From Roseicella sp. DB1501 (GTDB lineage: Bacteria; Pseudomonadota; Alphaproteobacteria; Acetobacterales; Acetobacteraceae): a DNA stretch of 64,000 bases. Of this stretch, positions 1 through 64,000 are shown one piece after another (positions within the stretch are counted from its first letter, which is position 1; every line of letters starts with the position of its first letter). The notes under the pieces are model-generated. The model made no database searches. It was not told the origin of the DNA and was given only the letters and a program-made list of their open reading frames with translations. A program made the position numbers and the translations under genes. The stretch covers positions 62,001-126,000 of the forward strand of contig NZ_JABFHG010000013.1 in the NCBI RefSeq assembly GCF_013112485.1. The letters run 5' to 3'.

Positions 1-69
1 CCCGGCTGCGACCGGCCTCCGGGGCCGGCGGCATGGCGGGGAGGCGTTTCCAGGGTTCGGTTTGAACAA

Positions 70-100
70 CCCGCCTGCGGCGCCGGCCGCGGCGGGTTTT
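70..100 (+). terminator. Rho-independent terminator
   Basis: The arms CCCGCC and GGCGGG enclose a second stem, GCGGC/GCCGC, with one bulged T. Four T residues follow on the + strand. It probably ends a + strand gene lying left of the window. The - strand gene ending at 125 also runs towards it, but the - strand side has no clean T-tract. Confidence 0.65.
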
Positions 101-124
101 CTGCTGTCCGGCGCCGGGACGCCT

Positions 125-484
125 CTATTGCGGCGTCAGGATTTCCGTCCCGAGGCCGCCGCCGGTGGTCCAGTGGCCGCGCAGCTTGCCGTCGGGATCG
201 ACCTCGAAGACCGAGACTCCCGGCCGTCCCTCGATGACGAAGGAGATGGCGAGCACGCCGCCATTGATCAGGCCGAGGCCGAGGATCTGCTCCCGCCCCA
301 CCCGCCAATTCGCCAGCCAGCTTCCCGCCGGGCCGGGGCGGAGCAGGAGCTGCCCCTCATAGGTGCTGCCATCCGGATTGGTGCCCTCCACCGCATAGGC
401 GCCCTCGCGGATCTGGGCAAAGGCCGGCGTGGCGAGGCCGAGCACGAGGGCGGCAGCGAGGAGCCAGGACGGAAAACGGGGCAC
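125..484 (-). CDS. Hypothetical secreted protein, 119 aa
   Basis: I do not recognise a named family. From a GTG start at 484 the protein opens with a typical signal peptide (PSWLLAAALVLGLATPAFAQ), then a mature domain of about 95 residues rich in Gly and beta-branched residues, with repeated short strands (GTNPDGSTYEG, FEVDPDGKLRGHWTT), so probably a small periplasmic beta-sheet protein. The frame stays open upstream to an ATG at 592, but those 36 residues are Arg/Cys-rich and precede the signal peptide. GGAG lies 8 nt before the GTG, which favours the short form. It is divergent from glcD, with about 130 bp between the starts. Confidence 0.6.
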   Translation of the reverse strand: MPRFPSWLLAAALVLGLATPAFAQIREGAYAVEGTNPDGSTYEGQLLLRPGPAGSWLANWRVGREQILGLGLINGGVLAISFVIEGRPGVSVFEVDPDGKLRGHWTTGGGLGTEILTPQ

Positions 485-615
485 GCGCGTCTCCAGAGGA
501 TCGTTGGGCCGGGAAACTGCCCGCGCCGCCCGGCAGCGGCAAGCGTGCCGCTTGCCCGGCGCCGCCCGGAAGCCCATTTTCCGCCGGACCACATGCCTGA
601 GCAGGAGAGAGTGAC

Positions 616-2073
616 GTGATCAGCCTGCCCGATCCCAAGCCGGCGGTGCTGGCCCGGCGCGCCGAGATCGTCGCCGCCCTGCGCGCCCTGGTCCCGACCG
701 GCCCGCTCGGCGAGGGGGTGATCAGCGAGGAACTGCGGCTCAAGCCCTATGAGACCGACGGGCTTTCCGCCTACCGGCAGCCGCCGCTCGCGGTGGTGCT
801 GCCGGAGACCACCGAGCAGGTCGCCGCCGTGCTGCGCTACTGCCATGCCAACGGCATCCGAGTGATCCCGCGCGGCGCCGGCACCAGCCTCTCCGGTGGT
901 GCGCTGCCGCTGGCGGATGCGGTGGTGATCGGGCTGATGCGCATGAATCGCATCCTGGAGGTGGATTACGAGGACCGCCTGGCGGTGGTCGAGGCCGGCG
1001 TCACCAATCTCGGCATCACCAACCACGTCGCGGCCGACGGCTTCTTCTATGCCCCCGACCCGTCGAGCCAGCTCGCCTGCATGATCGGCGGCAACGTCAA
1101 CATGAACTCGGGCGGGGCGCATTGCCTGAAATACGGCGTCACCGCCAACAACCTGCTCGGCCTGAAGCTCGTCACCATCGAGGGCGAGATCATCGAGGTC
1201 GGCGGCCGCCACCTGGATGCGGCCGGCTATGACTGGCTCGGCCTGCTGACCGGCTCGGAGGGGCAGCTCGCCATCGTCACTGAGGTGACGGTCCGCATCC
1301 TGCGCGCCGCCGAGGGGCAGCGCGCCATGCTCGCCGCCTTCAAGGGCACCGAGATCGCCGGCGCGGCGGTCGATGCCATCATCGCCTCGGGCATCATCCC
1401 GGTCGCGCTCGAATTCATGGACAAGCCCTGCATCCATGCCTGCGAGGCCTTCGCCCATGCCGGCTACCCGCTGGAGGCCGAGGCGATGCTGATCATCGAG
1501 GTCGAGGGCAGCACCGAGGAGCAGGACATGCTGCTCGGCAAGCTGAAGGAGATCTGCGGCCGCTTCGACCCGATCAGCCTGAAGGTGGCGCAGACGGCCG
1601 AGGAGAGCATGGCGATCTGGAAGGGCCGCAAGGGCGCCTTCGGCGCGGTCGGCCGCATCTCGCCCGACTATCTCTGCATGGACGGCACCATCCCGACTGG
1701 CGAGCTGCCGCATGTGCTGAAGCGCATCGGCGAGATGAGCGCGGAATACGGGCTGCAGGTGGCGAATGTCTTCCATGCCGGCGACGGCAACCTGCACCCG
1801 CTCATCATGTTCGACGCCAACGACCCGGAGAGCTTCCACAAGGCCGAGGCCTTCGGCGCCGACATCCTGAAGCTCTGCGTCGAGGTCGGCGGCTGCCTCA
1901 CCGGCGAGCACGGCGTCGGCGTCGAGAAGCGCGACCTGATGGGGGTGCAGTTCAGCCCCTCGGAGCTCGCCCTGCAGCGCGCCATCAAGGGCGCCTTCGA
2001 TCCCGACTGGCTGCTCAACCCGGCCAAGGTCTTCCCGCTGGAGGACAATCCCGCCCTGCAGCGGGCGGCATGA
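616..2073 (+). CDS. glcD: Glycolate oxidase, FAD-linked catalytic subunit GlcD
   Basis: This is the FAD-dependent subunit that oxidises glycolate (or D-lactate-type 2-hydroxy acids) to glyoxylate, passing electrons to GlcF and the quinone pool at the inner membrane. The 485-residue length is normal. It has the PCMH-type FAD-binding fold with IPRGAGTSLSGGALP near residue 95 and a C-terminal oxidase domain containing VFHAGDGNLHP and GCLTGEHGVGVEKR, as in the FAD_binding_4 / FAD-oxidase C family. The GTG start at 616 has AGGAGAG about 8 nt upstream. The stop overlaps glcE by ATGA, so the two are co-translated. GlcF is not next in line but is encoded at 7368. Confidence 0.93.
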   Translation: MISLPDPKPAVLARRAEIVAALRALVPTGPLGEGVISEELRLKPYETDGLSAYRQPPLAVVLPETTEQVAAVLRYCHANGIRVIPRGAGTSLSGGALPLADAVVIGLMRMNRILEVDYEDRLAVVEAGVTNLGITNHVAADGFFYAPDPSSQLACMIGGNVNMNSGGAHCLKYGVTANNLLGLKLVTIEGEIIEVGGRHLDAAGYDWLGLLTGSEGQLAIVTEVTVRILRAAEGQRAMLAAFKGTEIAGAAVDAIIASGIIPVALEFMDKPCIHACEAFAHAGYPLEAEAMLIIEVEGSTEEQDMLLGKLKEICGRFDPISLKVAQTAEESMAIWKGRKGAFGAVGRISPDYLCMDGTIPTGELPHVLKRIGEMSAEYGLQVANVFHAGDGNLHPLIMFDANDPESFHKAEAFGADILKLCVEVGGCLTGEHGVGVEKRDLMGVQFSPSELALQRAIKGAFDPDWLLNPAKVFPLEDNPALQRAA

Positions 2074-3257
2074 GCGAGGCCCTCCTCGCGCCGCCGGACG
2101 AGGCGGCGCTGGCGGCGGCCATCGCCGCGGCGCATGCGGCCGGCGAGCCGCTGGCCATCGAGGGCAATGGCAGCAAGCGCGAGCTGCTGCGGCCGGTGCA
2201 GGCGGCGCGCAGCCTGACCACGCGCGGCCTCTCCGGCATCACCCTCTACCGGCCGCAGGAGCTGATCGTCTCGGCGCTGGCCGGCACGCCGCTGCCCGAG
2301 ATCGAGGCGGCGCTGGCCGAGAAGGGCCAGCACCTGATCGCCGAGCCGCCGATGCTCGCCGGCCTGTTCGGCGCCGGGCGGGAGCCGACGATCGGCGGGC
2401 TGGTGGCGACCAACCTCTCCGGCCCGCGCCGCATCATGGGCGGCGCCATGCGCGACCATGTCATGGGCATTCGCGCCGTCACCGGCACTGGCGAGGTGTT
2501 CCGCAGCGGCGGCCGGGTGCTGAAGAACGTCACCGGCCTCGACCTCTGCAAGTTGCTGACCGGCGCCCATGGCACGCTCGGCGTCATCACCGAGGTGACG
2601 CTGAAGGTGCTGCCGGCGCCGGCCTCCTCCGGCTCGCTGGCGCTGCGCGTCGCCGATCTGGCGACCGGGGTGCGGGCCCTTTCGGCCGGCCTCGGCAGCC
2701 CCTACGGCGTCTCCGGCGCGGCGCTGCTGCCATCGGGGGGCGTCGCCGGCCTCGCCGGGCCGCTTGCCCTGCTGCGGATCGAGGAATTTGCCGAATCCGT
2801 GGCCTACCGGCTCGGCCGGCTGCGCGAGGCGCTGGCCGGCTTCGGCGAGGCAGCGCTGCTAGGCGAGGATGCCAGCCTCGCCGCCTGGCAGGCGGTGCGC
2901 GAGGCGGAGCCGCTCGGCGCCGCGCCGGAGGAGGCGGTCTGGCGCGTCTCGGTCAAGCCGAGCACCGGGCCGGGGGTAGTCGCGGCCTCGGGCCTCGACA
3001 AGGCGCTGCTGGATTGGGGCGGCGGCTTGGTCTGGCTGGCCGGGCCGGCGAGGCCGGAGCAGCATGCCCGGGTGGTCGCGGCGACCGAGGCGGCGGGCGG
3101 CACCTTCACCCTGTTCCGGGCGCCCGAGCCGCTGCGGGCGGCCGTCGCGGTGCTGCCGGAGGAGCCGCCGGCGCTGGCCGCGATCGGCCGGCGGGTGAAG
3201 GCGGTGCTGGACCCGAAGGGCATCCTCAACCCGGGCCGGATGCGCGCCGGCTTCTAG
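2070..3257 (+). CDS. glcE: Glycolate oxidase FAD-binding subunit GlcE
   Basis: This second FAD-binding subunit of the GlcDEF complex has 395 residues. The N-terminal half has the FAD-binding fold (EGNGSKRELL, PTIGGLVATNLSGPRR, GRVLKNVTGLDLCKLLTGAHGTLG in segments), and the C-terminus ends in the family signature DPKGILNPGRM. It starts at the ATG inside the glcD stop (ATGA), a standard coupled arrangement. In most relatives glcF follows directly. Here the next 4.1 kb carries unrelated envelope genes before glcF. Confidence 0.92.
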   Translation: MSEALLAPPDEAALAAAIAAAHAAGEPLAIEGNGSKRELLRPVQAARSLTTRGLSGITLYRPQELIVSALAGTPLPEIEAALAEKGQHLIAEPPMLAGLFGAGREPTIGGLVATNLSGPRRIMGGAMRDHVMGIRAVTGTGEVFRSGGRVLKNVTGLDLCKLLTGAHGTLGVITEVTLKVLPAPASSGSLALRVADLATGVRALSAGLGSPYGVSGAALLPSGGVAGLAGPLALLRIEEFAESVAYRLGRLREALAGFGEAALLGEDASLAAWQAVREAEPLGAAPEEAVWRVSVKPSTGPGVVAASGLDKALLDWGGGLVWLAGPARPEQHARVVAATEAAGGTFTLFRAPEPLRAAVAVLPEEPPALAAIGRRVKAVLDPKGILNPGRMRAGF

Positions 3258-3547
3258 CAGTCCCCACCCCACTGCTGCGCGGCTTAGCGGGGTTTATAAT
3301 TCGTTTCATATCCTGAGCACGTCACAGCCCGCCGCGGCGAAGCCGCAGCGGGGCAACGGGTGGCGGCGCTTCCGACAGGCGCTTTCAGGCAGGAGCCGGG
3401 GCAGGGAGGGCACAGCGCGGCGCGGCGGCCACAGTTCGGTCGCCATCGCGTTACACGCGTATTGTAGTGGTGCGTCTCTACCGTTGATTCGTTAGTCTGG
3501 TGTTCATTCGCACCGTTTCCATCAGATACCGAAGGAGGCTGACTGCC
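3258..3547. other. Intergenic region between glcE and a membrane protein gene
   Basis: This 290-bp gap has no convincing ORF. The right third (about 3460-3530) is clearly more AT-rich than its surroundings and probably holds the promoter of the gene at 3548, but I cannot fix -35/-10 boxes with confidence. An AAGGAGG ribosome-binding site at 3532-3538 serves that gene. Confidence 0.4.
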
Positions 3548-4375
3548 TTGCGCCTGCTCGCACGCGCCATCGGTCTCGGCCTGCTCCTCCTCGCCGCCCT
3601 CGTGCCGCTCTGCGTCGCCCTGCTGCTCTGGGCCGAGGCCGGGCCGGAGGGGTTGGTCGCGCTCGGGCCGACGGGCTGGGTGGCGCTGGCCATCGGCCTC
3701 GTCCTGCCGGGCGGCCTCGGCCTGCTCGCCCTCTGCTGGCTGACCCAGCGGGCGGAGCTGGTGGTGATGCGCGACGCCCTGCAGCGCCAGGGCGAATCCG
3801 GCGACAGCCGCGCCCTGGCGCTGCAGGCGCTGCTCGCCGAGGCGCGGGAGCAGACCGCCATCCTGCAGGAGCAGACCCGGCTGCTGCTCGGCCAGCTCGG
3901 CGCCGGCCGGGGCCAGGCCGAGACGCTGCAGGCCCTTATGTCCGAATCCCGGCTCGAGCGCCTGGTCGCGGAATGGGACATGACGGCGCGCGAGCTCGCC
4001 GCCGTTATGGCCGCGATGTGGCGCCTGGCCTTCGGCTGGCGTCGTGCCGAGGGCGAGGTCTCGGTCGCCGGCGCCGGGGAGGGGACCGATATCGCCCTGC
4101 CGGCGGGGCCGGAACTGGCGCTGGCGATCCTCCGGCTGCTGCCGGCGACCACCGCCGAGATGGCGCGCTTCGAGGTGGATGAGCGCTTCGTCCGCCAGGC
4201 GGCGCATTACCGCGCGGTGTTCCGGCGCTTCCTGGAGCGGGTGCCGGAGACCGGGCCGCTCAATCGCGGCCTGTTCCGCGACATGGTGCAGGGCCGGCTG
4301 GATGCGCGGCTGGCGCTGCTGCCGCGGCCGAACCATGCCCTCGTCATCCCGGCGGATACCCTTGCGGCTGAATAG
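3548..4375 (+). CDS. Hypothetical membrane protein with coiled coil
   Basis: No family recognised. From a TTG start (perfect AAGGAGG 9 nt upstream) it is 275 aa. Two hydrophobic segments near the N-terminus (about residues 4-30 and 46-66) are followed by an amphipathic, Gln/Glu-rich helix (about 75-130, e.g. EAREQTAILQEQTRLLL) likely to form a coiled coil, then a soluble C-terminal domain. It could be an inner-membrane scaffold. An upstream GTG at 3500 is in frame but its SD is poor. It lies inside the interruption between glcE and glcF. Confidence 0.6.
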   Translation: MRLLARAIGLGLLLLAALVPLCVALLLWAEAGPEGLVALGPTGWVALAIGLVLPGGLGLLALCWLTQRAELVVMRDALQRQGESGDSRALALQALLAEAREQTAILQEQTRLLLGQLGAGRGQAETLQALMSESRLERLVAEWDMTARELAAVMAAMWRLAFGWRRAEGEVSVAGAGEGTDIALPAGPELALAILRLLPATTAEMARFEVDERFVRQAAHYRAVFRRFLERVPETGPLNRGLFRDMVQGRLDARLALLPRPNHALVIPADTLAAE

Positions 4376-4402
4376 GGCCGTCCGCCGCCTGACGCCCTTC
4401 TG

Positions 4403-5173
4403 CTACCGCCGCGCCATCACCGAGGGCCCGGTCGCGCCGAGGATGCTGCGCGCCAGCGCCTCGGCCAGGCAGGCATAGCCGCGGTCGTTGTGGTGCAGGC
4501 CATCGGGCGAGATCATCGCCGCATAGGGCGTGCCCTCGGCATCCCAGCCCCGCATCAGCGCGGCGCGGGAGAAGAGCGGCGCATGCGTCTCCGCGGCGAG
4601 CGCGAGGATCACCGCATCCAGCCGCTCGAAGCCGGTCGAGTGCAGGATGCGCGGCGCCCGCTGCACGTCCATCAGCAGCACATCGGCGCCGCTGGCCTGC
4701 AGCCGGGCGATGCCGCCGGCGAGGCTGTTGTGGAATTCCTCGGCCGGCATGCCCTGCAGCACCGCATTCGCCCCGGCCTGCCAGATGACCAGCGTCGGCT
4801 GCGCGGCGAGCACGTCGCTCTCGAGCCGCGCCAGCATCTCATGCACCTCCTGGCCGCCCTTGCCGCGGTTCAGCACGGTGAGCCGGGCGCCGGGCAGGGC
4901 GGCGCGCAGCCGCATCTCGAGCTGCGCCGGATAGGTCTGCTCCGGCCCGCTGGCGGCGGCCCCCTCGGTCGAGGAGGAGCCGAAGGCGACGATGGTGACG
5001 GGGGCGCCCCGCGCCAAAGCGGCACGCGTCACCGGCAGGTTGACGGCCTGGGTCGGGCTGGGCGGGCAGGGCCCGGCCCCGGAGGACGCCTCGGAGGGTG
5101 GGGCGCCGGAGGTTTGGGCCATGGCGAGACCGGGCAGGCACAGCAGGGCCAGGAGGGCAAAGCATCGACGCAT
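4403..5173 (-). CDS. SGNH/GDSL-family hydrolase, secreted
   Basis: This is a probable periplasmic esterase/acyl hydrolase of 256 residues. After a signal peptide (residues 1-20, ending AMAQ) it has SGNH block I GSSSTEG (likely nucleophile Ser67), block III GANAV (Asn136) and block V DGLHHND (Asp224, His227), so the catalytic set looks complete. The start at 5173 directly precedes the signal peptide; the longer frame to 5266 is not plausible. It is divergent from the OpgC gene, whose start is 119 bp away. A degenerate paralogue follows OpgC at 6507, so this trio probably acts on envelope glycans or their acyl groups; that role is inference. Confidence 0.8.
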   Translation of the reverse strand: MRRCFALLALLCLPGLAMAQTSGAPPSEASSGAGPCPPSPTQAVNLPVTRAALARGAPVTIVAFGSSSTEGAAASGPEQTYPAQLEMRLRAALPGARLTVLNRGKGGQEVHEMLARLESDVLAAQPTLVIWQAGANAVLQGMPAEEFHNSLAGGIARLQASGADVLLMDVQRAPRILHSTGFERLDAVILALAAETHAPLFSRAALMRGWDAEGTPYAAMISPDGLHHNDRGYACLAEALARSILGATGPSVMARR

Positions 5174-5292
5174 CCCCCGACCCTGCCAAAACCGGGTCCG
5201 CAGCGCCAGCGGTCGAGTCGCGTTACGGCCTGCAACGTGACTTGCAAAGCACGACCCCGGCCGCAACTTTCGCGGCGTTGGCGGAGGTGGGG

Positions 5293-6507
5293 ATGCGCGG
5301 CCTGATCCGGGGCGGCGGGACCGGCGGTGCCGGCCGGGACCTGCGGGTCGATGTGTTCCGCGGCCTGGCGCTGTGGTTCATCTTCATCGACCATGTGCCC
5401 GGGAACTGGTTGGGCGAACTCACCCTCCGCAACATCGCCTTCTGCGATGCGACCGAGGCCTTCGTGCTGCTCGCGGGCTATGCCGCCGGCCTCGCCTACG
5501 GCGCCGCCTATGACCGGCGCGGCTGGCTCTACGGCGCGGCGGCGCTGCTGCGCCGGGCCAGCACGCTCTATGTGGCGCATATCTTCCTCTTCGTCGTTTT
5601 CGCCGCCCAGGTCGGCTATTCCGCCTCGGTCCTCGACAGCCCGGCCTATCTGGACGAGTTGCATCTCGACCCGTTCCGCGAGCAGCCCTACCTGGCGCTG
5701 CTGCAGGCCCTGCTGCTGCGCTACCAGCCGGCCTTCCTCGACATCCTGCCGCTCTACATCGCGCTGCTGGTGCTGCTCGCCCCGGCCCTGCCGCTGCTGC
5801 GGCGGCCGGGGCTGCTGCTCGGCCTTTCGGCCCTGCTCTACGCGGCGGCACGGCTCTTCGACCTCAACTTGCCGAACTGGATCGATGGCGGCTGGTTCTT
5901 CAACCCCTTCGCCTGGCAGTTGCTCTTCTTCACCGGCGCCGCCCTCGGCTACGCGCCCCGCCTGCCGAACGGCCAGCGTGGCCCGGCCCCCGCCATCCCC
6001 TTCCGCCGCAGCCTCATCGCCGCCTCGGTGATCGTTCTCCTCATCGGGGCCTGCGCCATGCTGCTCGCGCATGCGGTGCCGGAATGGCTGGCCTTGCTGC
6101 CGGAGCCGGTCGGCGTCCTGCTGACCACCATCGACAAGAGCGCGCTGCACCCGGCCCGGCTGGTCTCCATCCTCGCCCTCGCCTATCTGCTCGGCCATGC
6201 CGTGCCGCGGGATGCGGCCTGGCTCCGCTCCGGCCCGGCCGCGCCCTTCGTGCTGATGGGCCAGCACGGGCTGCCGGTCTTCTGCACCGGCATCTTCCTC
6301 GCCTTCCTCGGCCGGCTGGCGCTCGAGCAGTCGGATCACGGCCCGATGCAGGCGGTGGTCAATCTCGGCGGGCTGCTGGCCCTGGTGGCAGTGGGTGCGG
6401 TCGGCGCCTGGTACCGCCAGCGTGACCAGGCGGAGCCGGCGCGGGGCGGCGTGGCCCGGTCATCGCACTTGCCGAGCGCGGCGCCCTCTTCTACGACTCC
6501 TGCGTAA
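5293..6507 (+). CDS. opgC: OpgC-family acyltransferase membrane protein
   Basis: This polytopic protein (404 aa, about 10 hydrophobic segments) opens with DLRVDVFRGLALWFIFIDH, the recognisable start of the OpgC family, whose founding member succinylates osmoregulated periplasmic glucans. The chosen ATG has GGAGG 5-9 nt upstream; the open frame to 5098 overlaps the divergent SGNH gene and is not convincing. The stop overlaps the next gene by TAATG. No opgG/opgH glucan synthesis genes are in the window, so the acceptor is unknown; acylation of another surface polymer is equally possible. Confidence 0.8.
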   Translation: MRGLIRGGGTGGAGRDLRVDVFRGLALWFIFIDHVPGNWLGELTLRNIAFCDATEAFVLLAGYAAGLAYGAAYDRRGWLYGAAALLRRASTLYVAHIFLFVVFAAQVGYSASVLDSPAYLDELHLDPFREQPYLALLQALLLRYQPAFLDILPLYIALLVLLAPALPLLRRPGLLLGLSALLYAAARLFDLNLPNWIDGGWFFNPFAWQLLFFTGAALGYAPRLPNGQRGPAPAIPFRRSLIAASVIVLLIGACAMLLAHAVPEWLALLPEPVGVLLTTIDKSALHPARLVSILALAYLLGHAVPRDAAWLRSGPAAPFVLMGQHGLPVFCTGIFLAFLGRLALEQSDHGPMQAVVNLGGLLALVAVGAVGAWYRQRDQAEPARGGVARSSHLPSAAPSSTTPA

Positions 6508-7265
6508 TGATGCGCACGCGGCTGCTCCCCATGGCGCTGCTGATCGCCCTGCCGCTGGCCACGGCAGCCGGCGCGGACCCCCCTGCCTGTACCGAGCCGC
6601 CGGAGCTGCTGGAGGCCGGGTCGCCCCTGCCGGCAACGCTGCAGGCGCTGCGGGCGGGGTCGCTGCGGATCCTCGTCATCGGCGGCGTCTCGGTGCTCGG
6701 CGCCGGCACCAGCGGCCCGGAGGCGGCCTGGCCGGCGCGGCTGCAGGCCCTGCTGCGGGAGCGCTGGCCGAAGGCGACGATCGAGGTTGCGGTGCGCGGC
6801 GAGCGCGGGATCAACACGACCGAGGCGAGCGCCCTCATGGCCGCCGAGCTGGCGCGGGCGCCGACCCAGCTCGTCCTCTGGGCCACCGGCACCTTCAGCG
6901 CGGTCCGCGGCGCCGAGGTCAACGACATGGTCGAGACCTTGAACGAACGGCTGGAGGCGCTGAAGGCGGCCGGCATCGACGCCCTGCTGATCGATCCGCA
7001 ATTCTCCCGCTTCCTGCGCGCCAACGCCAATATCGATCCCTATCTGGATGCGCTGCGCCTGGTCGCGGCGGCGCATCAGGTGCCGCTGCTGCAGCGCTGG
7101 GAGCTGATGCGCCACTGGGTCGAGACCGAGCAGGTGGATGTCGAGCGCGCCCCGAAGCCGCAGCGGGTGGCTGCAACCGACCGGCTGAATGCCTGCCTCG
7201 CCTGGGCCGTCGCCGCCGTCCTGCGCGACGGCCTGGCGGAAGCGCGCGCGGCCCGGTCGGACTGA
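6507..7265 (+). CDS. SGNH-like pseudo-hydrolase paralogue
   Basis: This 252-aa secreted protein (signal peptide residues 1-23) aligns along its whole length with the SGNH hydrolase at 4403. Shared stretches include TSGPE, RLEALKAAGIDALLID-like and DRxxACLA. All four catalytic positions differ: block I reads IGGVSVLG (Ser to Val61), block III TGTFSAV (Asn to Phe130), and block V loses Asp and His (Gln219, Ala222). The fold is probably kept but hydrolysis is not. The ATG overlaps the opgC stop (TAATG), implying coupled translation and perhaps a binding or regulatory role for OpgC. Confidence 0.75.
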   Translation: MMRTRLLPMALLIALPLATAAGADPPACTEPPELLEAGSPLPATLQALRAGSLRILVIGGVSVLGAGTSGPEAAWPARLQALLRERWPKATIEVAVRGERGINTTEASALMAAELARAPTQLVLWATGTFSAVRGAEVNDMVETLNERLEALKAAGIDALLIDPQFSRFLRANANIDPYLDALRLVAAAHQVPLLQRWELMRHWVETEQVDVERAPKPQRVAATDRLNACLAWAVAAVLRDGLAEARAARSD

Positions 7266-7367
7266 ACGCCGAGGCATCGGCCGCCCGCCGGATCACGCTC
7301 GCGGGCGCCCGCGGTCGTTGCGCATCGGCCAGTATCGCGCCGCCGGGCCAGCGCCTACCATGGCGCG

Positions 7368-8690
7368 ATGCAGACCAATTTCGCGCCTGAGCAGCTGCAG
7401 GACCCGGATACGCGGGCGAGCAACCAGATCCTCCGCACCTGCGTCCATTGCGGCTTCTGCACCGCCACCTGCCCGACCTTCGTGCTGCTCGGCGACGAGC
7501 TCGACAGCCCGCGCGGCCGCATCTACCTGATCAAGGACATGCTGGAGAGCGGCAAGCCCGCCACCGAGGAGGTGGTGCGGCATGTCGATCGCTGCCTCTC
7601 CTGCCTCTCCTGCATGACGACCTGCCCCTCGGGCGTGCACTACATGCACCTGGTCGACCATGCGCGGAAATACATCGAGGAGACCTATGACCGGCCCTGG
7701 CAGGAGAAGGCGCTGCGCCGGTTGCTCGCCGCCATCCTGCCCTATCCGGCGCGCTTCCGCGCGGCGGTGGCCGGAGCCCGGCTCGGCCGGCCCTTCGCCG
7801 GGCTGATCCCGCCCGGCGCCATGCTCGGCAAGCGGCTGCGGGCCATGCTGCGGCTCGCGCCCGGCGCCCTGCCGCCGCCGAGCCCGATGCAGGCGCCGCA
7901 GGTGCACCGCGCCGAGGGGACCCGCCGCGGCCGCGTGGCGCTGCTGACCGGCTGCGCCCAGCAGGTCCTCGCCCCCTCGATCAACGAGGCGACGATCCGC
8001 CTGCTCACCCGCATGGGGGTCGAGGTGGTGATCACCCGCGAGCAGGGCTGCTGCGGCGCGCTGAACCACCACATGGGCGACCACGACCCGGCAATGCGCC
8101 TCGCCCGTGCCAATATCGCCGCCTGGAGCCGCGAGATCGCGGGCGAGGGGCTGGACGGCATCGTCATCAACACCTCCGGCTGCGGCACGACGGTGAAGGA
8201 TTACGGCTTCATGTTCCGCGAGGAGCCCGAGGCGGAGCAGGCGGCGAAGGTCGCGGCGCTGGCGATGGACGTCTCCGAGGCGCTCGACAGGTTTGCCTAT
8301 GCGCCGAGCCGGCCGAAGCCGGGGCTGACCGTCGCCTACCATTCCGCCTGCAGCCTGCAGCACGGGCAGAAGATCACCACCCTACCGAAGCAGCTTCTCG
8401 CCCGCGCCGGCTTCGCGGTGAAGGACCCGGCCGAGCCGCATCTCTGCTGCGGCAGCGCCGGCACCTACAATCTGCTGCAGCCCGAGATCGCCACGCGGCT
8501 GCGGGAGCGCAAGCTGCACAACATCAACCGCACTGGCGCCGACCTGATCGCCGCAGGCAATATCGGCTGCCTCACCCAGCTCGGCGGCGACGCCCTGCCG
8601 GTGGTGCACACGGTGGAACTGCTCGACTGGATGGCGGGTGGCCCGGAGCCGCCGGCGGTGGGCGCGGCGCGGCAGCGGCAGGCGGCCTGA
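7368..8690 (+). CDS. glcF: Glycolate oxidase iron-sulfur subunit GlcF
   Basis: The electron-transfer subunit of glycolate oxidase, 440 aa. Two 4Fe-4S clusters are bound by CVHCGFCTATCP (Cys25, 28, 31, 35) and CLSCLSCMTTCP (Cys76, 79, 82, 86). Two CCG domains follow (GCCGALNHHMG and CCGSAGTYN) that bind a further cofactor and contact the quinone side. No strong SD precedes the ATG at 7368, but the N-terminus matches the family length. It is 103 bp after the SGNH-like gene, so it may still be read from the glcD promoter through the inserted genes, or have its own. Confidence 0.93.
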   Translation: MQTNFAPEQLQDPDTRASNQILRTCVHCGFCTATCPTFVLLGDELDSPRGRIYLIKDMLESGKPATEEVVRHVDRCLSCLSCMTTCPSGVHYMHLVDHARKYIEETYDRPWQEKALRRLLAAILPYPARFRAAVAGARLGRPFAGLIPPGAMLGKRLRAMLRLAPGALPPPSPMQAPQVHRAEGTRRGRVALLTGCAQQVLAPSINEATIRLLTRMGVEVVITREQGCCGALNHHMGDHDPAMRLARANIAAWSREIAGEGLDGIVINTSGCGTTVKDYGFMFREEPEAEQAAKVAALAMDVSEALDRFAYAPSRPKPGLTVAYHSACSLQHGQKITTLPKQLLARAGFAVKDPAEPHLCCGSAGTYNLLQPEIATRLRERKLHNINRTGADLIAAGNIGCLTQLGGDALPVVHTVELLDWMAGGPEPPAVGAARQRQAA

Positions 8691-8717
8691 CCGGCCGCCT
8701 GGCCGTCCCCGTCCGGC

Positions 8718-9848
8718 CTATCCCGCCACCGTATCCGCCATGCGGGCGCCGCGGGCGCCGATCGGCCGCTCCGGCCCGGCCGTGGTGTCGCGCGCCGTCT
8801 GGTGCTCCATCTCGGCGTCCAGCTCGGCCCCGGCCAGCACCACGGTCGAGGAGAGCCAGATCCAGGTCATGAAGCCGACCACCGCGCCGAGCGAGCCATA
8901 GGTCTCGTTATAATTGCCGAAATTGGTGACGTACCAGGAGAAGCCGAGCGAGAAGCCGATCCAGCAGACCGTGGCGAAGGCGCTGCCCCAGCTCACCCAG
9001 CGCCAGCGCGCCCGCTCCCGGCTCGGCGCGTAGCGGTAGAGGAAGGCGAGGAAGAGCCCGACCACCAGCAGCATGATCGGCCAGCGCGCCAGCCGCAGCA
9101 GCATCTCGAGCTGCTGGTCGAGGCCGATGAAATGCAGCGCCACTGGGATCGCCACCACCGCCACCATGGCGAGGATGATGAGCAGGATGCCGCCCAGGGT
9201 GAAGCCGAGGGTGAGGGCGAGGCGCGCGATGTAGCCGCGCTTCTCCGTCTCGCCATAGACGATGTTCAGGGAATCGACGAAGGCCTTCATCGCCTGGTTG
9301 GCCGACCAGAGCGAGGTGGCGAGGCCGATCAGCGCGCTGATGCCGAGCGTGCCGCTGCCCTTCTCCGTGATGCGCTTCACCTGCTCGGCGATGATGTCCA
9401 CGCCGCCGCCGGGCACGACGCCGGCCAGCGAGGCGAGATGGTCGTTGATCGTCGCCGGCTCGGCGAAGAGCCCGTAGATCGAGATCAAGGCCGCGATGGC
9501 CGGGAAGAGGGCGAGCAGGACGTAGAAGGTGATGCCGGCCGCCTCGGTCATCACCCGGTCCTCCATGATCTCGGAGGCGGTGCGCTTCAGGATCGCCCAC
9601 CAGCCACGCGCCGGGATTTCGCTCGGCGTTGTGGCGTGCCGGCCGTGGCGCTCGGCTTTGCTCCGGCTCTCCGGGCGGCCCCCCGAGGGGGCGGGATCCG
9701 CCGCATCGGGCGTGGCGTGCAGCCGCTCCGGCGCCGCGGCGCGGGCCGGGGGCCGGGCCGTGTCGTCGCGGCCGGTCAGGAGCAGCACCAGGCCACCGGC
9801 GGAGACGAGTGTGGCGAGAAGGGTATTCGGGGCGCGCTCGGCCGGCAT
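8718..9848 (-). CDS. YihY/BrkB-family inner-membrane protein
   Basis: A 376-residue membrane protein of the YihY/BrkB family (once mislabelled ribonuclease BN); the function is not settled. The core begins around GWWAILKRTASEIMEDRV and includes TEAAGITFYVLLALFPAIAAL, typical of the family, with about six membrane spans to FMTWIWLSSTVVLAGAELDAE. The N-terminus adds a membrane segment and a Pro/Arg-rich linker of about 70 residues that is not part of the core. The start at 9848 has GGAG 8 nt upstream; the ATG at 9923 lacks support. Confidence 0.82.
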   Translation of the reverse strand: MPAERAPNTLLATLVSAGGLVLLLTGRDDTARPPARAAAPERLHATPDAADPAPSGGRPESRSKAERHGRHATTPSEIPARGWWAILKRTASEIMEDRVMTEAAGITFYVLLALFPAIAALISIYGLFAEPATINDHLASLAGVVPGGGVDIIAEQVKRITEKGSGTLGISALIGLATSLWSANQAMKAFVDSLNIVYGETEKRGYIARLALTLGFTLGGILLIILAMVAVVAIPVALHFIGLDQQLEMLLRLARWPIMLLVVGLFLAFLYRYAPSRERARWRWVSWGSAFATVCWIGFSLGFSWYVTNFGNYNETYGSLGAVVGFMTWIWLSSTVVLAGAELDAEMEHQTARDTTAGPERPIGARGARMADTVAG

Positions 9849-9991
9849 AGGCGTCTCCGCAACGCAAGGGACAACGGCCAAGCGAACGCGCGCGGATCGG
9901 AATGGTGCCGCGCAGGCCGGCATGGGACGAGGATTTGCCGGCGGCCGGGTTTCGCGGCATCTGGGGCGCAGTCTGACCGGGACACGTCTCC

Positions 9992-10996
9992 ATGCCCTTG
10001 CCGCGCCGCCTCCTGCTCGCCGCCGCCCTTGCCGCGCCGGCCCTTCGCGCCGCCCGGGCGGAGTCCTGGCTCGACCGCCCGGTGACCCTGGTCGTGCCCT
10101 TCCTCGCCGGCGGCTCCACCGACATCGCGGCGCGCATCCTCGCCGAGCGGCTGGGCGCGGTGCTGAGCGGCGAGGCCGGCGGGCCGGCGCGCTTCGTGGT
10201 CGAGAACCGCTCGGGCGCGGGCGGGTCGGTCGGGGCGGAATGGGTGCGGCACCGGCCGGCCGACGGCGCCACGCTGATGCTCGCCTCCGCCTCGGCGCTG
10301 GCCACCAACCCGGCGGCCCTGCCGCAGCAGACGCCCTACGACCCGGTCGCCGACTTCACCCAGGTCGCGCTGGTCGGCGGCGGTCCGATCGTGCTGGTGG
10401 TGCCGGCCGCCTCGCCCTTCCGGAGGGTGCAGGACCTGCTCGCCGCGCTGCGCGCCGAGCCCGGGCGCTACACCTGGGCGACCAGCGGGGCGGGCGGCAT
10501 CGGCCATCTCACCGGGGAGTACCTCAAGCTCCGCGCCGGCGGCCTCAAGGCCGAGCACATTCCCTATCGCGGCGGCTCGGCGGTGATGGAGGCGCTGGCC
10601 AAGGGCGAGGTGGACTACTCGCTGGAGGTGCTGGCCTCGACCGCGCCGCACATCCGCGACGGGCTGTCGCGCGGCCTCGCGGTCAGCGCTCTGCAGCGGC
10701 ATCCACTCTTCCCCGACATCCCAACCCTCGACGAGGCCGGCCTGACGGGCTTCGAGGTCACCACCTGGAACATGCTGGTCGGTCCCGCCGGCCTGCCGTC
10801 GGGCGTGGTCGCGACCCTGGCTGGCGGGGTGCGCCGGGTGCTGGCGGAGGAGGCGACGGCGCAGCGCCTCGCCCAGGCCGGCGTCGATCCGGCGCCGCCC
10901 GGCACGCCCGCCGAGGCCCGCGCCTTCCTCGCCGCGGAACTCGCCAAGTTCCGCGGCATCGTCGAGCAGTCCGGCCTGGTGCTCGGCCGCCGCTGA
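9992..10996 (+). CDS. Tripartite tricarboxylate transporter-type (Bug) binding protein
   Basis: A periplasmic substrate-binding protein of the Bug/TctC family, 334 aa. A twin-Arg-like signal sequence (PRRLLLAAALAAPALRAARA) precedes the domain start RPVTLVVPFLAGGSTDIAAR and VENRSGAGGSVGAEWV, which are family hallmarks. The ligand cannot be read from sequence; carboxylic acids are usual. No TctA/TctB membrane partners are nearby, so it is an orphan, common in this bacterial group. A second member is at 56474. Confidence 0.87.
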   Translation: MPLPRRLLLAAALAAPALRAARAESWLDRPVTLVVPFLAGGSTDIAARILAERLGAVLSGEAGGPARFVVENRSGAGGSVGAEWVRHRPADGATLMLASASALATNPAALPQQTPYDPVADFTQVALVGGGPIVLVVPAASPFRRVQDLLAALRAEPGRYTWATSGAGGIGHLTGEYLKLRAGGLKAEHIPYRGGSAVMEALAKGEVDYSLEVLASTAPHIRDGLSRGLAVSALQRHPLFPDIPTLDEAGLTGFEVTTWNMLVGPAGLPSGVVATLAGGVRRVLAEEATAQRLAQAGVDPAPPGTPAEARAFLAAELAKFRGIVEQSGLVLGRR

Positions 10997-11052
10997 GGCC
11001 GTCGCCGCGGCCGGCCCTTGCCAGCCGGGCGAGGACCGCCGACCTTTCCCGC

Positions 11053-11727
11053 ATGCGCCGGCGCCTCGCCCTGCTGCTCCTGCCCGTTCTCCTGCCCCTG
11101 AGCCCGGTGCCGGGCCTGGCCCAGGCACCGGGATCGCCGCCTCAATCGCCGTCTCAATCGCCACCTGGGCCGCCGACCGGGCCGCCGTCACGATCGCCGC
11201 CATCCGGGGGCGCGCCGCAGGGCCAGGCCCGGGCGGCGGAGATCCGCAAGGCCGAGCTCGATCGCGCCTTCGAGGCCCTGCGCACCGCGCCGGACGAGGC
11301 CGGCGCCGCCCTGGTCGAGGCGCGGATCCGCGCCCTCTGGGGGCAATCCGCCAGCGCCTCGGTGACGCTGCTGCTGCGCCGCGGGGCGCGCAACCTGGAG
11401 GCCAGCCTGCCGGAGGAGGCGCTCGAGGATTTCGACGCCGCCATCACCTTGCAGCCGGATTTCGCCGAGGCCTGGTACCTGCGAGCCCAGGCCTATGGCC
11501 GGGCGGGCGACAACGCCGCCGCCGCGCGCGACCTGCAGGAGGCGCTGCGCTGCGAGCCGCGGCACTGGCCGGCCCTGCTGAGCCTCTCGACATTGCAGGA
11601 GGAGGCGGGCAATCCCCGCGGCGCGCTGCAATCGCTGGAGGCGGCGCTGGCCATCAACCCGCAAATGCCCGGCGGCCAGGAGCGGCTGCGGGAGCTGCGG
11701 CGGAAGGCCGAGGGCGACGCCACCTGA
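11053..11727 (+). CDS. Secreted TPR-repeat protein
   Basis: A 224-aa protein with a signal peptide (residues 1-24), a Pro/Ser-rich linker of about 35 residues (PPQSPSQSPPGPPTG), then an alpha-helical region with about three tetratricopeptide repeats: EEALEDFDAAITLQPDFAEAW, NAAAARDLQEALRCEPRHW and NPRGALQSLEAALAINPQMP in consecutive 34-residue steps. Likely a periplasmic adaptor; partners are unknown. The ATG directly precedes the signal peptide. It sits 56 bp after the binding-protein gene and may be co-transcribed with it. Confidence 0.78.
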   Translation: MRRRLALLLLPVLLPLSPVPGLAQAPGSPPQSPSQSPPGPPTGPPSRSPPSGGAPQGQARAAEIRKAELDRAFEALRTAPDEAGAALVEARIRALWGQSASASVTLLLRRGARNLEASLPEEALEDFDAAITLQPDFAEAWYLRAQAYGRAGDNAAAARDLQEALRCEPRHWPALLSLSTLQEEAGNPRGALQSLEAALAINPQMPGGQERLRELRRKAEGDAT

Positions 11728-11885
11728 CCAGGCTCCCATGCGCCTGCCGCGAGGCCAAGCCGTTTCCATTCGGCAGATGCATGCCGGTGATCCGCGGCGA
11801 TGATTGGCCGGCCGCATCGGGCGGGACCACATCGATGGTCAGGAAGGCGGCGCATCCTTGGCGCCGCCGCAGCAGGACAACTCCC

Positions 11886-11963
11886 GTGACCGACCTTCTC
11901 GCCGCCCTTCCCTGGATCTTCGGCCTCGTGGCCGCCGCCGCCGCGGTGCAGGCCGCGAAGTGA
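11886..11963 (+). CDS. Possible 25-aa membrane peptide
   Basis: A short ORF from a GTG start (AGGA 8 nt upstream) would encode a single hydrophobic helix, TDLLAALPWIFGLVAAAAAV, followed by QAAK. Composition and length resemble small membrane peptides. It lies alone in the 441-bp gap between the TPR protein and ada, so it could also be chance. It should be treated as a candidate only. Confidence 0.3.
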   Translation: MTDLLAALPWIFGLVAAAAAVQAAK

Positions 11964-12078
11964 TGTCGGCGGACCGGTCCCCAGACCGGTCCGAGGCCTC
12001 GAACGGGGATCGCGGCTCATGCCGCGAAGGCCCAGGCAAACCGGAGGTTTTCGCCCGGCATTTTAGGGGCAGTGATAA

Positions 12079-12121
12079 GCCCACGCGCGGCACCGCCATT
12101 CCGGCCGTGCCGCGCGTGGGC
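12079..12121. repeat. 15-bp perfect inverted repeat upstream of ada
   Basis: GCCCACGCGCGGCAC (12079-12093) and its exact complement (12107-12121) flank a 13-nt loop. It ends 47 bp before the ada start. No T-tract follows on either strand, so it is not a classical terminator. It could be an attenuating hairpin in the ada leader or a dyad operator. The rest of the 11728-12168 gap shows only the possible small ORF at 11886. Confidence 0.55.
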
Positions 12122-12168
12122 GCAATGCCCGGATGGCAGCGGCCCGCAGGCGGCGCCAGAGTGACGCC

Positions 12169-13266
12169 ATGACGCACATGGCCCCCATCCCCGATCGCCT
12201 CGACACCGATCTCCCGGACGCGCTCGGCGCGGCGCGGTGGGCGGCGTTGCTGGCCCGCGACCCGCAGCCGGCCTGCGGGCCCTTCCTCTATGCGGTGACG
12301 ACGCAGGGCGTCTTCTGCCGCCCCGGCTGCCCCTCCCGCGCGCCGCTGCGGCGCAATGTCCGCTTCTACGCCGATGCCGCCGGCGCCGAGGCCGATGGCT
12401 TCCGCGCCTGCAAGCGCTGCGATCCGAAGGGCGAGCGCGCCGGGCTGCATGCCGCGGCGATCCAGGCCGTCTGCGACCTGATCGAGCGGAGCGAGACCAT
12501 CCCGAGCCTCGCCGCGCTGGCCGACCGCGCCGGCTATGCCCGGCACCATTTCCTGCGGCTGTTCAAGGAGATCACCGGCGTGACCCCGCGATCCTATGCC
12601 GAATCCGTCCGCGCCCGCCGGTTGCAGGCGGCGCTGCAGGCCGGCGACCGGGTGGCCGAGGCCGTGGCCGGCGCCGGCTATGGCAGCGAGAGCCGGGTCT
12701 ACGAGGCGCCGGGCCGCGTGCTCGGCATGACGCCGGGCGCGGCGCGGCGGGGCGGGGCGGGCGAGACCATCCGCACCGCCACCGCCGAGAGCGCGCTCGG
12801 CCCGCTGATGGTCGGGGCGACCGGCAGCGGCGTCTGCTTCATCGGTTTCGCCGAGGATTTCGTCAGCCTCGAGGGCGATCTCCGGCGCCGCTTCCCGAAG
12901 GCGCGGGTCGAGCCGGCGCCGGCGGCGCTGGCCGGCACCATCCGGCAGGTGGTCGCCTTCCTGGAGGAGCCGAAGGCGGCGCTCGCCCTGCCGCTCGATC
13001 TGCGCGGCACCGCCTTCCAGCGGCGGGTCTGGGAGGCGCTGCAGGCCATCCCCTTCGGCGAGACCCGCACCTATGGCGAGATGGCGGTCGCCATCGGCGC
13101 GCCGCGGGCGGTCCGCGCCGTCGCCCGGGCCTGCGCCCAGAACCATGTCTCGCTCGCCGTGCCCTGCCATCGCGTGGTCGGCAAGGACGGCGACCTCACC
13201 GGCTATCGCTGGGGCGTGCCGCGCAAGCGCGCCCTGCTGGCGAAGGAGCGGGCGGCAAAGGGCTGA
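12169..13266 (+). CDS. ada: Ada-type methyl-DNA repair protein and transcription activator
   Basis: A 365-aa bifunctional alkylation-response protein. The N-terminal zinc domain has Cys50 and Cys54 (FCRPGC) and Cys81 and Cys84 (CKRC); in the family the first cysteine takes methyl groups from DNA phosphotriesters, turning the protein into an activator. An AraC-type HTH follows (about 95-190, SLAALADRAGYARHHFLRLF). The C-terminal O6-methylguanine methyltransferase domain carries PCHRV with acceptor Cys333 and the RxxGxMxxxxG-like HTH. The ATG at 12169 has no strong SD; an ATG three codons on is possible. It probably activates itself. Confidence 0.92.
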   Translation: MTHMAPIPDRLDTDLPDALGAARWAALLARDPQPACGPFLYAVTTQGVFCRPGCPSRAPLRRNVRFYADAAGAEADGFRACKRCDPKGERAGLHAAAIQAVCDLIERSETIPSLAALADRAGYARHHFLRLFKEITGVTPRSYAESVRARRLQAALQAGDRVAEAVAGAGYGSESRVYEAPGRVLGMTPGAARRGGAGETIRTATAESALGPLMVGATGSGVCFIGFAEDFVSLEGDLRRRFPKARVEPAPAALAGTIRQVVAFLEEPKAALALPLDLRGTAFQRRVWEALQAIPFGETRTYGEMAVAIGAPRAVRAVARACAQNHVSLAVPCHRVVGKDGDLTGYRWGVPRKRALLAKERAAKG

Positions 13267-13329
13267 CCGCCGCCCGGCCGGATTGGCGGCTCCCGCTAGG
13301 GCCGCTTCCCTGGTTGTTTCCTGGTCGGA

Positions 13330-14802
13330 TCAGCGGCCCTCACCAGGGCCGCTTCCCTCCGGCGCCGAGGCCGGGATGGCGGGGCCGCCCTCGCGGCGGA
13401 CGCGGGCGACGATGTCGGCGAGGTCCCGCCGCTGCGCCTCCAGCCGCTGCTGCGAGGCGACGATCTCGCCCTGCAGCCCGTCGCGGCGCCGCTCCAGCGA
13501 GGCGACCTCCGCCCGCAGCGACTCCACGCTGCGGCGAAGCTCCGCCTCGTCCCTCGCGCCCTTGTCGAGCGCGGCGAGGGCGCTGCGCCGCTCGGCGAGC
13601 GCCTTATCGGCCTCCGCCGCCTCCGCGCGGGCGGCCTGCAACCGCTGCTCCTCGGCCGCCGTGCCGCTGCGCAGCTCCGCCAGGCGGCGTTCCGCCGTCC
13701 CGATCTCGGTCCGCAGCTCGGCGCTGCGCTGCTCGAGGCCGCGCAGGGTCGCCGCGGCCTGGTCACGCGCGGTGCCGAGCCGGGCGAGCTCCGCCTCGGC
13801 CTGGCCGACGGCGTTGCGACGCTCGGCGAGCGTCGTCTCGGCCGCCGTCACGCCCTGCCGCAGCGAGGCGAGGCGCGCCTCGGCCTCGGCGCCGCCGCGG
13901 CTGAGCTCGGCGGAGCGGCTCTCCAGCCCCTTCACCCGCCGGTCGGTCTCCTCGGCCGCCTGGTTGCTGCGGGCCAGCCGGCCATTCGCCTCGGTCAGGG
14001 CGCGCTCGGTGGTCGAGACCTGGTCGCGCAGCGCGGCGAGGCGCTTCTCGGCCTCGCTGCCGGCCTGGCGCCGCTCGGCGAGCGAGCGCTCAGCCTCGGT
14101 GACGCTGCTGCGCAGCGCCTGCAGCCGCTGCTCCTCCTGCGCCACCCGCTCCCGCTGGCCGGCCAGATTGCGATCCTCGGTCGCCGATTGCGCGCGCAGC
14201 CCGGCCAGGCGCTGCTCGGCCGCCGTGGCCTCGTTGCGCAGGGTGGCGAGGCGGCGGTCCTCGGCGGCGATCCGGTCGGTGAGGGCGCTCAGCCGGCCAT
14301 CCTGCGCCGTCACCTGATCGCGCAGCCCGGCGAGGCGGCGATCCTCGGAGCCGGCCTGGTCCTGCAGCAGGCCCAGGCGCTTCTCGGTCTCGACCAGCGC
14401 GCCGCTGCGCTCGGTCCGCGTCTGCTCGAGCTGCCCGGCCTCTGCCTGTACCCCAGCGAGCCGCTGCTCCTCCGCCTCAAGCTGCGCCCGCTGCTGCCGC
14501 AGCTCGGCCTCCGCATTGGCACGGCCGCGCTGGGCCGCGACGAGCGAGGCCTGCGCCCGCTGCAGCTTGGCCTGCAGGGCGGCGAGATCGCCCGCGGCTT
14601 GGCGTTCCTGGCCGAGCGTCCTTTCCAGCTCGGCCACGCGCTGGCGCAGCGCGCCGCCCTCGGATTGCGAGAGGGCGAGCTCCTGCTGCAGCCCCTCGAC
14701 CCGCTCCGTGCGCTCCACGCTCAGGCCGCATCCGGCCAGCATCGGCAGCGCGGTCCCCAGCATGAGCATCGCCGGTCCCGGCCGGCGCGACGACGACTGC
14801 AT
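13330..14802 (-). CDS. Lipoprotein with long 14-residue-repeat coiled coil
   Basis: A 490-aa protein with no named family recognised. The start at 14802 (GGGGGAG 7 nt upstream) gives a signal peptide with lipobox LAGC (Cys25), so it is probably lipid-anchored to an envelope membrane. The remainder is almost entirely Ala/Arg/Glu/Gln/Leu-rich helix without Pro until the last 25 residues, i.e. a rod-like coiled coil. Residues about 112-279 are a regular 14-residue repeat (see the repeat entry). It could serve as a periplasmic spacer or tether. It converges on ada, and an 8-bp hairpin (GCGGCCCT, loop CACC) spans the gene end at 13333-13352. Confidence 0.7.
   Translation of the reverse strand: MQSSSRRPGPAMLMLGTALPMLAGCGLSVERTERVEGLQQELALSQSEGGALRQRVAELERTLGQERQAAGDLAALQAKLQRAQASLVAAQRGRANAEAELRQQRAQLEAEEQRLAGVQAEAGQLEQTRTERSGALVETEKRLGLLQDQAGSEDRRLAGLRDQVTAQDGRLSALTDRIAAEDRRLATLRNEATAAEQRLAGLRAQSATEDRNLAGQRERVAQEEQRLQALRSSVTEAERSLAERRQAGSEAEKRLAALRDQVSTTERALTEANGRLARSNQAAEETDRRVKGLESRSAELSRGGAEAEARLASLRQGVTAAETTLAERRNAVGQAEAELARLGTARDQAAATLRGLEQRSAELRTEIGTAERRLAELRSGTAAEEQRLQAARAEAAEADKALAERRSALAALDKGARDEAELRRSVESLRAEVASLERRRDGLQGEIVASQQRLEAQRRDLADIVARVRREGGPAIPASAPEGSGPGEGR
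13966..14469 (-). repeat. Twelve in-register 14-residue (42-bp) coding repeats
   Basis: Inside the coiled-coil lipoprotein, twelve consecutive 14-residue units can be laid out without gaps. Examples are DRRLAGLRDQVTAQ, DGRLSALTDRIAAE, DRRLATLRNEATAA, EQRLAGLRAQSATE and EKRLAALRDQVSTT. Each is two heptads with Leu at fixed positions. The DNA copies have diverged, so this is an old repeat under structural selection and not a recent minisatellite. Confidence 0.75.
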
Positions 14803-14992
14803 GATTTCTCCCCCATGCCCCCAGACGGGCCCCCAAGACGCGGCATGGCGCCCGCTGGCGGTCACAGGGTCAATCATTCACACGCCTCGGCGTGGCGTGA
14901 GCGCCATCACGATCCTGTTGGTCGCAGACCCGCGGCCGGCGGGTCCGTCGCCGCCGGCCGCGGGCTGGCTGGTCGCGTGACGGACGGACCGA

Positions 14993-15379
14993 TCAGGGAG
15001 GGGGAGCGCCGCCGCCGGCCCGCTCCACCTCGGCATTGCTGATGCCGCCCATGATGCGGCCGGTGCCGGGCTTGATCGGCGCCTGCACGCCGGGACCCGG
15101 CTTGGTGCGCTGGACCTCGGCATTGCTGATGCCGCCCATGATGCGGCCGGTGCCGGGGACGATCGGCGCCTGCGCACCGGTGCCCTGGGGCACGCGCTGG
15201 ACCTCGGCATTGCTGATGCCGCCCATGATGCGGCCGGTGCCCGGCACGATGGGCTCGGCGGCGCTCGCACCCGGGGTTGGGGCCATGGCCGCCGACGGCG
15301 GCGGACGGTTCTGGCAGGCGGTGAGCGCCAGCAGGCTCGCGGCCAGTGCGACGGGGCCTGCCAGATGAAACTTCGTCAT
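14993..15379 (-). CDS. Small lipoprotein with three 29-residue repeats
   Basis: A 128-aa protein starting at the ATG at 15379. The signal peptide ends in a lipobox LTAC (Cys22). After a Pro/Ala linker come three nearly identical units of 29 residues, each containing PGTGRIMGGISNAEV with a variable linker (for example QRVPQGTGAQA). The core is strictly conserved while the linkers drift, which suggests a repeated binding or assembly unit. I do not recognise the family. The gene lies between the coiled-coil lipoprotein and pyruvate kinase, all on the - strand, but spaced over 100 bp from each. Confidence 0.7.
   Translation of the reverse strand: MTKFHLAGPVALAASLLALTACQNRPPPSAAMAPTPGASAAEPIVPGTGRIMGGISNAEVQRVPQGTGAQAPIVPGTGRIMGGISNAEVQRTKPGPGVQAPIKPGTGRIMGGISNAEVERAGGGAPPP
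14996..15253 (-). repeat. Three 87-bp tandem coding repeats
   Basis: Near-identical blocks (CGGCATTGCTGATGCCGCCC on the + strand) recur at 15031, 15118 and 15205, exactly 87 bp apart, matching the 29-residue protein period. High DNA identity suggests recent duplication or gene conversion, so copy number may vary between strains. Confidence 0.85.
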
Positions 15380-15456
15380 GTCTTCGGTTTCCCTGTCCGG
15401 TGCCGGCATGGCTAGCCGTTCGCGCCAGCGGCCGGGCAGGGTCAGCAACGCGCGAT

Positions 15457-15491
15457 GAGGGACTTCTTTCCGTTCTGTAATGCCGTCCCTC
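15457..15491 (-). terminator. Hairpin downstream of pyruvate kinase
   Basis: GAGGGAC and GTCCCTC form a 7-bp stem with a 21-nt loop, starting 11 bp after the pyruvate kinase stop on the - strand. There is no T-tract, so its terminator role is only suggestive. Confidence 0.25.
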
Positions 15492-15501
15492 GCCTGCGTT
15501 G

Positions 15502-17139
15502 CTATTTCACAGTCGCCACCCGGAGCGCATTGGTGGTCCCGGCCGTGCCGAAGGGCACGCCGGCAGTGACCACCACCTCCTCGCCGGCGGCGGCGAAGCC
15601 CTCCTGCAGCGCCGCCCGGGTCGCCTTGGCGACCATGTCGCTCATCGCATGCGGCTCCTGCGTCACCACCGGATGGACGCCCCAGACCACGGCGAGGCGA
15701 CGGGCGATCTCCATGCTGGCGGTGAGGCCGAGGATCGGGCAGTCCGGCCGCTCGCGGGCGACGCGGAAGGTGGTGCTGCCGGTGCTGGTGAAGGTGGCGA
15801 TCACCTGCGCCCTGATGGTGTGCGCCACCTGCCGGGCGGCGGCGGCGATGGCGCCGGCGCTGGTCGGCTCTGGCTCGGGCCGTGCCGTGTCCGTCATCCG
15901 GCGCCAGTCGGCATCCTGCTCCACTCGGGCCAGGATGCGGTCCATCATGTTGACCGCCTCGAAGGGGTACTGGCCGGCGGCGGTCTCGGCCGAGAGCATC
16001 ACCGCATCGGCCCCGTCGAAGACGGCGGTCGCCACGTCGGAGGCCTCGGCGCGGGTGGGGGCGGGGGCGGCGATCATGCTCTCGAGCATCTGCGTCGCCA
16101 CCACCACCGGCTTGCCGGCCGCCTTGGCGGCGCGGACGATCCGCTTCTGGATCAGCGGCACCTCCTCGGGCGGGCATTCCACGCCGAGATCGCCGCGGGC
16201 GACCATGACGCAATCGGTCAGGGCCATGATGGCGTCCAGGTTCTCGACCGCCTGCGGCTTCTCCATCTTCACCATGATCAGCGCGCGGCCATCGACGATG
16301 CGCTTGGCCTCGGCCACGTCCTCCGGCCGCTGGACGAAGGAGAGGCCGACATATTCGATCCCGTGCCCGAGGATGAAGGCGAGATCCTCGCGGTCCTTTC
16401 CGGTCAGCGCCGGGATGGGCAGGGCGACATCGGGGACGTTGACGCCCTTGCGGTCGGAGAGCGCGCCGCCGACCACCACCTCGGTCTCCAGGTGGTCACC
16501 GCGCACATGGGTGACGCGCAGCCGTAGCTTGCCGTCGTCGAGCAGCAGGCTGGTGCCGATCTGCGCCGCCTTGATGATCTCCGGATGCGGCAGCTCGACG
16601 CGGCTGACATTGCCGGGCGTCGGGTTGAGGTCGAGGCGGAAGGGCTGGCCGGTCTGCAACTGCACCCTGCCGCCCTGGAAGCGCCCGACCCGCAGCTTCG
16701 GGCCCTGCACGTCGGCGAGAATGCCGATGGGCCGGCCGACCTTCGCCTCGACGGCACGGATGATGGCGATCCGCTCGGCATGGTCGGCATGGGTGCCGTG
16801 CGAGAAATTCAGCCGGAAGACATCGGCGCCGCCGCGATGCAGCCGCTCGATCACCTCGGCCGAGGAGCTGGCGGGGCCGAGCGTGGCGACGACCTTGGTC
16901 CGCCGGCGGCGGCGGAGCGGGATGCGCGGGGCCATGCGAAGCTTCCCTTCGGGCGGCGGGTGGAGATCCGGGCGGAGCTGGTAGGGCGGCAGCTCAAGCA
17001 GCCGCGACAGCTCCATGACCCGGTCCGCCGGGATGCGCTGCCATTGCGACACGGCGGCGGGGGTGATGCCGAGGGCGGTCGCGATCTTCGCGCCGGTGCC
17101 ACGGCGGTTCAGCAGATCGTCGAGGATGGCGTCTCTCAT
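15502..17139 (-). CDS. pyk: Pyruvate kinase with N-terminal Cro-like HTH domain
   Basis: The first 65 residues form a Cro/YdaS-type helix-turn-helix (GAKIATALGITPAAVSQWQ, then DRVMELSRLLELPPYQLRPD). After a short linker, KLRMAPRIPLRRRRRTKVVA begins a full-length pyruvate kinase: RLNFSHGT, LADVQGPKLRVG, VKMEKPQAVENL (phosphoryl-transfer Lys), VARGDLGVE, ATQMLESM. It makes pyruvate and ATP from PEP and resembles TtuE beside the tartrate/glycerate genes. The ATG at 17139 has AGGA 8 nt upstream; an ATG at 17148 is three codons earlier. An internal ATG at 16935, preceded by GAAGGGAAG, could yield kinase alone. The HTH fusion to a glycolytic enzyme is unusual. Confidence 0.85.
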   Translation of the reverse strand: MRDAILDDLLNRRGTGAKIATALGITPAAVSQWQRIPADRVMELSRLLELPPYQLRPDLHPPPEGKLRMAPRIPLRRRRRTKVVATLGPASSSAEVIERLHRGGADVFRLNFSHGTHADHAERIAIIRAVEAKVGRPIGILADVQGPKLRVGRFQGGRVQLQTGQPFRLDLNPTPGNVSRVELPHPEIIKAAQIGTSLLLDDGKLRLRVTHVRGDHLETEVVVGGALSDRKGVNVPDVALPIPALTGKDREDLAFILGHGIEYVGLSFVQRPEDVAEAKRIVDGRALIMVKMEKPQAVENLDAIMALTDCVMVARGDLGVECPPEEVPLIQKRIVRAAKAAGKPVVVATQMLESMIAAPAPTRAEASDVATAVFDGADAVMLSAETAAGQYPFEAVNMMDRILARVEQDADWRRMTDTARPEPEPTSAGAIAAAARQVAHTIRAQVIATFTSTGSTTFRVARERPDCPILGLTASMEIARRLAVVWGVHPVVTQEPHAMSDMVAKATRAALQEGFAAAGEEVVVTAGVPFGTAGTTNALRVATVK

Positions 17140-17156
17140 GGACGGCATCCTAGGCG

Positions 17157-17209
17157 GCTTAAGCTTCGGCTTCCAGGCTTAAGTTAGGTCATCGAAGCTT
17201 AACATTAAG
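17157..17209. promoter_or_regulatory. Putative operator array upstream of HTH-pyruvate kinase
   Basis: In this GC-rich genome the 53 bp before the pyk start are AT-rich and hold CTTAAG at 17158, CTTAAG at 17178 and CTTAAC at 17198, exactly 20 bp apart, plus ATTAAG at 17204. TTAAGCTTCG (17159-17168) and CGAAGCTTAA (17193-17202) are also a perfect 10-bp inverted repeat. Placement directly before a gene encoding an HTH domain suggests autoregulation. It lies between the glycerate kinase stop and pyk. A further CGAAGCTT is at 16937, by the internal start. Confidence 0.6.
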
Positions 17210-17226
17210 TCTTCGCGTGTGATTGC

Positions 17227-18534
17227 TCAGCCGATCAGCACCGCCCGCACATCGTTCACATTGGTCAGCGTCGGCCCGGTCACCACCAGATCGCCCAGCG
17301 CTCGGAACAAGCCGGTGCTGTCATGCCCCGCCAGCGCCGCCTGCGGGTCGCGCCCGAGCGCCCGCGCGCGCGCCAGGGTATCCGGCGTGGCGATCGCCCC
17401 CGCGGCGTCGGACTTGCCGTCGATGCCGTCGGTGTCGCAGCAGAGCGCCCAGACACCCGGCGCGCCGTTCAGCGCCAGGGCGAGGCCGAGCAGCGTCTCG
17501 GTGCCGCGCCCGCCCTCGCCGGCGGGGCCGTCGATCGTCACCGTCGTCTCGCCGCCCGAGAGCAGCACGGCGCCGCGCCCGACCGGCTCGCCATGCGTCG
17601 CGGCGGAGAGCGCGATGCCGCCCAGCACCCGGCCGAGCTCCCGCGCCTCGCCCTCCAGCGCATCGCCGAGGATCAGCGGCGCGAGGCCGAGCCGCCGCGC
17701 CTCCTCGGCCATCGCCCGCAGCGCCATCAGCGGGGTCGCGATCATCCGCAGCTCGGTGCCGGCGAGGCGGGGATCGCCGGGCTTCGGCGTCTCGTCCTCC
17801 GCCGCCTCCAGATGCCGCATCGCCGCCGCCGGCAGGCGCATGCGGTAATGCGCCGCCAGCGCCTGCGCCTCGGCGAAGCTGGTGGGGTCGGCGACGGTCG
17901 GGCCCGAGGCGATGACCGCCGGATCGTCCCCCGGCACGTCGGAGATGGCGAGGGTCAGCACCCGCGCCGGATGCGCCGCCGCCGCCACCCTCCCGCCGGA
18001 GAAGGCCGAGAGGTGCTTGCGGATGCAGTTCATGGCGTCGATCGGCGCGCCGCAGCGCAGCAGCTCGCGGTTCACCGCGATCAGGTCGTCGAGCGTGAGG
18101 CCGGGCGCGGGGAGGGTGGAGAGCGAGGAGCCGCCGCCCGAGACGAGGAAGAGCACGAGGTCCTCGGCGGCGAGGCCCTGCACCGCGGCCAGGATCTCGG
18201 CCGCCGCGGCGGCGCCATGCGCATCCGGCACCGGATGGCTGGCGAAGCGCACCGGGATGCGACGGTGCGCGGGCGGGTCCGGCAGGTCGGCACCATGGGT
18301 GGTGATGACGAGCCCGCCGAGCGACACCTCGGGCCAGGCCTGCTCCACGGCCAGCGCCATCTTCGCCGCCGCCTTGCCGACCCCGACCACGACGACCCGG
18401 CCCCGCCGCGGCGGCGGGGGCAGATGCGGGCCGAGCACGGCGAGCGGGTCGGCGGCGCGCACCCCGGCCTCGAAGAGCTGGCGCAGCGCCGCGCGCGCCG
18501 TGGCGTCGTTCCAGCTGCCGCTCGGTCCAGCCAT
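17227..18534 (-). CDS. Glycerate 2-kinase (MOFRL family, TtuD/GckA-like)
   Basis: A 435-aa enzyme of the glycerate kinase type-2/MOFRL family, which phosphorylates D-glycerate, usually to 2-phosphoglycerate; older literature calls TtuD a hydroxypyruvate reductase. Visible family features are GVGKAAAKMA, THGADLPDP-like, LVLFLVSGGGSSL (substrate loop), NCIRKHLSAFSGGR, ISDVPGDDPAVIASGPTV and the MOFRL end CCDTDGIDGKSDAAGA. The start at 18534 has GGAGG 6 nt upstream. The product feeds enolase and then the adjacent pyruvate kinase, a logical route for tartrate, glycolate-derived glycerate or serine-cycle carbon. Confidence 0.88.
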   Translation of the reverse strand: MAGPSGSWNDATARAALRQLFEAGVRAADPLAVLGPHLPPPPRRGRVVVVGVGKAAAKMALAVEQAWPEVSLGGLVITTHGADLPDPPAHRRIPVRFASHPVPDAHGAAAAAEILAAVQGLAAEDLVLFLVSGGGSSLSTLPAPGLTLDDLIAVNRELLRCGAPIDAMNCIRKHLSAFSGGRVAAAAHPARVLTLAISDVPGDDPAVIASGPTVADPTSFAEAQALAAHYRMRLPAAAMRHLEAAEDETPKPGDPRLAGTELRMIATPLMALRAMAEEARRLGLAPLILGDALEGEARELGRVLGGIALSAATHGEPVGRGAVLLSGGETTVTIDGPAGEGGRGTETLLGLALALNGAPGVWALCCDTDGIDGKSDAAGAIATPDTLARARALGRDPQAALAGHDSTGLFRALGDLVVTGPTLTNVNDVRAVLIG

Positions 18535-18716
18535 GGCATCCTCCCCAGTCCCCCTGCCTTCTCCCTCTCCCGCGGCCATGCCGCCAGGGGTGGGATGGGG
18601 AAGGGGGCGAAAAAACCATCCACGGCACGGGCGGATGCAGGCCGGTCCCGCCGGCGGTGGCGCGCAACCCGCTTCGCCGCCGCCGCGTTGAGCGCCCTTC
18701 CCCGATGGAGATTGGC

Positions 18717-19241
18717 ATGACGGAGCCGATGACTGTGTCCGCCGAGGCGGTGGCGCCGCGGCCCTTCGAGATCCCCGGCTCCCGCGGCGAGTTCCTCATC
18801 CAGATCCTGAACGAGGATGCGGCGCGCGGTGTCGTCACCAGCGTCATCCACATCCCGGCCGGCGGCTATATCCCCGCGCATCGGCACGAGGCGGGGTCGG
18901 AGATGCATTACGTCCTCTCCGGCGACCTCATTGAGAAGGGCGAGGCGCTCGGCCCCGGCGCCTTCCTGACGCAGGCGGCCGGCGTGGTGCACGGGCCGCA
19001 TGAGAGCCAGGGCGGGGCCCAGGTTCTCACCGTGCAGTCCTGGCAATCGCATGACGGCCAGTTCGACTTCCACATCGCCGAGGAGGAGCCAGGCGCGGGT
19101 GACGGCGCCGGGGCGCGGGGCGAGCCGCAGGACGCGGCCGGCGCGGCATCGCCGCGGGACGGGGAGGCGGCGGTGCCGGGCGCTGCCGACCCGGCGGACC
19201 GGCAGGCCGCCGAGCGCTCCCTCGGGCGCGGCTACGGCTGA
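18717..19241 (+). CDS. Cupin-domain protein with acidic C-terminal tail
   Basis: A 174-aa single-cupin protein. The metal-binding cupin motif 1 is visible as GGYIPAHRHEAGSEMHYVLSG (His, His, Glu, His), and motif 2 around AGVVHGPHESQGG. It resembles the small cupins often placed beside carbohydrate/tartrate genes, which may act as isomerases, dioxygenases or ligand sensors; no reaction can be assigned. The C-terminal 50 residues are Ala/Gly/Asp-rich and look disordered. ATG 18717 has GGAG 6 nt upstream. It is divergent from glycerate kinase (183 bp between starts) and 97 bp before the tartrate dehydrogenase. Confidence 0.7.
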   Translation: MTEPMTVSAEAVAPRPFEIPGSRGEFLIQILNEDAARGVVTSVIHIPAGGYIPAHRHEAGSEMHYVLSGDLIEKGEALGPGAFLTQAAGVVHGPHESQGGAQVLTVQSWQSHDGQFDFHIAEEEPGAGDGAGARGEPQDAAGAASPRDGEAAVPGAADPADRQAAERSLGRGYG

Positions 19242-19338
19242 GCACCGGCGCGGCGGGCTTGCGTCCTCTCTCGGAACTGGCATGCCATGGCCGGGCCAAA
19301 GTCCGGGCTAGAGACCGGGCCAGAGAGAGGACCCCGCC

Positions 19339-20412
19339 ATGCGCACCCACAGGATCGCCGCCATCCCCGCCGACGGCATCGGCAAGGAGGTCATCCCGGC
19401 CGGGCTCCGCGTGCTGCAGGCGATGGCCGAGCGCGGCGACGCCTTCCGGCTTGAGGTGACCGAGTTCCCCTGGGGCAGCGACTACTACCGCGAGACCGGC
19501 CGGATGATGGCCGAGGACGGGCTGGAGACCTTGCGCCACTTCGACGCCATCTTCTTCGGCGCCGTCGGCGACCAGCAGATCTCGGACGACATCACCCTCT
19601 GGGGCCTCCGGCTGCGCATCTGCCAGGGCTTCGACCAGTACGCCAATATCCGCCCGACGCGGGTGCTGCCCGGCCTCACCTCGCCGCTGCGCGCGGTCAA
19701 TCCCGGCGACATCGACTGGGTGATCGTGCGGGAGAATTCCGAGGGCGAATATGCCGGCCATGGCGGCCGCGCGCATCGCGGCCATCCGGAGGAGGTGGCG
19801 ACCGAGACCGCGATCTTCACCCGCGCCGGGGTGGAGCGGATCATGCGCACCGCCTTCGAGATCGCCCGCGGGCGGCCCCGCAGGCTGCTGACCGTCGTCA
19901 CCAAGTCCAACGCGCAGAAGCATGGCATGGTGATGTGGGACGACATCGCCGCCGAGGTCGCGGCGCACTACCCCGACGTTCGCTGGGAGAAGGAGCTGGT
20001 GGATGCCATGGCGGCGCGCATGGTGCGCCGGCCGGACTCGATCGACACCGTCGTCGCCACCAACCTGCATGCCGATATCCTGAGCGACCTGGCCGGGGCC
20101 GTGGCCGGCTCGCTCGGCGTGGCGCCGACCGCCAATCTCGACCCCTCGCGCCGGGCGCCCTCGATGTTCGAGCCGATCCACGGCTCGGCCTTCGACATCG
20201 CCGGCAAGGGCGTAGCCAATCCGGTCGCCACCTTCTGGACGGCGGCGATGATGCTCGAGCATCTCGGCGAGGCCGAGGCGGCGCAGCAGCTCATGGCGGC
20301 GGTGGAGCGGGTCTGCGCCGATGGCGTGCTCACCGCCGATCTCGGCGGCAGGGCGACGACGGAGGAGGTGACGCAAGCGGTCATTGCCGCCATCCGCGGC
20401 GCCAATGCCTGA
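19339..20412 (+). CDS. ttuC: Tartrate dehydrogenase/decarboxylase (TtuC-like)
   Basis: A 357-aa NAD- and metal-dependent beta-decarboxylating dehydrogenase of the isocitrate/isopropylmalate fold. Family features are IPADGIGKEVIPAGLRVL, the GAVGD loop, RPTRVLPG, the active-site VIVRENSEGEYAGHGG, TKSNAQKHGMVMWD, and the C-terminal FEPIHGSAFDIAGKG. The ENSEGEYAG stretch and overall length fit tartrate dehydrogenase/D-malate dehydrogenase better than LeuB. The enzyme can decarboxylate meso-tartrate to glycerate, which the nearby kinase would use. GAGAGGA lies 8 nt before the ATG. Confidence 0.85.
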   Translation: MRTHRIAAIPADGIGKEVIPAGLRVLQAMAERGDAFRLEVTEFPWGSDYYRETGRMMAEDGLETLRHFDAIFFGAVGDQQISDDITLWGLRLRICQGFDQYANIRPTRVLPGLTSPLRAVNPGDIDWVIVRENSEGEYAGHGGRAHRGHPEEVATETAIFTRAGVERIMRTAFEIARGRPRRLLTVVTKSNAQKHGMVMWDDIAAEVAAHYPDVRWEKELVDAMAARMVRRPDSIDTVVATNLHADILSDLAGAVAGSLGVAPTANLDPSRRAPSMFEPIHGSAFDIAGKGVANPVATFWTAAMMLEHLGEAEAAQQLMAAVERVCADGVLTADLGGRATTEEVTQAVIAAIRGANA

Positions 20413-20505
20413 TGAGGGTGCTGCCACCGGCTGGGCTGCCCCGGGAGGCTTGCCGGCCGGGGGCGGCCGACCCCAGATGATGCGGCGGAGACTGGAGGAC
20501 CGACC

Positions 20506-20817
20506 ATGGCCATACCCGAGATGGACGACGCCACCCGCACCGAGCTCGAGGCTGCCGCCTTCCGCAAGCTGGTCGAGCACCTGCGCGCCCGGACCGACGT
20601 GCAGAACATCGACCTGATGAACCTCGCCGGCTTCTGCCGGAACTGCCTGTCCCGCTGGTACCGCGAGGGGGCGGAGGAGCGAGGCGTCCCGCTGGCCGAT
20701 CCGGATGCGCGGGAGATCGTCTACGGCATGCCCTACAAGGAGTGGCAGGCGAAGCACCAGAAGGAGGCCTCGGCCGAGCAGAAGGCGAAATTCGCCGCCG
20801 CGACGCCGGGGCACTGA
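20506..20817 (+). CDS. DUF1244-family protein
   Basis: A 103-aa protein that matches the conserved DUF1244 family of proteobacteria along its full length: the core AAAFRKLVEHLRARTDVQNID-like start, LMNLAGFCRNCLSRWYREGA (with the invariant Cys pair) and YGMPYKEWQAKHQ. Members are small cytosolic alpha/beta proteins of unknown function. It stands alone, 93 bp after ttuC and with its own SD (GGAGGA). Confidence 0.88.
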   Translation: MAIPEMDDATRTELEAAAFRKLVEHLRARTDVQNIDLMNLAGFCRNCLSRWYREGAEERGVPLADPDAREIVYGMPYKEWQAKHQKEASAEQKAKFAAATPGH

Positions 20818-20948
20818 CGTTTCCCCGCGCCGTCGCGAGGGGCCAGGATCGCTCCGGGATCGGAAGGGCGTGCGGTTCAGTCGGTTTGCCTTGCTGATCC
20901 GCCGCCCGACCGGTAAACCCGCCGCCCTTGGCTTTGGGGGGCCATGGC

Positions 20949-21248
20949 ATGAGCGACGTGGAAGAGGCAGCCCGGGAGAGCCGGGCGCGCCAGGCGGCCG
21001 ATCCGGATCCCGAGGTCGGCGGCATCGCGGCCGATCGGCTGCGCAGCATCATCGAGCGCGTCGAGCGGCTTGAGGAGGAGCGCAAGGCGCTCGCCGGCGA
21101 CATCAAGGACATCTTCGCCGAGGCGAAGAGCGCGGGCTTCGACGTGAAGGTGGTCCGCCAGCTCATCTCGATTCGCAAGAAGGAGCCGGCCGAGGTGGAG
21201 GAGCAGGAGACGCTGCTCGACCTCTACCGCCGCGCCCTCGGCATGTGA
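20949..21248 (+). CDS. GapR-like nucleoid protein (DUF2312)
   Basis: A 99-aa protein of the DUF2312/GapR family. The hallmark stretches are GGIAADRLRSIIERVERLEEE, IKDIFAEAKSAGFDVKVVRQ and RKKEPAEVEEQETLLDLY. In Caulobacter, GapR forms a coiled-coil tetramer that clamps overtwisted DNA and helps topoisomerases. Strongly helical, no membrane segment. ATG 20949 is preceded by a run of six G residues; the ATG-like start at 20928 adds seven nonconserved residues. Confidence 0.88.
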   Translation: MSDVEEAARESRARQAADPDPEVGGIAADRLRSIIERVERLEEERKALAGDIKDIFAEAKSAGFDVKVVRQLISIRKKEPAEVEEQETLLDLYRRALGM

Positions 21249-21254
21249 GCCGCG

Positions 21255-21316
21255 CGGGGCGGGGAAGCGGCCCCCGCCCCGGCGCCGGTGGATCCTGCCC
21301 GGACCCGTCCGGCAGG
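21255..21316. terminator. Two adjacent hairpins between convergent genes
   Basis: CGGGGCGGGG/CCCCGCCCCG (21255-21264 and 21272-21281) is a 10-bp stem 6 bp after the GapR-like stop. A second stem, CCTGCC(c)GGAC with GTCCGGCAGG, covers 21294-21316. Neither has a T-tract, but their position between convergent stops suggests bidirectional termination. Confidence 0.5.
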
Positions 21317-21330
21317 GCGCTAGTCCTGGC

Positions 21331-22179
21331 TCAGTGCGACATCAGCACTGGCACGGTCATCTCCCGCAGCAGCGTGCGGGTGACGCCGCCGAGCGCCATT
21401 TCGCGCAGCCGCGAATGGCCATAGGCGCCGACCACGAGCAGGTCGGGCGCCAGCTCCGCCGCCCGGTTCAGCAGCGACAGCCCGTCCGGGATCGAGGGCG
21501 CCGTCATGTGCTCGACCTCGGCCTTCACCCCGTGCCGCGCGAGGTGCAGGGCGATATCGGCGCCCGGCTCGGCGCCATGCGCGCCGGGGCGGCGTTCGGG
21601 ATTGACGGCGAGCACGGTCACCTTCTCGGCCGCGGCCAGGATCGGCAGCGCATCGTTCACCGCCCGCGCCGCCTCGCGGCTGGCATTCCGGCCCACCAGC
21701 ACGTGCCGCCCGAGCGTCTCGAACCGCCCGCTATGCGGCACCAGCAGCACCGGCCGCCCCGCCGCGAAGAGCACCTGCTCGACCAATTGCGCCGCGCCGG
21801 GCGGCGAGTTCTGCGGATCGACCTGGCCGAGGATGGCGAGGTCGGCATAGCGCGCATGCAGCGCGACCACCTCGGGCAGCGCGCCCTCCACCAGCCGCCA
21901 CTCGCCGCTGATGCCGTCGAGCCGCATGCGCTCGCTGAATGCCGCCTCGACCCTGGCCGCTTCCTGCAGCGCATCGGCGCGGATCTGGTCCAGCACCTGC
22001 CCGACCAGCGGCCCGCTGCTGCCGGTATCGGCCATGGCGAGGGCCGGCAGCATCGCATCGACGACCAGCAGCCCGATCAGATGCGCGTCGTGCTGCCGCG
22101 CCAGGGCCGCGGCGAGGCGCAGCCGGTCGGCGGAGCGGGGCGAGGGGTCGAGGTGAACCAGGATGTCCTTGAGCGCCAT
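21331..22179 (-). CDS. Tandem-domain universal stress protein
   Basis: A 282-aa protein with two UspA-fold halves. The N-half begins ALKDILVHLDPSPRSADRLR and the C-half ends with DLLVVGAYGHSRLREMALGGVTRTLL, whose GxxGHSRxxEMxLGGVTR is the ATP-binding signature; the N-half lacks that loop (it reads LAILGQVDPQNSP), so only the second half is likely to bind nucleotide. ATG 22179 has AGGAGG 6 nt upstream. Role: general stress tolerance, cytosolic. Confidence 0.88.
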   Translation of the reverse strand: MALKDILVHLDPSPRSADRLRLAAALARQHDAHLIGLLVVDAMLPALAMADTGSSGPLVGQVLDQIRADALQEAARVEAAFSERMRLDGISGEWRLVEGALPEVVALHARYADLAILGQVDPQNSPPGAAQLVEQVLFAAGRPVLLVPHSGRFETLGRHVLVGRNASREAARAVNDALPILAAAEKVTVLAVNPERRPGAHGAEPGADIALHLARHGVKAEVEHMTAPSIPDGLSLLNRAAELAPDLLVVGAYGHSRLREMALGGVTRTLLREMTVPVLMSH

Positions 22180-22405
22180 GCTGTCCTCCTGCGCCATGGC
22201 GTCCCGAACCCTTGGGCAGGGCAGGGCGCGCCACACAGCGGATACTGGGCGCAAGCCGCGCGACGGCGCCAGACCAGCCCCGGCTCCAGCTCGGCGGCGA
22301 TCCGTTCGGGAAGCGCCCGTCAAAGCCGTCGCTGCCCGTTAACCCTGCCGCGGCCAAGCCGTGGCAGGCCGTGGCGCGCCTTGGGCAGGCGGAGACTCCC
22401 GGGAA

Positions 22406-22436
22406 CCCCGCAATGCCGCGAAGCGGCTTTGCGGGG
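22406..22436 (-). terminator. Hairpin directly after cysK
   Basis: CCCCGCAA/TTGCGGGG encloses GCCGC/GCGGC around a GAA loop, with a single T-T mismatch. It starts 2 bp after the cysK stop on the - strand and is followed only by TT, so it is probably a terminator or a 3-prime stabilising hairpin. The other 220 bp between cysK and the usp start show no ORF. Confidence 0.55.
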
Positions 22437-22438
22437 AG

Positions 22439-23353
22439 CTAGCCCGGCAGGAAGTCCGGCACCGAGAGGTAGCGCTCGCCGGTGTCGTAGTTGAAGCCAA
22501 GCACGCGCGATCCGGCGGGCAACTCCGGCAGCTTTTGCGCAATCGCCGCCAGGGTGGCGCCGGAGGAGATGCCGACCAGCAGCCCCTCCTCGGTCGCCGA
22601 GCGCCGGGCATAGGCCTTGGCGTCGTCGCCCGAGACCTGGATCACCCCGTCCAGCAGGTCGGTATGCAGGTTCTTCGGCACGAAGCCGGCGCCGATGCCC
22701 TGGATCGGATGCGGCGAGGGCGCGCCGCCGGAGATGACCGGCGAGGCCGAGGGCTCGACGGCGAAGACCTTCAGCCCCTTCCAGGCCTGCTTCAGCACCT
22801 GGGCGCAGCCGGTGATGTGGCCGCCGGTGCCGACGCCGGTGATCAGCACGTCGAGACCCTCGGGGAAGTCGCGCAGGATCTCCTGCGCCGTGGTGCGCAC
22901 ATGCACCTCGATATTCGCCGGATTCTCGAATTGCTGCGGCACCCAGGCGCCCGGCGTCTGCGCGGCCAGCTCCTGCGCGCGCTCGATCGCGCCCTTCATG
23001 CCCTTCTCGCGCGGGGTCAGGTCGAAGCTCGCGCCATAGGCCTGCATCAGCCGCCGCCGCTCGATGGACATGCTCTCCGGCATGACGAGCACCAGCTTGT
23101 AGCCCTTCACCGCGGCGACGAGGGCGAGGCCGATGCCGGTATTGCCCGAGGTCGGCTCGATGATCGTGCCGCCAGGGCGCAGCCGCCCCTCGCGCTCCGC
23201 CGCCTCGACCATGGCGAGGGCGATGCGGTCCTTGATCGAGCCGCCGGGATTCTGCCGTTCGGACTTCACCCAGACCTCGGCATCGCCGAACAGGCGGTTG
23301 ATGCGGATATGCGGCGTGCCGCCGATGGTCTCGAGGACGGTCTTCGCTTTCAT
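22439..23353 (-). CDS. cysK: Cysteine synthase A
   Basis: A PLP-dependent O-acetylserine sulfhydrylase, 304 aa, forming cysteine from O-acetylserine and sulfide. The PLP lysine lies in NPGGSIKDR (Lys41), the substrate loop is PTSGNTGIG, and the glycine-rich phosphate loop is [10 protein letters not shown]. The C-terminus is complete but short, as in CysK rather than CysM with extra domains. CGGAG precedes the ATG. It is divergent from a cytochrome c gene, and the 163-bp gap holds a short perfect palindrome (23393-23407). Confidence 0.93.
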
Positions 23354-23392
23354 GCGCCGGCGCTCCGTGGAGGATTATTCATGTTGGATGGT

Positions 23393-23407
23393 CCGCCAAT
23401 TTGGCGG
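23393..23407. promoter_or_regulatory. 15-bp perfect palindrome in cysK promoter region
   Basis: CCGCCAA-T-TTGGCGG lies 40 bp upstream of the cysK start, with GAATAAT between it and the gene as a possible -10 region on the - strand. Size, symmetry and position fit a dimeric repressor site. The regulator is unknown. Confidence 0.45.
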
Positions 23408-23516
23408 CCGACGGGACGCTGGCGCAAACAGCTTTCCGTGACCAGCGGACTCCTATCTGGTGAAACGACCCCAGATTGCCTTCGCTGACCCAAAGCCTGA
23501 CAGGGGAGGATCGTGA

Positions 23517-23885
23517 ATGCGTTCGATGACGATGCTCGTGGTGGTGATCGCGGGGCTGCCGGCGGCGGCCTGGGCCGCTGGCGACGCCGATGCCGGCAAG
23601 ACGGCCTTCGCGCGTCGCTGCACCGTCTGCCACTCCGTGGCCGAGGGGCAGAACAAGGTCGGCCCCTCGTTGCATGGCGTGGTCGGGCGGCCTTCCGGGC
23701 AGGTGGCGAATTTCAACTATTCCCCGGCGATGAAGAATGCCGGCAAGACCTGGGACGAGGCGACGCTCGACGCCTATCTGGCCGACCCCAAGGCCCTGGT
23801 CCCCGGCAACCGGATGATCCTGGCCGGCATCAAGGACGAGGCCGAGCGGCAGAACATCATCGCCTATCTCGCCACGCAGAAATAG
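23517..23885 (+). CDS. Class I cytochrome c, periplasmic
   Basis: A 122-aa protein with a signal peptide (cleavage after about residue 20, AWAA) and one haem site CTVCH (Cys35, Cys38, His39). The motif KVGPSLHGVVGR and the Met-bearing segment NRMILAG are typical of cytochrome c2/c550 of alphaproteobacteria, a soluble carrier to terminal oxidases. SD GGGGAGG is close to the ATG. Given the neighbouring quinoprotein genes, it may take electrons from XoxG; that link is inference. Confidence 0.9.
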   Translation: MRSMTMLVVVIAGLPAAAWAAGDADAGKTAFARRCTVCHSVAEGQNKVGPSLHGVVGRPSGQVANFNYSPAMKNAGKTWDEATLDAYLADPKALVPGNRMILAGIKDEAERQNIIAYLATQK

Positions 23886-23898
23886 CGCCTTGCCCGGC

Positions 23899-24399
23899 TC
23901 AGCGCCCCGGACCTGGCTCCGCCAGGATCCGGTGGCGCAGCATCCAGGCGATGCCGTGGCGCCAGCTCTCATCGGTGTTGCCGCGGATATCGGCGCGCCA
24001 GACGGCGCGCTCCGCTTCGGAGGCGGCGTCGAGCATGGTGATGCTGAAATAGAGGATCAAGTTGCTCACCTTGTGCACCACCGTGACCAGGGCGAGCTGC
24101 GCGCCGAGGGCCCTGGCCGCCTCGGCCGCGCAGGCGCCGCAGCTGCCGAGCGCGGGCCCCTGGGCCAGCCGGGCGCGCTGCGGCGCGGGATCGACGAGGC
24201 TGTAGCGGCCGGACTCGGCAAGCCCCTGACGCAGCAGCGCGCCGATCATGCCAAGGCGCTGTTGCTGGTCCGGCCGCTCGCCCTCGCCCGAGGTGTCGCG
24301 CAACTCCGGATCGAAGACTACGATGCTCTCACCGGCCCGCGCCGGCGGGGCGAGGAGCAGGAGGAGCGGCAGCCAGGCCGCGCGACGTGTCGGGCGCAT
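23899..24399 (-). CDS. Secreted DUF3280/DUF2380-like protein of quinoprotein clusters
   Basis: A 166-aa protein with a signal peptide (about residues 1-22). The conserved-looking part starts ESIVVFDPELRDTSGEGE and continues RLGMIGALLRQGLAESGRYSLVD, the pattern of a small periplasmic domain family (DUF3280/DUF2380, recalled without a search) often found beside PQQ-dehydrogenase genes. A CGAC pair sits near residue 90 (GSCGACAAEAARALGA). Function unknown. It converges on the cytochrome c gene with 13 bp between stops. ATG 24399 is chosen because it directly precedes the signal peptide. Confidence 0.6.
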   Translation of the reverse strand: MRPTRRAAWLPLLLLLAPPARAGESIVVFDPELRDTSGEGERPDQQQRLGMIGALLRQGLAESGRYSLVDPAPQRARLAQGPALGSCGACAAEAARALGAQLALVTVVHKVSNLILYFSITMLDAASEAERAVWRADIRGNTDESWRHGIAWMLRHRILAEPGPGR

Positions 24400-24478
24400 C
24401 CGGTCTCGGTTCCCTCCGGTCCTGCGGTGGGATACGCGTGGAGGGCCGGCCGGATGCCGGGCCATGGGAGGAAATAAC

Positions 24479-25681
24479 GTGGCGGTCTTGCGCCCTTCCG
24501 GTCGTCGGGCCCTGCTGGCCTCCGCTCTGCTCGCCGCGGCGCTGCCGACGGTCGCTGCGGCGGAGGAGGCGCCGGCGCTGGCCATCGGCTACCTCGCCCT
24601 CAAGCTGCCGCGGCAGCTGCCCTCGACATTGATCGAGCCGCCGCCGCAGGATGAGGGACTGCAGGGCGCGCGCCTCGGCCTGAAGGACAATGCGACGACC
24701 GGCCGCTTCACCGGCCAACGCTTCACGCTGGAGGAGCATCGCACCGAGGCGGCCGAGGAGGTGATGCCGGCGCTGCGCGACATGCTCGGCAAGGGCATCC
24801 GCCTGATCGTCGCCGACCTGCCGGCCGACATGCTGCTGCAGGCGGCCGCCGAGCCGCAGGCGGTGCTGCTCAACGTCGGCGCGCCGGACGATGCGCTGCG
24901 CAACGAAGCCTGCCGCCGCAACCTGTTCCACGTGCTGCCGAGCCGCGCCATGCTGACCGACGCGCTGGCGCAGTACCTGGCGGTGAAGCGCTGGCGCAAC
25001 CTCTTCCTCGCCGCCGGGCCGGGCCCGGGCGACCGGCTCTATGCCGAGGCGATGCGGCGCGCGGCGAAGAAATTCGGGCTGCGCATCGTGGCCGACAAGC
25101 CCTGGACCCACGACCCCGGCGCGCAGCGCACCGATACCGGCCATATGTCGATCGCCGCCGAGGCGGCGCGCTTCACGCAAGGGGCGCCGGGCTACGACAT
25201 CCTCGTGGTCGCCGACGAGACCGATGACTGGGGCGAGAGCCTCGCCTGGCGCACCACCGATCCGCGGCCGGTCGCCGGCACACAGGGGCTGGTGCCGACC
25301 ATCTGGTCGCCGGTGCACGAGCAATGGGGCGCCACCCAGCTGCAGCGGCGCTTCCGCGCCCAGGCCGGGCGGGTAATGACGCCGCTCGACCAGGCCGCCT
25401 GGCTGGCGCTGCGCGCGATCGGCGAGGCGGCGGTGCGCAGCCAGTCGACGGAGCCGGAGAAGGTCATTGCCTATCTGCGCAGCCCGGCATTCGAGGTCGC
25501 CGGCTTCAAGGGGGCCAAGCTCTCCTTCCGCGACTGGGACAACCAGCTCCGCCAGCCGATCCTGCTGGCCGGGCCTCGCTCGCTGGTCTCCGTCTCGCCG
25601 CAACCGGGCTTCCAGCACCGCACCTCGGAACTCGACACCCTCGGCGCCGACCGGCCGGAGACGCAATGCCACGCATCCTGA
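24479..25681 (+). CDS. Substrate-binding protein of PQQ-linked ABC system
   Basis: A 400-aa type I periplasmic binding protein (signal peptide residues 1-27). The start of the mature part, AIGYLALKLPRQLPSTLIEPPPQDEG, and GARLGLKDNATTGRF fit the family annotated as the binding protein of a PQQ-dependent alcohol-degradation ABC transporter. The GTG start at 24479 has GGGAGG 8 nt upstream. The 3-prime end overlaps the beta-propeller gene by 16 bp. The ATP-binding and permease genes usually found with it are missing from this window. Confidence 0.82.
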   Translation: MAVLRPSGRRALLASALLAAALPTVAAAEEAPALAIGYLALKLPRQLPSTLIEPPPQDEGLQGARLGLKDNATTGRFTGQRFTLEEHRTEAAEEVMPALRDMLGKGIRLIVADLPADMLLQAAAEPQAVLLNVGAPDDALRNEACRRNLFHVLPSRAMLTDALAQYLAVKRWRNLFLAAGPGPGDRLYAEAMRRAAKKFGLRIVADKPWTHDPGAQRTDTGHMSIAAEAARFTQGAPGYDILVVADETDDWGESLAWRTTDPRPVAGTQGLVPTIWSPVHEQWGATQLQRRFRAQAGRVMTPLDQAAWLALRAIGEAAVRSQSTEPEKVIAYLRSPAFEVAGFKGAKLSFRDWDNQLRQPILLAGPRSLVSVSPQPGFQHRTSELDTLGADRPETQCHAS

Positions 25682-26643
25682 CCCTGCCCGCCGCCCTGCT
25701 CCTCGCCGGCGCCCTTCTGGCCGGCAACGGGGCGCGGGCGGAGACCATCATGGTGTCCAACGAGAAGGACAACACGATCAGCGTGCTCGACGGCGAGACG
25801 CTGAAGGTGGTGCAGACGGTGAAGGTGGGCGAGCGCCCGCGCGGCATCGTCCTCTCGAAGGACGGGCGCTTCCTCTATGTCTGCGCCGGCGACAGCGATC
25901 GGGTCGATGTCGTCGACACGACGAGCTGGAAGGTGGTCCGCCGCCTGCCGAGCGGCTCCGACCCCGAGCGCGCCGCGCTGCATCCCGATGGCCGCCGGCT
26001 CTATGTCGCCAACGAGGATGACAACCTCGTCACGGTGGTGGATGTGGAGCGCGGCGTGGTGCTGCAGGAGATCCCGGTCGGCGTCGAGCCGGAGGGGATG
26101 GGCCTCAGCCCGGACGGGCGCTACGTGGTCAACACCTCCGAGACCACCAACATGGCGCATGTCATCGATGCCGGCAGCGGCAAGATCATCGCCAATGTCC
26201 TGGTCGGCGCCCGGCCGCGCTACGCGCTCTGGCAGCCGGACGGCAAGCGCTTCTGGGTCTCGTCCGAGATTGGCGGCACCCTCTCGCTGATCAGCGCCGA
26301 TGACTGGAAGGTGGTGGGGCAGGTGAGCTTCAGCATCCCGGGCGTGCCGCGCGAGGCGATCCAGCCCGTGGGCATGGCCTTCTCGGCCGATGCCAGCAAG
26401 CTCTTCGTCACCCTCGGCCCCGCCAACCGGGTCGCGGTGGTCGATGTCGCGACGCGCGAGGTGCAGCGCATGCTGCTGGTCGGGCAGCGGGTCTGGAACC
26501 TCGCCCTCTCGGCGGATGGCTCGAAGCTCTACACGACCAACGGCGTCAGCAACGACCTCTCCGTGGTCGATATCGAGGCGATGCGGGTCACGCGCAGCGT
26601 CCCGGTCGGGCAGGCGCCCTGGGGCGTCGTGGTGAAGCCGTGA
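25666..26643 (+). CDS. YVTN-type beta-propeller protein of PQQ clusters
   Basis: A secreted 325-aa protein (signal peptide residues 1-25) made of about seven 40-residue blades. Repeats such as DNTISVLDGETLKVVQTVKV, RLYVANEDDNLVTVVDVERG and KLYTTNGVSNDLSVVDIEAM carry the D-G-xx-LYV/NxxD signature of YVTN propellers. This is the PQQ-dependent catabolism-associated propeller, thought to support the alcohol oxidation system in the periplasm. It starts within the end of the binding-protein gene and overlaps the next ORF by GTGA. Confidence 0.85.
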   Translation: MPRILTLPAALLLAGALLAGNGARAETIMVSNEKDNTISVLDGETLKVVQTVKVGERPRGIVLSKDGRFLYVCAGDSDRVDVVDTTSWKVVRRLPSGSDPERAALHPDGRRLYVANEDDNLVTVVDVERGVVLQEIPVGVEPEGMGLSPDGRYVVNTSETTNMAHVIDAGSGKIIANVLVGARPRYALWQPDGKRFWVSSEIGGTLSLISADDWKVVGQVSFSIPGVPREAIQPVGMAFSADASKLFVTLGPANRVAVVDVATREVQRMLLVGQRVWNLALSADGSKLYTTNGVSNDLSVVDIEAMRVTRSVPVGQAPWGVVVKP

Positions 26644-27224
26644 CCTGGCGCCGCTGGGCGATCGCCTGGTGCCTCTTGCCGGCCGCCGTCGCGGCGCAGC
26701 CGAAGCCCGATGCGGACTGGCCCTGCGTGCAGCGCTACGTGCCCGAGATCGGCGCGGCGGCGCTCTGGCCGGAGGTGCCGGGCGGCGACTGGCAGGGCGT
26801 GCCCGAGGTGGCGGCGCTGGTCGGGCGGATCGCCCCGCGGCCGGTCGAGGCCGAGCAGGGGGTCGCGGCGATCCGCGATTTCTCGGCGCCGCTCGATGCC
26901 GCGGCCCGGCGCCGCCTGCTGCCGCTCGCCTTCCTCGGCCTGATGGATGAGACCAACCGGCAACGCGACGGCGTCATCGACCAGATCCGTCGTTTCGCCC
27001 GCCGCCAGCGCGACCTGGCCGAGCGGGTCCGCGCGCTGGAGGCGGAGCTGCGCACGGCGCCGGCCGCGACGCACGACGAGCTGGAGCGGCGTCGCTTCTT
27101 CGCCGCCAAGACCTACGGCGATGCCGAGCGGACGCTGCACTATGCCTGCGAGGTGCCGGTGCGGCTGGAGGGGCGGCTCGGCGCCTATGCGCGGGCCTTG
27201 CAGGCGGCGATGCCGCAGGACTGA
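26640..27224 (+). CDS. Hypothetical secreted protein in PQQ cluster
   Basis: A 194-aa protein from a GTG start overlapping the propeller stop (GTGA), with a signal peptide ending AVAAQ. No family recognised. The mature part is mostly helical, with a charged central region (QIRRFARRQRDLAERVRALE) likely to be coiled coil, and two Cys (CVQRYVP near residue 29; YACEVPV near 168) that could pair. Its coupled position suggests it is exported and works with the propeller. Its stop and that of the convergent gene lie in a small stem (TGACCC/GGGTCA, 27222-27243). Confidence 0.6.
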   Translation: MTWRRWAIAWCLLPAAVAAQPKPDADWPCVQRYVPEIGAAALWPEVPGGDWQGVPEVAALVGRIAPRPVEAEQGVAAIRDFSAPLDAAARRRLLPLAFLGLMDETNRQRDGVIDQIRRFARRQRDLAERVRALEAELRTAPAATHDELERRRFFAAKTYGDAERTLHYACEVPVRLEGRLGAYARALQAAMPQD

Positions 27225-27240
27225 CCCCGGGCCGATCGGG

Positions 27241-27771
27241 TCACTGCCAGCCGGGCGCCGGGTGCAGCACCTCGGTCGGCAGCCCCGCCGCCTCCCAGCC
27301 ATCCGTGCCGTCGCGGTACCACAGCACCCGCCGCCAGCCCCAGGCGGCGGCCCGCTTCGCCGCGTTCCAGCTCATCCAGCAATCGGCGAGGCAGTAGAAG
27401 ACGACCGGTCGCTCGCGGTCGCCATCCGTCGCCTGCTCGAGCATGCGCTGGAACCAGGCCTCGGTCTCCGGCGCCGGCGCGCCGCGGCCGACCTCGGGCA
27501 GCCAGAGGCTGCCCGGGATGCCGAGGCGCGGGCTCGGTCGCCAGAGCGTTCCAGGCGGCAGCCCCTCCGGCCGCCGCGGCGCGGCCAGCACGTCGATCCA
27601 GACGGCGCCCTGTCGCTCGAAGAGCAGCGCCGCCTCGGCCGTGTCGATGGCCCGGCCGCCCGGCACCGTCTCCGGCGTCGGCGCCCGGTAGTCCTGCATC
27701 CGGTAGCCCTGCGGCGGCGCCGGCCCGGCGCCGAGCAGGACGGCGGCGAGGAGGGACCGGCGCCGGGTCAC
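27241..27771 (-). CDS. PQQ-cluster rhodanese-like CXXXCW protein
   Basis: A 176-aa exported protein with a rhodanese-like fold. The family motif appears as VFYCLADCWMSWNAAKRA: two Cys followed by Trp, in the position of the rhodanese active-site loop. Members track with PQQ-dependent alcohol oxidation and are proposed to bind a redox cofactor or sulfur species; the biochemical role is unproven. The GTG start at 27771 overlaps the stop of xoxJ (GTGA), so the gene is part of the xoxF-xoxG-xoxJ operon. Confidence 0.82.
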   Translation of the reverse strand: MTRRRSLLAAVLLGAGPAPPQGYRMQDYRAPTPETVPGGRAIDTAEAALLFERQGAVWIDVLAAPRRPEGLPPGTLWRPSPRLGIPGSLWLPEVGRGAPAPETEAWFQRMLEQATDGDRERPVVFYCLADCWMSWNAAKRAAAWGWRRVLWYRDGTDGWEAAGLPTEVLHPAPGWQ

Positions 27772-28589
27772 GGCGCCTGCAACTTGCCCTCGGCATCGAG
27801 CAGCGGCACGCCGTAGTCGCGCAGGATGCCGTCGATCTCGCCCTGATGCTCGCGGATCACCGCGTTGATGCGGCGGCGCCATTCGGTGTCCTGGCCGCGC
27901 ACCCCCATGGTGATGCGGTAGTCCATGCGGGCCACGCCCGGCTCGGTCGGCAAGGCGCGCAGCGCCAGCGGCAGGCCCTTCACCTTGATCTGGTAGCCCG
28001 CGATCGGCCCCCAGATGAGGGCCGCGTCGAGCTCGCCCGCCGCGACCGCGCGCAGCAGGTCGGCGCCTGGGGCCTCGTGCCGGGTGTCGACGGCCAGCGG
28101 GAAGAAGCGGGTGTTGCCGATCAGCCCGTTGCGCAGCAGCAGGTCAGTTGGCGGCGTGCGGGCGATGGCGCCGAGCCGCAGCGTCTTCATCGCCGGGTCG
28201 TCGAGCCGCTCCGGCACCGGCTGGTCGCGCCGGAAGGCGATGACATAGGTGGTGTGGTAGTAGGGGTTGGTGTTCTGCAGCATCTCGTCGCCCGCCACCG
28301 TCCCGATGACGAGATCGCAGCGCCCGGCGCGCAGCGTGTTGCGCACGAAGCCCTGCACCTGCGGGAAGTAGACATAGTCCAGCCGGCGGCCGAGCGCCCC
28401 CGCAAGCAGTGCCGCGATGCGGTTCTCGAAGCCCTCGCCGCGCTCGTTCGAGAAGGGGAGGTTGGCCGGGTCGGCGCAGACGCGCAGCGCGTCCGTCGCC
28501 ACCAGGTCACCGGTCTGCGCCGCGGCGGGCGGCGTCGCCAGGCTGAGGACGACGCCAAGGGCGAGGAGGCATCCCGCCGACCGCCTCAT
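27768..28589 (-). CDS. xoxJ: XoxJ periplasmic binding protein
   Basis: A 273-aa type II periplasmic binding protein (signal peptide residues 1-24) of the MoxJ/XoxJ family. Features: ALRVCADPANLPFSNERGEGFENR (the typical start), GRCDLVIGTVAGDEMLQNTNPYY and AAGELDAALIWGPIAGY. XoxJ is thought to help XoxF mature or receive its cofactors rather than feed a transporter. It overlaps the xoxG stop by 4 bp upstream and the CXXXCW gene downstream, a tight co-translated block. Confidence 0.88.
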   Translation of the reverse strand: MRRSAGCLLALGVVLSLATPPAAAQTGDLVATDALRVCADPANLPFSNERGEGFENRIAALLAGALGRRLDYVYFPQVQGFVRNTLRAGRCDLVIGTVAGDEMLQNTNPYYHTTYVIAFRRDQPVPERLDDPAMKTLRLGAIARTPPTDLLLRNGLIGNTRFFPLAVDTRHEAPGADLLRAVAAGELDAALIWGPIAGYQIKVKGLPLALRALPTEPGVARMDYRITMGVRGQDTEWRRRINAVIREHQGEIDGILRDYGVPLLDAEGKLQAP

Positions 28590-29014
28590 TTCTTCAGCAT
28601 CCGCTCCGGCCGCCCGCGGCCAAGGACGCCGTCGGACCGCGCCTTCAGATAGGCGTAGATGTCATCGAGATACATGACCACGTCCTCGACATGGCCGAAG
28701 GAGGGCATGACGTTCTGCTGCGAGGCAGTGACGTTCTGCCGGCCGTTGATGACGGTGTCCGAGAACTGCTCATGCGTCATGTGCTTCAGGGATTCAGTCA
28801 GATTCGGCGCGTAGCTGCTGCCCAGCCCGTCCGGGCCATGGCATTGCAGGCAGGAATTCCCGTAACGCCGGTAGCCGTTGTAGACGGATTGGTCGACCTT
28901 GCCGTCCTCGACGTGATAGGGCCGCTCGTAATCGTCCTTCGCATCGTTGGCAGCGCGGGCGGGCCCGGCCAGGGCCGCGGCGAGGACGCAGGCGGAGACA
29001 AGCGAAATTTTCAT
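28586..29014 (-). CDS. xoxG: XoxG-type cytochrome c
   Basis: A 142-aa periplasmic cytochrome c, the expected direct electron acceptor of XoxF. The signal peptide runs to about residue 22 and the haem site is SCLQCHG (Cys55, Cys58, His59). The C-terminal half contains QNVMPSFGHVEDVVMYLDDI, with the probable axial Met in MPSFG. ATG 29014 has AGGAG about 8 nt upstream. The spacing to xoxF is 66 bp and includes a hairpin (29029-29056). Confidence 0.9.
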   Translation of the reverse strand: MKISLVSACVLAAALAGPARAANDAKDDYERPYHVEDGKVDQSVYNGYRRYGNSCLQCHGPDGLGSSYAPNLTESLKHMTHEQFSDTVINGRQNVTASQQNVMPSFGHVEDVVMYLDDIYAYLKARSDGVLGRGRPERMLKK

Positions 29015-29028
29015 CAGGACGCTCCTGG

Positions 29029-29056
29029 GAGGCCGGCCCCCGGAGGGACCGGCCTC
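29029..29056 (-). promoter_or_regulatory. Intercistronic hairpin between xoxF and xoxG
   Basis: GAGGCCGG and CCGGCCTC form an 8-bp stem with a 12-nt loop in the 66-bp xoxF-xoxG gap. No T-tract follows. A stem here could protect or process the xoxF message and set a higher level of xoxF than xoxG. Confidence 0.45.
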
Positions 29057-29080
29057 GGGTATCATGGCAGCCGGTCCGGC

Positions 29081-30880
29081 TCAGTTCGGCAAGGCGAAGA
29101 CGGTCAGCACGCCGCCGAGCTGGGTGTAGTCGGACAGCGCCTTGTAGGCGCCGACCGCGCCGAGCCCCTCATTGTCGCCGCCGAGACCGGCCGCCATGCC
29201 GATGCCGGCCCAGCCGCCGACGCCGGACAACACCCCGATATATTGCTTGCCCTTGTGGGTGAAGGTGTTGACGTTGCCGATGATGCCGGACGGCGTGCGG
29301 TAGCTGAACAGCTCCTTGCCGTCCTTCACGTCAACGGCCTTCAGATAGCCTTCGAGCGTGCCGTAGAAGACGATGTCACCGGCCGTCGCCAGCGCGCCGG
29401 ACCAGACCGAGAAGCGCTCGGGCTTCGACCAGACGATCTTCCCCTTGCCGGCATCCCAGGCGATGAAGTTGCCCATATGGTCCTCGCCCTTCGGCGGGTA
29501 CATGGACAGCGTCGCGCCGACATAAGGCTGGCCCGCAGTGTAGGAGACGCGGAACGGCTCGTAGTCCATGCAGACATGGTTGGTCGGCACGTAGAACATG
29601 CCGGTCTTCGGCGAGTAGGAGGCCGGCTGCTGGTCCTTGCTGCCGAGCGCCGCCGGGCAGATGTTCTGGGTGTTGTTGTCCTCGCCGCCGCTGCCGGTGG
29701 AGAACTCCCGCACCACCTGCGGCCGCCCGGTCTTCATGTCGACATGGGACGCCCAATTGACGACGGGATCGTATTTCTGCGCGACCAGCAGCTCGCCGTT
29801 CTCGCGGTTCAGCGTATAGCCGAAGCCGTTGCGGTCGAGATGGACCAGGGTCTTGGCGACGCGCTGACCGCCGACCTCGACATTGTCGGCGAGGATCATC
29901 TCGTTGACGCCGTCGTAGTCCCACTCGTCATGCGGCGTCATCTGGTACACCCAGCGCGCCACGCCGGTGTTGGCGTCGCGGGCGAAGATCGTCATCGACC
30001 ACTTGTTGTCGCCCGGCCGCTGCGACGGGTTCCAGGTGCCGGGATTGCCGGAGCCGTAGTAGATGAGGTTCAGCTCCGGGTCATAGCTGATCCAGCCCCA
30101 GGTGCCGCCGCCGCCGATCTTCCACTCGTCGCCCTCCCAGGTCTTGAGCGAGCTGTTGGCGCCGACCGGCTTGCCCATCTCGGTGGTCTTCTGCGGGTCG
30201 AAGAGGATGTCGCTGTCCGGCCCCACCGAATAGGCGCGCCAGACCAGCTTGCCGTCCTTCAGGTTGTAGGCCGTGACATGCGCGCGCACGCCGAACTCGC
30301 CGCCCGAGATGCCGACCATCACCTTGTCGCCGACGACCAGCGGCGACATGGTCGAGGTCTCGCCCTTCGCCGGATCGCCGTTCTTGACCTTCCAGACCTC
30401 CTTGCCGGTCTTGGCGTCGAGGGCCACCAGGGTGGTGTCGGCCTGGCTGAGGATGATCTTGCCGTCGGCATAGGCCGGGCCGCGATTGACCGTGTCGCAG
30501 CACATCACGCCGATGACGCTCGGATCCTGCGTCGGCTCGTAGCGCCAGATCACCCGACCGGGATTGTTGAGATCGAGGGCGAAGACCCGGTTGGGGAAGG
30601 GCGTGTGGATGTACATCACGTCGCCGATCACCAGCGGGCCACCCTCATGGCCGCGCAGCACCCCGGTGGAGAACTGCCAGGCGGGCCGCAGCTGGCCGAC
30701 ATTCTCGCGGGTGATCTGGTTCAACGGGCTGTAGCGCCACGACGCGTAGTTGCCGTTGGCCATGACCCACTGGTTGGGGTCCTTCTGCAGCTTCAGCAAC
30801 TCATCATTGGCCGAGGCCACCGTGGACCCGGCGGTGGCCGAGAAAGCCAGCGCGATCGCAAGGGCTGTGCGTCGCAACAT
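29081..30880 (-). CDS. xoxF: Lanthanide-type PQQ methanol dehydrogenase XoxF
   Basis: A 599-aa periplasmic quinoprotein (signal peptide residues 1-24) oxidising methanol, possibly to formate, and passing electrons to XoxG. The eight-bladed PQQ fold shows the vicinal disulfide Cys127-Cys128, Glu195 (GGEFG) and the catalytic base in DEWDYDG: Asp321 plus Asp323. The second Asp two residues on marks lanthanide-binding XoxF; calcium MxaF has Ala there. The C-terminus [10 protein letters not shown] is complete. GGAGG precedes the ATG by 9 nt. It leads the operon xoxF-xoxG-xoxJ-CXXXCW. No mxaF or PQQ synthesis gene is in the window. Confidence 0.95.
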
Positions 30881-30922
30881 CTTGTCGTTCCTCCATCAAC
30901 CGGCGACCCGCAGGGCACGGCC

Positions 30923-31002
30923 GCACAATTGTTCCACCCTCCGGCAGCCCCCGCTGCCGGGCGAAGGGCGGGCTTCGCCTCCCGCTTGGGTGCTAATTGT
31001 GC
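30923..31002. promoter_or_regulatory. Structured xoxF upstream region
   Basis: The 351-bp divergent gap 30881-31231 holds, reading towards xoxF, a 7-bp stem GGCGAAG/CTTCGCC (30960-30979) and an 8-bp stem CCGGCAGC/GCTGCCGG with a CCCC loop (30941-30960). They are flanked by GCACAATT (30923-30930) and its complement AATTGTGC (30995-31002). The flanks are AT-rich islands and could be paired operator half-sites; the hairpins could form a leader. No T-tract follows, so a terminator is unlikely. Confidence 0.45.
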
Positions 31003-31231
31003 TGCCTCGACATCCGACAAGCGTCCAGCAGCACCGGTTCCGCGCACGACTTCGACAACTCGCGGGAAACACCACCGCGGAATTCGGGAGGACTCCTCCC
31101 ATGGTCCGGGATGTTCGACCGCCTATAATGGGACAACATGGCGCGGCTTCCGGGATTGCTGCTGTGCACAATGATCTGCGCGGGCCGCTGCGAAGCCGTG
31201 GCCAGGGCATCGCGGGACCGAGGAGGACCGG

Positions 31232-31903
31232 ATGATCGGACGTCGCCGGCTGGCGGCCCTTGCAGCGACGGCGCCGCTGCTCACCGCGGCGGACGAGCCG
31301 CCGCCACCCCTCTCGCCGGCCCAGCGCCTGCTGTTCGAGACACCGCATCTCGCCGGCCTTCACGCGCCGCTCCGGCTCGACTACGATTTCCTGCGCGAGG
31401 AGGCGGGAAGGGCGCCGGTGCGCGACACGATCCGGCTGGCCGTGCGGGCGAGCCAGGATGCGGGACGCTTCGACGTCGAGCCGGAATTCCTCACCGGCCC
31501 GCGCGTCATGCACTATCCGGTGGCGCGGGGATTCCGCGGCAACCCGCTGCTGCTCTTCACCCTCGATCGCGATGCGCGCGAGTTGAGCGCCGCGACTGGC
31601 GGCTCGACAGTGTGGTTCCGCACCCGCATCCGGCAGGCTTTCGTCGATGCCGCGACGGTGCAGCGCATCACGCTGCCCTTCGAGGGAGGCGAAGTGCCGG
31701 CGACCGAGGTGTTGCTGCAGCCCTTCGGCGGCGAGCCGCGCGCCCGGCGCTACCAGGCGATGCGCCTCCGCTTCGTGCTCGCCGAGGCGGTCCCCGGCTG
31801 GCTCCGGTCGATCGGCAGCGAGGTCCCGGCCGGCGACGACCATCCCGCCTTCCGCGAGGAGATCGTCTTCGCCCATGCGGAACCAATGGAGGCAACGCCA
31901 TGA
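31232..31903 (+). CDS. Hypothetical exported protein divergent from xoxF
   Basis: A 223-aa protein with a short Arg-rich, Ala-rich leader (GRRRLAALAATAPLLTAADE) and no recognised domain. The mature part reads as a beta-rich domain (LRLDYDFLREE, GSTVWFRTRIRQAF, RRYQAMRLRFVLAEAVPGW), which resembles no enzyme I know. AGGAGG lies 7 nt before the ATG. It starts the + strand operon of the quinoprotein cluster and overlaps the next gene by ATGA, so it probably acts in the periplasm with the quinoprotein relay. Confidence 0.65.
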   Translation: MIGRRRLAALAATAPLLTAADEPPPPLSPAQRLLFETPHLAGLHAPLRLDYDFLREEAGRAPVRDTIRLAVRASQDAGRFDVEPEFLTGPRVMHYPVARGFRGNPLLLFTLDRDARELSAATGGSTVWFRTRIRQAFVDAATVQRITLPFEGGEVPATEVLLQPFGGEPRARRYQAMRLRFVLAEAVPGWLRSIGSEVPAGDDHPAFREEIVFAHAEPMEATP

Positions 31904-32244
31904 AGGCGCCGCTGCTCCTCGTCCTACTACTGCCTGCCATACCCGCAGCCATGCCCGCCCTGGCCTATGACTACCCGACCGTGGCCCGGGCGGATTACGT
32001 GCTCGGCTGCATGGCCGCGAACGGCAATACAAGGCTGGCGCTGGAGCGCTGCGCCTGCAGCATCGACGCCATCGCTGCGAAGCTGCCCTACGATAGCTAC
32101 GAGGCCGCCGACACCGCGCTGCGCATGCAGGCCGGCAATCTCGGCGAGCGGGGCGCCGAGTTCCGCGACGTCCCACAGGTCCGGGCCACCATCGAGGCCT
32201 TGCGGCGGGCCCAGGCCGAGGCGACGCTGCAATGCTTTCCATGA
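31900..32244 (+). CDS. Small Cys-containing secreted protein in quinoprotein cluster
   Basis: A 114-aa protein with a signal peptide (residues 1-22, ending ALAYD). The mature domain is helical, with Cys residues in VLGCMAANG, ERCACSID and a C-terminal TLQCFP, giving four cysteines that may form two disulfides. The family is not recognised by name, though small proteins of this pattern accompany XoxF/ExaF clusters. GGAGG is 7 nt before the ATG, which overlaps the previous stop (ATGA). Confidence 0.65.
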   Translation: MKAPLLLVLLLPAIPAAMPALAYDYPTVARADYVLGCMAANGNTRLALERCACSIDAIAAKLPYDSYEAADTALRMQAGNLGERGAEFRDVPQVRATIEALRRAQAEATLQCFP

Positions 32245-32296
32245 GCGCGCGCCTGGGGAACGGACGCATGGGAAGCGCGCGCATGGAACGGGCCGG

Positions 32297-33232
32297 ATGG
32301 CGGCGCGGCGTCCGGCGAGGCTGACGCGGCGGCAGGGCCTGCGGCTCGGCCTCGCTTTGCCGCTCGTCGCCGCCCGGCCCGCCGCGCCGGTCGTCGAGGT
32401 GGCGGACGGCGTCTTCGTCCTGCCCGGTGTCGACGAGGAGGCCTCGGCCGAGAATCTCGACGCCATCGCCAATACCGGCTTCATCCTCGGCGCCGAGGCG
32501 GTCGCGGTGGTGGATCCCGGCGGCAGCCTCGCGCATGGCCAGCGGCTGCGCGCGGCGGTGGCGGCCGTGACGCGCCGGCCGATCCGCCACCTGATCCTCA
32601 CCCATGCGCATCCCGACCATGTCATGGGCGCCGCCGCCTTCGCCGAGTGCGGGGCAGAGGTGATCGGCCATGCCAGGCTTCCCCTCGCCCTGGCGCAGCG
32701 CGGCCCCTACGATCTCCGCATGCTCGAGCGCGCCATGGGCGCGGCAGCGGTCGGCAGCGGCGCGCTGGCACCGACGCGGCTGGTGCAGGACCGGCTGTCG
32801 CTCGATCTCGGCGGCCGGGAAGTGCTGCTGCAGGCGCATCCGCCGGCGCATACCGACCAGGACCTCACCGTGCTCGACGCCGCGACGCGCAGCCTCTGGA
32901 CCGGCGACCTGCTCTTCATCGACCGCATCCCGGCGCTGGAGGGCAGCCTGCTCGGCTGGCTCGCGGTGCTGGAGCGGCTGCGCGCGATGCCGGCGGCGCG
33001 CGCGGTGCCGGGCCATGGCCCGCCCGCCGCCGTCTGGCTGGAGGCGGCCGAGGCGCTGACCCGCTACCTCGTCGCGCTGCGTGACGGCACCCGCGCCGCC
33101 CTCCGGGCCGGCATCGGCATCGCTGAGGCGCCGGGCCGGGTCGCTGTGGCGGAATCCCGGGCCTGGCGCCTCGCCGAGGCCTATCATGGCCGCAACGTCA
33201 CCGCGGCCTATCGCGAACTGGAATGGGAGTAG
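32297..33232 (+). CDS. Quinoprotein relay metallo-beta-lactamase-fold hydrolase (SoxH-like)
   Basis: A 311-aa protein with a signal-like N-terminus and a metallo-beta-lactamase fold. The zinc motif is THAHPDH (His103, His105, Asp107, His108), with later ligands in PPAHTDQDLTV, WTGDLLFIDR and VPGHGPP. It matches the SoxH-related metallohydrolases of PQQ dehydrogenase clusters, proposed to act with a SoxYZ-like carrier on a protein-bound sulfur adduct. The SoxYZ-like gene follows 5 bp later. Start ATG 32297 is chosen because it precedes RRQGLRLGLALPLVAA; an earlier start is possible. Confidence 0.83.
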   Translation: MAARRPARLTRRQGLRLGLALPLVAARPAAPVVEVADGVFVLPGVDEEASAENLDAIANTGFILGAEAVAVVDPGGSLAHGQRLRAAVAAVTRRPIRHLILTHAHPDHVMGAAAFAECGAEVIGHARLPLALAQRGPYDLRMLERAMGAAAVGSGALAPTRLVQDRLSLDLGGREVLLQAHPPAHTDQDLTVLDAATRSLWTGDLLFIDRIPALEGSLLGWLAVLERLRAMPAARAVPGHGPPAAVWLEAAEALTRYLVALRDGTRAALRAGIGIAEAPGRVAVAESRAWRLAEAYHGRNVTAAYRELEWE

Positions 33233-33237
33233 CCGCC

Positions 33238-34083
33238 ATGCCTCTCGCCCTTCGCCGCCGATCCGCCCTCCTGATCGCGCCCCTCCTGGCCACGCCCCTC
33301 CTGGCCCCACCCGGCCTGGCGCGGGCGCAGGGGATCGAGCCGGCGGAGGCGCCCCGCCGGGCCGAGCGCTGGCGCGACCTGAAGCAGGCGATCCTCGGCA
33401 ACCGGCCCACCCTGCCGGCCGGCGCGGCGCTGGAGCTCACGGCGCCGGCGCGGGCGCAGGATGCGGCGCTGGTGCCGATCGCCATCGCCCTCTCGGCGGA
33501 GGCGGCCCCGGCGGTGCGCGCGATCTACCTCACCGTGGACGAGAACCCGCTGCCGCTCGCCGCCGTCTTCCGGGCCGGCCGGCCGGGGGCGCTGCGGGCC
33601 CTGACCGCGCGCATCCGCGTCGATGCTTATACGAACCTGCACGCGGTCGCCGAGACGTCGGATGGGCGGCTGCTGGAGACGACGCGCTTCGTGAAGGCGG
33701 CCGGCGGCTGCTCGGCCCCGATCGCCGGCGATCTCGAGGCGGCGCGGCAGCGCATGGGGCGGATGCGCATGACCCTGCCGGAGGGCCCGCCGGCGCCGGG
33801 CCGCGCGGTGCCGGTGCAGGTGGCGGTCAGCCATCCCAACACCTCGGGCCTGCAGATCGACCAGCTCACCCGGCTCTCGATCCCGGCCGAATACGTGCGG
33901 GCGTTGCGCATCACCTATGCCGGCGCCGAGCTGCTGCGAATCGAGTCCGAGATTTCCATTGCCGAGAACCCGACCTTCGGCTTCACCCTGGATGGCGAGC
34001 CAGGCGGCGAGTTGCGCGTTGTCGCCCTCGACAACCGCGACCGGCGGTTCGAGGGCCATTGGACCCTCGGCGCCGCCGGCTGA
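33238..34083 (+). CDS. Fused SoxY-SoxZ-like carrier protein
   Basis: A 281-aa exported protein (signal peptide about residues 1-31) in which a SoxY-like half is followed by a SoxZ-like half. The end of the first half carries RFVKAAGGCSAPIAG, whose Gly-Gly-Cys corresponds to the SoxY swinging-arm Cys, here internal. The second half ends with FTLDGEPGGELRVVALDNRD and DRRFEGHW, as in SoxZ. Such fusions occur only with PQQ dehydrogenases and should present a covalent sulfur substrate to the SoxH-like enzyme. ATG 33238 has GGGAG 9 nt upstream; ATG 33223 would overlap the previous stop. Confidence 0.85.
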   Translation: MPLALRRRSALLIAPLLATPLLAPPGLARAQGIEPAEAPRRAERWRDLKQAILGNRPTLPAGAALELTAPARAQDAALVPIAIALSAEAAPAVRAIYLTVDENPLPLAAVFRAGRPGALRALTARIRVDAYTNLHAVAETSDGRLLETTRFVKAAGGCSAPIAGDLEAARQRMGRMRMTLPEGPPAPGRAVPVQVAVSHPNTSGLQIDQLTRLSIPAEYVRALRITYAGAELLRIESEISIAENPTFGFTLDGEPGGELRVVALDNRDRRFEGHWTLGAAG

Positions 34084-34225
34084 GCGACGGCCGCCGCCTC
34101 CCCGACGCCAGCCGCGTGCCTTGCTGCATGGAGGGTCCGCCCGCGAGTCTCGGCCGGGATGGGAAGGAGCCCTCCGCAACCGATGCCGCCCGCCGGGGCC
34201 GCATCCCGGAAAGGGATCCAAGGCG

Positions 34226-34429
34226 ATGATCGAGCTCGTGATGGTCGTCTGCCTCACCGCCGTGCCGGCGCAATGCCACGAGGAACGGCCGATGCTCGCG
34301 GTCCAGTCCGTGGTGGCCTGCGCCACCCAGGGGCAGATCCTGGCGGCGCGATGGATCTCGGAGCATCCGGCCTTCACCCTCAGCCGCTGGCGCTGCGAGG
34401 TGAACCGGCCGCGCGAGGAGCGGATCTGA
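34226..34429 (+). CDS. Small hypothetical Cys-rich protein
   Basis: A 67-aa protein (IELVMVVCLTAVPAQCHEE at the start, LSRWRCEVNRP near the end). Four Cys are spread along it, and the first 15 residues are hydrophobic like a short signal. The family is not named here; similar mini-proteins occur in Acetobacteraceae. AAGG precedes the ATG by about 9 nt. It ends the + strand run of the quinoprotein cluster, 143 bp after the SoxYZ-like gene, so membership is uncertain. Confidence 0.55.
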   Translation: MIELVMVVCLTAVPAQCHEERPMLAVQSVVACATQGQILAARWISEHPAFTLSRWRCEVNRPREERI

Positions 34430-34453
34430 GCCGGTACTGCCAGGCCCGCCGGG

Positions 34454-35299
34454 TCAGGCTTGGGCCGTGACGATCCAGATCGCCGCCGGCATCACCACCC
34501 CATCCGGGCCCTGATGCCCGGCGAAGAAGGTCTCGAGCGCCATCTGCGCCGTGGCGCGGGTGGCGGCATCGGCCTCGAACAGCGCCCGGGCGACCGCGCC
34601 GAAGGTCATGGCGGTGCGGGCCGCGGTCGCCGCGTCCGGGCCGAGCCGGAAGCCCAGTTCCTGCGGCGTGACCCGCACCTCGCGGAAGCCGGCACCCTCC
34701 AGGATCTCGGCCGGGCGCCCGGCGCGGGCCCAGCCGAACTGGCCGGGCGCGTCCGATTGCGCCGGCGGCTGGGGCGGGAGGAGAGGGCGGAGGGCGGCGG
34801 CCGGGGCGCTGGTCCAGGGATTCGCCGTCGGCGCCTGGAAGGCGGTGGCGCAGAGCCGCCCGCCGGGCCGCAGGGCGGCATGCAGATGCCGGAAGGCGGC
34901 GACCGGGTCGGGGAAGAACATCACGCCGAAGCGGGAGAAGAGCAGGTCGAAGCCGCCGGCCGGCAGCGGGTAGCTTGCGGCATCGCCGACCTCCGCCCTG
35001 GCCTGGCGATGGCCCGCAGCCGTAAGGCGGCGCTGCGCCACGGCAATCGACTCCCGCGCCAGGTCGAGGCCGAGGACCTGCCCCTCGGCCCCCACCCGCT
35101 CGGCGAGCGCCAGGACGGACGTGCCGCTGCCGCAGCCGATGTCGATGACGCGCTCGCCCAGCCGCGGCGCCGCGGCCTCGAGGGCGCGCTCCAGCACCCC
35201 GGCGAAGAGCGCGTCGACGCGGGCATGCTCGGTCGCCCAAGCCCGGGTCATCGGACTGTTCCAGAAGCAGGCGGCATCCGCGTCGGGATTGGTCGTCAT
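34454..35299 (-). CDS. Class I SAM-dependent methyltransferase
   Basis: A 281-aa UbiE/ARSM-like methyltransferase. SAM-binding motif I is VIDIGCGSGTSVLALAERVG, motif II covers VLGLDLARESI, and the post-motif FDLLFSRFGVMFFPDP is typical of small-molecule methyltransferases. The substrate cannot be told; the C-terminal part resembles enzymes near 2-polyprenyl or arsenite methylases, without the Cys set of ArsM. ATG 35299 follows GAGGAGG by 6 nt. Two sets of inverted repeats lie upstream (35346-35484), suggesting tight regulation. Confidence 0.8.
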   Translation of the reverse strand: MTTNPDADAACFWNSPMTRAWATEHARVDALFAGVLERALEAAAPRLGERVIDIGCGSGTSVLALAERVGAEGQVLGLDLARESIAVAQRRLTAAGHRQARAEVGDAASYPLPAGGFDLLFSRFGVMFFPDPVAAFRHLHAALRPGGRLCATAFQAPTANPWTSAPAAALRPLLPPQPPAQSDAPGQFGWARAGRPAEILEGAGFREVRVTPQELGFRLGPDAATAARTAMTFGAVARALFEADAATRATAQMALETFFAGHQGPDGVVMPAAIWIVTAQA

Positions 35300-35345
35300 G
35301 GCGCCTCCTCGGCCGGGCAGCGGGCAGGCCGCCTTGAAGCAGATC

Positions 35346-35371
35346 CCGTTCGAATGGCACCACTCGAACGG
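35346..35371. promoter_or_regulatory. 8-bp inverted repeat upstream of methyltransferase
   Basis: CCGTTCGA (35346-35353) and TCGAACGG (35364-35371) flank 10 nt, centred about 60 bp before the methyltransferase start. The two arms are exact complements. This fits a dimeric repressor site in the promoter. Confidence 0.45.
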
Positions 35372-35444
35372 ATGAAGATGCTCCGAAAACAATAGGCTAG
35401 TGGCCATTATGGCGAAGTCTGCAGGACCTCGAGATCAGGACACT

Positions 35445-35484
35445 AGACCATGGTCCGTTCACTCTGGTTCAAGGACCATGGTCT
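35445..35484. promoter_or_regulatory. 12-bp inverted repeat made of two GACCATGGTC palindromes
   Basis: AGACCATGGTCC (35445-35456) and GGACCATGGTCT (35473-35484) are exact complements. Each contains the 10-bp palindrome GACCATGGTC, so two symmetric sites stand 28 bp apart, centre to centre. The region lies between the acyl-CoA ligase 3-prime end and the methyltransferase promoter and is less GC-rich than the genome. Candidate operator for a regulator bound as two dimers. Confidence 0.5.
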
Positions 35485-35543
35485 GGAGCATTGTTTGATC
35501 GCCTGATTCACGCCGTCGGTGAGTCCACCTCAGGCATCACGCT

Positions 35544-37316
35544 CTAGCGGTACAGCGCCTCCAGCGCCCCGGCATAACGCTCGAGCACGGCGCGGCGGCG
35601 CACCTTCATCGTCGGGGTGAGCAACCCGTTCTCCACCGAGAAGGCGACCGGCGCCGGCATCCAGCGGCGGATGCGCTCGATGGTCGAGAGCCGGCCGTTC
35701 ACCCGGCTCACCGCGGCGGCGACCCGATCCGCCATGCCCTCGGCGGGGACGAGCAGGGCGACGATGCCGGGCTTGCCCTCGCCGGCCACCACGGCCTGGG
35801 CGATCTCGGGCTCGGCCATCAGCAGCCCTTCGAGCTTCGCCGGGCTCACCATGTCGCCGCCGAGCGTCTTGATGAAGTCGCGCTTGCGGTCGGTGATGAT
35901 GATCCGCCCCGCCTCGATCCGGCCGACATCGCCGGTATGCAGCCAGGTCGCGCCCTCCGGGCCGGACCGCAGCGCCTCGGCAGTCGCCGCCGGGTTGTTC
36001 CAGTAGCCGTCCATCACCAGGTCGCCGCGGATCAGCAGCTCGCCATCCGGCGCGATCCGGGCCGAGACGCCGGCCAGCGGTGGGCCAACCGTGTGGCGGT
36101 GGTTGTCCCAGGGCAGGTTCACGCTGATCACCGGACCCGCCTCGCTCTGGCCATACCCCTGGATCAGCGGCAGGCCGAGGGCGATGAAGAAGCCGGAGAG
36201 GTCCGGATCGAGCCGGGCGCCGCCCGAGACCAGCGCCTTCAGCCGGCCGCCGAAGCGGCTGCGGACCTTCTCGCGCACCAGCCGGTCGAGCGGGGGGTCG
36301 AGCAGCCGCGCCATCGGGCCGAGCGGCGGCCCGTCCAGCCGCCGCAGCCCCTGCGCCAGCGCCCGCTCGAAGAGCTGTCGCCTGAGGCCGCCCTGCTTCT
36401 CGATCTGCGCCAGCATCTTCGCCCGCAGCACCTCGAAGAGCCGAGGCACGGCGGTGACGACGGCCGGGCGGATCTCCTCGAACTCTGCCGCCAGCCGGTC
36501 GGCGCCACGGGAATAGACCACCTCCATGCCCATTGAGGGCAGCAGGTAGCAGCCGACCGTATGCTCGTAGCTATGCGAGAGCGGAAGGAAGGAGAGGTAG
36601 GGAAGCCCGTCCACCCCGAGCCGCTCCAGCAGGCCGCTTACCCCGGCGCGGTTCGCCAGCATGGCGCGGTGCGGCAGCATCACGCCGCGCGGCGCGCCGC
36701 CGGTGCCGGAGGTGTAGATGAGGCAGGCGAGCCGGCCGGCCGGGATCTGCTCCACCTCGGCCATCAGCATGGCGGCGTCGGCCGGATGCGCCACCGCCTC
36801 GGCCCAGGAGCGGGCCCGGACGCCCTCGGCCGCCTCCATGCAGAGCAGCAGGTCGAGCCCGCCGGTCTGCGCGGCCGCCTCCGTCACCCGCGCCGCCAGG
36901 GCCGGCGTCGAGGTGATCGCGGCGCGCGCCCCGGAATCGCGCAGGACATGGGCGTGGTCGGCGATGGTGTTGGTGGTGTAGGTCGGCACGGTCACGGCGC
37001 CGATCGCCATGATGGCGGCATCGGCGACGTTCCATTCCGGCCTGTTCTCGCTGACCAGCAGCACCCGGTCGCCGGGCGCGATGCCCTGCTGCCGCAGCCA
37101 GGCGGCGACATGCGCCACCTGCAGGACGAAGTCGCCCCAGCGCAGGCGTTGCCAGGCGCCGTCGCGCCAGTAGCGCAGCATCGGCCGGTCGGGATGCCGC
37201 CGCGCCAGGGCGAAGAGCATGCCCGGCAGGCTGGTCCAGTCCTCGCCCGCCTGGCGGGCCGGCCGCCGCGGCGGATCCGCCATGCGCGACCTGGTGAGCG
37301 CCTCGGTTTCCGGCAT
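35544..37316 (-). CDS. Long-chain acyl-CoA ligase, AMP-forming
   Basis: A 590-aa member of the ANL superfamily. The ATP/AMP signature is LIYTSGTGGAPRGVMLPH (P-loop A3), then GYGQSEAGPV (A5), WLHTGDVG (A7) and TDRKRDFIKTLGGDMVSPAKLE (A8/A10 region with the catalytic Lys side). The extended FACL-type N-terminus and TKTIADHAHVL-like stretch fit long-chain fatty acyl-CoA ligases of the FadD15 type. The ATG at 37316 has GAGGGGGAC upstream. It is divergent from pepF (87 bp between starts). Confidence 0.88.
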   Translation of the reverse strand: MPETEALTRSRMADPPRRPARQAGEDWTSLPGMLFALARRHPDRPMLRYWRDGAWQRLRWGDFVLQVAHVAAWLRQQGIAPGDRVLLVSENRPEWNVADAAIMAIGAVTVPTYTTNTIADHAHVLRDSGARAAITSTPALAARVTEAAAQTGGLDLLLCMEAAEGVRARSWAEAVAHPADAAMLMAEVEQIPAGRLACLIYTSGTGGAPRGVMLPHRAMLANRAGVSGLLERLGVDGLPYLSFLPLSHSYEHTVGCYLLPSMGMEVVYSRGADRLAAEFEEIRPAVVTAVPRLFEVLRAKMLAQIEKQGGLRRQLFERALAQGLRRLDGPPLGPMARLLDPPLDRLVREKVRSRFGGRLKALVSGGARLDPDLSGFFIALGLPLIQGYGQSEAGPVISVNLPWDNHRHTVGPPLAGVSARIAPDGELLIRGDLVMDGYWNNPAATAEALRSGPEGATWLHTGDVGRIEAGRIIITDRKRDFIKTLGGDMVSPAKLEGLLMAEPEIAQAVVAGEGKPGIVALLVPAEGMADRVAAAVSRVNGRLSTIERIRRWMPAPVAFSVENGLLTPTMKVRRRAVLERYAGALEALYR

Positions 37317-37403
37317 GTCCCCCTCGTCCCTTCCCCGCGGCTCCGTAGGGCCGCCACCCACTGGCCGCTTGGCCGCGACCTCGGCGGCCTTATATGGGGA
37401 GTT

Positions 37404-39344
37404 GTGACCCGATCCGAGCCCATTCCGACCCTGACCCGTGCCGCGGGCGATGCCGCCGCAGGCACGGCCTTCTCCCCGGCCGACCCGGCCTTCTCGCCCC
37501 AGGTCCGGGCGCCGCTCGATGCCGGCGGCCCGCCGGGGCGCGCGCCGCTGCCCGTCTGGGACCTCTCCGACCTCTATGCCTCGCCCGAGGATCCGCGGCT
37601 CGGCCTGGATCTCGACCAGGCGGAGGCCCAGGGCAAGGCCTTCGCCGCCCGCCATGCCGGCCGCCTCGCCGCGATGTCGGGGGAGGCGCTCGCCGCGGCC
37701 ATCGCCGAATACGAGCGGATCGAGGAGGTGCTCGGCCGGGCCATGAGCTACGGCCAGCTCGTCTTCGCCGGCGACGCGCAGGACCCGGCGAATGGCCGCT
37801 TCTACCAGACCTTGCAGGAGCGCGTGACCGCGATCTCCTCGCACCTGTTGTTCTTCACGCTGGAGCTCAACCGCCTCGGCGATGCCGAGCTGGAGCAGAA
37901 GATCGCCTCCAGCCCGGCCTTGCTGCGCTGGCGTCCCTGGCTGCGCGACCTGCGCGTCTTCCGCCCGCACCAGCTCTCCGACGAGCTGGAGAAGCTGCTG
38001 CACGAGAAGGAGGTGACCGGGCGCAGCGCCTGGAACCGCCTGTTCGACGAGACCATCGCCGGCATGACCGTGAAGGTGGGGGAGGAGGAGCAGACCGTCT
38101 CGGCGGCGCTGAACAAGCTCTCCGACCGCGACCGTGCAGTGCGGGCGGCGGCGGCGCGCGGCGTCTCCGAGGCCTTCGGCAGCCGCATCCGCCTTTTCTC
38201 CCTCATCACCAACACCCTGGCGAAGGACAAGGAGATCATCGATAGCTGGCGCCGCTACCCGCGGCCCGGCAGCGCGCGCAACCGCGCCAACATGGTCGAG
38301 GATGAGGTGGTGGACGCGCTGGTCACCGCCGTGCGCGCCAGCTATCCGCGGCTCTCGCACCGCTATTACGCGATGAAGGCGAAGTGGCTCGGCCTGCCGA
38401 AGCTGCAGCACTGGGACCGCAACGCGCCGCTGCCCGAGGAGCAGGACCGCAGCATCGCCTGGCCGGAAGCGGTGCGGACGGTGCTCGACAGCTACCGCGC
38501 CTTCAGCCCGGAGCTGGCGAAGATCGGCGGCCACTTCTTCGAGAAGCCGTGGATCGACGCGGCGCTGCGGCCGGGCAAGGCCTCGGGCGCTTTCGCCCAT
38601 CCCACCGTGCCGAGCGCGCATCCCTATCTGCTGCTCAACTACCACGGCAAGACGCGGGACGTGATGACGCTCGCGCATGAACTCGGCCATGGCGTGCACC
38701 AGGTGCTGGCGGGCGAGCAGGGCTACCTGCTCTCCGGCACGCCGCTGACCCTGGCCGAGACCGCCTCGGTCTTCGGCGAGATGCTGACCTTCCGCGGCCT
38801 GCTCGATGCCGAGCGCGATCCGGGCCGCCGCCGCCTGATGCTGGCCGGCAAGGTGGAGGACATGCTGAACACGGTGGTGCGGCAGATCGCCTTCTACCGG
38901 TTTGAGACGCTGCTGCATGACGAGCGCCGCAAGGGTGAGCTCTCGGCCGAGCAGATCGCCGCCATCTGGATGCAGGTGCAGACCGAGAGCCTGGGCCCGG
39001 CCTTCGACTTCAGCGAGGACTACGGCGTCTATTGGGCCTATATCCCGCACTTCATCCACAGTCCCTTCTATGTCTATGCCTATGCCTTCGGGGACTGCCT
39101 GGTGAACGCGCTCTACGGCGTCTACCGCGAGGGAGGGGTGCCGGATTTCGAGCGGAAATACATCGATCTGCTGAAGGCCGGCGGCACGCTGCGGCACAAG
39201 GAGCTGCTCGCGCCCTTCGGCCTCGATGCCTCCGATCCCGCCTTCTGGCAGCGCGGCCTCGACGTCATCGCCGGCTTCATCGACGAGCTCGCCGAGGAGG
39301 GGCCAGGGGCAGGATCGGGAGCAGGGCCGGGTGCCGCGGCATGA
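37404..39344 (+). CDS. pepF: M3-family oligoendopeptidase (PepF type)
   Basis: A 646-aa cytosolic zinc peptidase. The active site is TLAHELGHGVHQ (HELGH, residues 425-429), with the third ligand Glu in LAETASVFGEMLTF. The rest matches oligoendopeptidase F (LHEKEVTGRSAWNRLFDETI; YIPHFIHSPFYVYAYAFGD). The first 45 residues are extra and disordered. The GTG start at 37404 has GGGGAG only 2-3 nt upstream, too close for a good SD, so the true start is uncertain. It overlaps the ABC1 kinase gene by ATGA. Confidence 0.87.
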   Translation: MTRSEPIPTLTRAAGDAAAGTAFSPADPAFSPQVRAPLDAGGPPGRAPLPVWDLSDLYASPEDPRLGLDLDQAEAQGKAFAARHAGRLAAMSGEALAAAIAEYERIEEVLGRAMSYGQLVFAGDAQDPANGRFYQTLQERVTAISSHLLFFTLELNRLGDAELEQKIASSPALLRWRPWLRDLRVFRPHQLSDELEKLLHEKEVTGRSAWNRLFDETIAGMTVKVGEEEQTVSAALNKLSDRDRAVRAAAARGVSEAFGSRIRLFSLITNTLAKDKEIIDSWRRYPRPGSARNRANMVEDEVVDALVTAVRASYPRLSHRYYAMKAKWLGLPKLQHWDRNAPLPEEQDRSIAWPEAVRTVLDSYRAFSPELAKIGGHFFEKPWIDAALRPGKASGAFAHPTVPSAHPYLLLNYHGKTRDVMTLAHELGHGVHQVLAGEQGYLLSGTPLTLAETASVFGEMLTFRGLLDAERDPGRRRLMLAGKVEDMLNTVVRQIAFYRFETLLHDERRKGELSAEQIAAIWMQVQTESLGPAFDFSEDYGVYWAYIPHFIHSPFYVYAYAFGDCLVNALYGVYREGGVPDFERKYIDLLKAGGTLRHKELLAPFGLDASDPAFWQRGLDVIAGFIDELAEEGPGAGSGAGPGAAA

Positions 39345-40702
39345 GCGACCGTAACCGCGACAGCACCCTTTTCGGGGAGATGCGGCGGATGGTGCGGACC
39401 TCCGGCGCGGTCGGCGGCATCGCCGTCCGCGTCGCGGGGCAGCGCTTCCTCGGCCTCAAGACCGACAAGAACGCGCATGCCGAGGATCTGCGCCAGATCC
39501 TGGGCGGGCTGAAGGGCCCGCTGATGAAGGTGGCGCAGTTCCTCTCGACCGTGCCCGACGCCCTGCCGGAGGAATATGCCGAGCAGCTGGCCACGCTGCA
39601 GTCCAACGCCCCGCCCATGGGCTGGCCCTTCGTGCGCCGCCGCATGCAGGGCGAGCTCGGCCCCGGCTGGGAATCGAAGTTCCGCAGCTTCGGCCGGGAG
39701 GCGGCCGCCGCCGCCTCGCTCGGCCAGGTGCATCGGGCCGAGCTGCCGGATGGCCGCCTCGTCGCCTGCAAGCTGCAATATCCGGACATGCCGAGCGTGG
39801 TGGAGGCCGATCTCCGCCAGCTCCGCATCGCCATGCAGCTCTACCAGCGCATGGACAGCGCGCTCGACAATGGCGAGGTGTACCAGGAGCTGCGCGACCG
39901 GCTCCGCGAGGAGCTGGACTACCTGCGTGAGGCGGCGCATCAGCGGCTCTACGGCCTGATGCTCGCCGACCAGCCGCATGTCGCGGTGCCGCAGCCGATC
40001 GAGGGCTATTGCACGACGCGGCTGCTGACCATGACCTGGCTCGAGGGCCGGCCGCTGGTGAAGCGGCTGGAGGAGGACCCGCCGCAGGAGGAGCGGCAGG
40101 CCTATGCCGAAGGGCTGTTCCGCGCCTGGTACCGGCCCTTCTACCGTTACGGCGTCATCCATGGCGACCCGCATCTCGGCAATTACCAGGTGCGGCCGGA
40201 CCGGCAGGGCATCAACCTGTTCGACTTCGGCACCATCCGCGTCTTCCCCCCGAGCTTCGTCGGCGGCGTCATCCTGCTGTTCGAAGCAGTGCGGGACCAT
40301 GACGACGAGAAGGCGGCCGAGGCCTATCGTGTCTGGGGCTTCCGCAACCTCTCGAAGGAGACGATGGAAGTCCTCAACCTGTGGGCGTCCTTCCTCTACG
40401 AACCGCTGGTGCAGGACCGGGTCCGCCCGATCCAGGAGGTCGAGGACATGTCCTATGGCCGCAAGATCGCGGCCAAGGTGCATGAGGGGCTGAAGCGGAC
40501 CGGCGGCGTGCGCATCCCGCGCGAATTCCCGCTCATGGACCGCGCCGCGGTCGGCCTCGGCAGCGTCTTCCTGCGGCTGCGCGCCGAGATGAACTGGCAC
40601 CGGCTCTTCATGGAGATGATCGAGGACCTCTCCGAGCAGGCGGTGGCCGAGCGCCAGGCCAAGGCGCTGACCGAGGCGAGGGTGCCGCCGCCCGCCGCCT
40701 GA
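39341..40702 (+). CDS. ABC1/AarF (UbiB-like) atypical kinase
   Basis: A 453-aa protein-kinase-like protein. ABC1 features: LKGPLMKVAQFLSTVPDALP (KxGQ-type motif, here KVAQ), AAAASLGQVHRAEL (Ala-rich loop), VACKLQYPD (Lys), YGVIHGDPHLGNYQV (catalytic loop) and LFDFGTIRVF (metal DFG). Members support ubiquinone biosynthesis or lipid handling as ATPases. The KxGQ Gly is Ala here, which is known to affect nucleotide selectivity in family members; the consequence is not clear. It starts within the pepF stop. Confidence 0.87.
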   Translation: MSDRNRDSTLFGEMRRMVRTSGAVGGIAVRVAGQRFLGLKTDKNAHAEDLRQILGGLKGPLMKVAQFLSTVPDALPEEYAEQLATLQSNAPPMGWPFVRRRMQGELGPGWESKFRSFGREAAAAASLGQVHRAELPDGRLVACKLQYPDMPSVVEADLRQLRIAMQLYQRMDSALDNGEVYQELRDRLREELDYLREAAHQRLYGLMLADQPHVAVPQPIEGYCTTRLLTMTWLEGRPLVKRLEEDPPQEERQAYAEGLFRAWYRPFYRYGVIHGDPHLGNYQVRPDRQGINLFDFGTIRVFPPSFVGGVILLFEAVRDHDDEKAAEAYRVWGFRNLSKETMEVLNLWASFLYEPLVQDRVRPIQEVEDMSYGRKIAAKVHEGLKRTGGVRIPREFPLMDRAAVGLGSVFLRLRAEMNWHRLFMEMIEDLSEQAVAERQAKALTEARVPPPAA

Positions 40703-40891
40703 GGCCGGTTTCGTTGCGCCGGCGCGGCCAGTGGGGCTGCGCGGCGCCGCCTTCGGCGTCCCGTCCCCGGCGCGCCCCATGGTCAATCCCCGACCCGCAC
40801 TGTATCAGGCCCGGGCTGCCGGCCGCCCGTTCAGGCTTGTCGGCTTTCGCGCGCCGCCGCATCTATTCTGCGAAAGAGGGGGAGGACCCGC

Positions 40892-42049
40892 ATGCGACTG
40901 GCTGTCCTGAAGGAGCGTCGGCCGGCCGAGACCCGCGTCGCGGCCACGCCGGAGACCGTCAAGAAATTCATCGGCCTCGGCCGCAGCGTCGCGGTGGAAA
41001 CTGGGGCCGGGCTCGCTTCCGGCATCCCGGATGCGGAGTATGCCGCGGCCGGCGCCGAGATCGCTCCGGATGCGGCGGCGGCGCTGAACGGCGCCGGCAT
41101 CGTGCTGAAGATCCGCGCCCCGCTCGGCGCCGGCGAGGGCGCGGTGGACGAGCTCTCCCTGATCCCGCGCGGCGCCCTGCTGCTCGGGCAGCTCGGCGCC
41201 GATGCCAAGACGGCCGGCATCTATGCCCAACTCGGGATCGAGGCCGGCGCCATGGAGCTGCTGCCGCGCATCACGCGCGCGCAGAGCATGGACATTCTCT
41301 CCTCCCAGGCGAATCTGGCTGGCTACCGCGCGGTGGTCGAGGCGGCGGGCGCCTTCGACCGCGGCTTCCCCATGCTGATGACCGCGGCCGGCACCATCCC
41401 GGCGGCCAATGTCTTCATCATGGGCGCCGGCGTCGCCGGGCTGCAGGCCATCGCCACCGCCCGCCGCCTCGGCGGCCGGGTCTCGGCGACCGATGTGCGG
41501 CCGGCGGCGAAGGAGGAGATCAGGTCCCTCGGCGCCAGCTTCGTCGGCTATGAGAGCGAGGAGAGCAAGCAGGCCCAGACCGCCGGCGGCTATGCCAAGC
41601 AGCTCTCGGCCGAGTTCTATGCCGAGCAGGCAAAGGTCGTCGCGGCGCATATCGCCAAGCAGGACATCGTCGTCACCACCGCGCTGGTGCAGGGGCGGCA
41701 GGCGCCGCAGCTCGTCTCGGCCGAGATGGTGCGCTCGATGCGGCCCGGCTCGATCATCGTCGACATCGCCGCCGATGCCGGCGGCAACGTGGCGCTGACC
41801 AAGCCCGGCGAGCTGGTGACCACCGAGAACGGGGTGAAGATCCTCGGCTATCACAACTGGCCGGGCCGGATCGCCGGCGCCTCCTCGGCGCTCTTCGCGC
41901 GCAACCTACTGACCTTCCTGACCACCTTCTGGGACAAGGAGGCGAAGGCGCCGAAGCTGCCCGCCGAGGACGAGATCGTGAAGGGCGTGCTGCTCACCCG
42001 CGGCGGCGCCGTCGTGCATCCGAGCTTCGCCGCCGCCAAGGCCGCCTGA
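40892..42049 (+). CDS. pntAA: Proton-translocating transhydrogenase subunit alpha-1 (PntAA)
   Basis: The NAD(H)-binding domain I of transhydrogenase, 385 aa, as a separate polypeptide in the alphaproteobacterial (Rhodospirillum-like) layout. Family features: LAVLKERRPAETRVAATPETV at the start, RITRAQSMDILSSQANLAGY, MTAAGTIPAANVFIMGAGVAG (Rossmann GxGxxG) and ATDVRPAAKEEIRSLGA. It exchanges hydride between NADH and NADP, driven by the proton gradient. SD GGAGGA precedes the ATG. A small CTTTCGC/GCGAAAG dyad lies 16 bp upstream. It is separated from pntAB by a 120-bp gap with a strong hairpin. Confidence 0.95.
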   Translation: MRLAVLKERRPAETRVAATPETVKKFIGLGRSVAVETGAGLASGIPDAEYAAAGAEIAPDAAAALNGAGIVLKIRAPLGAGEGAVDELSLIPRGALLLGQLGADAKTAGIYAQLGIEAGAMELLPRITRAQSMDILSSQANLAGYRAVVEAAGAFDRGFPMLMTAAGTIPAANVFIMGAGVAGLQAIATARRLGGRVSATDVRPAAKEEIRSLGASFVGYESEESKQAQTAGGYAKQLSAEFYAEQAKVVAAHIAKQDIVVTTALVQGRQAPQLVSAEMVRSMRPGSIIVDIAADAGGNVALTKPGELVTTENGVKILGYHNWPGRIAGASSALFARNLLTFLTTFWDKEAKAPKLPAEDEIVKGVLLTRGGAVVHPSFAAAKAA

Positions 42050-42087
42050 GGACCGCAACCCGATGCCGTCCGGGGCGCCGCGCGCCA

Positions 42088-42122
42088 CCCTGCCCCGCGG
42101 AGCGACGCTCCGCGGGGCAGGG
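42088..42122 (+). repeat. 35-bp near-perfect palindrome inside the pnt operon
   Basis: CCCTGCCCCGCGGAGCG (42088-42104) and its exact complement (42106-42122) meet with one base between. In RNA this is a 16-bp GC-rich stem. It sits between pntAA and pntAB, 48 bp before the pntAB start, with no T-tract. It may stabilise the pntAA message, allow processing, or partly terminate. Confidence 0.65.
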
Positions 42123-42169
42123 CGGGACCGAGGCCCGCATCGGCCGGCGTCTCCGAAGGAGACACCAGA

Positions 42170-42580
42170 ATGAATCCCACCGACCTGGCCAACCAGGCCA
42201 CGGCGCAGGCGCAGAACGCGCTGCGCCTCGCCGAGCAGGCGCGGCAGCTCGCAGCCACCGCCGGCGCGCATGTCGAGCCCATCATGGCCGCGGCCGACCC
42301 CTTCCTCTTCCTGCTGACGATCTTCCTGCTGGCCTGCTTCGTCGGCTACTACGTGGTCTGGAACGTCACCCCGGCGCTGCACAGCCCGCTGATGGGCGTG
42401 ACCAACGCCATCTCCTCGGTGATCGTCGTCGGCGCCATCCTCGCCACCGGGCTCGGCGAGAGCACCGCCGCCAAGGTCTTCGGCTTCCTCGCCGCGATGC
42501 TGGCCGCGGTGAACATCTTCGGCGGCTTCATCGTCACGCGCCGGATGCTGGCCATGTTCCAGCCGAAGAAGAAGGGCTGA
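42170..42580 (+). CDS. pntAB: Transhydrogenase subunit alpha-2 (PntAB)
   Basis: A 136-aa membrane subunit forming part of the proton channel (domain II). The N-terminal 45 residues are Ala/Gln-rich and soluble, followed by about three membrane spans starting [20 protein letters not shown]. The sequence [19 protein letters not shown] carries the typical TPALHxPLMSxTNAISG-like signature. AAGGAG is 8 nt upstream of the ATG. It is followed 4 bp later by pntB. Confidence 0.93.
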
Positions 42581-42584
42581 GGCC

Positions 42585-43991
42585 GTGAGCGCGACCTTCT
42601 CGACCCTCGCCTATCTCGTCGCCGCCGTCCTCTTCATCCTGGCGCTGCGCGGCCTGTCGCATCCCGAGACCTCGCGGCAGGGTAATCTCTACGGCATGGT
42701 CGGCATGGCGATCGCCATCCTCGCCACGCTGCTGCGGCCGGGCATGTCCTTCGGCGGCGTCGGGCTGATCGTCGTGGCGCTGGCCATCGGCGGCGGCATC
42801 GGCGGCTACATCGCCACCCGCATCCAGATGACGGCGCTGCCGCAGCTCGTCGCCGCCTTCCACTCGCTGGTCGGCATGGCGGCGGTGCTGGTGGCCGCGG
42901 CCGCCTTCTACAATCCGGAGAGCTTCGGCATCGGCCATGCCGGCGCCATCCATGGCGGCTCGCTGGTGGAGATGTCGCTCGGCCTCGCCATCGGCGCCAT
43001 CACCTTCTCCGGCTCGGTCATCGCCTTCGCCAAGCTGCAGGCGCTGATGTCGGGGGCGCCGATCACCTTCAAGGGGCAGCACTGGCTCAATCTCGGCCTC
43101 GGCCTCCTGCTGCTGATCCTCATCATCGCCTTCGTCTCCTCCGGCAGCGCCACGCTCTTCTGGGCGATCGCGCTGCTCGCCTTCGCGCTCGGCTTCCTGC
43201 TCATCATCCCGATCGGCGGCGCCGACATGCCGGTCGTCGTGTCGATGCTGAACAGCTATTCCGGCTGGGCGGCGGCGGGCATCGGCTTCACGCTGCAGAA
43301 CCTGCTGCTGATCATCACCGGCGCGCTGGTCGGCGCCTCGGGCGCGATCCTGTCCTACATCATGTGCAAGGGCATGAACCGCAGCATCATCAACGTGCTG
43401 CTCGGCGGCTTCGGCACCGACAGCAGCGCGGCCGGCGCCGCGGCGGGCGGCGGCGACCGCGGCCCGGTCAAGGCCGGCAGCCCGGAGGATGCCGCCTTCA
43501 TCATGAAGAATGCGAGCAAGATCATCGTGGTCCCGGGCTACGGCATGGCGGTCGCCCAGGCGCAGCAGGTGCTGCGGGAGATGGGCGATCTGCTGAAGAA
43601 GGAGGGGGCGCAGGTGGAATACGCCATCCACCCCGTCGCCGGCCGCATGCCAGGGCACATGAACGTCCTGCTCGCCGAGGCGAACGTGCCCTATGACGAC
43701 GTGAAGGAGCTCGAGGAAATCAACCCCGAATTCGCCGAGGCCGATGTCGCCTATGTCATCGGCGCCAACGACGTCACCAACCCGGCGGCCAAGACCGACA
43801 AGTCGAGCCCGATCTACGGCATGCCGATCCTCGACGTGGAGAAGGCCAAGACCGTCTTCTTCGTCAAGCGCGGCATGTCCTCGGGCTATGCCGGCGTCGA
43901 CAACGAGCTGTTCTTCCGCCCCAACACCATGATGCTGTTCGGCGACGCGAAGAAGGTGACGCAGGAGATCGTCCAGGCGCTGCAGAAATAA
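42585..43991 (+). CDS. pntB: Transhydrogenase subunit beta (PntB)
   Basis: A 468-aa subunit with nine or so membrane spans (domain II) and the NADP(H)-binding domain III. The channel part includes RIQMTALPQLVAAFHSLVGM and GGADMPVVVSMLNSYSGWAAA. Domain III contains IVVPGYGMAVAQAQQVLREM, HPVAGRMPGHMNVLLAEANV, VIGANDVTNPAAK and KRGMSSGYAGVDNELFF. It uses a GTG start and ends 22 bp before an intrinsic terminator. Confidence 0.95.
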   Translation: MSATFSTLAYLVAAVLFILALRGLSHPETSRQGNLYGMVGMAIAILATLLRPGMSFGGVGLIVVALAIGGGIGGYIATRIQMTALPQLVAAFHSLVGMAAVLVAAAAFYNPESFGIGHAGAIHGGSLVEMSLGLAIGAITFSGSVIAFAKLQALMSGAPITFKGQHWLNLGLGLLLLILIIAFVSSGSATLFWAIALLAFALGFLLIIPIGGADMPVVVSMLNSYSGWAAAGIGFTLQNLLLIITGALVGASGAILSYIMCKGMNRSIINVLLGGFGTDSSAAGAAAGGGDRGPVKAGSPEDAAFIMKNASKIIVVPGYGMAVAQAQQVLREMGDLLKKEGAQVEYAIHPVAGRMPGHMNVLLAEANVPYDDVKELEEINPEFAEADVAYVIGANDVTNPAAKTDKSSPIYGMPILDVEKAKTVFFVKRGMSSGYAGVDNELFFRPNTMMLFGDAKKVTQEIVQALQK

Positions 43992-44012
43992 GCCTGGCAT
44001 CCGGACGGGAAG

Positions 44013-44044
44013 GGGGCGCTGCCGCGGGGCAGCGCCCCTTTTTT
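44013..44044 (+). terminator. Rho-independent terminator of the pnt operon
   Basis: An 11-bp stem GGGGCGCTGCC/GGCAGCGCCCC with a GCGG loop is followed by TTTTTT. This is the clearest intrinsic terminator in the window. The convergent - strand gene stops at its right edge (44044-44046). Confidence 0.93.
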
Positions 44045-44730
44045 CATGCCGGCGCGTTGCCGCCGAGCGCCGCCCGCAACTCGGCCCCCGTGGTCAGCCA
44101 GCCGAAGAAATGCTCGACATTGAACTCGGTCGCCGCCTGGGCGCCGGGGCCGGCGGCCATGGTCGCGTCCGTCACCATGACGGGGAAGAACTCCCGATGA
44201 TAGGCGTCCCGGATGGTGCTCTCGACGCAGACATTGGTGGCGACGCCGATGACGAGCAGGATCCGCACCCGCCGCGCCTGCAGGATCTGCTCCAGCCCTG
44301 TCCCGGCGAAGCCGCTGTAGCGCGTCTTCGGCACCAGGATGTCGCCCGGCTGCGGCGTCAGCGCCGGCACGATCTCATGGTCCCATGTGCCATGGGTGAT
44401 GAGCTTCCCGGCATAGGCCTCGTTCTCGCGCATGAACCTCAGCGCATTGGACTTGTGCCAGACCGGCGCCGTCGGCGGCGCCTCGCGCTGGTCGGGCGAG
44501 AAGCCGTTCTGCAGGTAGATCACCGGGATGCCGGCGGCGCGGCAGGCGGCGGCGATATTGGCGCATTCCTCGATCACCGGCGGCGCGCCGGAGACGTCGA
44601 AGCCGCACAGGTCGATATAGCCGCCCCTGGAACAATAGGCGTTCTGCATGTCGACGACGATCAACGCCGTCTCCTCGGACCGGAGGGCGATCGGCGCCGG
44701 GCGGGCGGCGAGCGGGATGGTGCGGGGCAT
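44044..44730 (-). CDS. Isochorismatase-family cysteine hydrolase
   Basis: A 228-aa amidohydrolase-type enzyme. The catalytic triad is visible as Asp27 (ALIVVDMQNAYCSRGG), Lys135 (LVPKTRYSGF) and Cys168 (GVATNVCVEST). The pattern is nearest to RutB/biuret-hydrolase-like enzymes that cleave carbamate or ureide C-N bonds, but the substrate cannot be fixed. ATG 44730 follows AGGAG by 8 nt; the longer frame to 44838 is not supported. It is divergent from the MetE-like gene (158 bp between starts). Confidence 0.85.
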   Translation of the reverse strand: MPRTIPLAARPAPIALRSEETALIVVDMQNAYCSRGGYIDLCGFDVSGAPPVIEECANIAAACRAAGIPVIYLQNGFSPDQREAPPTAPVWHKSNALRFMRENEAYAGKLITHGTWDHEIVPALTPQPGDILVPKTRYSGFAGTGLEQILQARRVRILLVIGVATNVCVESTIRDAYHREFFPVMVTDATMAAGPGAQAATEFNVEHFFGWLTTGAELRAALGGNAPA

Positions 44731-44888
44731 GGCGGGCTCCTCGGCGTGCCGGGTTCGTACCGGGCCACGGCCAAGCATCACGCATGCCAGCCGCGCGTTG
44801 TGCCGGTGGTGGCCGAGGGCCTGCCCAGCCGGCATCATGCCGCCGCGCCGGACCCCCGGGCCACGCCCACCGCTTCCGGAGAGACGCC

Positions 44889-45980
44889 ATGCCGAACGGC
44901 AAGCCCCCCTTCCGTGCCGACCATGTCGGCAGCCTGCTGCGGCCGGTGCCGCTGCGCGAGGCCCGCGCCGCCCAGGCGCCCGACCTGCGGGCGATCGAGG
45001 ATCGCTGCATCGCCGAGGCCATCGCCGCGCAGCGGGCGGTCGGGCTGCGCTCGGTGACCGATGGCGAGTACCGCCGCGCCTTCTGGCATTTCGACTTCCT
45101 CGCCCGGCTCGGCGGCGTCGCGCTGTACGAGGCCGATCAGGGCATCCAGTTCAAGGGCGGCCAGACCAAGGCCTATGGGCTGAAGGTGACCGGCCCGATC
45201 CGTTATCAGGGGCATCCCTTCGTCGAGGATTTCCGCTTCCTCGCGGCGCAGGCCGGCGAGGCGGTGGCGAAGCAAACCATCCCCTCGCCCTCGGTGCTGC
45301 ATTTCCGCGGCGGGCGGCGCGCCATCGACACCCATGCCTATCCCGCGATGGACGGCTTCTTCGCCGATCTCGGCGCCGCCTACAACGCCGCGATGCGGGA
45401 CTTCGCCGGCGCCGGCTGCCGCTACCTGCAGCTCGACGAGACCAACATCGCCTATCTCTGCGATCCGGAGCAGCTCGCCCAGCTCCGCAACCGCGGCGAG
45501 CGGGTGGAAGGGCTGCTCGAGACCTATGCCGGGATGATCAACGCCGCCCTCGCCGGCCGGCCGGCCGACATGGTGGTCTCCATGCATCTCTGCCGCGGCA
45601 ATTTCCGCTCCATGCACATCGCGGCCGGCGGCTACGATCCGGTGGCGGAGGTGCTGTTCAACAGCATCGATGTCGATGCCTACTTCATGGAATACGACGA
45701 CGAGCGCTCCGGCAGCTTCGCGCCGCTGCGCTTCCTGCCGAAGGGCAAGACGGTGGTGCTCGGCCTCATCACCTCGAAGACCGGCGCGCTGGAGGGCAAG
45801 GACATGCTGAAGCGCCGCATCGAGGAGGCGGCGCGGCATGCGCCGCTCGACCAGCTCGCCATCAGCCCGCAATGCGGCTTCGCCTCGACCGAGGAGGGCA
45901 ACCTGCTCACGGTCGAGGAGCAATGGGCGAAGCTCCGCCTCTGCGTCGAGGTGGCGGAGGAGGTCTGGGGCGGGCTCTGA
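44889..45980 (+). CDS. MetE C-terminal-domain-like methyltransferase
   Basis: A 363-aa protein equal to the catalytic (zinc, C-terminal) barrel of cobalamin-independent methionine synthase, without the N-terminal domain. The zinc ligands are visible as MHLCRGN (His, Cys), FMEYDDER (Glu) and ISPQCGFAS (Cys). FRADHVGSLLRP and RSVTDGEYRR mark the barrel start. Such single-domain proteins may methylate homocysteine or other thiols, or be epoxyalkane-CoM-transferase relatives. GGAGAG precedes the ATG. Confidence 0.82.
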   Translation: MPNGKPPFRADHVGSLLRPVPLREARAAQAPDLRAIEDRCIAEAIAAQRAVGLRSVTDGEYRRAFWHFDFLARLGGVALYEADQGIQFKGGQTKAYGLKVTGPIRYQGHPFVEDFRFLAAQAGEAVAKQTIPSPSVLHFRGGRRAIDTHAYPAMDGFFADLGAAYNAAMRDFAGAGCRYLQLDETNIAYLCDPEQLAQLRNRGERVEGLLETYAGMINAALAGRPADMVVSMHLCRGNFRSMHIAAGGYDPVAEVLFNSIDVDAYFMEYDDERSGSFAPLRFLPKGKTVVLGLITSKTGALEGKDMLKRRIEEAARHAPLDQLAISPQCGFASTEEGNLLTVEEQWAKLRLCVEVAEEVWGGL

Positions 45981-45986
45981 TCCCCT

Positions 45987-46001
45987 CCGCGAAGCGGTTT
46001 T
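45987..46001 (+). terminator. Short hairpin with T-tract after MetE-like gene
   Basis: CCGC-GAA-GCGG followed by TTTT, 6 bp after the stop of the MetE-like gene. The 4-bp stem is weak. The same CCGCGAAGCGG core is inside the cysK 3-prime hairpin (22415-22427), so this may be a favoured terminator core in the genome. Confidence 0.35.
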
Positions 46002-46011
46002 GCGGCGAGGT

Positions 46012-46236
46012 TCAGTGTTCCGGGCGCAGCGGCAGGCGCGGCAGGCCGGAGCCGCCATGCCGGCGGAGTTCCGCGAGGTTCAGCCCGAGCGCGGTGGTGG
46101 CCGCGACGATGCCGAGGAACACGACCTGCCCCGGCAGCAGCGCCAGCCCGAGAAGGAGCGTGACGGCGGCGGAGAGGGTCAGAACGGTCAGCGAGCCGTC
46201 GGCCTGGCCGCCGGGACGCTGCGGGCGGATCGTCAT
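46012..46236 (-). CDS. Small two-span membrane protein
   Basis: A 74-aa protein, family not recognised. Two hydrophobic stretches (about 17-35 and 38-54: LTVLTLSAAVTLLLGLALLP and VVFLGIVAATTALGLNL) are followed by a basic tail with RLPLRPEH. AGGG lies about 8 nt before the ATG. It stands alone between the MetE-like gene and the EF-G-like gene. Confidence 0.5.
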   Translation of the reverse strand: MTIRPQRPGGQADGSLTVLTLSAAVTLLLGLALLPGQVVFLGIVAATTALGLNLAELRRHGGSGLPRLPLRPEH

Positions 46237-46547
46237 GGGGTCACCCTGTCGCTGCGATGCAATAGGCCGTCGATCCCAATGCGATAGGCGGGATGGCGGC
46301 AGCGCAGGATGAACCGAAGGTGGTTGCTGAACGGTGCATGACCCCGGCGCATCGGGATACCGTCGCGATGGCGGGCTGGCGTGCCCCGGCGGCATCTGGT
46401 TAGGCTCGTCCCACGCGTGGCGCCCGGGTCCGTCCCGGCGGCGCCAGGACGCCCGCGGCAACCAAGGGTCCAGGGAGACCCGGGCTGGCCGGCGGCATCC
46501 GGTCCAGGCGCCGCGACGGCCCGCCCCGAACGGGAGGGCGAAGCACG
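46237..46547. other. Divergent intergenic region before the EF-G-like gene
   Basis: This 311-bp gap has no convincing ORF or RNA. It holds a 9-bp dyad, GCCCGGGTC (46422-46430) and GACCCGGGC (46477-46485), and a good SD (GGGAGGG, 46532-46538) 9 nt before the EF-G-like start. No clear promoter boxes. Confidence 0.4.
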
Positions 46548-48494
46548 ATGCCAGATGCCAGCGGCAGATCACTCGGCGGGGCGGGGCCCCGATCCGTCGC
46601 CTTCATCGGCCCGCAGGGCAGCGGCAAGTCGACGCTGTTCGACGCCCTGCTGAGCGCCGCCGGCGCCCCGGCGCGGCGCGGCGGCGCGCGCGGCATGGGC
46701 ACCGAGCTGCGGCTCGGCCATGTCGACCATATGGAGGATTCCTGGGCGCTGCTCGATTGCCCCGGCTCGGTCGAATTCGCGCATGACGCCGCGGCGGCCC
46801 TCGCCGTCGCCGACCTCGCCGTGGTGGTGACCGAGGCCGCGCCGGGCCGCGCCGCGGTGCTCGGCCCGGTCTTCCGCATGCTGGACGAGCAGGGCATCCC
46901 GGCCATCGTCTTCGTCAACAAGATCGACCAGCTCGACGGCCGGGTGCGCGACACCCTCGCCGCCCTGCAGGCGCAGACGCCGCGCAAGCTGGTGCTGCGG
47001 CAGGTGCCGATCCGCGAAGGCGAGGCGGTCACCGGCTATGTCGACCTGGTCTCCGAACGGGCCTATCGCTACCGCCGCGGCGCCGCCTCCGAGCGGATCG
47101 AGCTGCCCGCCATGATGCGGGCGCGGGAGAGCGAGGCGCGGGCCGAGTTGCTGGAAGCGCTGGCCGATCACGACGACGCCCTGCTCGAGAAGGTGCTCGA
47201 GGATCTGACGCCGGCGCCGGAGGAGATCTACCGGCCATTGCACAGCGGCGAGCGCAGCGGCGCCGTCGTCTCCGTCCTGCTCGGCGCGGCGGAGCATAAC
47301 AACGGCATCCATCGCCTTTGGAAGGCGCTCCGCCACGACGTGCCCGAGCCGGAGGAAACGGCCGCCCGGCGCGGCGTCGAGACCAAGGGGCCGCCGCTCG
47401 CCCAGGTCTTCCGCACCCTGCATGCCGGCCATGCCGGCCGCCTCTCCTGGGCGCGGATCTGGCGCGGCGCGGTGCGGGACGGCATGCAGCTCGACGGCCA
47501 CCGCATCGGCGGCATCCACCGCTTCCCGAATGGCGAGGCGCAGAAGGTGCCCGAGGCCGCGGCCGGCGAGATCGTGGCACTCGGCCGGCTGGAGGGCGTG
47601 ACGACCGGCGCGACCCTCGGGGCCGGTGCGCCGCTCGCCTTCCCGGCGCCGGCCGCGCCGGTGCATGCGCTGGCCGTGGTGCTCGAGGACCGCAAGGACG
47701 AGGTGCGCCTCTCCGGCGCCCTGCAACGCTTGGCCGAGGAGGACCCCGCCCTCACCGTGATCCTCGACCCCGAGAGCGGCCAGACCGTCCTGCAGGGACA
47801 GGGCGAGCTGCATCTGCGGGCGGCGCTGGACCGCTTGGCCGGCAGCTCCGGGGTCAGGTTGCGCACGGTGCGGCCGCAGATCCCCTATCGCGAGACCATC
47901 CGCCAGGCCGTTACCCAGCATGCGCGGCTGAAGCGGCAGACCGGCGGCCACGGCCAGTTCGCCGATGTGAAGCTGCGCATCGAGCCGCGCGAGCGCGGCG
48001 CCGGCTTCAGCTTCGCCGAGGAGGTGGTCGGCGGCGCCGTGCCGAAGCGCTTCATCCCGGCGGTCGGGGAGGCGGCGGAGGAGGCGACGCGCAAGGGGCC
48101 GCTCGGCCACCAAGTGGTCGATGTCGCGGTGACGCTGCTCGATGGCAGCTTCCACTCCGTCGATAGCAGCGACATGGCCTTCGCCACCGCCACGCGCATG
48201 GCGATGCAGGAGGGGCTCGCCAAGGGCGAGCCGGTGCTGCTCGAGCCGATCCATGCCGTGACCGTGCAGGTACCGGCCGAGTACACGCCGAACGCCCAGC
48301 GCCTGCTGACCGGGCGGCGCGGCCAGATCCTCGGCTATGCCGCGCGCGAGGGTTGGGAGGGCTGGGACACGGTGGAGGCGCTGGTGCCGGCGGCCGAGCT
48401 GCAGGAGATGATCATCGAACTGCGCAGCCAGACCCAGGGCCTCGGCACCTACACGCATCGCTTCGACCATCTGGCGGAGGCGCGGCACCGCTGA
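46548..48494 (+). CDS. Elongation factor G-like GTPase
   Basis: A 648-aa EF-G paralogue, about 50 residues shorter than EF-G. G1 is GPQGSGKST (residues 21-29, where EF-G has the AHxDAGKTT form), G3 is DCPGSVEF and G4 NKID. The effector (switch I) region is much reduced: few residues separate G1 and G3 and the RGITI motif is absent. Domains II-V are kept (GQGELHL; GGHGQFADVKLRIEP; YTPNAQRLLTGRRGQILGY). EF-G-like proteins of this sort are common in alphaproteobacteria, of unproven function. It is not beside fusA or ribosomal genes. Confidence 0.85.
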   Translation: MPDASGRSLGGAGPRSVAFIGPQGSGKSTLFDALLSAAGAPARRGGARGMGTELRLGHVDHMEDSWALLDCPGSVEFAHDAAAALAVADLAVVVTEAAPGRAAVLGPVFRMLDEQGIPAIVFVNKIDQLDGRVRDTLAALQAQTPRKLVLRQVPIREGEAVTGYVDLVSERAYRYRRGAASERIELPAMMRARESEARAELLEALADHDDALLEKVLEDLTPAPEEIYRPLHSGERSGAVVSVLLGAAEHNNGIHRLWKALRHDVPEPEETAARRGVETKGPPLAQVFRTLHAGHAGRLSWARIWRGAVRDGMQLDGHRIGGIHRFPNGEAQKVPEAAAGEIVALGRLEGVTTGATLGAGAPLAFPAPAAPVHALAVVLEDRKDEVRLSGALQRLAEEDPALTVILDPESGQTVLQGQGELHLRAALDRLAGSSGVRLRTVRPQIPYRETIRQAVTQHARLKRQTGGHGQFADVKLRIEPRERGAGFSFAEEVVGGAVPKRFIPAVGEAAEEATRKGPLGHQVVDVAVTLLDGSFHSVDSSDMAFATATRMAMQEGLAKGEPVLLEPIHAVTVQVPAEYTPNAQRLLTGRRGQILGYAAREGWEGWDTVEALVPAAELQEMIIELRSQTQGLGTYTHRFDHLAEARHR

Positions 48495-48501
48495 CGCCCG
48501 A

Positions 48502-48527
48502 GCCCGGCACCCCGCGCGGGGTGCCGG
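48502..48527 (+). repeat. 26-bp perfect palindrome after the EF-G-like gene
   Basis: CCCGGCACCCCGC meets its complement GCGGGGTGCCGGG with no spacer, 8 bp after the stop. There is no T-tract. A second dyad of GCCCGCGCG with CGCGCGGGC follows at about 48563-48588. Probably a hairpin transcript end. Confidence 0.55.
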
Positions 48528-48630
48528 GTGCGGCAGGGCTGTCGTACGCCTGACACTGTGATGCCCGCGCGCCGCCCCGCGCGCGGGCGTGCGGGAACGC
48601 CGCTGCGCGGCGCTCCGTTCTGCCGGGACG

Positions 48631-49797
48631 ATGAACTTCCCGCCCGCGGCCCTGGCCGCCCTCTCGGCCGTGCCCGGCCCTGCCTTGCGCAGCGTGCTCT
48701 CCATCCCCGCGCGCGACGAGACCTCGCGCCTGCCGGACTGCCTCAACGCGCTGGCGGCGCAGCAAGGCGGCGTCCTGGCCGGCACCGCCGTGCTGCTGCT
48801 GGCGAACAACTGCCGAGACGACACGGCCGGGCTCGCGCGCCGCCTGGCGCCTGGCCTGCCATTCCCCCTGCTGGTGGTCGAGGCAGTGCTTCCGCCGGAC
48901 CGGGCGCATGCCGGCGGCGCCCGCGCCGCGGCCATGGATGCGGCGGCGGCGCTGCTCGGCGAGGCGCCCGAGGGCGTGCTGCTCAGCACCGATGCGGATG
49001 CGCGGCCGGAGCCGGGCTGGCTCGCCGCCAACCTCGCCGAGCTCGCCGCCGGGGCCGATGCGGTGGCCGGCGCCGTGCTGCCCGACCCGCTCGAGGTCGC
49101 CTCGCTGCCGCCGGCGCTGCGCCGGCGCGAGGCGGCGGAGGCGTGCTACGCCGCGCTGCTGGATGCGCTGGCTGCACGGCTCGATCCCATCGCGCATGAT
49201 CCGGCGCCGGCCCATGGCACGCATTCCGGCGCCTCGATCGCGCTGCGGCTGCCCGCCTACCGGGCGGTCGGCGGCGTGCCGCTCGTGCCGCGGGGCGAGG
49301 ACCGCGCCCTGTTCCGGGCGCTCGACCGCATCGATGCCCGCATCCGGCACAGCGGCGCGGCGCGGGTGCTGGTTTCCTGCCGGCTCGATGGCCGAGCGGG
49401 CGGCGGCATGGCGGAGACGCTGCGGCACCGCCTCGCCGATCCCGAAGCACCGGTCGATGACCGGCTGGAGCCGGCCCGGGATGCTTGGCGGCGCTTCCGC
49501 GTCCGGCGGGCACTGCGGCGTTTGCGCGCCGGCTTGGAGGAGGCAGGGCGGTTGCAGGCCGCGCTCGGCCTTGCGCCGGCGATGATGGACCAGGTCTTGG
49601 CGGCGCCGAGCTTCGGCCTGGCCTGGGAGGCGTTGCAGGCGGCGGCGCCGAGCCTGCGGCGCCGGCTGCTGCTGCCATCGGCGCTGCCGTGGGAGACGGT
49701 CCAGGCGCGCCGGATGCTCGCGGCGCTCAGCCGGGCGGAGCGGGAGGGCGGCGCAGCAGATCCAGCCGATAGGCCTCTGCCCGTTGCTGCCGAATGA
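48631..49797 (+). CDS. Family 2 glycosyltransferase
   Basis: A 388-aa GT-A glycosyltransferase. The nucleotide-sugar site begins SVLSIPARDETSRLPDCLNA, the DxD motif is LLSTDADARPEPGWLAAN, and an acceptor-side GVPLVPRGEDRALF region holds a likely ED catalytic pair. There are no membrane spans, so it is a soluble or peripheral enzyme. It converges with the methyltransferase gene and the two overlap by 71 bp at their 3-prime ends. With PIG-L, NodS-like and acyl-CoA dehydrogenase genes it forms a four-gene module of unknown product. Confidence 0.82.
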   Translation: MNFPPAALAALSAVPGPALRSVLSIPARDETSRLPDCLNALAAQQGGVLAGTAVLLLANNCRDDTAGLARRLAPGLPFPLLVVEAVLPPDRAHAGGARAAAMDAAAALLGEAPEGVLLSTDADARPEPGWLAANLAELAAGADAVAGAVLPDPLEVASLPPALRRREAAEACYAALLDALAARLDPIAHDPAPAHGTHSGASIALRLPAYRAVGGVPLVPRGEDRALFRALDRIDARIRHSGAARVLVSCRLDGRAGGGMAETLRHRLADPEAPVDDRLEPARDAWRRFRVRRALRRLRAGLEEAGRLQAALGLAPAMMDQVLAAPSFGLAWEALQAAAPSLRRRLLLPSALPWETVQARRMLAALSRAEREGGAADPADRPLPVAAE

Positions 49798-50323
49798 CCG
49801 GCAGCCCGGCCGCGGCGATGAAGCCCTCCGCCGCGGCATCGCCCGAGAGCGGGTAGTCCGTCTCGCCGGTCCAGTGCACCAGCAGCGCCTCGCCGCCGGG
49901 ATGCAGCGCGCCGGCGACGCGGGAAGCGAGCCGTGCGAGATCGGCGGCGTCGAGGTAGTAGACCACCTCGGAGAGCAGGATCAGGTCGAAGCCGCCCTCC
50001 GGCCAGTCGCCAGGCACCGCCATGCGCCGGAAGGTCACCTGCGGCACATCGGCGCAGCGCGCCCGCGCGGCGGCGAGCGGCGCCTCGGCCAGGTCCACCG
50101 CCAGCAAGGCATCGCAGCGCAGGGCGAGCTGCGCCGTCAGCACGCCGATGGAGCAGCCGATCTCGAAGGCGCGGGCGTAATGCGGGCGCGGCAGGGCGGC
50201 GAGCGTCGCAGCGTATTTCGCCCGTTCGTAGTCGCTGCTGGCGAAGCGCCAGGGGTCGGCATCGGCGGCGTAGATCGCATCGAAATAGGCGACGTCGAGG
50301 CTCTGCCCGGGGCGCTGCGTCAC
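49727..50323 (-). CDS. NodS-like SAM-dependent methyltransferase
   Basis: A 198-aa methyltransferase with the NodS-family opening (YFDAIYAADADPWRFASSDYE), a SAM motif FEIGCSIGVLTAQLAL and a post-motif DLILLSEVVYYLD. NodS methylates the free amino group on a deacetylated chitooligosaccharide terminus; here the substrate is unknown. The GTG start at 50323 overlaps the PIG-L stop (GTGA). The 3-prime end overlaps the convergent glycosyltransferase gene by 71 bp. Confidence 0.83.
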   Translation of the reverse strand: MTQRPGQSLDVAYFDAIYAADADPWRFASSDYERAKYAATLAALPRPHYARAFEIGCSIGVLTAQLALRCDALLAVDLAEAPLAAARARCADVPQVTFRRMAVPGDWPEGGFDLILLSEVVYYLDAADLARLASRVAGALHPGGEALLVHWTGETDYPLSGDAAAEGFIAAAGLPVIRQQRAEAYRLDLLRRPPAPPG

Positions 50324-51087
50324 GGCATTTCCTCCAGCAGCAGCTCGACGTCGCGCAGCGCCAGGGCGATCGCCTCGGGCGGTAGCTGGAAGGCGTCGGC
50401 ATCGCCCATCCGATCGCTGTGCTGCGAGACATGCGCCGCGATGGCGCGGCGCTTCGCCTCGAGGACGCGGGCGATGCCGAAGCGCCGACCGCGCGGCAAG
50501 CCCGGCAGGATCGGCGGCGGGGGCAGCGGGAAGCCGGCGATCGGATGCGCGAAGGCCCAGCCCCAGACCGGATAGGCGAGCAGCCGCACGCCCGGCAGGC
50601 GGCGCACCACCGCTTCGGTGATGGCGAAGCTCGCCGCATGGTCGCAATGCGGGTCGTGCCGCCAGGTGCAGAGCACCGCATCCGGTGCCGGCCGCGCGAG
50701 GTCGAGGATCGCCTCCACCGCCGCGGCGAAGCCAGGCCCGGCGGCGGGCACGTCCCGGTCCGGCAGGCGCAGGAAATGCACCGCCTCGGGCGGCAGGCCG
50801 AGCGCCGCCGTGGCGGCGAGCGTCTCCCGCTCACGCACCGCCCGGATCCGCTCCGGCGGCAGGCCAGGATGCGAACCGGTGCCGTCGCTCACCACCACCA
50901 CCCGCACCGGCAGGCCGGCAGCGGTGGCGGCGGCGATCAGCCCGCCGCAGCCTATCGATTCGTCGTCCGGATGCGGCGCCAGCACCAGCGCCCCGGCCGG
51001 GCCGAGCAGGGCGCGGGGGTCCTGCTCCAGCGGCAGCGCCTCGGCCGCGCGCAGGAAGGCGGCGGCGTCCATGCCAACGGGATCCAT
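50320..51087 (-). CDS. PIG-L/LmbE-family deacetylase
   Basis: A 255-aa zinc N-deacetylase of the PIG-L fold. Zinc/catalytic motifs: VLAPHPDDESIGCGG (HPDD) and WRHDPHCDH (HxxH region). The family removes acetyl from GlcNAc moieties in lipids or thiol cofactors. In this module it would free an amine that the next gene, the NodS-like methyltransferase, could methylate. The start is 2 bp after the acyl-CoA dehydrogenase stop; ATG at codon 6 (51072) is an alternative. Confidence 0.88.
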   Translation of the reverse strand: MDPVGMDAAAFLRAAEALPLEQDPRALLGPAGALVLAPHPDDESIGCGGLIAAATAAGLPVRVVVVSDGTGSHPGLPPERIRAVRERETLAATAALGLPPEAVHFLRLPDRDVPAAGPGFAAAVEAILDLARPAPDAVLCTWRHDPHCDHAASFAITEAVVRRLPGVRLLAYPVWGWAFAHPIAGFPLPPPPILPGLPRGRRFGIARVLEAKRRAIAAHVSQHSDRMGDADAFQLPPEAIALALRDVELLLEEMP

Positions 51088-51089
51088 GC

Positions 51090-52244
51090 TCAGTCCCAGA
51101 GATCGCCGGGCTCGGCCGCGGCGGCGAGCACATGCGCGGCGGCGTGGCCAAGGGCGCGGTCCGGCCCCGGCTGGCGCAGATAGGTCGAGAGGTCGCGGGC
51201 GATCCGCTCGGCATCCTGTGGCCGCAGGAAGGCCTGCAGCCCGATGGCGCGCTCGGTCAGCGCCAGCGCCTCCATCGCCGCACGCTCGACCGCGGTGCGG
51301 GCAAGGCCGGTGAAGGCGATGGCCGCCTCCCCGGCATCACCGGCCTCGGCGCGCGGTGCCGCCGCCTCGACCCAGAGCCGCGCCGTCTCGGCCAGCATCG
51401 CCACCTCGCCGAGCCGTGCCGCCTGGATCGCGTCGCCGCCGCGGCCGAGCCGCAGCAGATGCGCCCGCAGCGCCGCCAGCAGCGCCTCGATCCCGCCGGC
51501 TTGCACGGCGGCGAAGCGCCAGGCACCGGCGGCGAAGTCGGGCTGCGATTCATAGGCGCCGGGCGGGCCGATCAGCGCCGCGGCGGGCAGCTCCATGCCG
51601 GTGACGTCGATGGCGCCGCTCGCCGAGGCGCGCATTCCCTGCGCGGTCCAGCCGGAAAGGTCGGCGCGCTCGCCGGGGGCGAGCGGCAGCAGCACCAGCC
51701 GCGTCGGCTCGCCCGGCGCCGCGATGCCGGTGACCAGCGCCCGCTCGACGCTGCCGGCGCCGGAGCAGAGGATCTTGCGGCCGGTGAGGCGGATGCGCTC
51801 GCCCTCCCGCGCGATGCCGAGCGGCGGCTCGCCGGGCGCGCCGGTGTTCCACACCGCGAAGAGCCGCCCGGCCCGTGCATCGCGCGCCGCCGCCGCCCGC
51901 TGCGCCGCATCGCCATGCGCCATGATCAAACGGAGCGCATTGACATGCCCCTCCCAGAGCCGGCCGAGGGGCAGGCTGGCGCGGCCGATCAGGCGCAGCG
52001 CGGTGCAGAGCGCGGCGGCGCCGGCCGGCGTGGTGCCGAGGCCCTGGCCGCCGAACTCCGGCGGCAGGGGCGCGGCGAGGAAGCCCGCCTCGCGCAGCGC
52101 CGCCACATCCTCGGCCGGGAAGGCGCCATCGGCGTCGCGCGCCGGGGCGCGGGCGGCGATGCCGGGCAGGGCGCGGCGCAGGCCGGCGAGCAGGGCAGGG
52201 AGGTCGGCCGGCGGCAGCGGCGGCGTGGGCTGGATCAGGGACAT
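51090..52244 (-). CDS. Acyl-CoA dehydrogenase-family flavoprotein
   Basis: A 384-aa protein of the acyl-CoA dehydrogenase fold. Recognisable parts are FLAAPLPPEFGGQGLGTTPAG, LFAVWNTGAPGEPPLG (middle sheet) and the helical C-domain with RAIGLQAFLRPQDAERIARDL. The usual catalytic Glu of classical members (the YGGxG..E region) is not clear here, so it may act on an unusual acyl or amine substrate, as with flavoproteins in secondary pathways. First gene of the three-gene - strand module. ATG 52244 is preferred over 52256. Confidence 0.78.
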   Translation of the reverse strand: MSLIQPTPPLPPADLPALLAGLRRALPGIAARAPARDADGAFPAEDVAALREAGFLAAPLPPEFGGQGLGTTPAGAAALCTALRLIGRASLPLGRLWEGHVNALRLIMAHGDAAQRAAAARDARAGRLFAVWNTGAPGEPPLGIAREGERIRLTGRKILCSGAGSVERALVTGIAAPGEPTRLVLLPLAPGERADLSGWTAQGMRASASGAIDVTGMELPAAALIGPPGAYESQPDFAAGAWRFAAVQAGGIEALLAALRAHLLRLGRGGDAIQAARLGEVAMLAETARLWVEAAAPRAEAGDAGEAAIAFTGLARTAVERAAMEALALTERAIGLQAFLRPQDAERIARDLSTYLRQPGPDRALGHAAAHVLAAAAEPGDLWD

Positions 52245-52444
52245 GCGCGGCCGCAACGGCCGGCGCTGCGCGCGGTTGCGGGGCCGGCGGGGCGCCGGCC
52301 CGCCGCCCGCGGCATGGTGACCGGAACGCCCGCGGGTTGACCCGTCCGGGCCGCCCGCGCAGCTTCGCCGGCGGGACGAGGGAGGTTCTGGATGCCAGGG
52401 GTTCGCTGCAAGACGCCATGCCGGCCGGGGATCGGGGGCTGACC

Positions 52445-53647
52445 ATGGGAGCCGGACCGCTGGCGGGCATTCGTGTCCTCGACCTGACCACGGTGCTGGT
52501 CGGGCCCTATTGCACCCAGCTCCTCGCCGAGATGGGCGCCGAGGTGACCAAGGTGGAGGCGCCGGAGGGCGATGTGGTGCGCCTCATCGGCCCCGGCCGC
52601 AGCCCCGGCATGGGCTGCATGTTCATCACCATCAACCGCGGCAAGCGCAGCATCGCCCTCGACTTGAAGCGGCTGGAGGCGCGGGCGGCGCTGCTGCGGC
52701 TGGCGCGGCAGGCGGATGTGCTGGTGACCAATATCCGCCCGGCCGCCATGGCGCGGCTCGGCCTCGACTACCCGGCGCTGCGCGAGGCCAATCCGCGCCT
52801 CGTCTATGCCAGCGTCCTCGGCTACGGCCAGAACGGGCCCTATGCGCCGCGCCCGGCCTATGACGACCTGATGCAGGGCGCGGCGCTGATCGCCGGGCTG
52901 AACGCCCAGGTGAATGGCGGCGAGCCGCGCTACGTGCCGCTCGCCATGGCGGACCGCATCACCGGGTTGATGGCGGCGAGCGCGGTGAACGCGGCGCTGG
53001 TGCACCAGCTGCGCACGGGCGAGGGGCAGCTCGTCGAGGTGCCGATGTTCGAGACCATGCTGACCTTCGTGCTCGGCGACCATCTCGGCGGCCGCGTCTT
53101 CGACCCACCGCTCGATGGCGGCGGCTACGGGCGACTGCTCTCGCCCGATCGCCGCCCCTACCGGACCAAGGACGGCTTCGTCTGCACCATGATCTACAAC
53201 GACCGGCAGTGGCGCGCCTTCTGCGCCGCCGTCGGCTGGCCGGACCTGGTCTCGACCGATCCGCGCTTCGCCAGCCATGCCACGCGCACCCGGCATATCG
53301 ACGCGGTGCTGGCCATGCTGGCCGAGGAGTTCCGCAAGCGCAGCAGCGCCGAATGGCTGGCGCTGCTCGAGGCGGCGGACCTGCCGGTGACGCCGGTGCA
53401 TACGCTCGAGAGCATCTTCGAGGACCCGCATCTGCAGGCGACCGGCTTCTTCGAGGCCGAGGAGCACCCAACCGAGGGGCGGGTGACCCGCATGGCCATC
53501 CCCGTCACCTTCTCCGCCACCCCGACCGGCCCGCGCGCGCCATCGCCGCGGCTCGGCGCCGATGGCGCGGCGATCCTCGCCGAGGCCGGCTTCACCGAGG
53601 CCGAGATCGCGGGCCTCGCCGAGAGCGGCGCGCTGCGCATGGGCTGA
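52445..53647 (+). CDS. Class III (CaiB/BaiF) CoA-transferase
   Basis: A 400-aa family III CoA-transferase. Features: LAGIRVLDLTTVLVGPYCTQ, GAEVTKVEAPEGDVVR, RGKRSIALDLKRLEARAALL, the catalytic Asp in RPAYDDLMQGAALIAGL, and FEDPHLQATGFFEAEEH. It moves CoA between carboxylic acids without a free acid stage. The substrates are not visible; a second family member (54922) and a MaoC-type hydratase follow, suggesting mesaconate, itaconate or a similar acid. ATG 52445 lies after a G-rich stretch; ATG 52418 is possible. Confidence 0.88.
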   Translation: MGAGPLAGIRVLDLTTVLVGPYCTQLLAEMGAEVTKVEAPEGDVVRLIGPGRSPGMGCMFITINRGKRSIALDLKRLEARAALLRLARQADVLVTNIRPAAMARLGLDYPALREANPRLVYASVLGYGQNGPYAPRPAYDDLMQGAALIAGLNAQVNGGEPRYVPLAMADRITGLMAASAVNAALVHQLRTGEGQLVEVPMFETMLTFVLGDHLGGRVFDPPLDGGGYGRLLSPDRRPYRTKDGFVCTMIYNDRQWRAFCAAVGWPDLVSTDPRFASHATRTRHIDAVLAMLAEEFRKRSSAEWLALLEAADLPVTPVHTLESIFEDPHLQATGFFEAEEHPTEGRVTRMAIPVTFSATPTGPRAPSPRLGADGAAILAEAGFTEAEIAGLAESGALRMG

Positions 53648-53716
53648 ACCGGCCGGCGCGGCGAACCCCGCCCCGCAGCCGGCGTTGGCGGCCCGTTCGG
53701 AACATGGAGGGGAGGC

Positions 53717-53989
53717 ATGCGGCGATACGGCATCGGCCTGGCGGCGCTGATCCTGTCGGGCGGCTGCGCCCTGGCACAAACGGAACGGCCCGCTCGGCCG
53801 GCGCAGCCCATGCCGCCGCCGCGCAGCGACACCGCGCCGCCGGCCGCGCCGCCCGGCGGCGTGATCCAGCCGCCGGCACGGGTCGATCCTGGCATCCAGG
53901 CTCCGGCGCCGGTGCCGGATCCGCGCACCACGCCGGTCATCCCGCCGCCCGGCACCTCCGGCGGCGACCGCAAGGTGGAGCCGCGCTGA
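53717..53989 (+). CDS. Small Pro-rich secreted protein
   Basis: A 90-aa protein with a signal peptide (residues 1-20, ending ALAQT) and a mature part that is largely Pro/Ala/Arg with no secondary structure (QPMPPPRSDTAPPAAPPGGV). SD GGGGAGG precedes the ATG. Family not recognised. The gene lies between the first CoA-transferase and the hydratase and may be a periplasmic or wall-associated disordered peptide. Confidence 0.55.
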   Translation: MRRYGIGLAALILSGGCALAQTERPARPAQPMPPPRSDTAPPAAPPGGVIQPPARVDPGIQAPAPVPDPRTTPVIPPPGTSGGDRKVEPR

Positions 53990-54017
53990 GGCCGGGCCCA
54001 TGGGCGCGGCGCCCCGT

Positions 54018-54046
54018 TTGACAGCCTTGGACCCGCCCGGAAGACT
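54018..54046 (+). promoter_or_regulatory. Possible sigma-70 promoter before the MaoC-type gene
   Basis: TTGACA (54018-54023), a 17-bp spacer and AAGACT (54041-54046) lie 22 bp before the ATG at 54068. The -35 is perfect, the -10 matches half of TATAAT. The short leader fits, but the -10 is weak. Confidence 0.4.
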
Positions 54047-54067
54047 GTCCGGCGAGGGAGGACGGGC

Positions 54068-54925
54068 ATGGACGAGGCCGCGCTACGCGACTGGATCGGC
54101 CGCGAGGCGGTCGCGGAGGACGAGGCCAGCCCGGTGCTGCTGCGCCGTCTCGCCGCCCTGCTGGACCAGGATCCAGGCCTGATCCGCCGCGGCGCGCCGA
54201 TGCCCGAGGGCTGGCATGTGGTGCTGTTCGGGCCGCTGGCGCGGCAATCGGCGCTCGGCCCGGACGGGCATCCGGCGAAGGGCGATTTCCTGCCGCCGGT
54301 GCCGCTGCCGCGGCGCATGTTCGCCGGGCGGCGCACATGGTTCGTCGCGCCGGTCGAGATCGGCTCCGAGGTCCGGCGCGTCTCCCGCATTGCCGCCATC
54401 ACCCCGAAGCAGGGGCGCAGCGGCGCCATGGTCTTCGTCACCATCCGCCACGGCATCGAGAGCGGCGGGCGCGAATGCGTGGTGGAGGAGCAGGACCTGG
54501 TCTTCCGCGACGCCGCCCCCGCCGGACCCTCGGGCGCCGCGGCGCCCGAGGCGGCGCCGCCGGCGGTGCCCGAGGAGGCGACGCGCGAGGTCTTCACGCC
54601 GGACCCGGTGCTGCTCTTCCGCTATTCCGCCGTCACCAACAACGGCCACCGCATCCATTACGACTCGGACTATGCGACGGGCGCCGAGGGCTATCCGGCA
54701 CTGGTGGTCAATGGCGGCATCACCACGACCCGGCTGACCGAACTGGCGAAGCGGCACCTGCCCGGCCGGCTCCGCAGCGTCACCACCCGCGCCGGCCGGC
54801 CGCTCTTCGTCGGTCGCCCGGTGACGCTCGCCTGCCATGCCGAGACGCTGGGCCGGGCCCGGCTCTGGGCGCTCGACGCCGCCGGGCGGCTCGCCTTCGA
54901 ATGCCTCGCCGAGGCCGCGGCATGA
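54068..54925 (+). CDS. MaoC/mesaconyl-C4-CoA hydratase-like protein
   Basis: A 285-aa double-hotdog protein. The C-terminal hotdog has RYSAVTNNGHRIHYDSDYA, where Asn/His in the NNGHRIHYD region are the hydratase-type active site, followed by YPALVVNGGITTTRLTEL. The N-domain includes MPEGWHVVLFGPLARQSALG and RRMFAGRRTWF. This pattern matches FAS1-type dehydratase/mesaconyl-C4-CoA hydratase proteins. It overlaps the second CoA-transferase by ATGA, so the two probably act in sequence on one acyl-CoA. Confidence 0.82.
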   Translation: MDEAALRDWIGREAVAEDEASPVLLRRLAALLDQDPGLIRRGAPMPEGWHVVLFGPLARQSALGPDGHPAKGDFLPPVPLPRRMFAGRRTWFVAPVEIGSEVRRVSRIAAITPKQGRSGAMVFVTIRHGIESGGRECVVEEQDLVFRDAAPAGPSGAAAPEAAPPAVPEEATREVFTPDPVLLFRYSAVTNNGHRIHYDSDYATGAEGYPALVVNGGITTTRLTELAKRHLPGRLRSVTTRAGRPLFVGRPVTLACHAETLGRARLWALDAAGRLAFECLAEAAA

Positions 54926-56136
54926 GCGGGAAAGCGGCGGGGCAGGGCCCGCTCAGCGGGGTGAAGGTGCTCGACCTCACCGCGGTGGTGGTCGGCCCGT
55001 CCTGCACCCTGACGCTGGCTGAGCAGGGGGCGCAGGTGATCAAGCTGGAGGCGCCGGAGGGCGATCTGCTGCGCAAGCTCGGCGGCCCGGCGCCCTCGCC
55101 GGACATGTCGCCGAAATTCATCCATTTCAACCGCGGCAAGCGCAGCATCGCGGTCGACCTGAAGACCGCGGCGGGACGCCGGGTGCTGGCGCGGCTGGCG
55201 GCGCAGGCCGACGTGCTGGTGACCAACATGCGCGGCGGCGCGCTGGAGCGCCTCGGCATCACCTGGGAGGCGCTGCACCCGCAGAATCCGCGCCTCGTCT
55301 TCTGCGTCATCGCCGGCTTCGGCCGCCGCGGCCGGCACCATGACAGCCCGGCCTATGACACCATCATCCAGGGCATGTCAGGCTTCGCCGCGGCGCTCGG
55401 CCGCGTGCTGGGAGAGCCGCGCTTCGCGCCCTTCGTGCTCTGCGACCACATCACCGGCATCATCGCCAGCCAGGCCATCACCGCCGCGCTCTATGCCCGC
55501 GAGCGCAGCGGCGAGGGGCAGGCGATCGAGGTGCCGATGTATGAGAGCATGGCGCATTTCGTGCTCACCGAGCACATGTTCCGCCGCACCTTCGACCCCG
55601 AGGGCCCGACCGGCGATCCGCGCGTCATGAACCCGGATGCGAAGCCGATCCCGACAGCGGATGGCTACATCGCCGTCTCCGCCAATACCGATGCCCAGGC
55701 CTTCGCCTTCTTCGCCGCGATCGGCCGGCCGGAGCTGAAGGACGATCCGCGCTTCAACAGCGTCGCCGCGCGCTTCCGCAACGTCGACGCCTACTTCACC
55801 CTGCGCGCCGAGGCGCTGCGCCGCCGCACCACCGCCGAATGGGCCGCGGAGTTCCGCCGGCGCGAGATCCCCGCCATGCCCTATGCGACGATCGAGGGGC
55901 TGCTGGAGGACCCGCATCTCTGGGAGACCGGGCTGCTGCGGCGGGAGGTCCACCGGACCGAAGGGCCGATGACCGGGCTCGGCCGCCCCGTCACCTTCTC
56001 CGCCGCCGGGCCGGACGCGTTGCCGCTGGCGCCGCGCCTCTCGGCCGATGCGCGGGCGGTGCTGGCCGAGGCCGGCTATGCGGAGGCGGAGATCGAGGCG
56101 TTGCTGGACGGCGCGGTGGTGCCGCCGCCGGCGTGA
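54922..56136 (+). CDS. Class III CoA-transferase, second copy
   Basis: A 404-aa CaiB/BaiF transferase starting in the hydratase stop (ATGA). Features: LSGVKVLDLTAVVVGPSCTL, RGKRSIAVDLKTAAGRRVLA, catalytic Asp in SPAYDTIIQGMSGFAAALG, and EDPHLWETGLLRREVH. It shares about the same fold and motifs as the copy at 52445 but differs clearly in sequence, so the two probably use different acids or donors. The stop overlaps a GTG start of a broken gene (GTGA). Confidence 0.88.
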   Translation: MSGKAAGQGPLSGVKVLDLTAVVVGPSCTLTLAEQGAQVIKLEAPEGDLLRKLGGPAPSPDMSPKFIHFNRGKRSIAVDLKTAAGRRVLARLAAQADVLVTNMRGGALERLGITWEALHPQNPRLVFCVIAGFGRRGRHHDSPAYDTIIQGMSGFAAALGRVLGEPRFAPFVLCDHITGIIASQAITAALYARERSGEGQAIEVPMYESMAHFVLTEHMFRRTFDPEGPTGDPRVMNPDAKPIPTADGYIAVSANTDAQAFAFFAAIGRPELKDDPRFNSVAARFRNVDAYFTLRAEALRRRTTAEWAAEFRRREIPAMPYATIEGLLEDPHLWETGLLRREVHRTEGPMTGLGRPVTFSAAGPDALPLAPRLSADARAVLAEAGYAEAEIEALLDGAVVPPPA

Positions 56137-56487
56137 CGCCCGAGGCCCTGCTAGCGGCGCTGCGCCGGGTCGCCGGCATCGAGCCGGCACTGGCGACCGG
56201 ACAATCCGGTGCTCGGCCAGTGCGATGTCACGGCACTGGTGGTGCGGGACTGGTCGGGTGGCGAGATCCTGAAGACGCCGCTGCCGGCCGGCTGGCATTT
56301 CCAAAATCGGATCGAGCGCCGGTGCCTCGGCCTGACCGCCGCCCAGTTCACGGCGCCCATCCAGTACGCCGATCTGCCGAGCAGTCGCGGCGAGGCCTTC
56401 GCCGGCACCTTGCCAGGACAGTACCCGGCCCTGGCCGCGCGGCTGCTCCGGGCGCTCGCGGCCGCGGAGGCGCCTATTCCGGCGTGA
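56133..56487 (+). pseudogene. YunG-like gene broken by a frameshift
   Basis: Frame 1 starts at GTG 56133 (overlapping the CoA-transferase stop) and reads TPEALLAALRRVAGIEPAL. The expected continuation then lies in another frame: RPDNPVLGQCDVTALVV, RDWSGGEILKTPLPAGWHF, ending PSSRGEAFAGTLPGQYPAL. The switch is at about 56192, where CTGGCGACC would fit as CTG-TGG-CGA-CCG if two bases (TG) were restored, giving A-L-W-R-P-D-N-P. The joined protein (about 117 aa) resembles the YunG family from memory. The 3-prime end overlaps the convergent gene by 14 bp. A sequencing error would look the same. Confidence 0.65.
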
Positions 56488-57445
56488 TCCCGGCGGCGGC
56501 CGCCACCTGCCGCCATTGCGGGATCTCCTGGTGCAGCCGCGCCGTCAGCGCCTCCGGCCCGGTGAGCAGCAGCGTCGCGCCGAGCCCGGCCATGCGGCGC
56601 GAGAGCGGGCTGTCGGGGGCGCGCAGCGGCGCCATCTCCTGCATCAGCCGGGTCACCGCCGCGGGCGGCACGGCGCGGCCGCCGAGCAGGGCGAACCAGA
56701 AGGGCACGGCATAGCCGGGAACCGCCTCGGCGATGGCCGGCACCGCCGGCAGGGCCGGGCTGCGCGCGGCGGTGGTGACGGCGAGCGGCCGCACCCGCCC
56801 TTCCTGCAGCGCACCGGCCGGGATCGAGGGATCGCCGAGCCAGAGTTCGATATCGCCGGCGAGCAGCGCCGCGAGGGATTGCGAGACACCGCGATAGGGC
56901 ACGTGCAGCAGCTCGATGCCGGCGAGGTGCTGCAGCAGCGCCATGGCGAGATGCGTCGAGGAGCCGATGCCGGCCGAGCCGAGGCTGATCCGGCCCGGCC
57001 GCGCCCGCGCCGCGGCCAGCAGCCCGGCGAGGTCGGCGAAGGGCGCATCGGCGCGGCAGGCGAGCAGCAGCGAGCTCTCGGAGATCAGCGTCACCGGCAC
57101 GAGGTCGGTGAAGGCGTCGAAGCCCGGATCCTTCATGATCGCCGGCAGGGTGGCGAAGGAGGTTGTGGTGACGAGGAAGGTGTGGCCGTCCGGCTCGCGG
57201 GCGACGAATTGCGTGCCGACCGCGCTGCCGGCGCCCAGGCGGGATTCGATCACCATCGGCTGGCCGAGGCGCTGGGTGAGATGCTCGGCGATGGTGCGGG
57301 CCGGGACCTCATGCGGCCCGCCCGGCGCGAAGGGGCTGACGAAGCGGATGGGGCGGCTGGGCCAGGCGGGTTGCGCGCGGGCCGGGCGGAGCGCCCCGCC
57401 CATCGCCAGAACCGCCAGAAGGCTGCGCCGAGCCGGTCCCGTCAT
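56474..57445 (-). CDS. Tripartite tricarboxylate transporter-type (Bug) binding protein
   Basis: A 323-aa periplasmic binding protein of the Bug/TctC family. The signal peptide (TGPARRSLLAVLAMGGALRPARA) is followed by WPSRPIRFVSPFAPGGPHEVPAR and VIESRLGAGSAVGTQFV. The family position usually holding Asp-Ile after the Gly-rich loop is changed to Glu-Val (PHEVPAR). No membrane partners are near. SD GGAGG is 7 nt before the ATG. Its place beside CoA-transferases suggests uptake of an organic acid used by that cluster. Confidence 0.86.
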   Translation of the reverse strand: MTGPARRSLLAVLAMGGALRPARAQPAWPSRPIRFVSPFAPGGPHEVPARTIAEHLTQRLGQPMVIESRLGAGSAVGTQFVAREPDGHTFLVTTTSFATLPAIMKDPGFDAFTDLVPVTLISESSLLLACRADAPFADLAGLLAAARARPGRISLGSAGIGSSTHLAMALLQHLAGIELLHVPYRGVSQSLAALLAGDIELWLGDPSIPAGALQEGRVRPLAVTTAARSPALPAVPAIAEAVPGYAVPFWFALLGGRAVPPAAVTRLMQEMAPLRAPDSPLSRRMAGLGATLLLTGPEALTARLHQEIPQWRQVAAAAGITPE

Positions 57446-57514
57446 CGTCTTTCCTCCACCCGGCGCGAAGCCTACAGCGCCTGTCCACGCCCGCCCATTC
57501 AGCAGGAGCCCGGC

Positions 57515-57979
57515 ATGGCCCCCGTGACCCTCGCCCCGATCGGCCATCTGGAAACCCCTTGGCGGAGCCCGACCGACTGCCCGCGCAACGGCCGCCAGCC
57601 CGGCCCGCCGCCGGAATGCCGCGCCGTCATCGCCCCGGACTACCGGGAAGGACTGCTCGGCCTGGAGGGGTTCAGCCATCTGATCCTGCTCTACTGGCTC
57701 GATCGCGCCCCGGCGCCCGCGCTGGTCATCCGGCCGCCCTTCGATGGCGAGCGGCGCGGCGTCTTCGCCACCCGCGCGCCCTGCCGGCCCAATCCCCTCG
57801 CGCTCTCGGTGGTGCGCTTCGCCGGCTTCGCCGGGCCCGGCATCCTGCGGGTCCACAACCTCGATTGCGCCAGCGGCACGCCGCTGCTCGACATCAAGCC
57901 CTACCTGCCGACCACCGATGCCGAGCCGGAGGCCAGTCTCGGCTGGCTCGCGCCGCATGCGACGCGTCGCAGTCAGTGA
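57515..57979 (+). CDS. trmO: TrmO/TsaA-family tRNA methyltransferase
   Basis: A 154-aa single-domain beta-barrel protein. Features: LAPIGHLETPWRSPTDCPRN at the start, GLEGFSHLILLYWLDRA, FATRAPCRPNPLALSVVRF (the RPNPIGLSxV-like SAM site) and LLDIKPYLPTTD. TrmO methylates t6A37 of threonine tRNAs in E. coli. AGGAG is 7 nt before the ATG. Independent of the neighbouring catabolic genes. Confidence 0.9.
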   Translation: MAPVTLAPIGHLETPWRSPTDCPRNGRQPGPPPECRAVIAPDYREGLLGLEGFSHLILLYWLDRAPAPALVIRPPFDGERRGVFATRAPCRPNPLALSVVRFAGFAGPGILRVHNLDCASGTPLLDIKPYLPTTDAEPEASLGWLAPHATRRSQ

Positions 57980-58010
57980 ACCCAAGCCCGCTTCACGCGA
58001 TTAAGAGCCC

Positions 58011-58313
58011 ATGCCCCTCCACCGCACCCTCGCCCTCAACGGCGCCGTTGGTTTTGGCATCGCGGCGCTCTTTGTCATCGCCCTGATCGAAACCGATCCG
58101 GGCGGCATCGGCCGGTTGCTGGTGGGACCCGCCGGAGGGGCCCTGCCCATCGCCATGCTTTGGTTCTTCTCAGGCATCGTCTTCGGCAGCGCGCAATTCG
58201 CGGCGGCCGTGGCCTTCGCATCCCGGCCCGAGGATGCCGGTCGCGGCGGCTTCCCGCTACGGCCGCAGCCGATCCTGGTGCCGGTGCGCGTGCGCGGCCA
58301 CCGCCGCTTCTGA
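58011..58313 (+). CDS. Small two-span membrane protein
   Basis: A 100-aa protein with two hydrophobic segments (about 9-26 and 43-68: AVGFGIAALFVIALIE, ALPIAMLWFFSGIVFGSAQF) and a basic C-terminal tail. No known domain. It lies 31 bp after trmO and ends 15 bp before the convergent ligase gene. The SD is weak, so confidence is moderate. Confidence 0.5.
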   Translation: MPLHRTLALNGAVGFGIAALFVIALIETDPGGIGRLLVGPAGGALPIAMLWFFSGIVFGSAQFAAAVAFASRPEDAGRGGFPLRPQPILVPVRVRGHRRF

Positions 58314-58328
58314 TACGCTGCGCCGGGT

Positions 58329-59456
58329 TCAGCCCCGGACCGCTGCCGCCACTGCCCGCACCAGGTCGTGCGGGTTGTCGTGCAGCGCGGTGACGCCGAC
58401 CGCGGCGAGGTCGGCTCGCGCCTGGTCCAGCGGATAGCCCCTGAGCGCCGCATGGCCGGCGGCGATGCCGGCGAGGAAGGGTTTGGTCGGCGGATGCGCG
58501 CGCAGCGCCGCGGCCAGCGCCTCGACCCGGCCGCGCAGGCCGCGCGAGGCCAGGGTGGTGAAGAACATCACCGCCTTCACCTCCTCCCGCCGGGCGATCT
58601 CGAAGGCGAGGGCGAGGCGCTCGGGCATGGTCTCGGCCGGGCCGCCATTGGCGTTGTCCATGAAGCAGGCGGCGGGGCAGCCGGCATCGGCCAACAGGTC
58701 GAGCATCAGCATGCCGAGCCCGGCGCCGGCGGTGATCATCGCCACCGTCCCGCCCGGCAACTCGACGAGCTGGAACCCTTCCGCCCGGGCGCGGCGCTCC
58801 AGGGGCGTCAGCGCCGCCTCCTCAAGCGCCGCCGAGAGATCCGGCGCGGCCTGTCGAAAACCCGCCGCATCGTCGCGCACCAGCTTGGCGTCGCAGGCGA
58901 CGAGGCGGCCATCCGGCAGCAGGCCGAGCGGGTTCACCTCCAGCAATTCGAGATCCTCGTCCCGCAGGATGCGGGCGAGGCGCAGCGCCAGCCGGGCCAG
59001 CCGCGCCGCGAGATCGGGCGCGAAGCCGCCGCGCAGCGTGGCGAAGAGCGTCTCCAGCGCGCCCGGCGCCTCCGGCTCGATGCCGCAGCGCAGCAGATGC
59101 GGCGACTGCTCCACCGCCATGCCGCCCTCCGGCGCGCAGAGCAGCTCGATGCACTGCGCCGTGCCGTCGATGCGGAGCGTCAGGTAGATCTCGCGGGCGA
59201 GGGGCAGCGCCTCCTCCAGCAGCAGGGGCGCCGCCGCGTCGCCGAGCGCGGCGCGGATCGCGGCCGCGACGGCCGGTGCCTCACCGGCGCTGCTGCGGCG
59301 CACAAGCCCGCGCTGGCCGCGCCCGCCCTCGAGGATCTGCGCCTTCAGGATGCCATGCTCCGCCGGCCCAGGCTCTTCCCGCAGCAAGCGCCCCTGCGGC
59401 ACCGCGATGCCGTGCCGGCGCAGCACGCCCTTGCCATCATGCTCGGTCAGCCGCAC
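58329..59456 (-). CDS. Succinyl-CoA ligase beta-like (ATP-grasp) subunit
   Basis: A 375-aa ADP-forming acyl-CoA ligase beta-type subunit. The ATP-grasp domain starts VRLTEHDGKGVLRRHGIAV and includes LKAQILEGGRGQRGLVRR and LLEVNPLGLL, DAKLV; the CoA-ligase domain has GGTVAMITAGAGLGMLMLDLL, CFMDNANGG and KAVMFFTTL. It pairs with the alpha-like subunit encoded divergently 10 bp away. GTG 59456 has GGAGG 5-6 nt upstream; GTC at the earlier Val excludes that start. The acid could be malate, citramalate or another dicarboxylate; not determined. Confidence 0.8.
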   Translation of the reverse strand: MRLTEHDGKGVLRRHGIAVPQGRLLREEPGPAEHGILKAQILEGGRGQRGLVRRSSAGEAPAVAAAIRAALGDAAAPLLLEEALPLAREIYLTLRIDGTAQCIELLCAPEGGMAVEQSPHLLRCGIEPEAPGALETLFATLRGGFAPDLAARLARLALRLARILRDEDLELLEVNPLGLLPDGRLVACDAKLVRDDAAGFRQAAPDLSAALEEAALTPLERRARAEGFQLVELPGGTVAMITAGAGLGMLMLDLLADAGCPAACFMDNANGGPAETMPERLALAFEIARREEVKAVMFFTTLASRGLRGRVEALAAALRAHPPTKPFLAGIAAGHAALRGYPLDQARADLAAVGVTALHDNPHDLVRAVAAAVRG

Positions 59457-59466
59457 CGTTGCCTCC

Positions 59467-60330
59467 GTGACGATCCTGCCCTTCCTCGCCAGCTTCCCCC
59501 GCCGCGTCGTGGTGTTCAACCCGACCGGCCGCTATGCCGCCGCCCAGGTCGCGGCGATGCGCGAGACGGGCACGGCGCTGCTCGGCGGCATCGCGCTCGG
59601 CCGCGGCGGCGGCAGCATGGACGGCCTGCCGCTCTTCGACGATCTGCGCGACCTGCCGGAGCCGGCCGATGCGGCGGTGATCTACACGCCGCCCGAGGGC
59701 GTGCTGGATGCGGTGCGCGCCGCCGCCGGCATCCCGAGCCTCGTCGTCGCCGCGGAATACGTGCCGGTGCACGACGCCCTGCGCGCGGCGCAGGCGGCGC
59801 GCGCCGCCGGCTCCTGGATGGTGGGGCCGAACACGCTCGGCCTCTGCGTGCCGGGCGCCGGCGTGCTCGGCTCCATCGCGCCCTCCTTCTGCCGGCCCGG
59901 CCGCGTCGCGGTGCTCTGCCGCAGCGGCACGCTGACGCTCACCATGGCGCGGCTGCTGAGCGCCGCGGGCATCGGTCAGCGCCTGGTCGCGCATATCGGC
60001 GGCGATGCGGTCTGCGGCCGCAACCCGCATGAATGGCTGCAGGCGCTGGCCGCCGATCCGGAGGTCTCGGCCGTGCTCTATTGCGGGGAGATCGGCGGCG
60101 ACAAGGAATACGCCCTGGCCGAGGCGATCCCGCGCTGTCCGAAGCCGGTGGTCGCCATGCTGGTCGGGCGGCACGCGCCACCGGGCCGGCGCATGGGCCA
60201 TGCCGGCGCCCTGGCCGGTGCGGCGCGCGAGGGCGCCGAGGCGAAGCTGGCGGCGCTGGACGCGGCCGGTGCGCGCGTGGCGCGCGACCCGGCACGGGCC
60301 ATCGCCATCCTGGGGGAGCTGTGCCGATGA
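59467..60330 (+). CDS. Succinyl-CoA ligase alpha-like subunit
   Basis: A 287-aa CoA-binding/ligase subunit. The Rossmann CoA-binding part is RRVVVFNPTGRYAAAQVA and VIYTPPEGVLDAV; SWMVGPNTLG is the family loop. The phosphohistidine motif is RRMGHAGALAG (His245), so a phosphorylated-enzyme mechanism is likely. The start is a GTG at 59467 with poor SD; the divergent beta-like gene starts 10 bp away. It overlaps the next gene (HMG-CoA lyase-like) by ATGA. Confidence 0.78.
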   Translation: MTILPFLASFPRRVVVFNPTGRYAAAQVAAMRETGTALLGGIALGRGGGSMDGLPLFDDLRDLPEPADAAVIYTPPEGVLDAVRAAAGIPSLVVAAEYVPVHDALRAAQAARAAGSWMVGPNTLGLCVPGAGVLGSIAPSFCRPGRVAVLCRSGTLTLTMARLLSAAGIGQRLVAHIGGDAVCGRNPHEWLQALAADPEVSAVLYCGEIGGDKEYALAEAIPRCPKPVVAMLVGRHAPPGRRMGHAGALAGAAREGAEAKLAALDAAGARVARDPARAIAILGELCR

Positions 60331-61310
60331 GCGACACGCCGAGCGATGCGGAGATGGCGGAGATCGCCGCCGGCGCCGCGCCGGAGGCGCCGGATGTGGT
60401 GCTCTGCGAATGCTTCGCCCGCGATGGGCTGCAGCACGAGGCGGCGGTGCTGCCCGCCGAGGCGAAGATCGCGATGATCGAGCGCATCGCCGGCTGCGGC
60501 TTCCGCCGGATCGAGATCACCAGCTTCGCGCATCCCGGTCAGGTGCCGCAATTCGCCGATGCCGAGACGGTGCTGCGCGGCGTCAGGCGGCGGCCCGGCC
60601 TGCTGTTCAAGGCGACCTGCCCGAATCCGCAGGCGGTGCGCCGCGCCCTCGCGGCGCGCGAGGCAGGCTGGGGACCGGAGGAGATCTCGCTGCTGGTCTC
60701 CGCGAGCGAGGGGCACGCGCAGCGCAACCTGCGCCGCTCGCGCGCCGAGCAATGGGACAATGTCGCCGAGATGGCGGCGCTCGCCCGCGACGCCTTCCTC
60801 ATGGTCGGCACCATCAGCACCGCCTTCGACTGCCCCTTCGACGGGCCGACGCCGCAGGAGCGCGTGCTGGAGGATGCCAGGCGCTTTGCCGAGCTCGGCG
60901 TGACCCGGATCGCCATCGGCGACACCATCGGCAGCGCCACGCCGCCGCGGGTGCGCGACCTGATCGGCTGGCTGCACGGCGCCCTGCCGACCGCCACCTT
61001 CATCGCGCATTTCCACGACAGCCGCGGCACCGGCCTCGCCAATACCCTCGCCGCCATCGAGGCCGGGCTGACCCATGCCGATTGCGCCCTCGGCGGCACC
61101 GGCGGGCATCCGGCCGGCATCGCCTATGGCGAGGGCCATACCGGCAATACCTGCACCGAGGACCTGGCGACGGCGCTGGCTGCCATGGGCTACCGCACCG
61201 GCCTCGATCCCGGGCGACTGCGGGCGGCGGGGCTGGAGGCGGAACGCCTGCTCGGCCGGCGGCTCGACAGCCGGGCGCTGCGCTCGGCGCCGGTGGCGGC
61301 CGCGCCTTGA
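60327..61310 (+). CDS. HMG-CoA lyase-like enzyme
   Basis: A 327-aa TIM-barrel carbon-carbon lyase of the HMGL-like family, with FARDGLQHEAAV (metal and catalytic Arg/Asp) and AHFHDSRGTGLANTLAAIE (metal His pair). The loop that in HMG-CoA lyase carries the catalytic Cys (GGCP) is ALGGTGGHPAGIAYGEGHTGN here, without that Cys, so it may not cleave HMG-CoA. Cleavage of a related 3-hydroxyacyl-CoA, such as citramalyl-CoA, is plausible with the surrounding genes. ATG lies in the previous stop. Confidence 0.8.
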   Translation: MSDTPSDAEMAEIAAGAAPEAPDVVLCECFARDGLQHEAAVLPAEAKIAMIERIAGCGFRRIEITSFAHPGQVPQFADAETVLRGVRRRPGLLFKATCPNPQAVRRALAAREAGWGPEEISLLVSASEGHAQRNLRRSRAEQWDNVAEMAALARDAFLMVGTISTAFDCPFDGPTPQERVLEDARRFAELGVTRIAIGDTIGSATPPRVRDLIGWLHGALPTATFIAHFHDSRGTGLANTLAAIEAGLTHADCALGGTGGHPAGIAYGEGHTGNTCTEDLATALAAMGYRTGLDPGRLRAAGLEAERLLGRRLDSRALRSAPVAAAP

Positions 61311-61341
61311 CGGGCCAGGGCCGGCCGGCAGCCTCGGGCCG

Positions 61342-61998
61342 ATGATCCTGCTGAGCGAGAGGCGCGACGCCGTCTGCCTGTTGCGGCTGAACCGGCCGGA
61401 GAAGCGCAACGCCCTCAGCATGGCGCTCTGCGCCGCGCTGGTCGCGGCGCTGCGGGAGGCCGAGGCCGATCCAGCGGTCGCCGCCCTGGTCATCGCCGCA
61501 GAGGGACCTGGCTTCTGCGCCGGCGGCGACCTGGAGGAGCGGCGGGCGCTGGCGGCGGATGACGCCGCCTGGCAGGAGCGCGCGGCGCTCGCCGATGTGC
61601 TGCTCGCCGCGCCGCGCGCCACCGCCAAGCCGGTGGTCGCCGCCGTGCACGGGCGGGTGGTCGGGATGGGCGCCTCGCTGATGCTCGGCTGCGACATGGT
61701 GGTGGCGGCCGAGGATCTGCGCATCACCTGGCCGGAGGCGCGGCACGGCATCTGGCCGACCCTGGTCGGGCCGCAATTGCTGCGCCATCTCGGCCCCAAG
61801 CTCGGCTTCGAGATGTTGGCGACGGGGCGCGAGGTGCTGGCGCCGGAAGCCCTGGCGCTGCGCCTGGTCAACCGCGTCGTGCCCGGCGCGGCGCTGCTCG
61901 AGACCGCCTGCGGGCTCGCCCTGGCGGCGGCGCAGTACCCGCCGGCGATGCTGCGCGGGCTGAAGGCCTGGATCGACGCGCCGGGGCTGCGGCCATGA
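61342..61998 (+). CDS. Crotonase-family protein, short, one catalytic Glu missing
   Basis: A 218-aa enoyl-CoA hydratase/isomerase-fold protein, about 35 residues shorter than usual at the C-terminus. The fold is visible in LLRLNRPEKRNALSMAL, GPGFCAGGDLEE (oxyanion hole) and GRVVGMGASLMLGCDMVVAA. The first acid of the hydratase pair (GGGCE) is Ser here (GMGAS); the second Glu is present (WPEARHG). It may be an isomerase, thioesterase-like or partly inactive. The stop overlaps the next crotonase (ATGA). Confidence 0.75.
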   Translation: MILLSERRDAVCLLRLNRPEKRNALSMALCAALVAALREAEADPAVAALVIAAEGPGFCAGGDLEERRALAADDAAWQERAALADVLLAAPRATAKPVVAAVHGRVVGMGASLMLGCDMVVAAEDLRITWPEARHGIWPTLVGPQLLRHLGPKLGFEMLATGREVLAPEALALRLVNRVVPGAALLETACGLALAAAQYPPAMLRGLKAWIDAPGLRP

Positions 61999-62750
61999 AC
62001 GAGACGGTGCTTTACGAGGCGGGCGAGGGCGGGCTGGTCACGCTGCGGCTGAACCGCCCGGCGGCGCGCAACGCCTTCGACCTGGCGATGGCCGAGGCGA
62101 TCGTCGCGCAGGCCCGGCGCGCCGCGGCGGATGGGGCGCGTCTGGTGCTGGTCCGGGCCGCCGGCCCGGTCTTCTGCGCCGGCGCCGACCTCAAGGAGCG
62201 GCGCGGGATGGGCGAGGATGCGGTGCGCGCCCGCCGCCTGAAGGGCTTCGCCGCTTATGCCGCGATCGAGGCGCTGCCCATGCCGGTGGCCGCGGTGGTG
62301 GAGGGGCCGGCGATCGGCTCGGGCTGCGAGATCGCCGCCGCCTGCGACTTCGTCGTGGCGACGCCGGCGGCGAGCTTCCGCACGCCGGAGGCGCTGCGCG
62401 GCACGGTCGGCGCGACGCAGCGCCTGCCGCGGGTGCTCGGCCGGCGGCTGGCCAAGGATATGATGCTCACCGGCCGCAGCCTCTCGGCCGCGGAAGCGCT
62501 GGCGCATGGGCTGGTGACGCGGCTGGTCGCGCCCGAGGCGCTGGAGGCGGAGCTGGCCGGCCTCGCCGCTGCCATCCTCGCCGCGCCGCCGCTTGCCCTC
62601 CGCCTCGCCAAGCGCTGCATTGACGAGGGGGCGGAGCGCGACCCGCGCGGCGCCCTGGCGACGGAGCTTCTGGCGATCGAGGAGAGCCTCGGCGCCGATG
62701 AGTGGCGCGCCGGGATGCGACCTGGGGCGCCGGGCAGCGGGAGCCGGTAG
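61995..62750 (+). CDS. Enoyl-CoA hydratase/isomerase family protein
   Basis: A 251-aa crotonase. Features: TLRLNRPAARNAFDLAMAEA, GPVFCAGADLKERRGM, GPAIGSGCEIAAACDFVVA (first Glu) and FRTPEALRGTVGATQRLPRVLG (second Glu). Both acids of the hydratase pair are present. The pattern is close to methylglutaconyl-CoA or enoyl-CoA hydratases. ADLKERRGM is common in AUH-type hydratases that precede HMG-CoA lyase reactions, fitting the lyase-like gene upstream. It ends 33 bp before the convergent GMC gene. Confidence 0.88.
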   Translation: MNETVLYEAGEGGLVTLRLNRPAARNAFDLAMAEAIVAQARRAAADGARLVLVRAAGPVFCAGADLKERRGMGEDAVRARRLKGFAAYAAIEALPMPVAAVVEGPAIGSGCEIAAACDFVVATPAASFRTPEALRGTVGATQRLPRVLGRRLAKDMMLTGRSLSAAEALAHGLVTRLVAPEALEAELAGLAAAILAAPPLALRLAKRCIDEGAERDPRGALATELLAIEESLGADEWRAGMRPGAPGSGSR

Positions 62751-62783
62751 GCGTGGCGCCGCCGCGGCCCCTCGGTGCCCGGC

Positions 62784-64000
62784 TTATGCCGCCAGCTTCC
62801 GCCGCGCTGCGGCCTTCACCAGGTCGGCGCATTTCTCGCCGATCATGATGGAGGGCGCGTTGGTGTTGCCGGAGACGACGGTCGGCATGATCGCGGCATC
62901 CGCCACCCGCAGCCCCTCAATGCCGCGCACCCGCAGCTCCGGATCCACCACGCTCGCCGGGTCGCCGCCCATGCGGCAGGTGCCGCTCGGGTGGTAGATC
63001 GTGGTGCCGGTGCGGCGGATGAAGTCGAGCACATCCTCGTCGCTGGCCGCCGCGGCGCCGGGCACCACCTCCTCCTCGACGAAGGGCGCGAAGGCCCGCG
63101 TCGCGGCCAGTCGGCGGGCGAGCTTGATGCCCTCCACCATGCAGCGGCGATCGGTCTCGGCGCTGAGGTAGTTGGCGTGGATCAGCGCCTTCTGCATCGG
63201 GTCCGGGCCGGCCAGGGTGATGGTGCCGCGGCTCTCCGGCCGAAGCTGGCAGGCGCTGATGGTCATGCCCGGGAAGTCGTGCAGCTCCAGCATCGTCTTC
63301 GCCGTGCTGAAGGGCAGGAAATGGTATTGCACGTCGGGCGAGGCGCTGCCCGGCAGCACGCGGGCGAAGAGCCCGGCGGTGCCGGCGCTCACCGTCAGCG
63401 GGCCGCTGCGGCGAAGCGCGAATTCGGCCCCCATCAGCGCCTTGCCCCAGAGGCTGGCGACGCGGGTGTTGAGGCTGCCCGGCCCCTTCACCCGGATCGC
63501 CAGCCGCGCCTGGAAATGGTCCTGCAGGTTGCGCCCGACCGCGGGCAGGTCGTGCACCACCGGCACGCCGACGGCGTGCAGGTGCTCGGCCGGGCCGATG
63601 CCCGAGAGCAGCAGCAGATGCGGCGAGGCGATGGCGCCGGCCGAGAGGATCACCTCGCGCTCCGCCCGGATGGTGAAGGGCGTGCCGCCCCGGGTGAGGC
63701 GCACCCCGGCGGCGCGCCGCCCCTCCATCAGCAGCCCGGCGGCATGCGCCTCGGTGACCACGGTGAGGTTGGGCCGCTGCCGCGCCGGCTTCAGATAGGC
63801 GGTCGCGCTGCTGCAGCGCCAGCCGCCGCGCGCCGTCACCTGGTAGAAGCCGGCGCCCTCCTGCTGCTCACCGTTGAAATCCGGGTTGCGCGGAAAGCCG
63901 AGCTCGGCGGCGGCCTCGATGAAGGCGAGGGCGAGCGGGTTGCGGTCGCGCAGGTCGGAGACGGCGAGCGGCCCGCCGGTGCCGTGCAGCGCCGAGGCGC
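62784..64000 (-). CDS. GMC oxidoreductase (choline dehydrogenase-like), 5-prime truncated by window
   Basis: The frame runs open to the window edge, so the N-terminus with the FAD GxGxxG is outside. Visible: NPDFNGEQQEGAGFYQVT, EVILSAGAIASPHLLLLSGIGP (GMC signature 2), VGRNLQDHFQARL, and the C-terminal substrate region TIYHPSGTCRMGG and VADAAIMPTVVSGNTNAPSIM, with the catalytic His in YHPSG and Asn in NTNAP. About 405 of roughly 530 residues are present. A flavin alcohol oxidase/dehydrogenase; the substrate may be an alcohol or choline. The ATG at 63839 is internal. Confidence 0.9.
   Translation of the reverse strand, partial: ASALHGTGGPLAVSDLRDRNPLALAFIEAAAELGFPRNPDFNGEQQEGAGFYQVTARGGWRCSSATAYLKPARQRPNLTVVTEAHAAGLLMEGRRAAGVRLTRGGTPFTIRAEREVILSAGAIASPHLLLLSGIGPAEHLHAVGVPVVHDLPAVGRNLQDHFQARLAIRVKGPGSLNTRVASLWGKALMGAEFALRRSGPLTVSAGTAGLFARVLPGSASPDVQYHFLPFSTAKTMLELHDFPGMTISACQLRPESRGTITLAGPDPMQKALIHANYLSAETDRRCMVEGIKLARRLAATRAFAPFVEEEVVPGAAAASDEDVLDFIRRTGTTIYHPSGTCRMGGDPASVVDPELRVRGIEGLRVADAAIMPTVVSGNTNAPSIMIGEKCADLVKAAARRKLAA

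Follow-up and report, generated by a model that had tools for sequence, protein, structure and literature searches.

The locus described here lies in a 64,000-nucleotide stretch of DNA from Roseicella sp. DB1501 (the window), in which a pyruvate kinase gene (pyk) carries an additional N-terminal helix-turn-helix (HTH) domain and is preceded by operator-like boxes and a glycerate kinase gene. Its features, in window coordinates, are as follows.

15502..17139 (-): HTH–pyruvate kinase fusion gene, likely ATG at 17139, 545 aa (open frame, conserved MRD start)
15517..15852 (-): pyruvate kinase C-terminal domain (PF02887, E 2e-34)
15952..16905 (-): pyruvate kinase barrel domain (PF00224, E 2.6e-108)
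16909..16959 (-): linker, variable between species and predicted to be flexible (pLDDT < 50 at residues 62-75; pN/pS 0.75)
16933..16935 (-): internal ATG, a probable remnant of the ancestral start of pyk (SD-like stretch; the match to many non-fused pyk genes begins nearby)
16960..17139 (-): Cro/YdaS-type HTH domain, its recognition helix ending in AAVSQW (Pfam P22_Cro/YdaS, AF2, Foldseek)
17147..17152 (-): probable -10 box TAGGAT, with the transcript start at or beside the ATG (leaderless), from the position of TANNNT
17149..17163 (-): putative proximal operator CTTAAGCCGCCTAGG, a one-mismatch CTTA-N7-TAAG (same place in 62/68 fused genes and 15/18 phage cro genes)
17178..17183 (-): middle CTTAAG box of the 20-bp array
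17198..17209 (-): distal box CTTAATGTTAAG of the 20-bp array
17227..18579 (-): glycerate kinase (DUF4147 + MOFRL, from Pfam), the upstream neighbour, whose gene ends just before the box array

Downstream of pyk there is a small predicted lipoprotein-like frame (15000-15270) with three near-copies of GTGRIMGGISNAEVQR, and beyond it a long coiled-coil-like protein with degenerate repeats (13330-14877, -), for which all Pfam matches fall below the cut-offs.

The frame from 15502 to 17148 (-) is open throughout and gives 548 aa in the window's ORF translation; translation is more likely to start at the ATG at 17139 (MRD...) than at 17148. The MRD start is aligned in 67 of 68 fused genes from the family, and in the other one (L093) MRD lies five codons further up; with this start all 68 begin with ATG, and most have a stop codon a few codons upstream of it. 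Pfam places P22_Cro and YdaS_toxin at residues ~14-63, followed by PK and then PK_C, and NCBIfam assigns the non-HTH remainder to pyruvate kinase (TIGR01064). The AF2 model of the whole protein has a mean pLDDT of 82.4, with a well-formed kinase portion. The claim of a preliminary description of this DNA, that an HTH domain is in frame with a complete pyruvate kinase, is thus borne out by the open frame and the Pfam domains.

The kinase part appears to be intact. The motifs RLNFSHG, GPKLR, KMEKP, ARGDLG and ATQMLES, which we take to be the catalytic motifs of pyruvate kinases, are kept in 45 aligned sequences, single positions excepted. The fusion gene gives the sole PF00224 match in its own genome, and the fact that it is the only pyruvate kinase found there suggests that the predicted kinase is active. 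In a fold search, the closest described enzymes are the pyruvate kinases 7oo1 (Pseudomonas aeruginosa) and 7ueh (Zymomonas mobilis), at 52-56% identity; both share the complete barrel and C-terminal domains, whereas the fusion carries in addition the predicted N-terminal DNA-binding domain.

The head is assigned to the P22 Cro/YdaS type of HTH by sequence matches to P22_Cro and YdaS_toxin that lie barely above the curated cut-offs (32.0 bits against 30.2, and 30.7 against 30) and by a fold match with a weak E-value. Its best solved folds in Foldseek are 3bd1, Cro of prophage Xfaso 1 (E 0.015), and the YdaS structure 8co2 (0.046), with P22 Cro itself (1rzs, E 0.36) ranked lower, all of these E-values being weak. 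AF2 gives the HTH a pLDDT near 90 in the full protein and 89 when modelled alone. The AAVSQW of the recognition helix is identical in all 68 fused genes. The HTH has a mean pN/pS of 0.46, which lies between those of the kinase (0.30) and the linker (0.75), as averaged over 2048 pairs that are not independent; the linker, for which AF2 predicts disorder, differs in length among the fused genes.

The architecture was also sought in relatives. With the N-terminal 81 residues as query, 147 of 397 Acetobacteraceae genomes gave an HTH match, and in 68 of these the match lies within a pyruvate kinase frame (two such frames, L039 and L064, being cut by contig ends); a kinase match at E <= 1e-60 was found in 376 of the 397. 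A scan of named genomes covered 84,980 species, one genome each, with the seed peptide pattern [GN]I[ST][TP]AAVSQ. All of the 80 loci kept, the best of 98 relatives, run into pyruvate kinase, 79 of them as judged by motif; the remaining locus (L165) has a variant kinase motif, and its frame nonetheless reads as HTH–pyruvate kinase. The 68 family genomes and the 80 named loci are partly overlapping sets. In the named set the fusion records bear the names Roseicella, Paracraurococcus, Dankookia, Belnapia, Siccirubricoccus, Roseomonas, Neoroseomonas, Falsiroseomonas, Roseococcus and Humitalea; two fusion-bearing metagenome bins carry the label Asaia bogorensis, and others just Rhodospirillales or Alphaproteobacteria (several records). 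Among 24 genomes of other families no single match spanned HTH and kinase, and 20 of them had a kinase match. In a set of 385 genomes of the class that includes few from the family, HTH matches came from 15, and the frames read (L239-L243, L245, L246) are not pyruvate kinases.

Some of these frames join a similar head to other proteins. At L239:1459-2271 a Cro/YdaS-type HTH is fused to a TorD/NarJ-like chaperone (Nitrate_red_del, Pfam-tested), and the same combination can be read from translations in L240, L241, L243 and L246, in several alphaproteobacterial families. In one genome, L245:1-1722 (-) has a YdaS/Cro-type HTH in frame with an NAD(P)HX epimerase/dehydratase (YjeF_N + Carb_kinase), directly downstream of two TAAGCATAACTT repeats that resemble an operator pair; this may be another instance of a housekeeping enzyme that carries an HTH.

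The extent of the fusion disposes of one objection to it, namely that an assembly or sequencing error masks a stop between two genes. A hidden stop between the HTH and kinase parts was looked for, and none is present in the window gene or in the 68 fused genes; relatives with two separate genes and a conserved stop are likewise absent among those read. Because the same open frame is shared by the 68 genomes and the 80 named loci, an error, or two genes separated by a stop, can be ruled out, and the chance that we assign to it is negligible.

A different objection is that the HTH stretch is not translated, the protein starting at the internal ATG at 16935 and the upstream palindrome described below being a mere promoter feature. 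That ATG had been proposed in the preliminary description as the start of a kinase-only form, and it does have an SD-like stretch; an ATG at the junction is kept in only 44 of the 68 fused genes (with SD-like sequence in 39), so the kinase-only isoform was dropped as a conserved feature. The junction ATG with its SD-like sequence would suit an untranslated head. Against this, 24 of the 68 genes have no junction ATG, and 13 of these have no ATG, GTG or TTG there; the HTH has GC values of 0.76, 0.52 and 0.86 at codon positions 1, 2 and 3, with no stops in 68 frames; and both its pN/pS and its invariant recognition helix speak for a translated domain. We therefore regard an untranslated head as very improbable. 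The internal ATG is probably a leftover of the ancestral pyk start. The tail motif of glycerate kinase is found upstream of 42 of the 68 fused genes and of 38 of 52 non-fused pyk genes; the arrangement thus looks ancestral, and the junction ATG would be the relic of the old start. The suggestion that the HTH acts on the glycerate kinase gene is unsupported, this gene being an old upstream neighbour of pyk at fused and non-fused loci alike, and so is the suggestion in the preliminary description that the enzyme reports PEP/pyruvate or ATP state.

The DNA upstream of the fusion gene was described at the outset as an operator-like array at the gene's own promoter, with three CTTAA boxes (17158, 17178 and 17198) exactly 20 bp apart. 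The spacing is as stated, and none would be expected in 100 shuffles of the window. Comparison with relatives shows that what is conserved across the clade is a palindrome, CTTA-N7-TAAG, centred at -16/-17 from the ATG, of which the triple 20-bp array is a local form. With up to one mismatch, this proximal site is found in 62 of the 68 fused genes (47 exact), centred at -16 in 52 and at -17 in 10. The operator-like character of the site is therefore upheld at the sequence level, and the idea that the array is kept wherever the fusion is kept holds for the palindrome in those 62 genes, while the exact CTTAA triple is confined to the genus. The six genes in which no proximal site is seen within one mismatch are L003, L006, L010, L053, L058 and L094, two of them in the window's own genus.

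A second, distal CTTA-N7-TAAG, at about -50 to -62, is present in 47 of the 68 (39 exact), the window being without it. Both copies occur together in 43 of the 68, at 37-42 bp from each other, a range that argues against strict helical phasing. Palindromes are confined to these two zones in the up to 800 bp scanned upstream. In the named set, 73 of the 80 loci have the proximal and 62 the distal copy. In L008 the stop codon of the glycerate kinase gene, as judged by eye, lies inside the distal site; in such relatives a bound complex might stop read-through from the glycerate kinase gene. As to the local form, all five genomes of the window's genus have TTAAG-N15-TTAAG-N15-TTAAG, with at most one mismatch, at the fused pyk; elsewhere in these five genomes, at up to 2 mismatches, it stands at just one place, in genome G004. 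Matches with 2 mismatches mean little by themselves, since the reversed control gave 10 matches at <=2 mismatches in three of the five.

There is a hint that head and operator have varied together. The subclade whose HTH has P or A at position 27, to which the window belongs, is without exact distal palindromes; of its 16 exact proximal sites, 14 have A as the base after CTTA, against 9 of 31 where position 27 is T (Fisher p 0.0002, mainly reflecting one split of the tree among non-independent sequences). Position 27 and this base (as seen in L002-L007 and L037-L053) are a possible specificity pair.

The proximal operator appears to sit on the promoter itself. A TANNNT beginning at -14 to -11 of the ATG occurs in 58 of the 68 fused genes; its background frequency is 0.4% (1360 positions), and the excess is partly the operator's own doing, bases being shared with the operator half-site. 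A TTG near -35 is found in 19 of the 68, against 6% of the background. A scan of the window for consensus sigma-70 promoters called none. Because of the position of the -10 box, the transcript is likely to be leaderless, starting at or beside the ATG. The putative proximal operator overlaps the -10 box of this leaderless-looking promoter, so that a Cro head sitting there should prevent transcription from starting.

The origin of this arrangement is suggested by the nearest stand-alone relatives of the HTH, which are phage cro genes. Viral contigs yielded 35 relatives, with up to 52% identity over the whole HTH. In 15 of the best 18 (L248-L265), CTTA-N7-TAAG is centred at -16/-17 (13 exact, 2 with one mismatch), or in 13 of 16 when counted by distinct upstream sequence; L259 and L261 have no palindrome, and the copy in L257, with one mismatch, is at -12. 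The operator of the fused genes is thus, in its sequence, the same as that of the phage cro genes, and its geometry relative to the ATG is also the same. In the two phage contigs tested (L248 and L255), the divergent gene encodes a CI-like HTH_3 protein. Stand-alone relatives in bacterial genomes (L097, L099 and L101; 69-73 aa) also lie beside a divergent HTH_3 repressor, L097 itself being without a Pfam match; L099 has CTTACCGCCGGTAAT at -16 in the scan, and in L097 and L101 a TTA-N7-TAA palindrome can be seen there by eye. Beside the window gene, a divergent CI-type repressor is absent, and a same-strand glycerate kinase gene lies upstream instead. P22-type Cro/YdaS regulators (PF14549, PF15943; 3bd1, 1rzs, 8co2) resemble the fusion in HTH sequence and predicted fold and in a palindrome over the gene's own promoter, which in the phage genes closest to the fusion stands at the same distance from the ATG; they differ in having a short tail where the fusion has a metabolic enzyme, which has no CI-like partner diverging beside it. 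Going beyond the preliminary description, we suggest that the HTH, taken together with its promoter and operator, resembles a phage cro unit that has been captured.

Non-fused relatives provide a control for the link between head and operator. The set comprises 52 pyk genes from the best matches (20 + 12 + 20), against about 308 family genomes with an unfused kinase; two of the 52 come from genome G169, which has three close pyruvate kinase copies (L111, L115 and one more place), and three come from other families. None of the 52 has the palindrome at the -16 place (upstream of L024 just 159 bp are available, and L103 is partly masked); lone one-mismatch sites occur farther up in two, at -219 from the kinase in L023 and at -133 in L308. 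In the kinase tree, 29 of the 52 non-fused genes are nested in the fused clade (support 0.80, some inner nodes being weak), and parsimony gives 7 changes of state. With the operator in 62 of 68 fused genes and in none of these 52 non-fused genes across the changes, head and operator come and go together. Our reading is one gain with several losses of both, repeated gain or transfer being the alternative history. As many members of the clade are without it, the fusion is dispensable.

This joint behaviour also bears on whether the operator is bound by some other regulator, a separate Cro- or CI-like protein, with the kinase head a passenger or a DNA tether. Some of these genomes do hold further Cro/YdaS-type HTH genes that could play this part. 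Such a separate regulator would leave unexplained the joint presence and absence of site and head across the 7 changes in the tree, the phage cro genes of the same subfamily with the same operator at the same position, and the invariance of the recognition helix, and we consider it distinctly improbable.

Further targets were sought across the family. The tandem operator pattern is found in 26 of the 397 genomes, once in each, and in 25 of them at the fused pyk, with none in the reversed control; the only tandem palindrome away from pyk (G322) lies in AT-rich sequence that resembles a terminator. Exact sites gave no sign of a wider regulon: the 17-mer RCTTAN7TAAGY occurs at 0-3 places per genome in 22 fused genomes, never above the reversed control (and equal to it in G178 and G310). 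Seven loci with such places away from pyk were read, and the one place that recurs (L151, L154) is inside an ABC-permease coding region. In the window's own genome there is no exact copy of RCTTAN7TAAGY, and one-mismatch places number 27 against 123 for the control. As no second conserved target appears with the exact patterns, the HTH-kinase looks like a one-gene autoregulator.

Autoregulation is, then, the best reading of the fusion and its operator array, as far as sequences can tell, and we think it quite probable that a captured phage promoter–operator–cro unit before pyk has given an enzyme that limits its own gene by repression. The early promoter, operator and cro gene of a temperate phage would have been captured before pyk, with the glycerate kinase gene as neighbour; because the frame of cro continued into pyk, the resulting pyruvate kinase would bear a Cro head. 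Transcription would begin at or beside the ATG, with the operator over the -10 box. Pyruvate kinases are tetramers in known structures; once enough HTH-kinase had accumulated, the Cro heads, paired by the tetramer, would occupy the copies of the operator and obstruct RNA polymerase, and the pyruvate kinase would in this way cap its own level.

To this a further step can be added, which does not exclude autoregulation: in a metabolite-gated trigger enzyme, a ligand of the kinase (PEP, AMP or sugar phosphates) would move the Cro heads nearer together or farther apart and thereby open or close the promoter, so that pyk would receive a report of the glycolytic state. Pyruvate kinases have T and R states, and T-state entries are among the fold-search matches; in the fusion, the C-terminal domain and the catalytic motifs are kept. 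There is also a precedent for ligand response in an HTH joined to a kinase fold, as a report on BzdR describes (PMC3602430). The predicted disorder and variable length of the linker weaken mechanical coupling, and the unfixed spacing of the operators is also mildly against a tight mechanical link. Such gating is possible, and we hold it only tentatively. Rather unlikely in our view is a still wider scheme, in which glycolytic state is coupled to gene control through the borrowed phage switch, tetramer-held Cro heads bridging the operators and ligand-driven movement gating their binding. In the same scheme, the abundant enzyme, whose head has CTTA-N7-TAAG in common with cro genes on phage contigs, may also permanently repress early promoters when related phages enter the cell.

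DNA-binding trigger enzymes such as PutA, NadR and BirA have enzymatic and operator-binding parts in one polypeptide, with folds that differ from those of the fusion; we know of none in which a phage cro unit was captured along with its operator and a leaderless-type promoter. In the HTH–pyruvate kinase, the domains predicted for catalysis and for DNA binding both look intact by sequence within one polypeptide. That regulators can arise by the joining of an enzyme to a DNA-binding domain is a standard view, and to our knowledge natural intermediates with an intact enzyme seem few. The nearest described fusion that we found is BzdR, an XRE-type HTH joined to a shikimate-kinase-like domain, for which an origin by fusion is proposed and an artificial chimera serves as a model of the bifunctional stage (PMC3602430). 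BzdR and the fusion are alike in the succession of HTH, linker and kinase fold; the same source reports that the kinase domain of BzdR binds benzoyl-CoA and has no detectable kinase activity, whereas the fusion has kept its kinase motifs and is the only pyruvate kinase found in its genome (PMC3602430). From its sequence the HTH–pyruvate kinase appears to represent such a bifunctional stage in nature, built from another kind of kinase and a head of phage origin. No description of an HTH–pyruvate kinase was found in the literature searched, most subscription journals and all preprints lying outside that search.

The finding is of interest because a core glycolytic enzyme, with its catalytic motifs kept, appears to have taken over a phage switch together with its operator, in at least 68 species-level genomes. 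It points to a route for the domestication of whole phage regulatory units. Sister species without the head provide a natural experiment: a comparison between species could show how the head affects flux and the level of pyruvate kinase.
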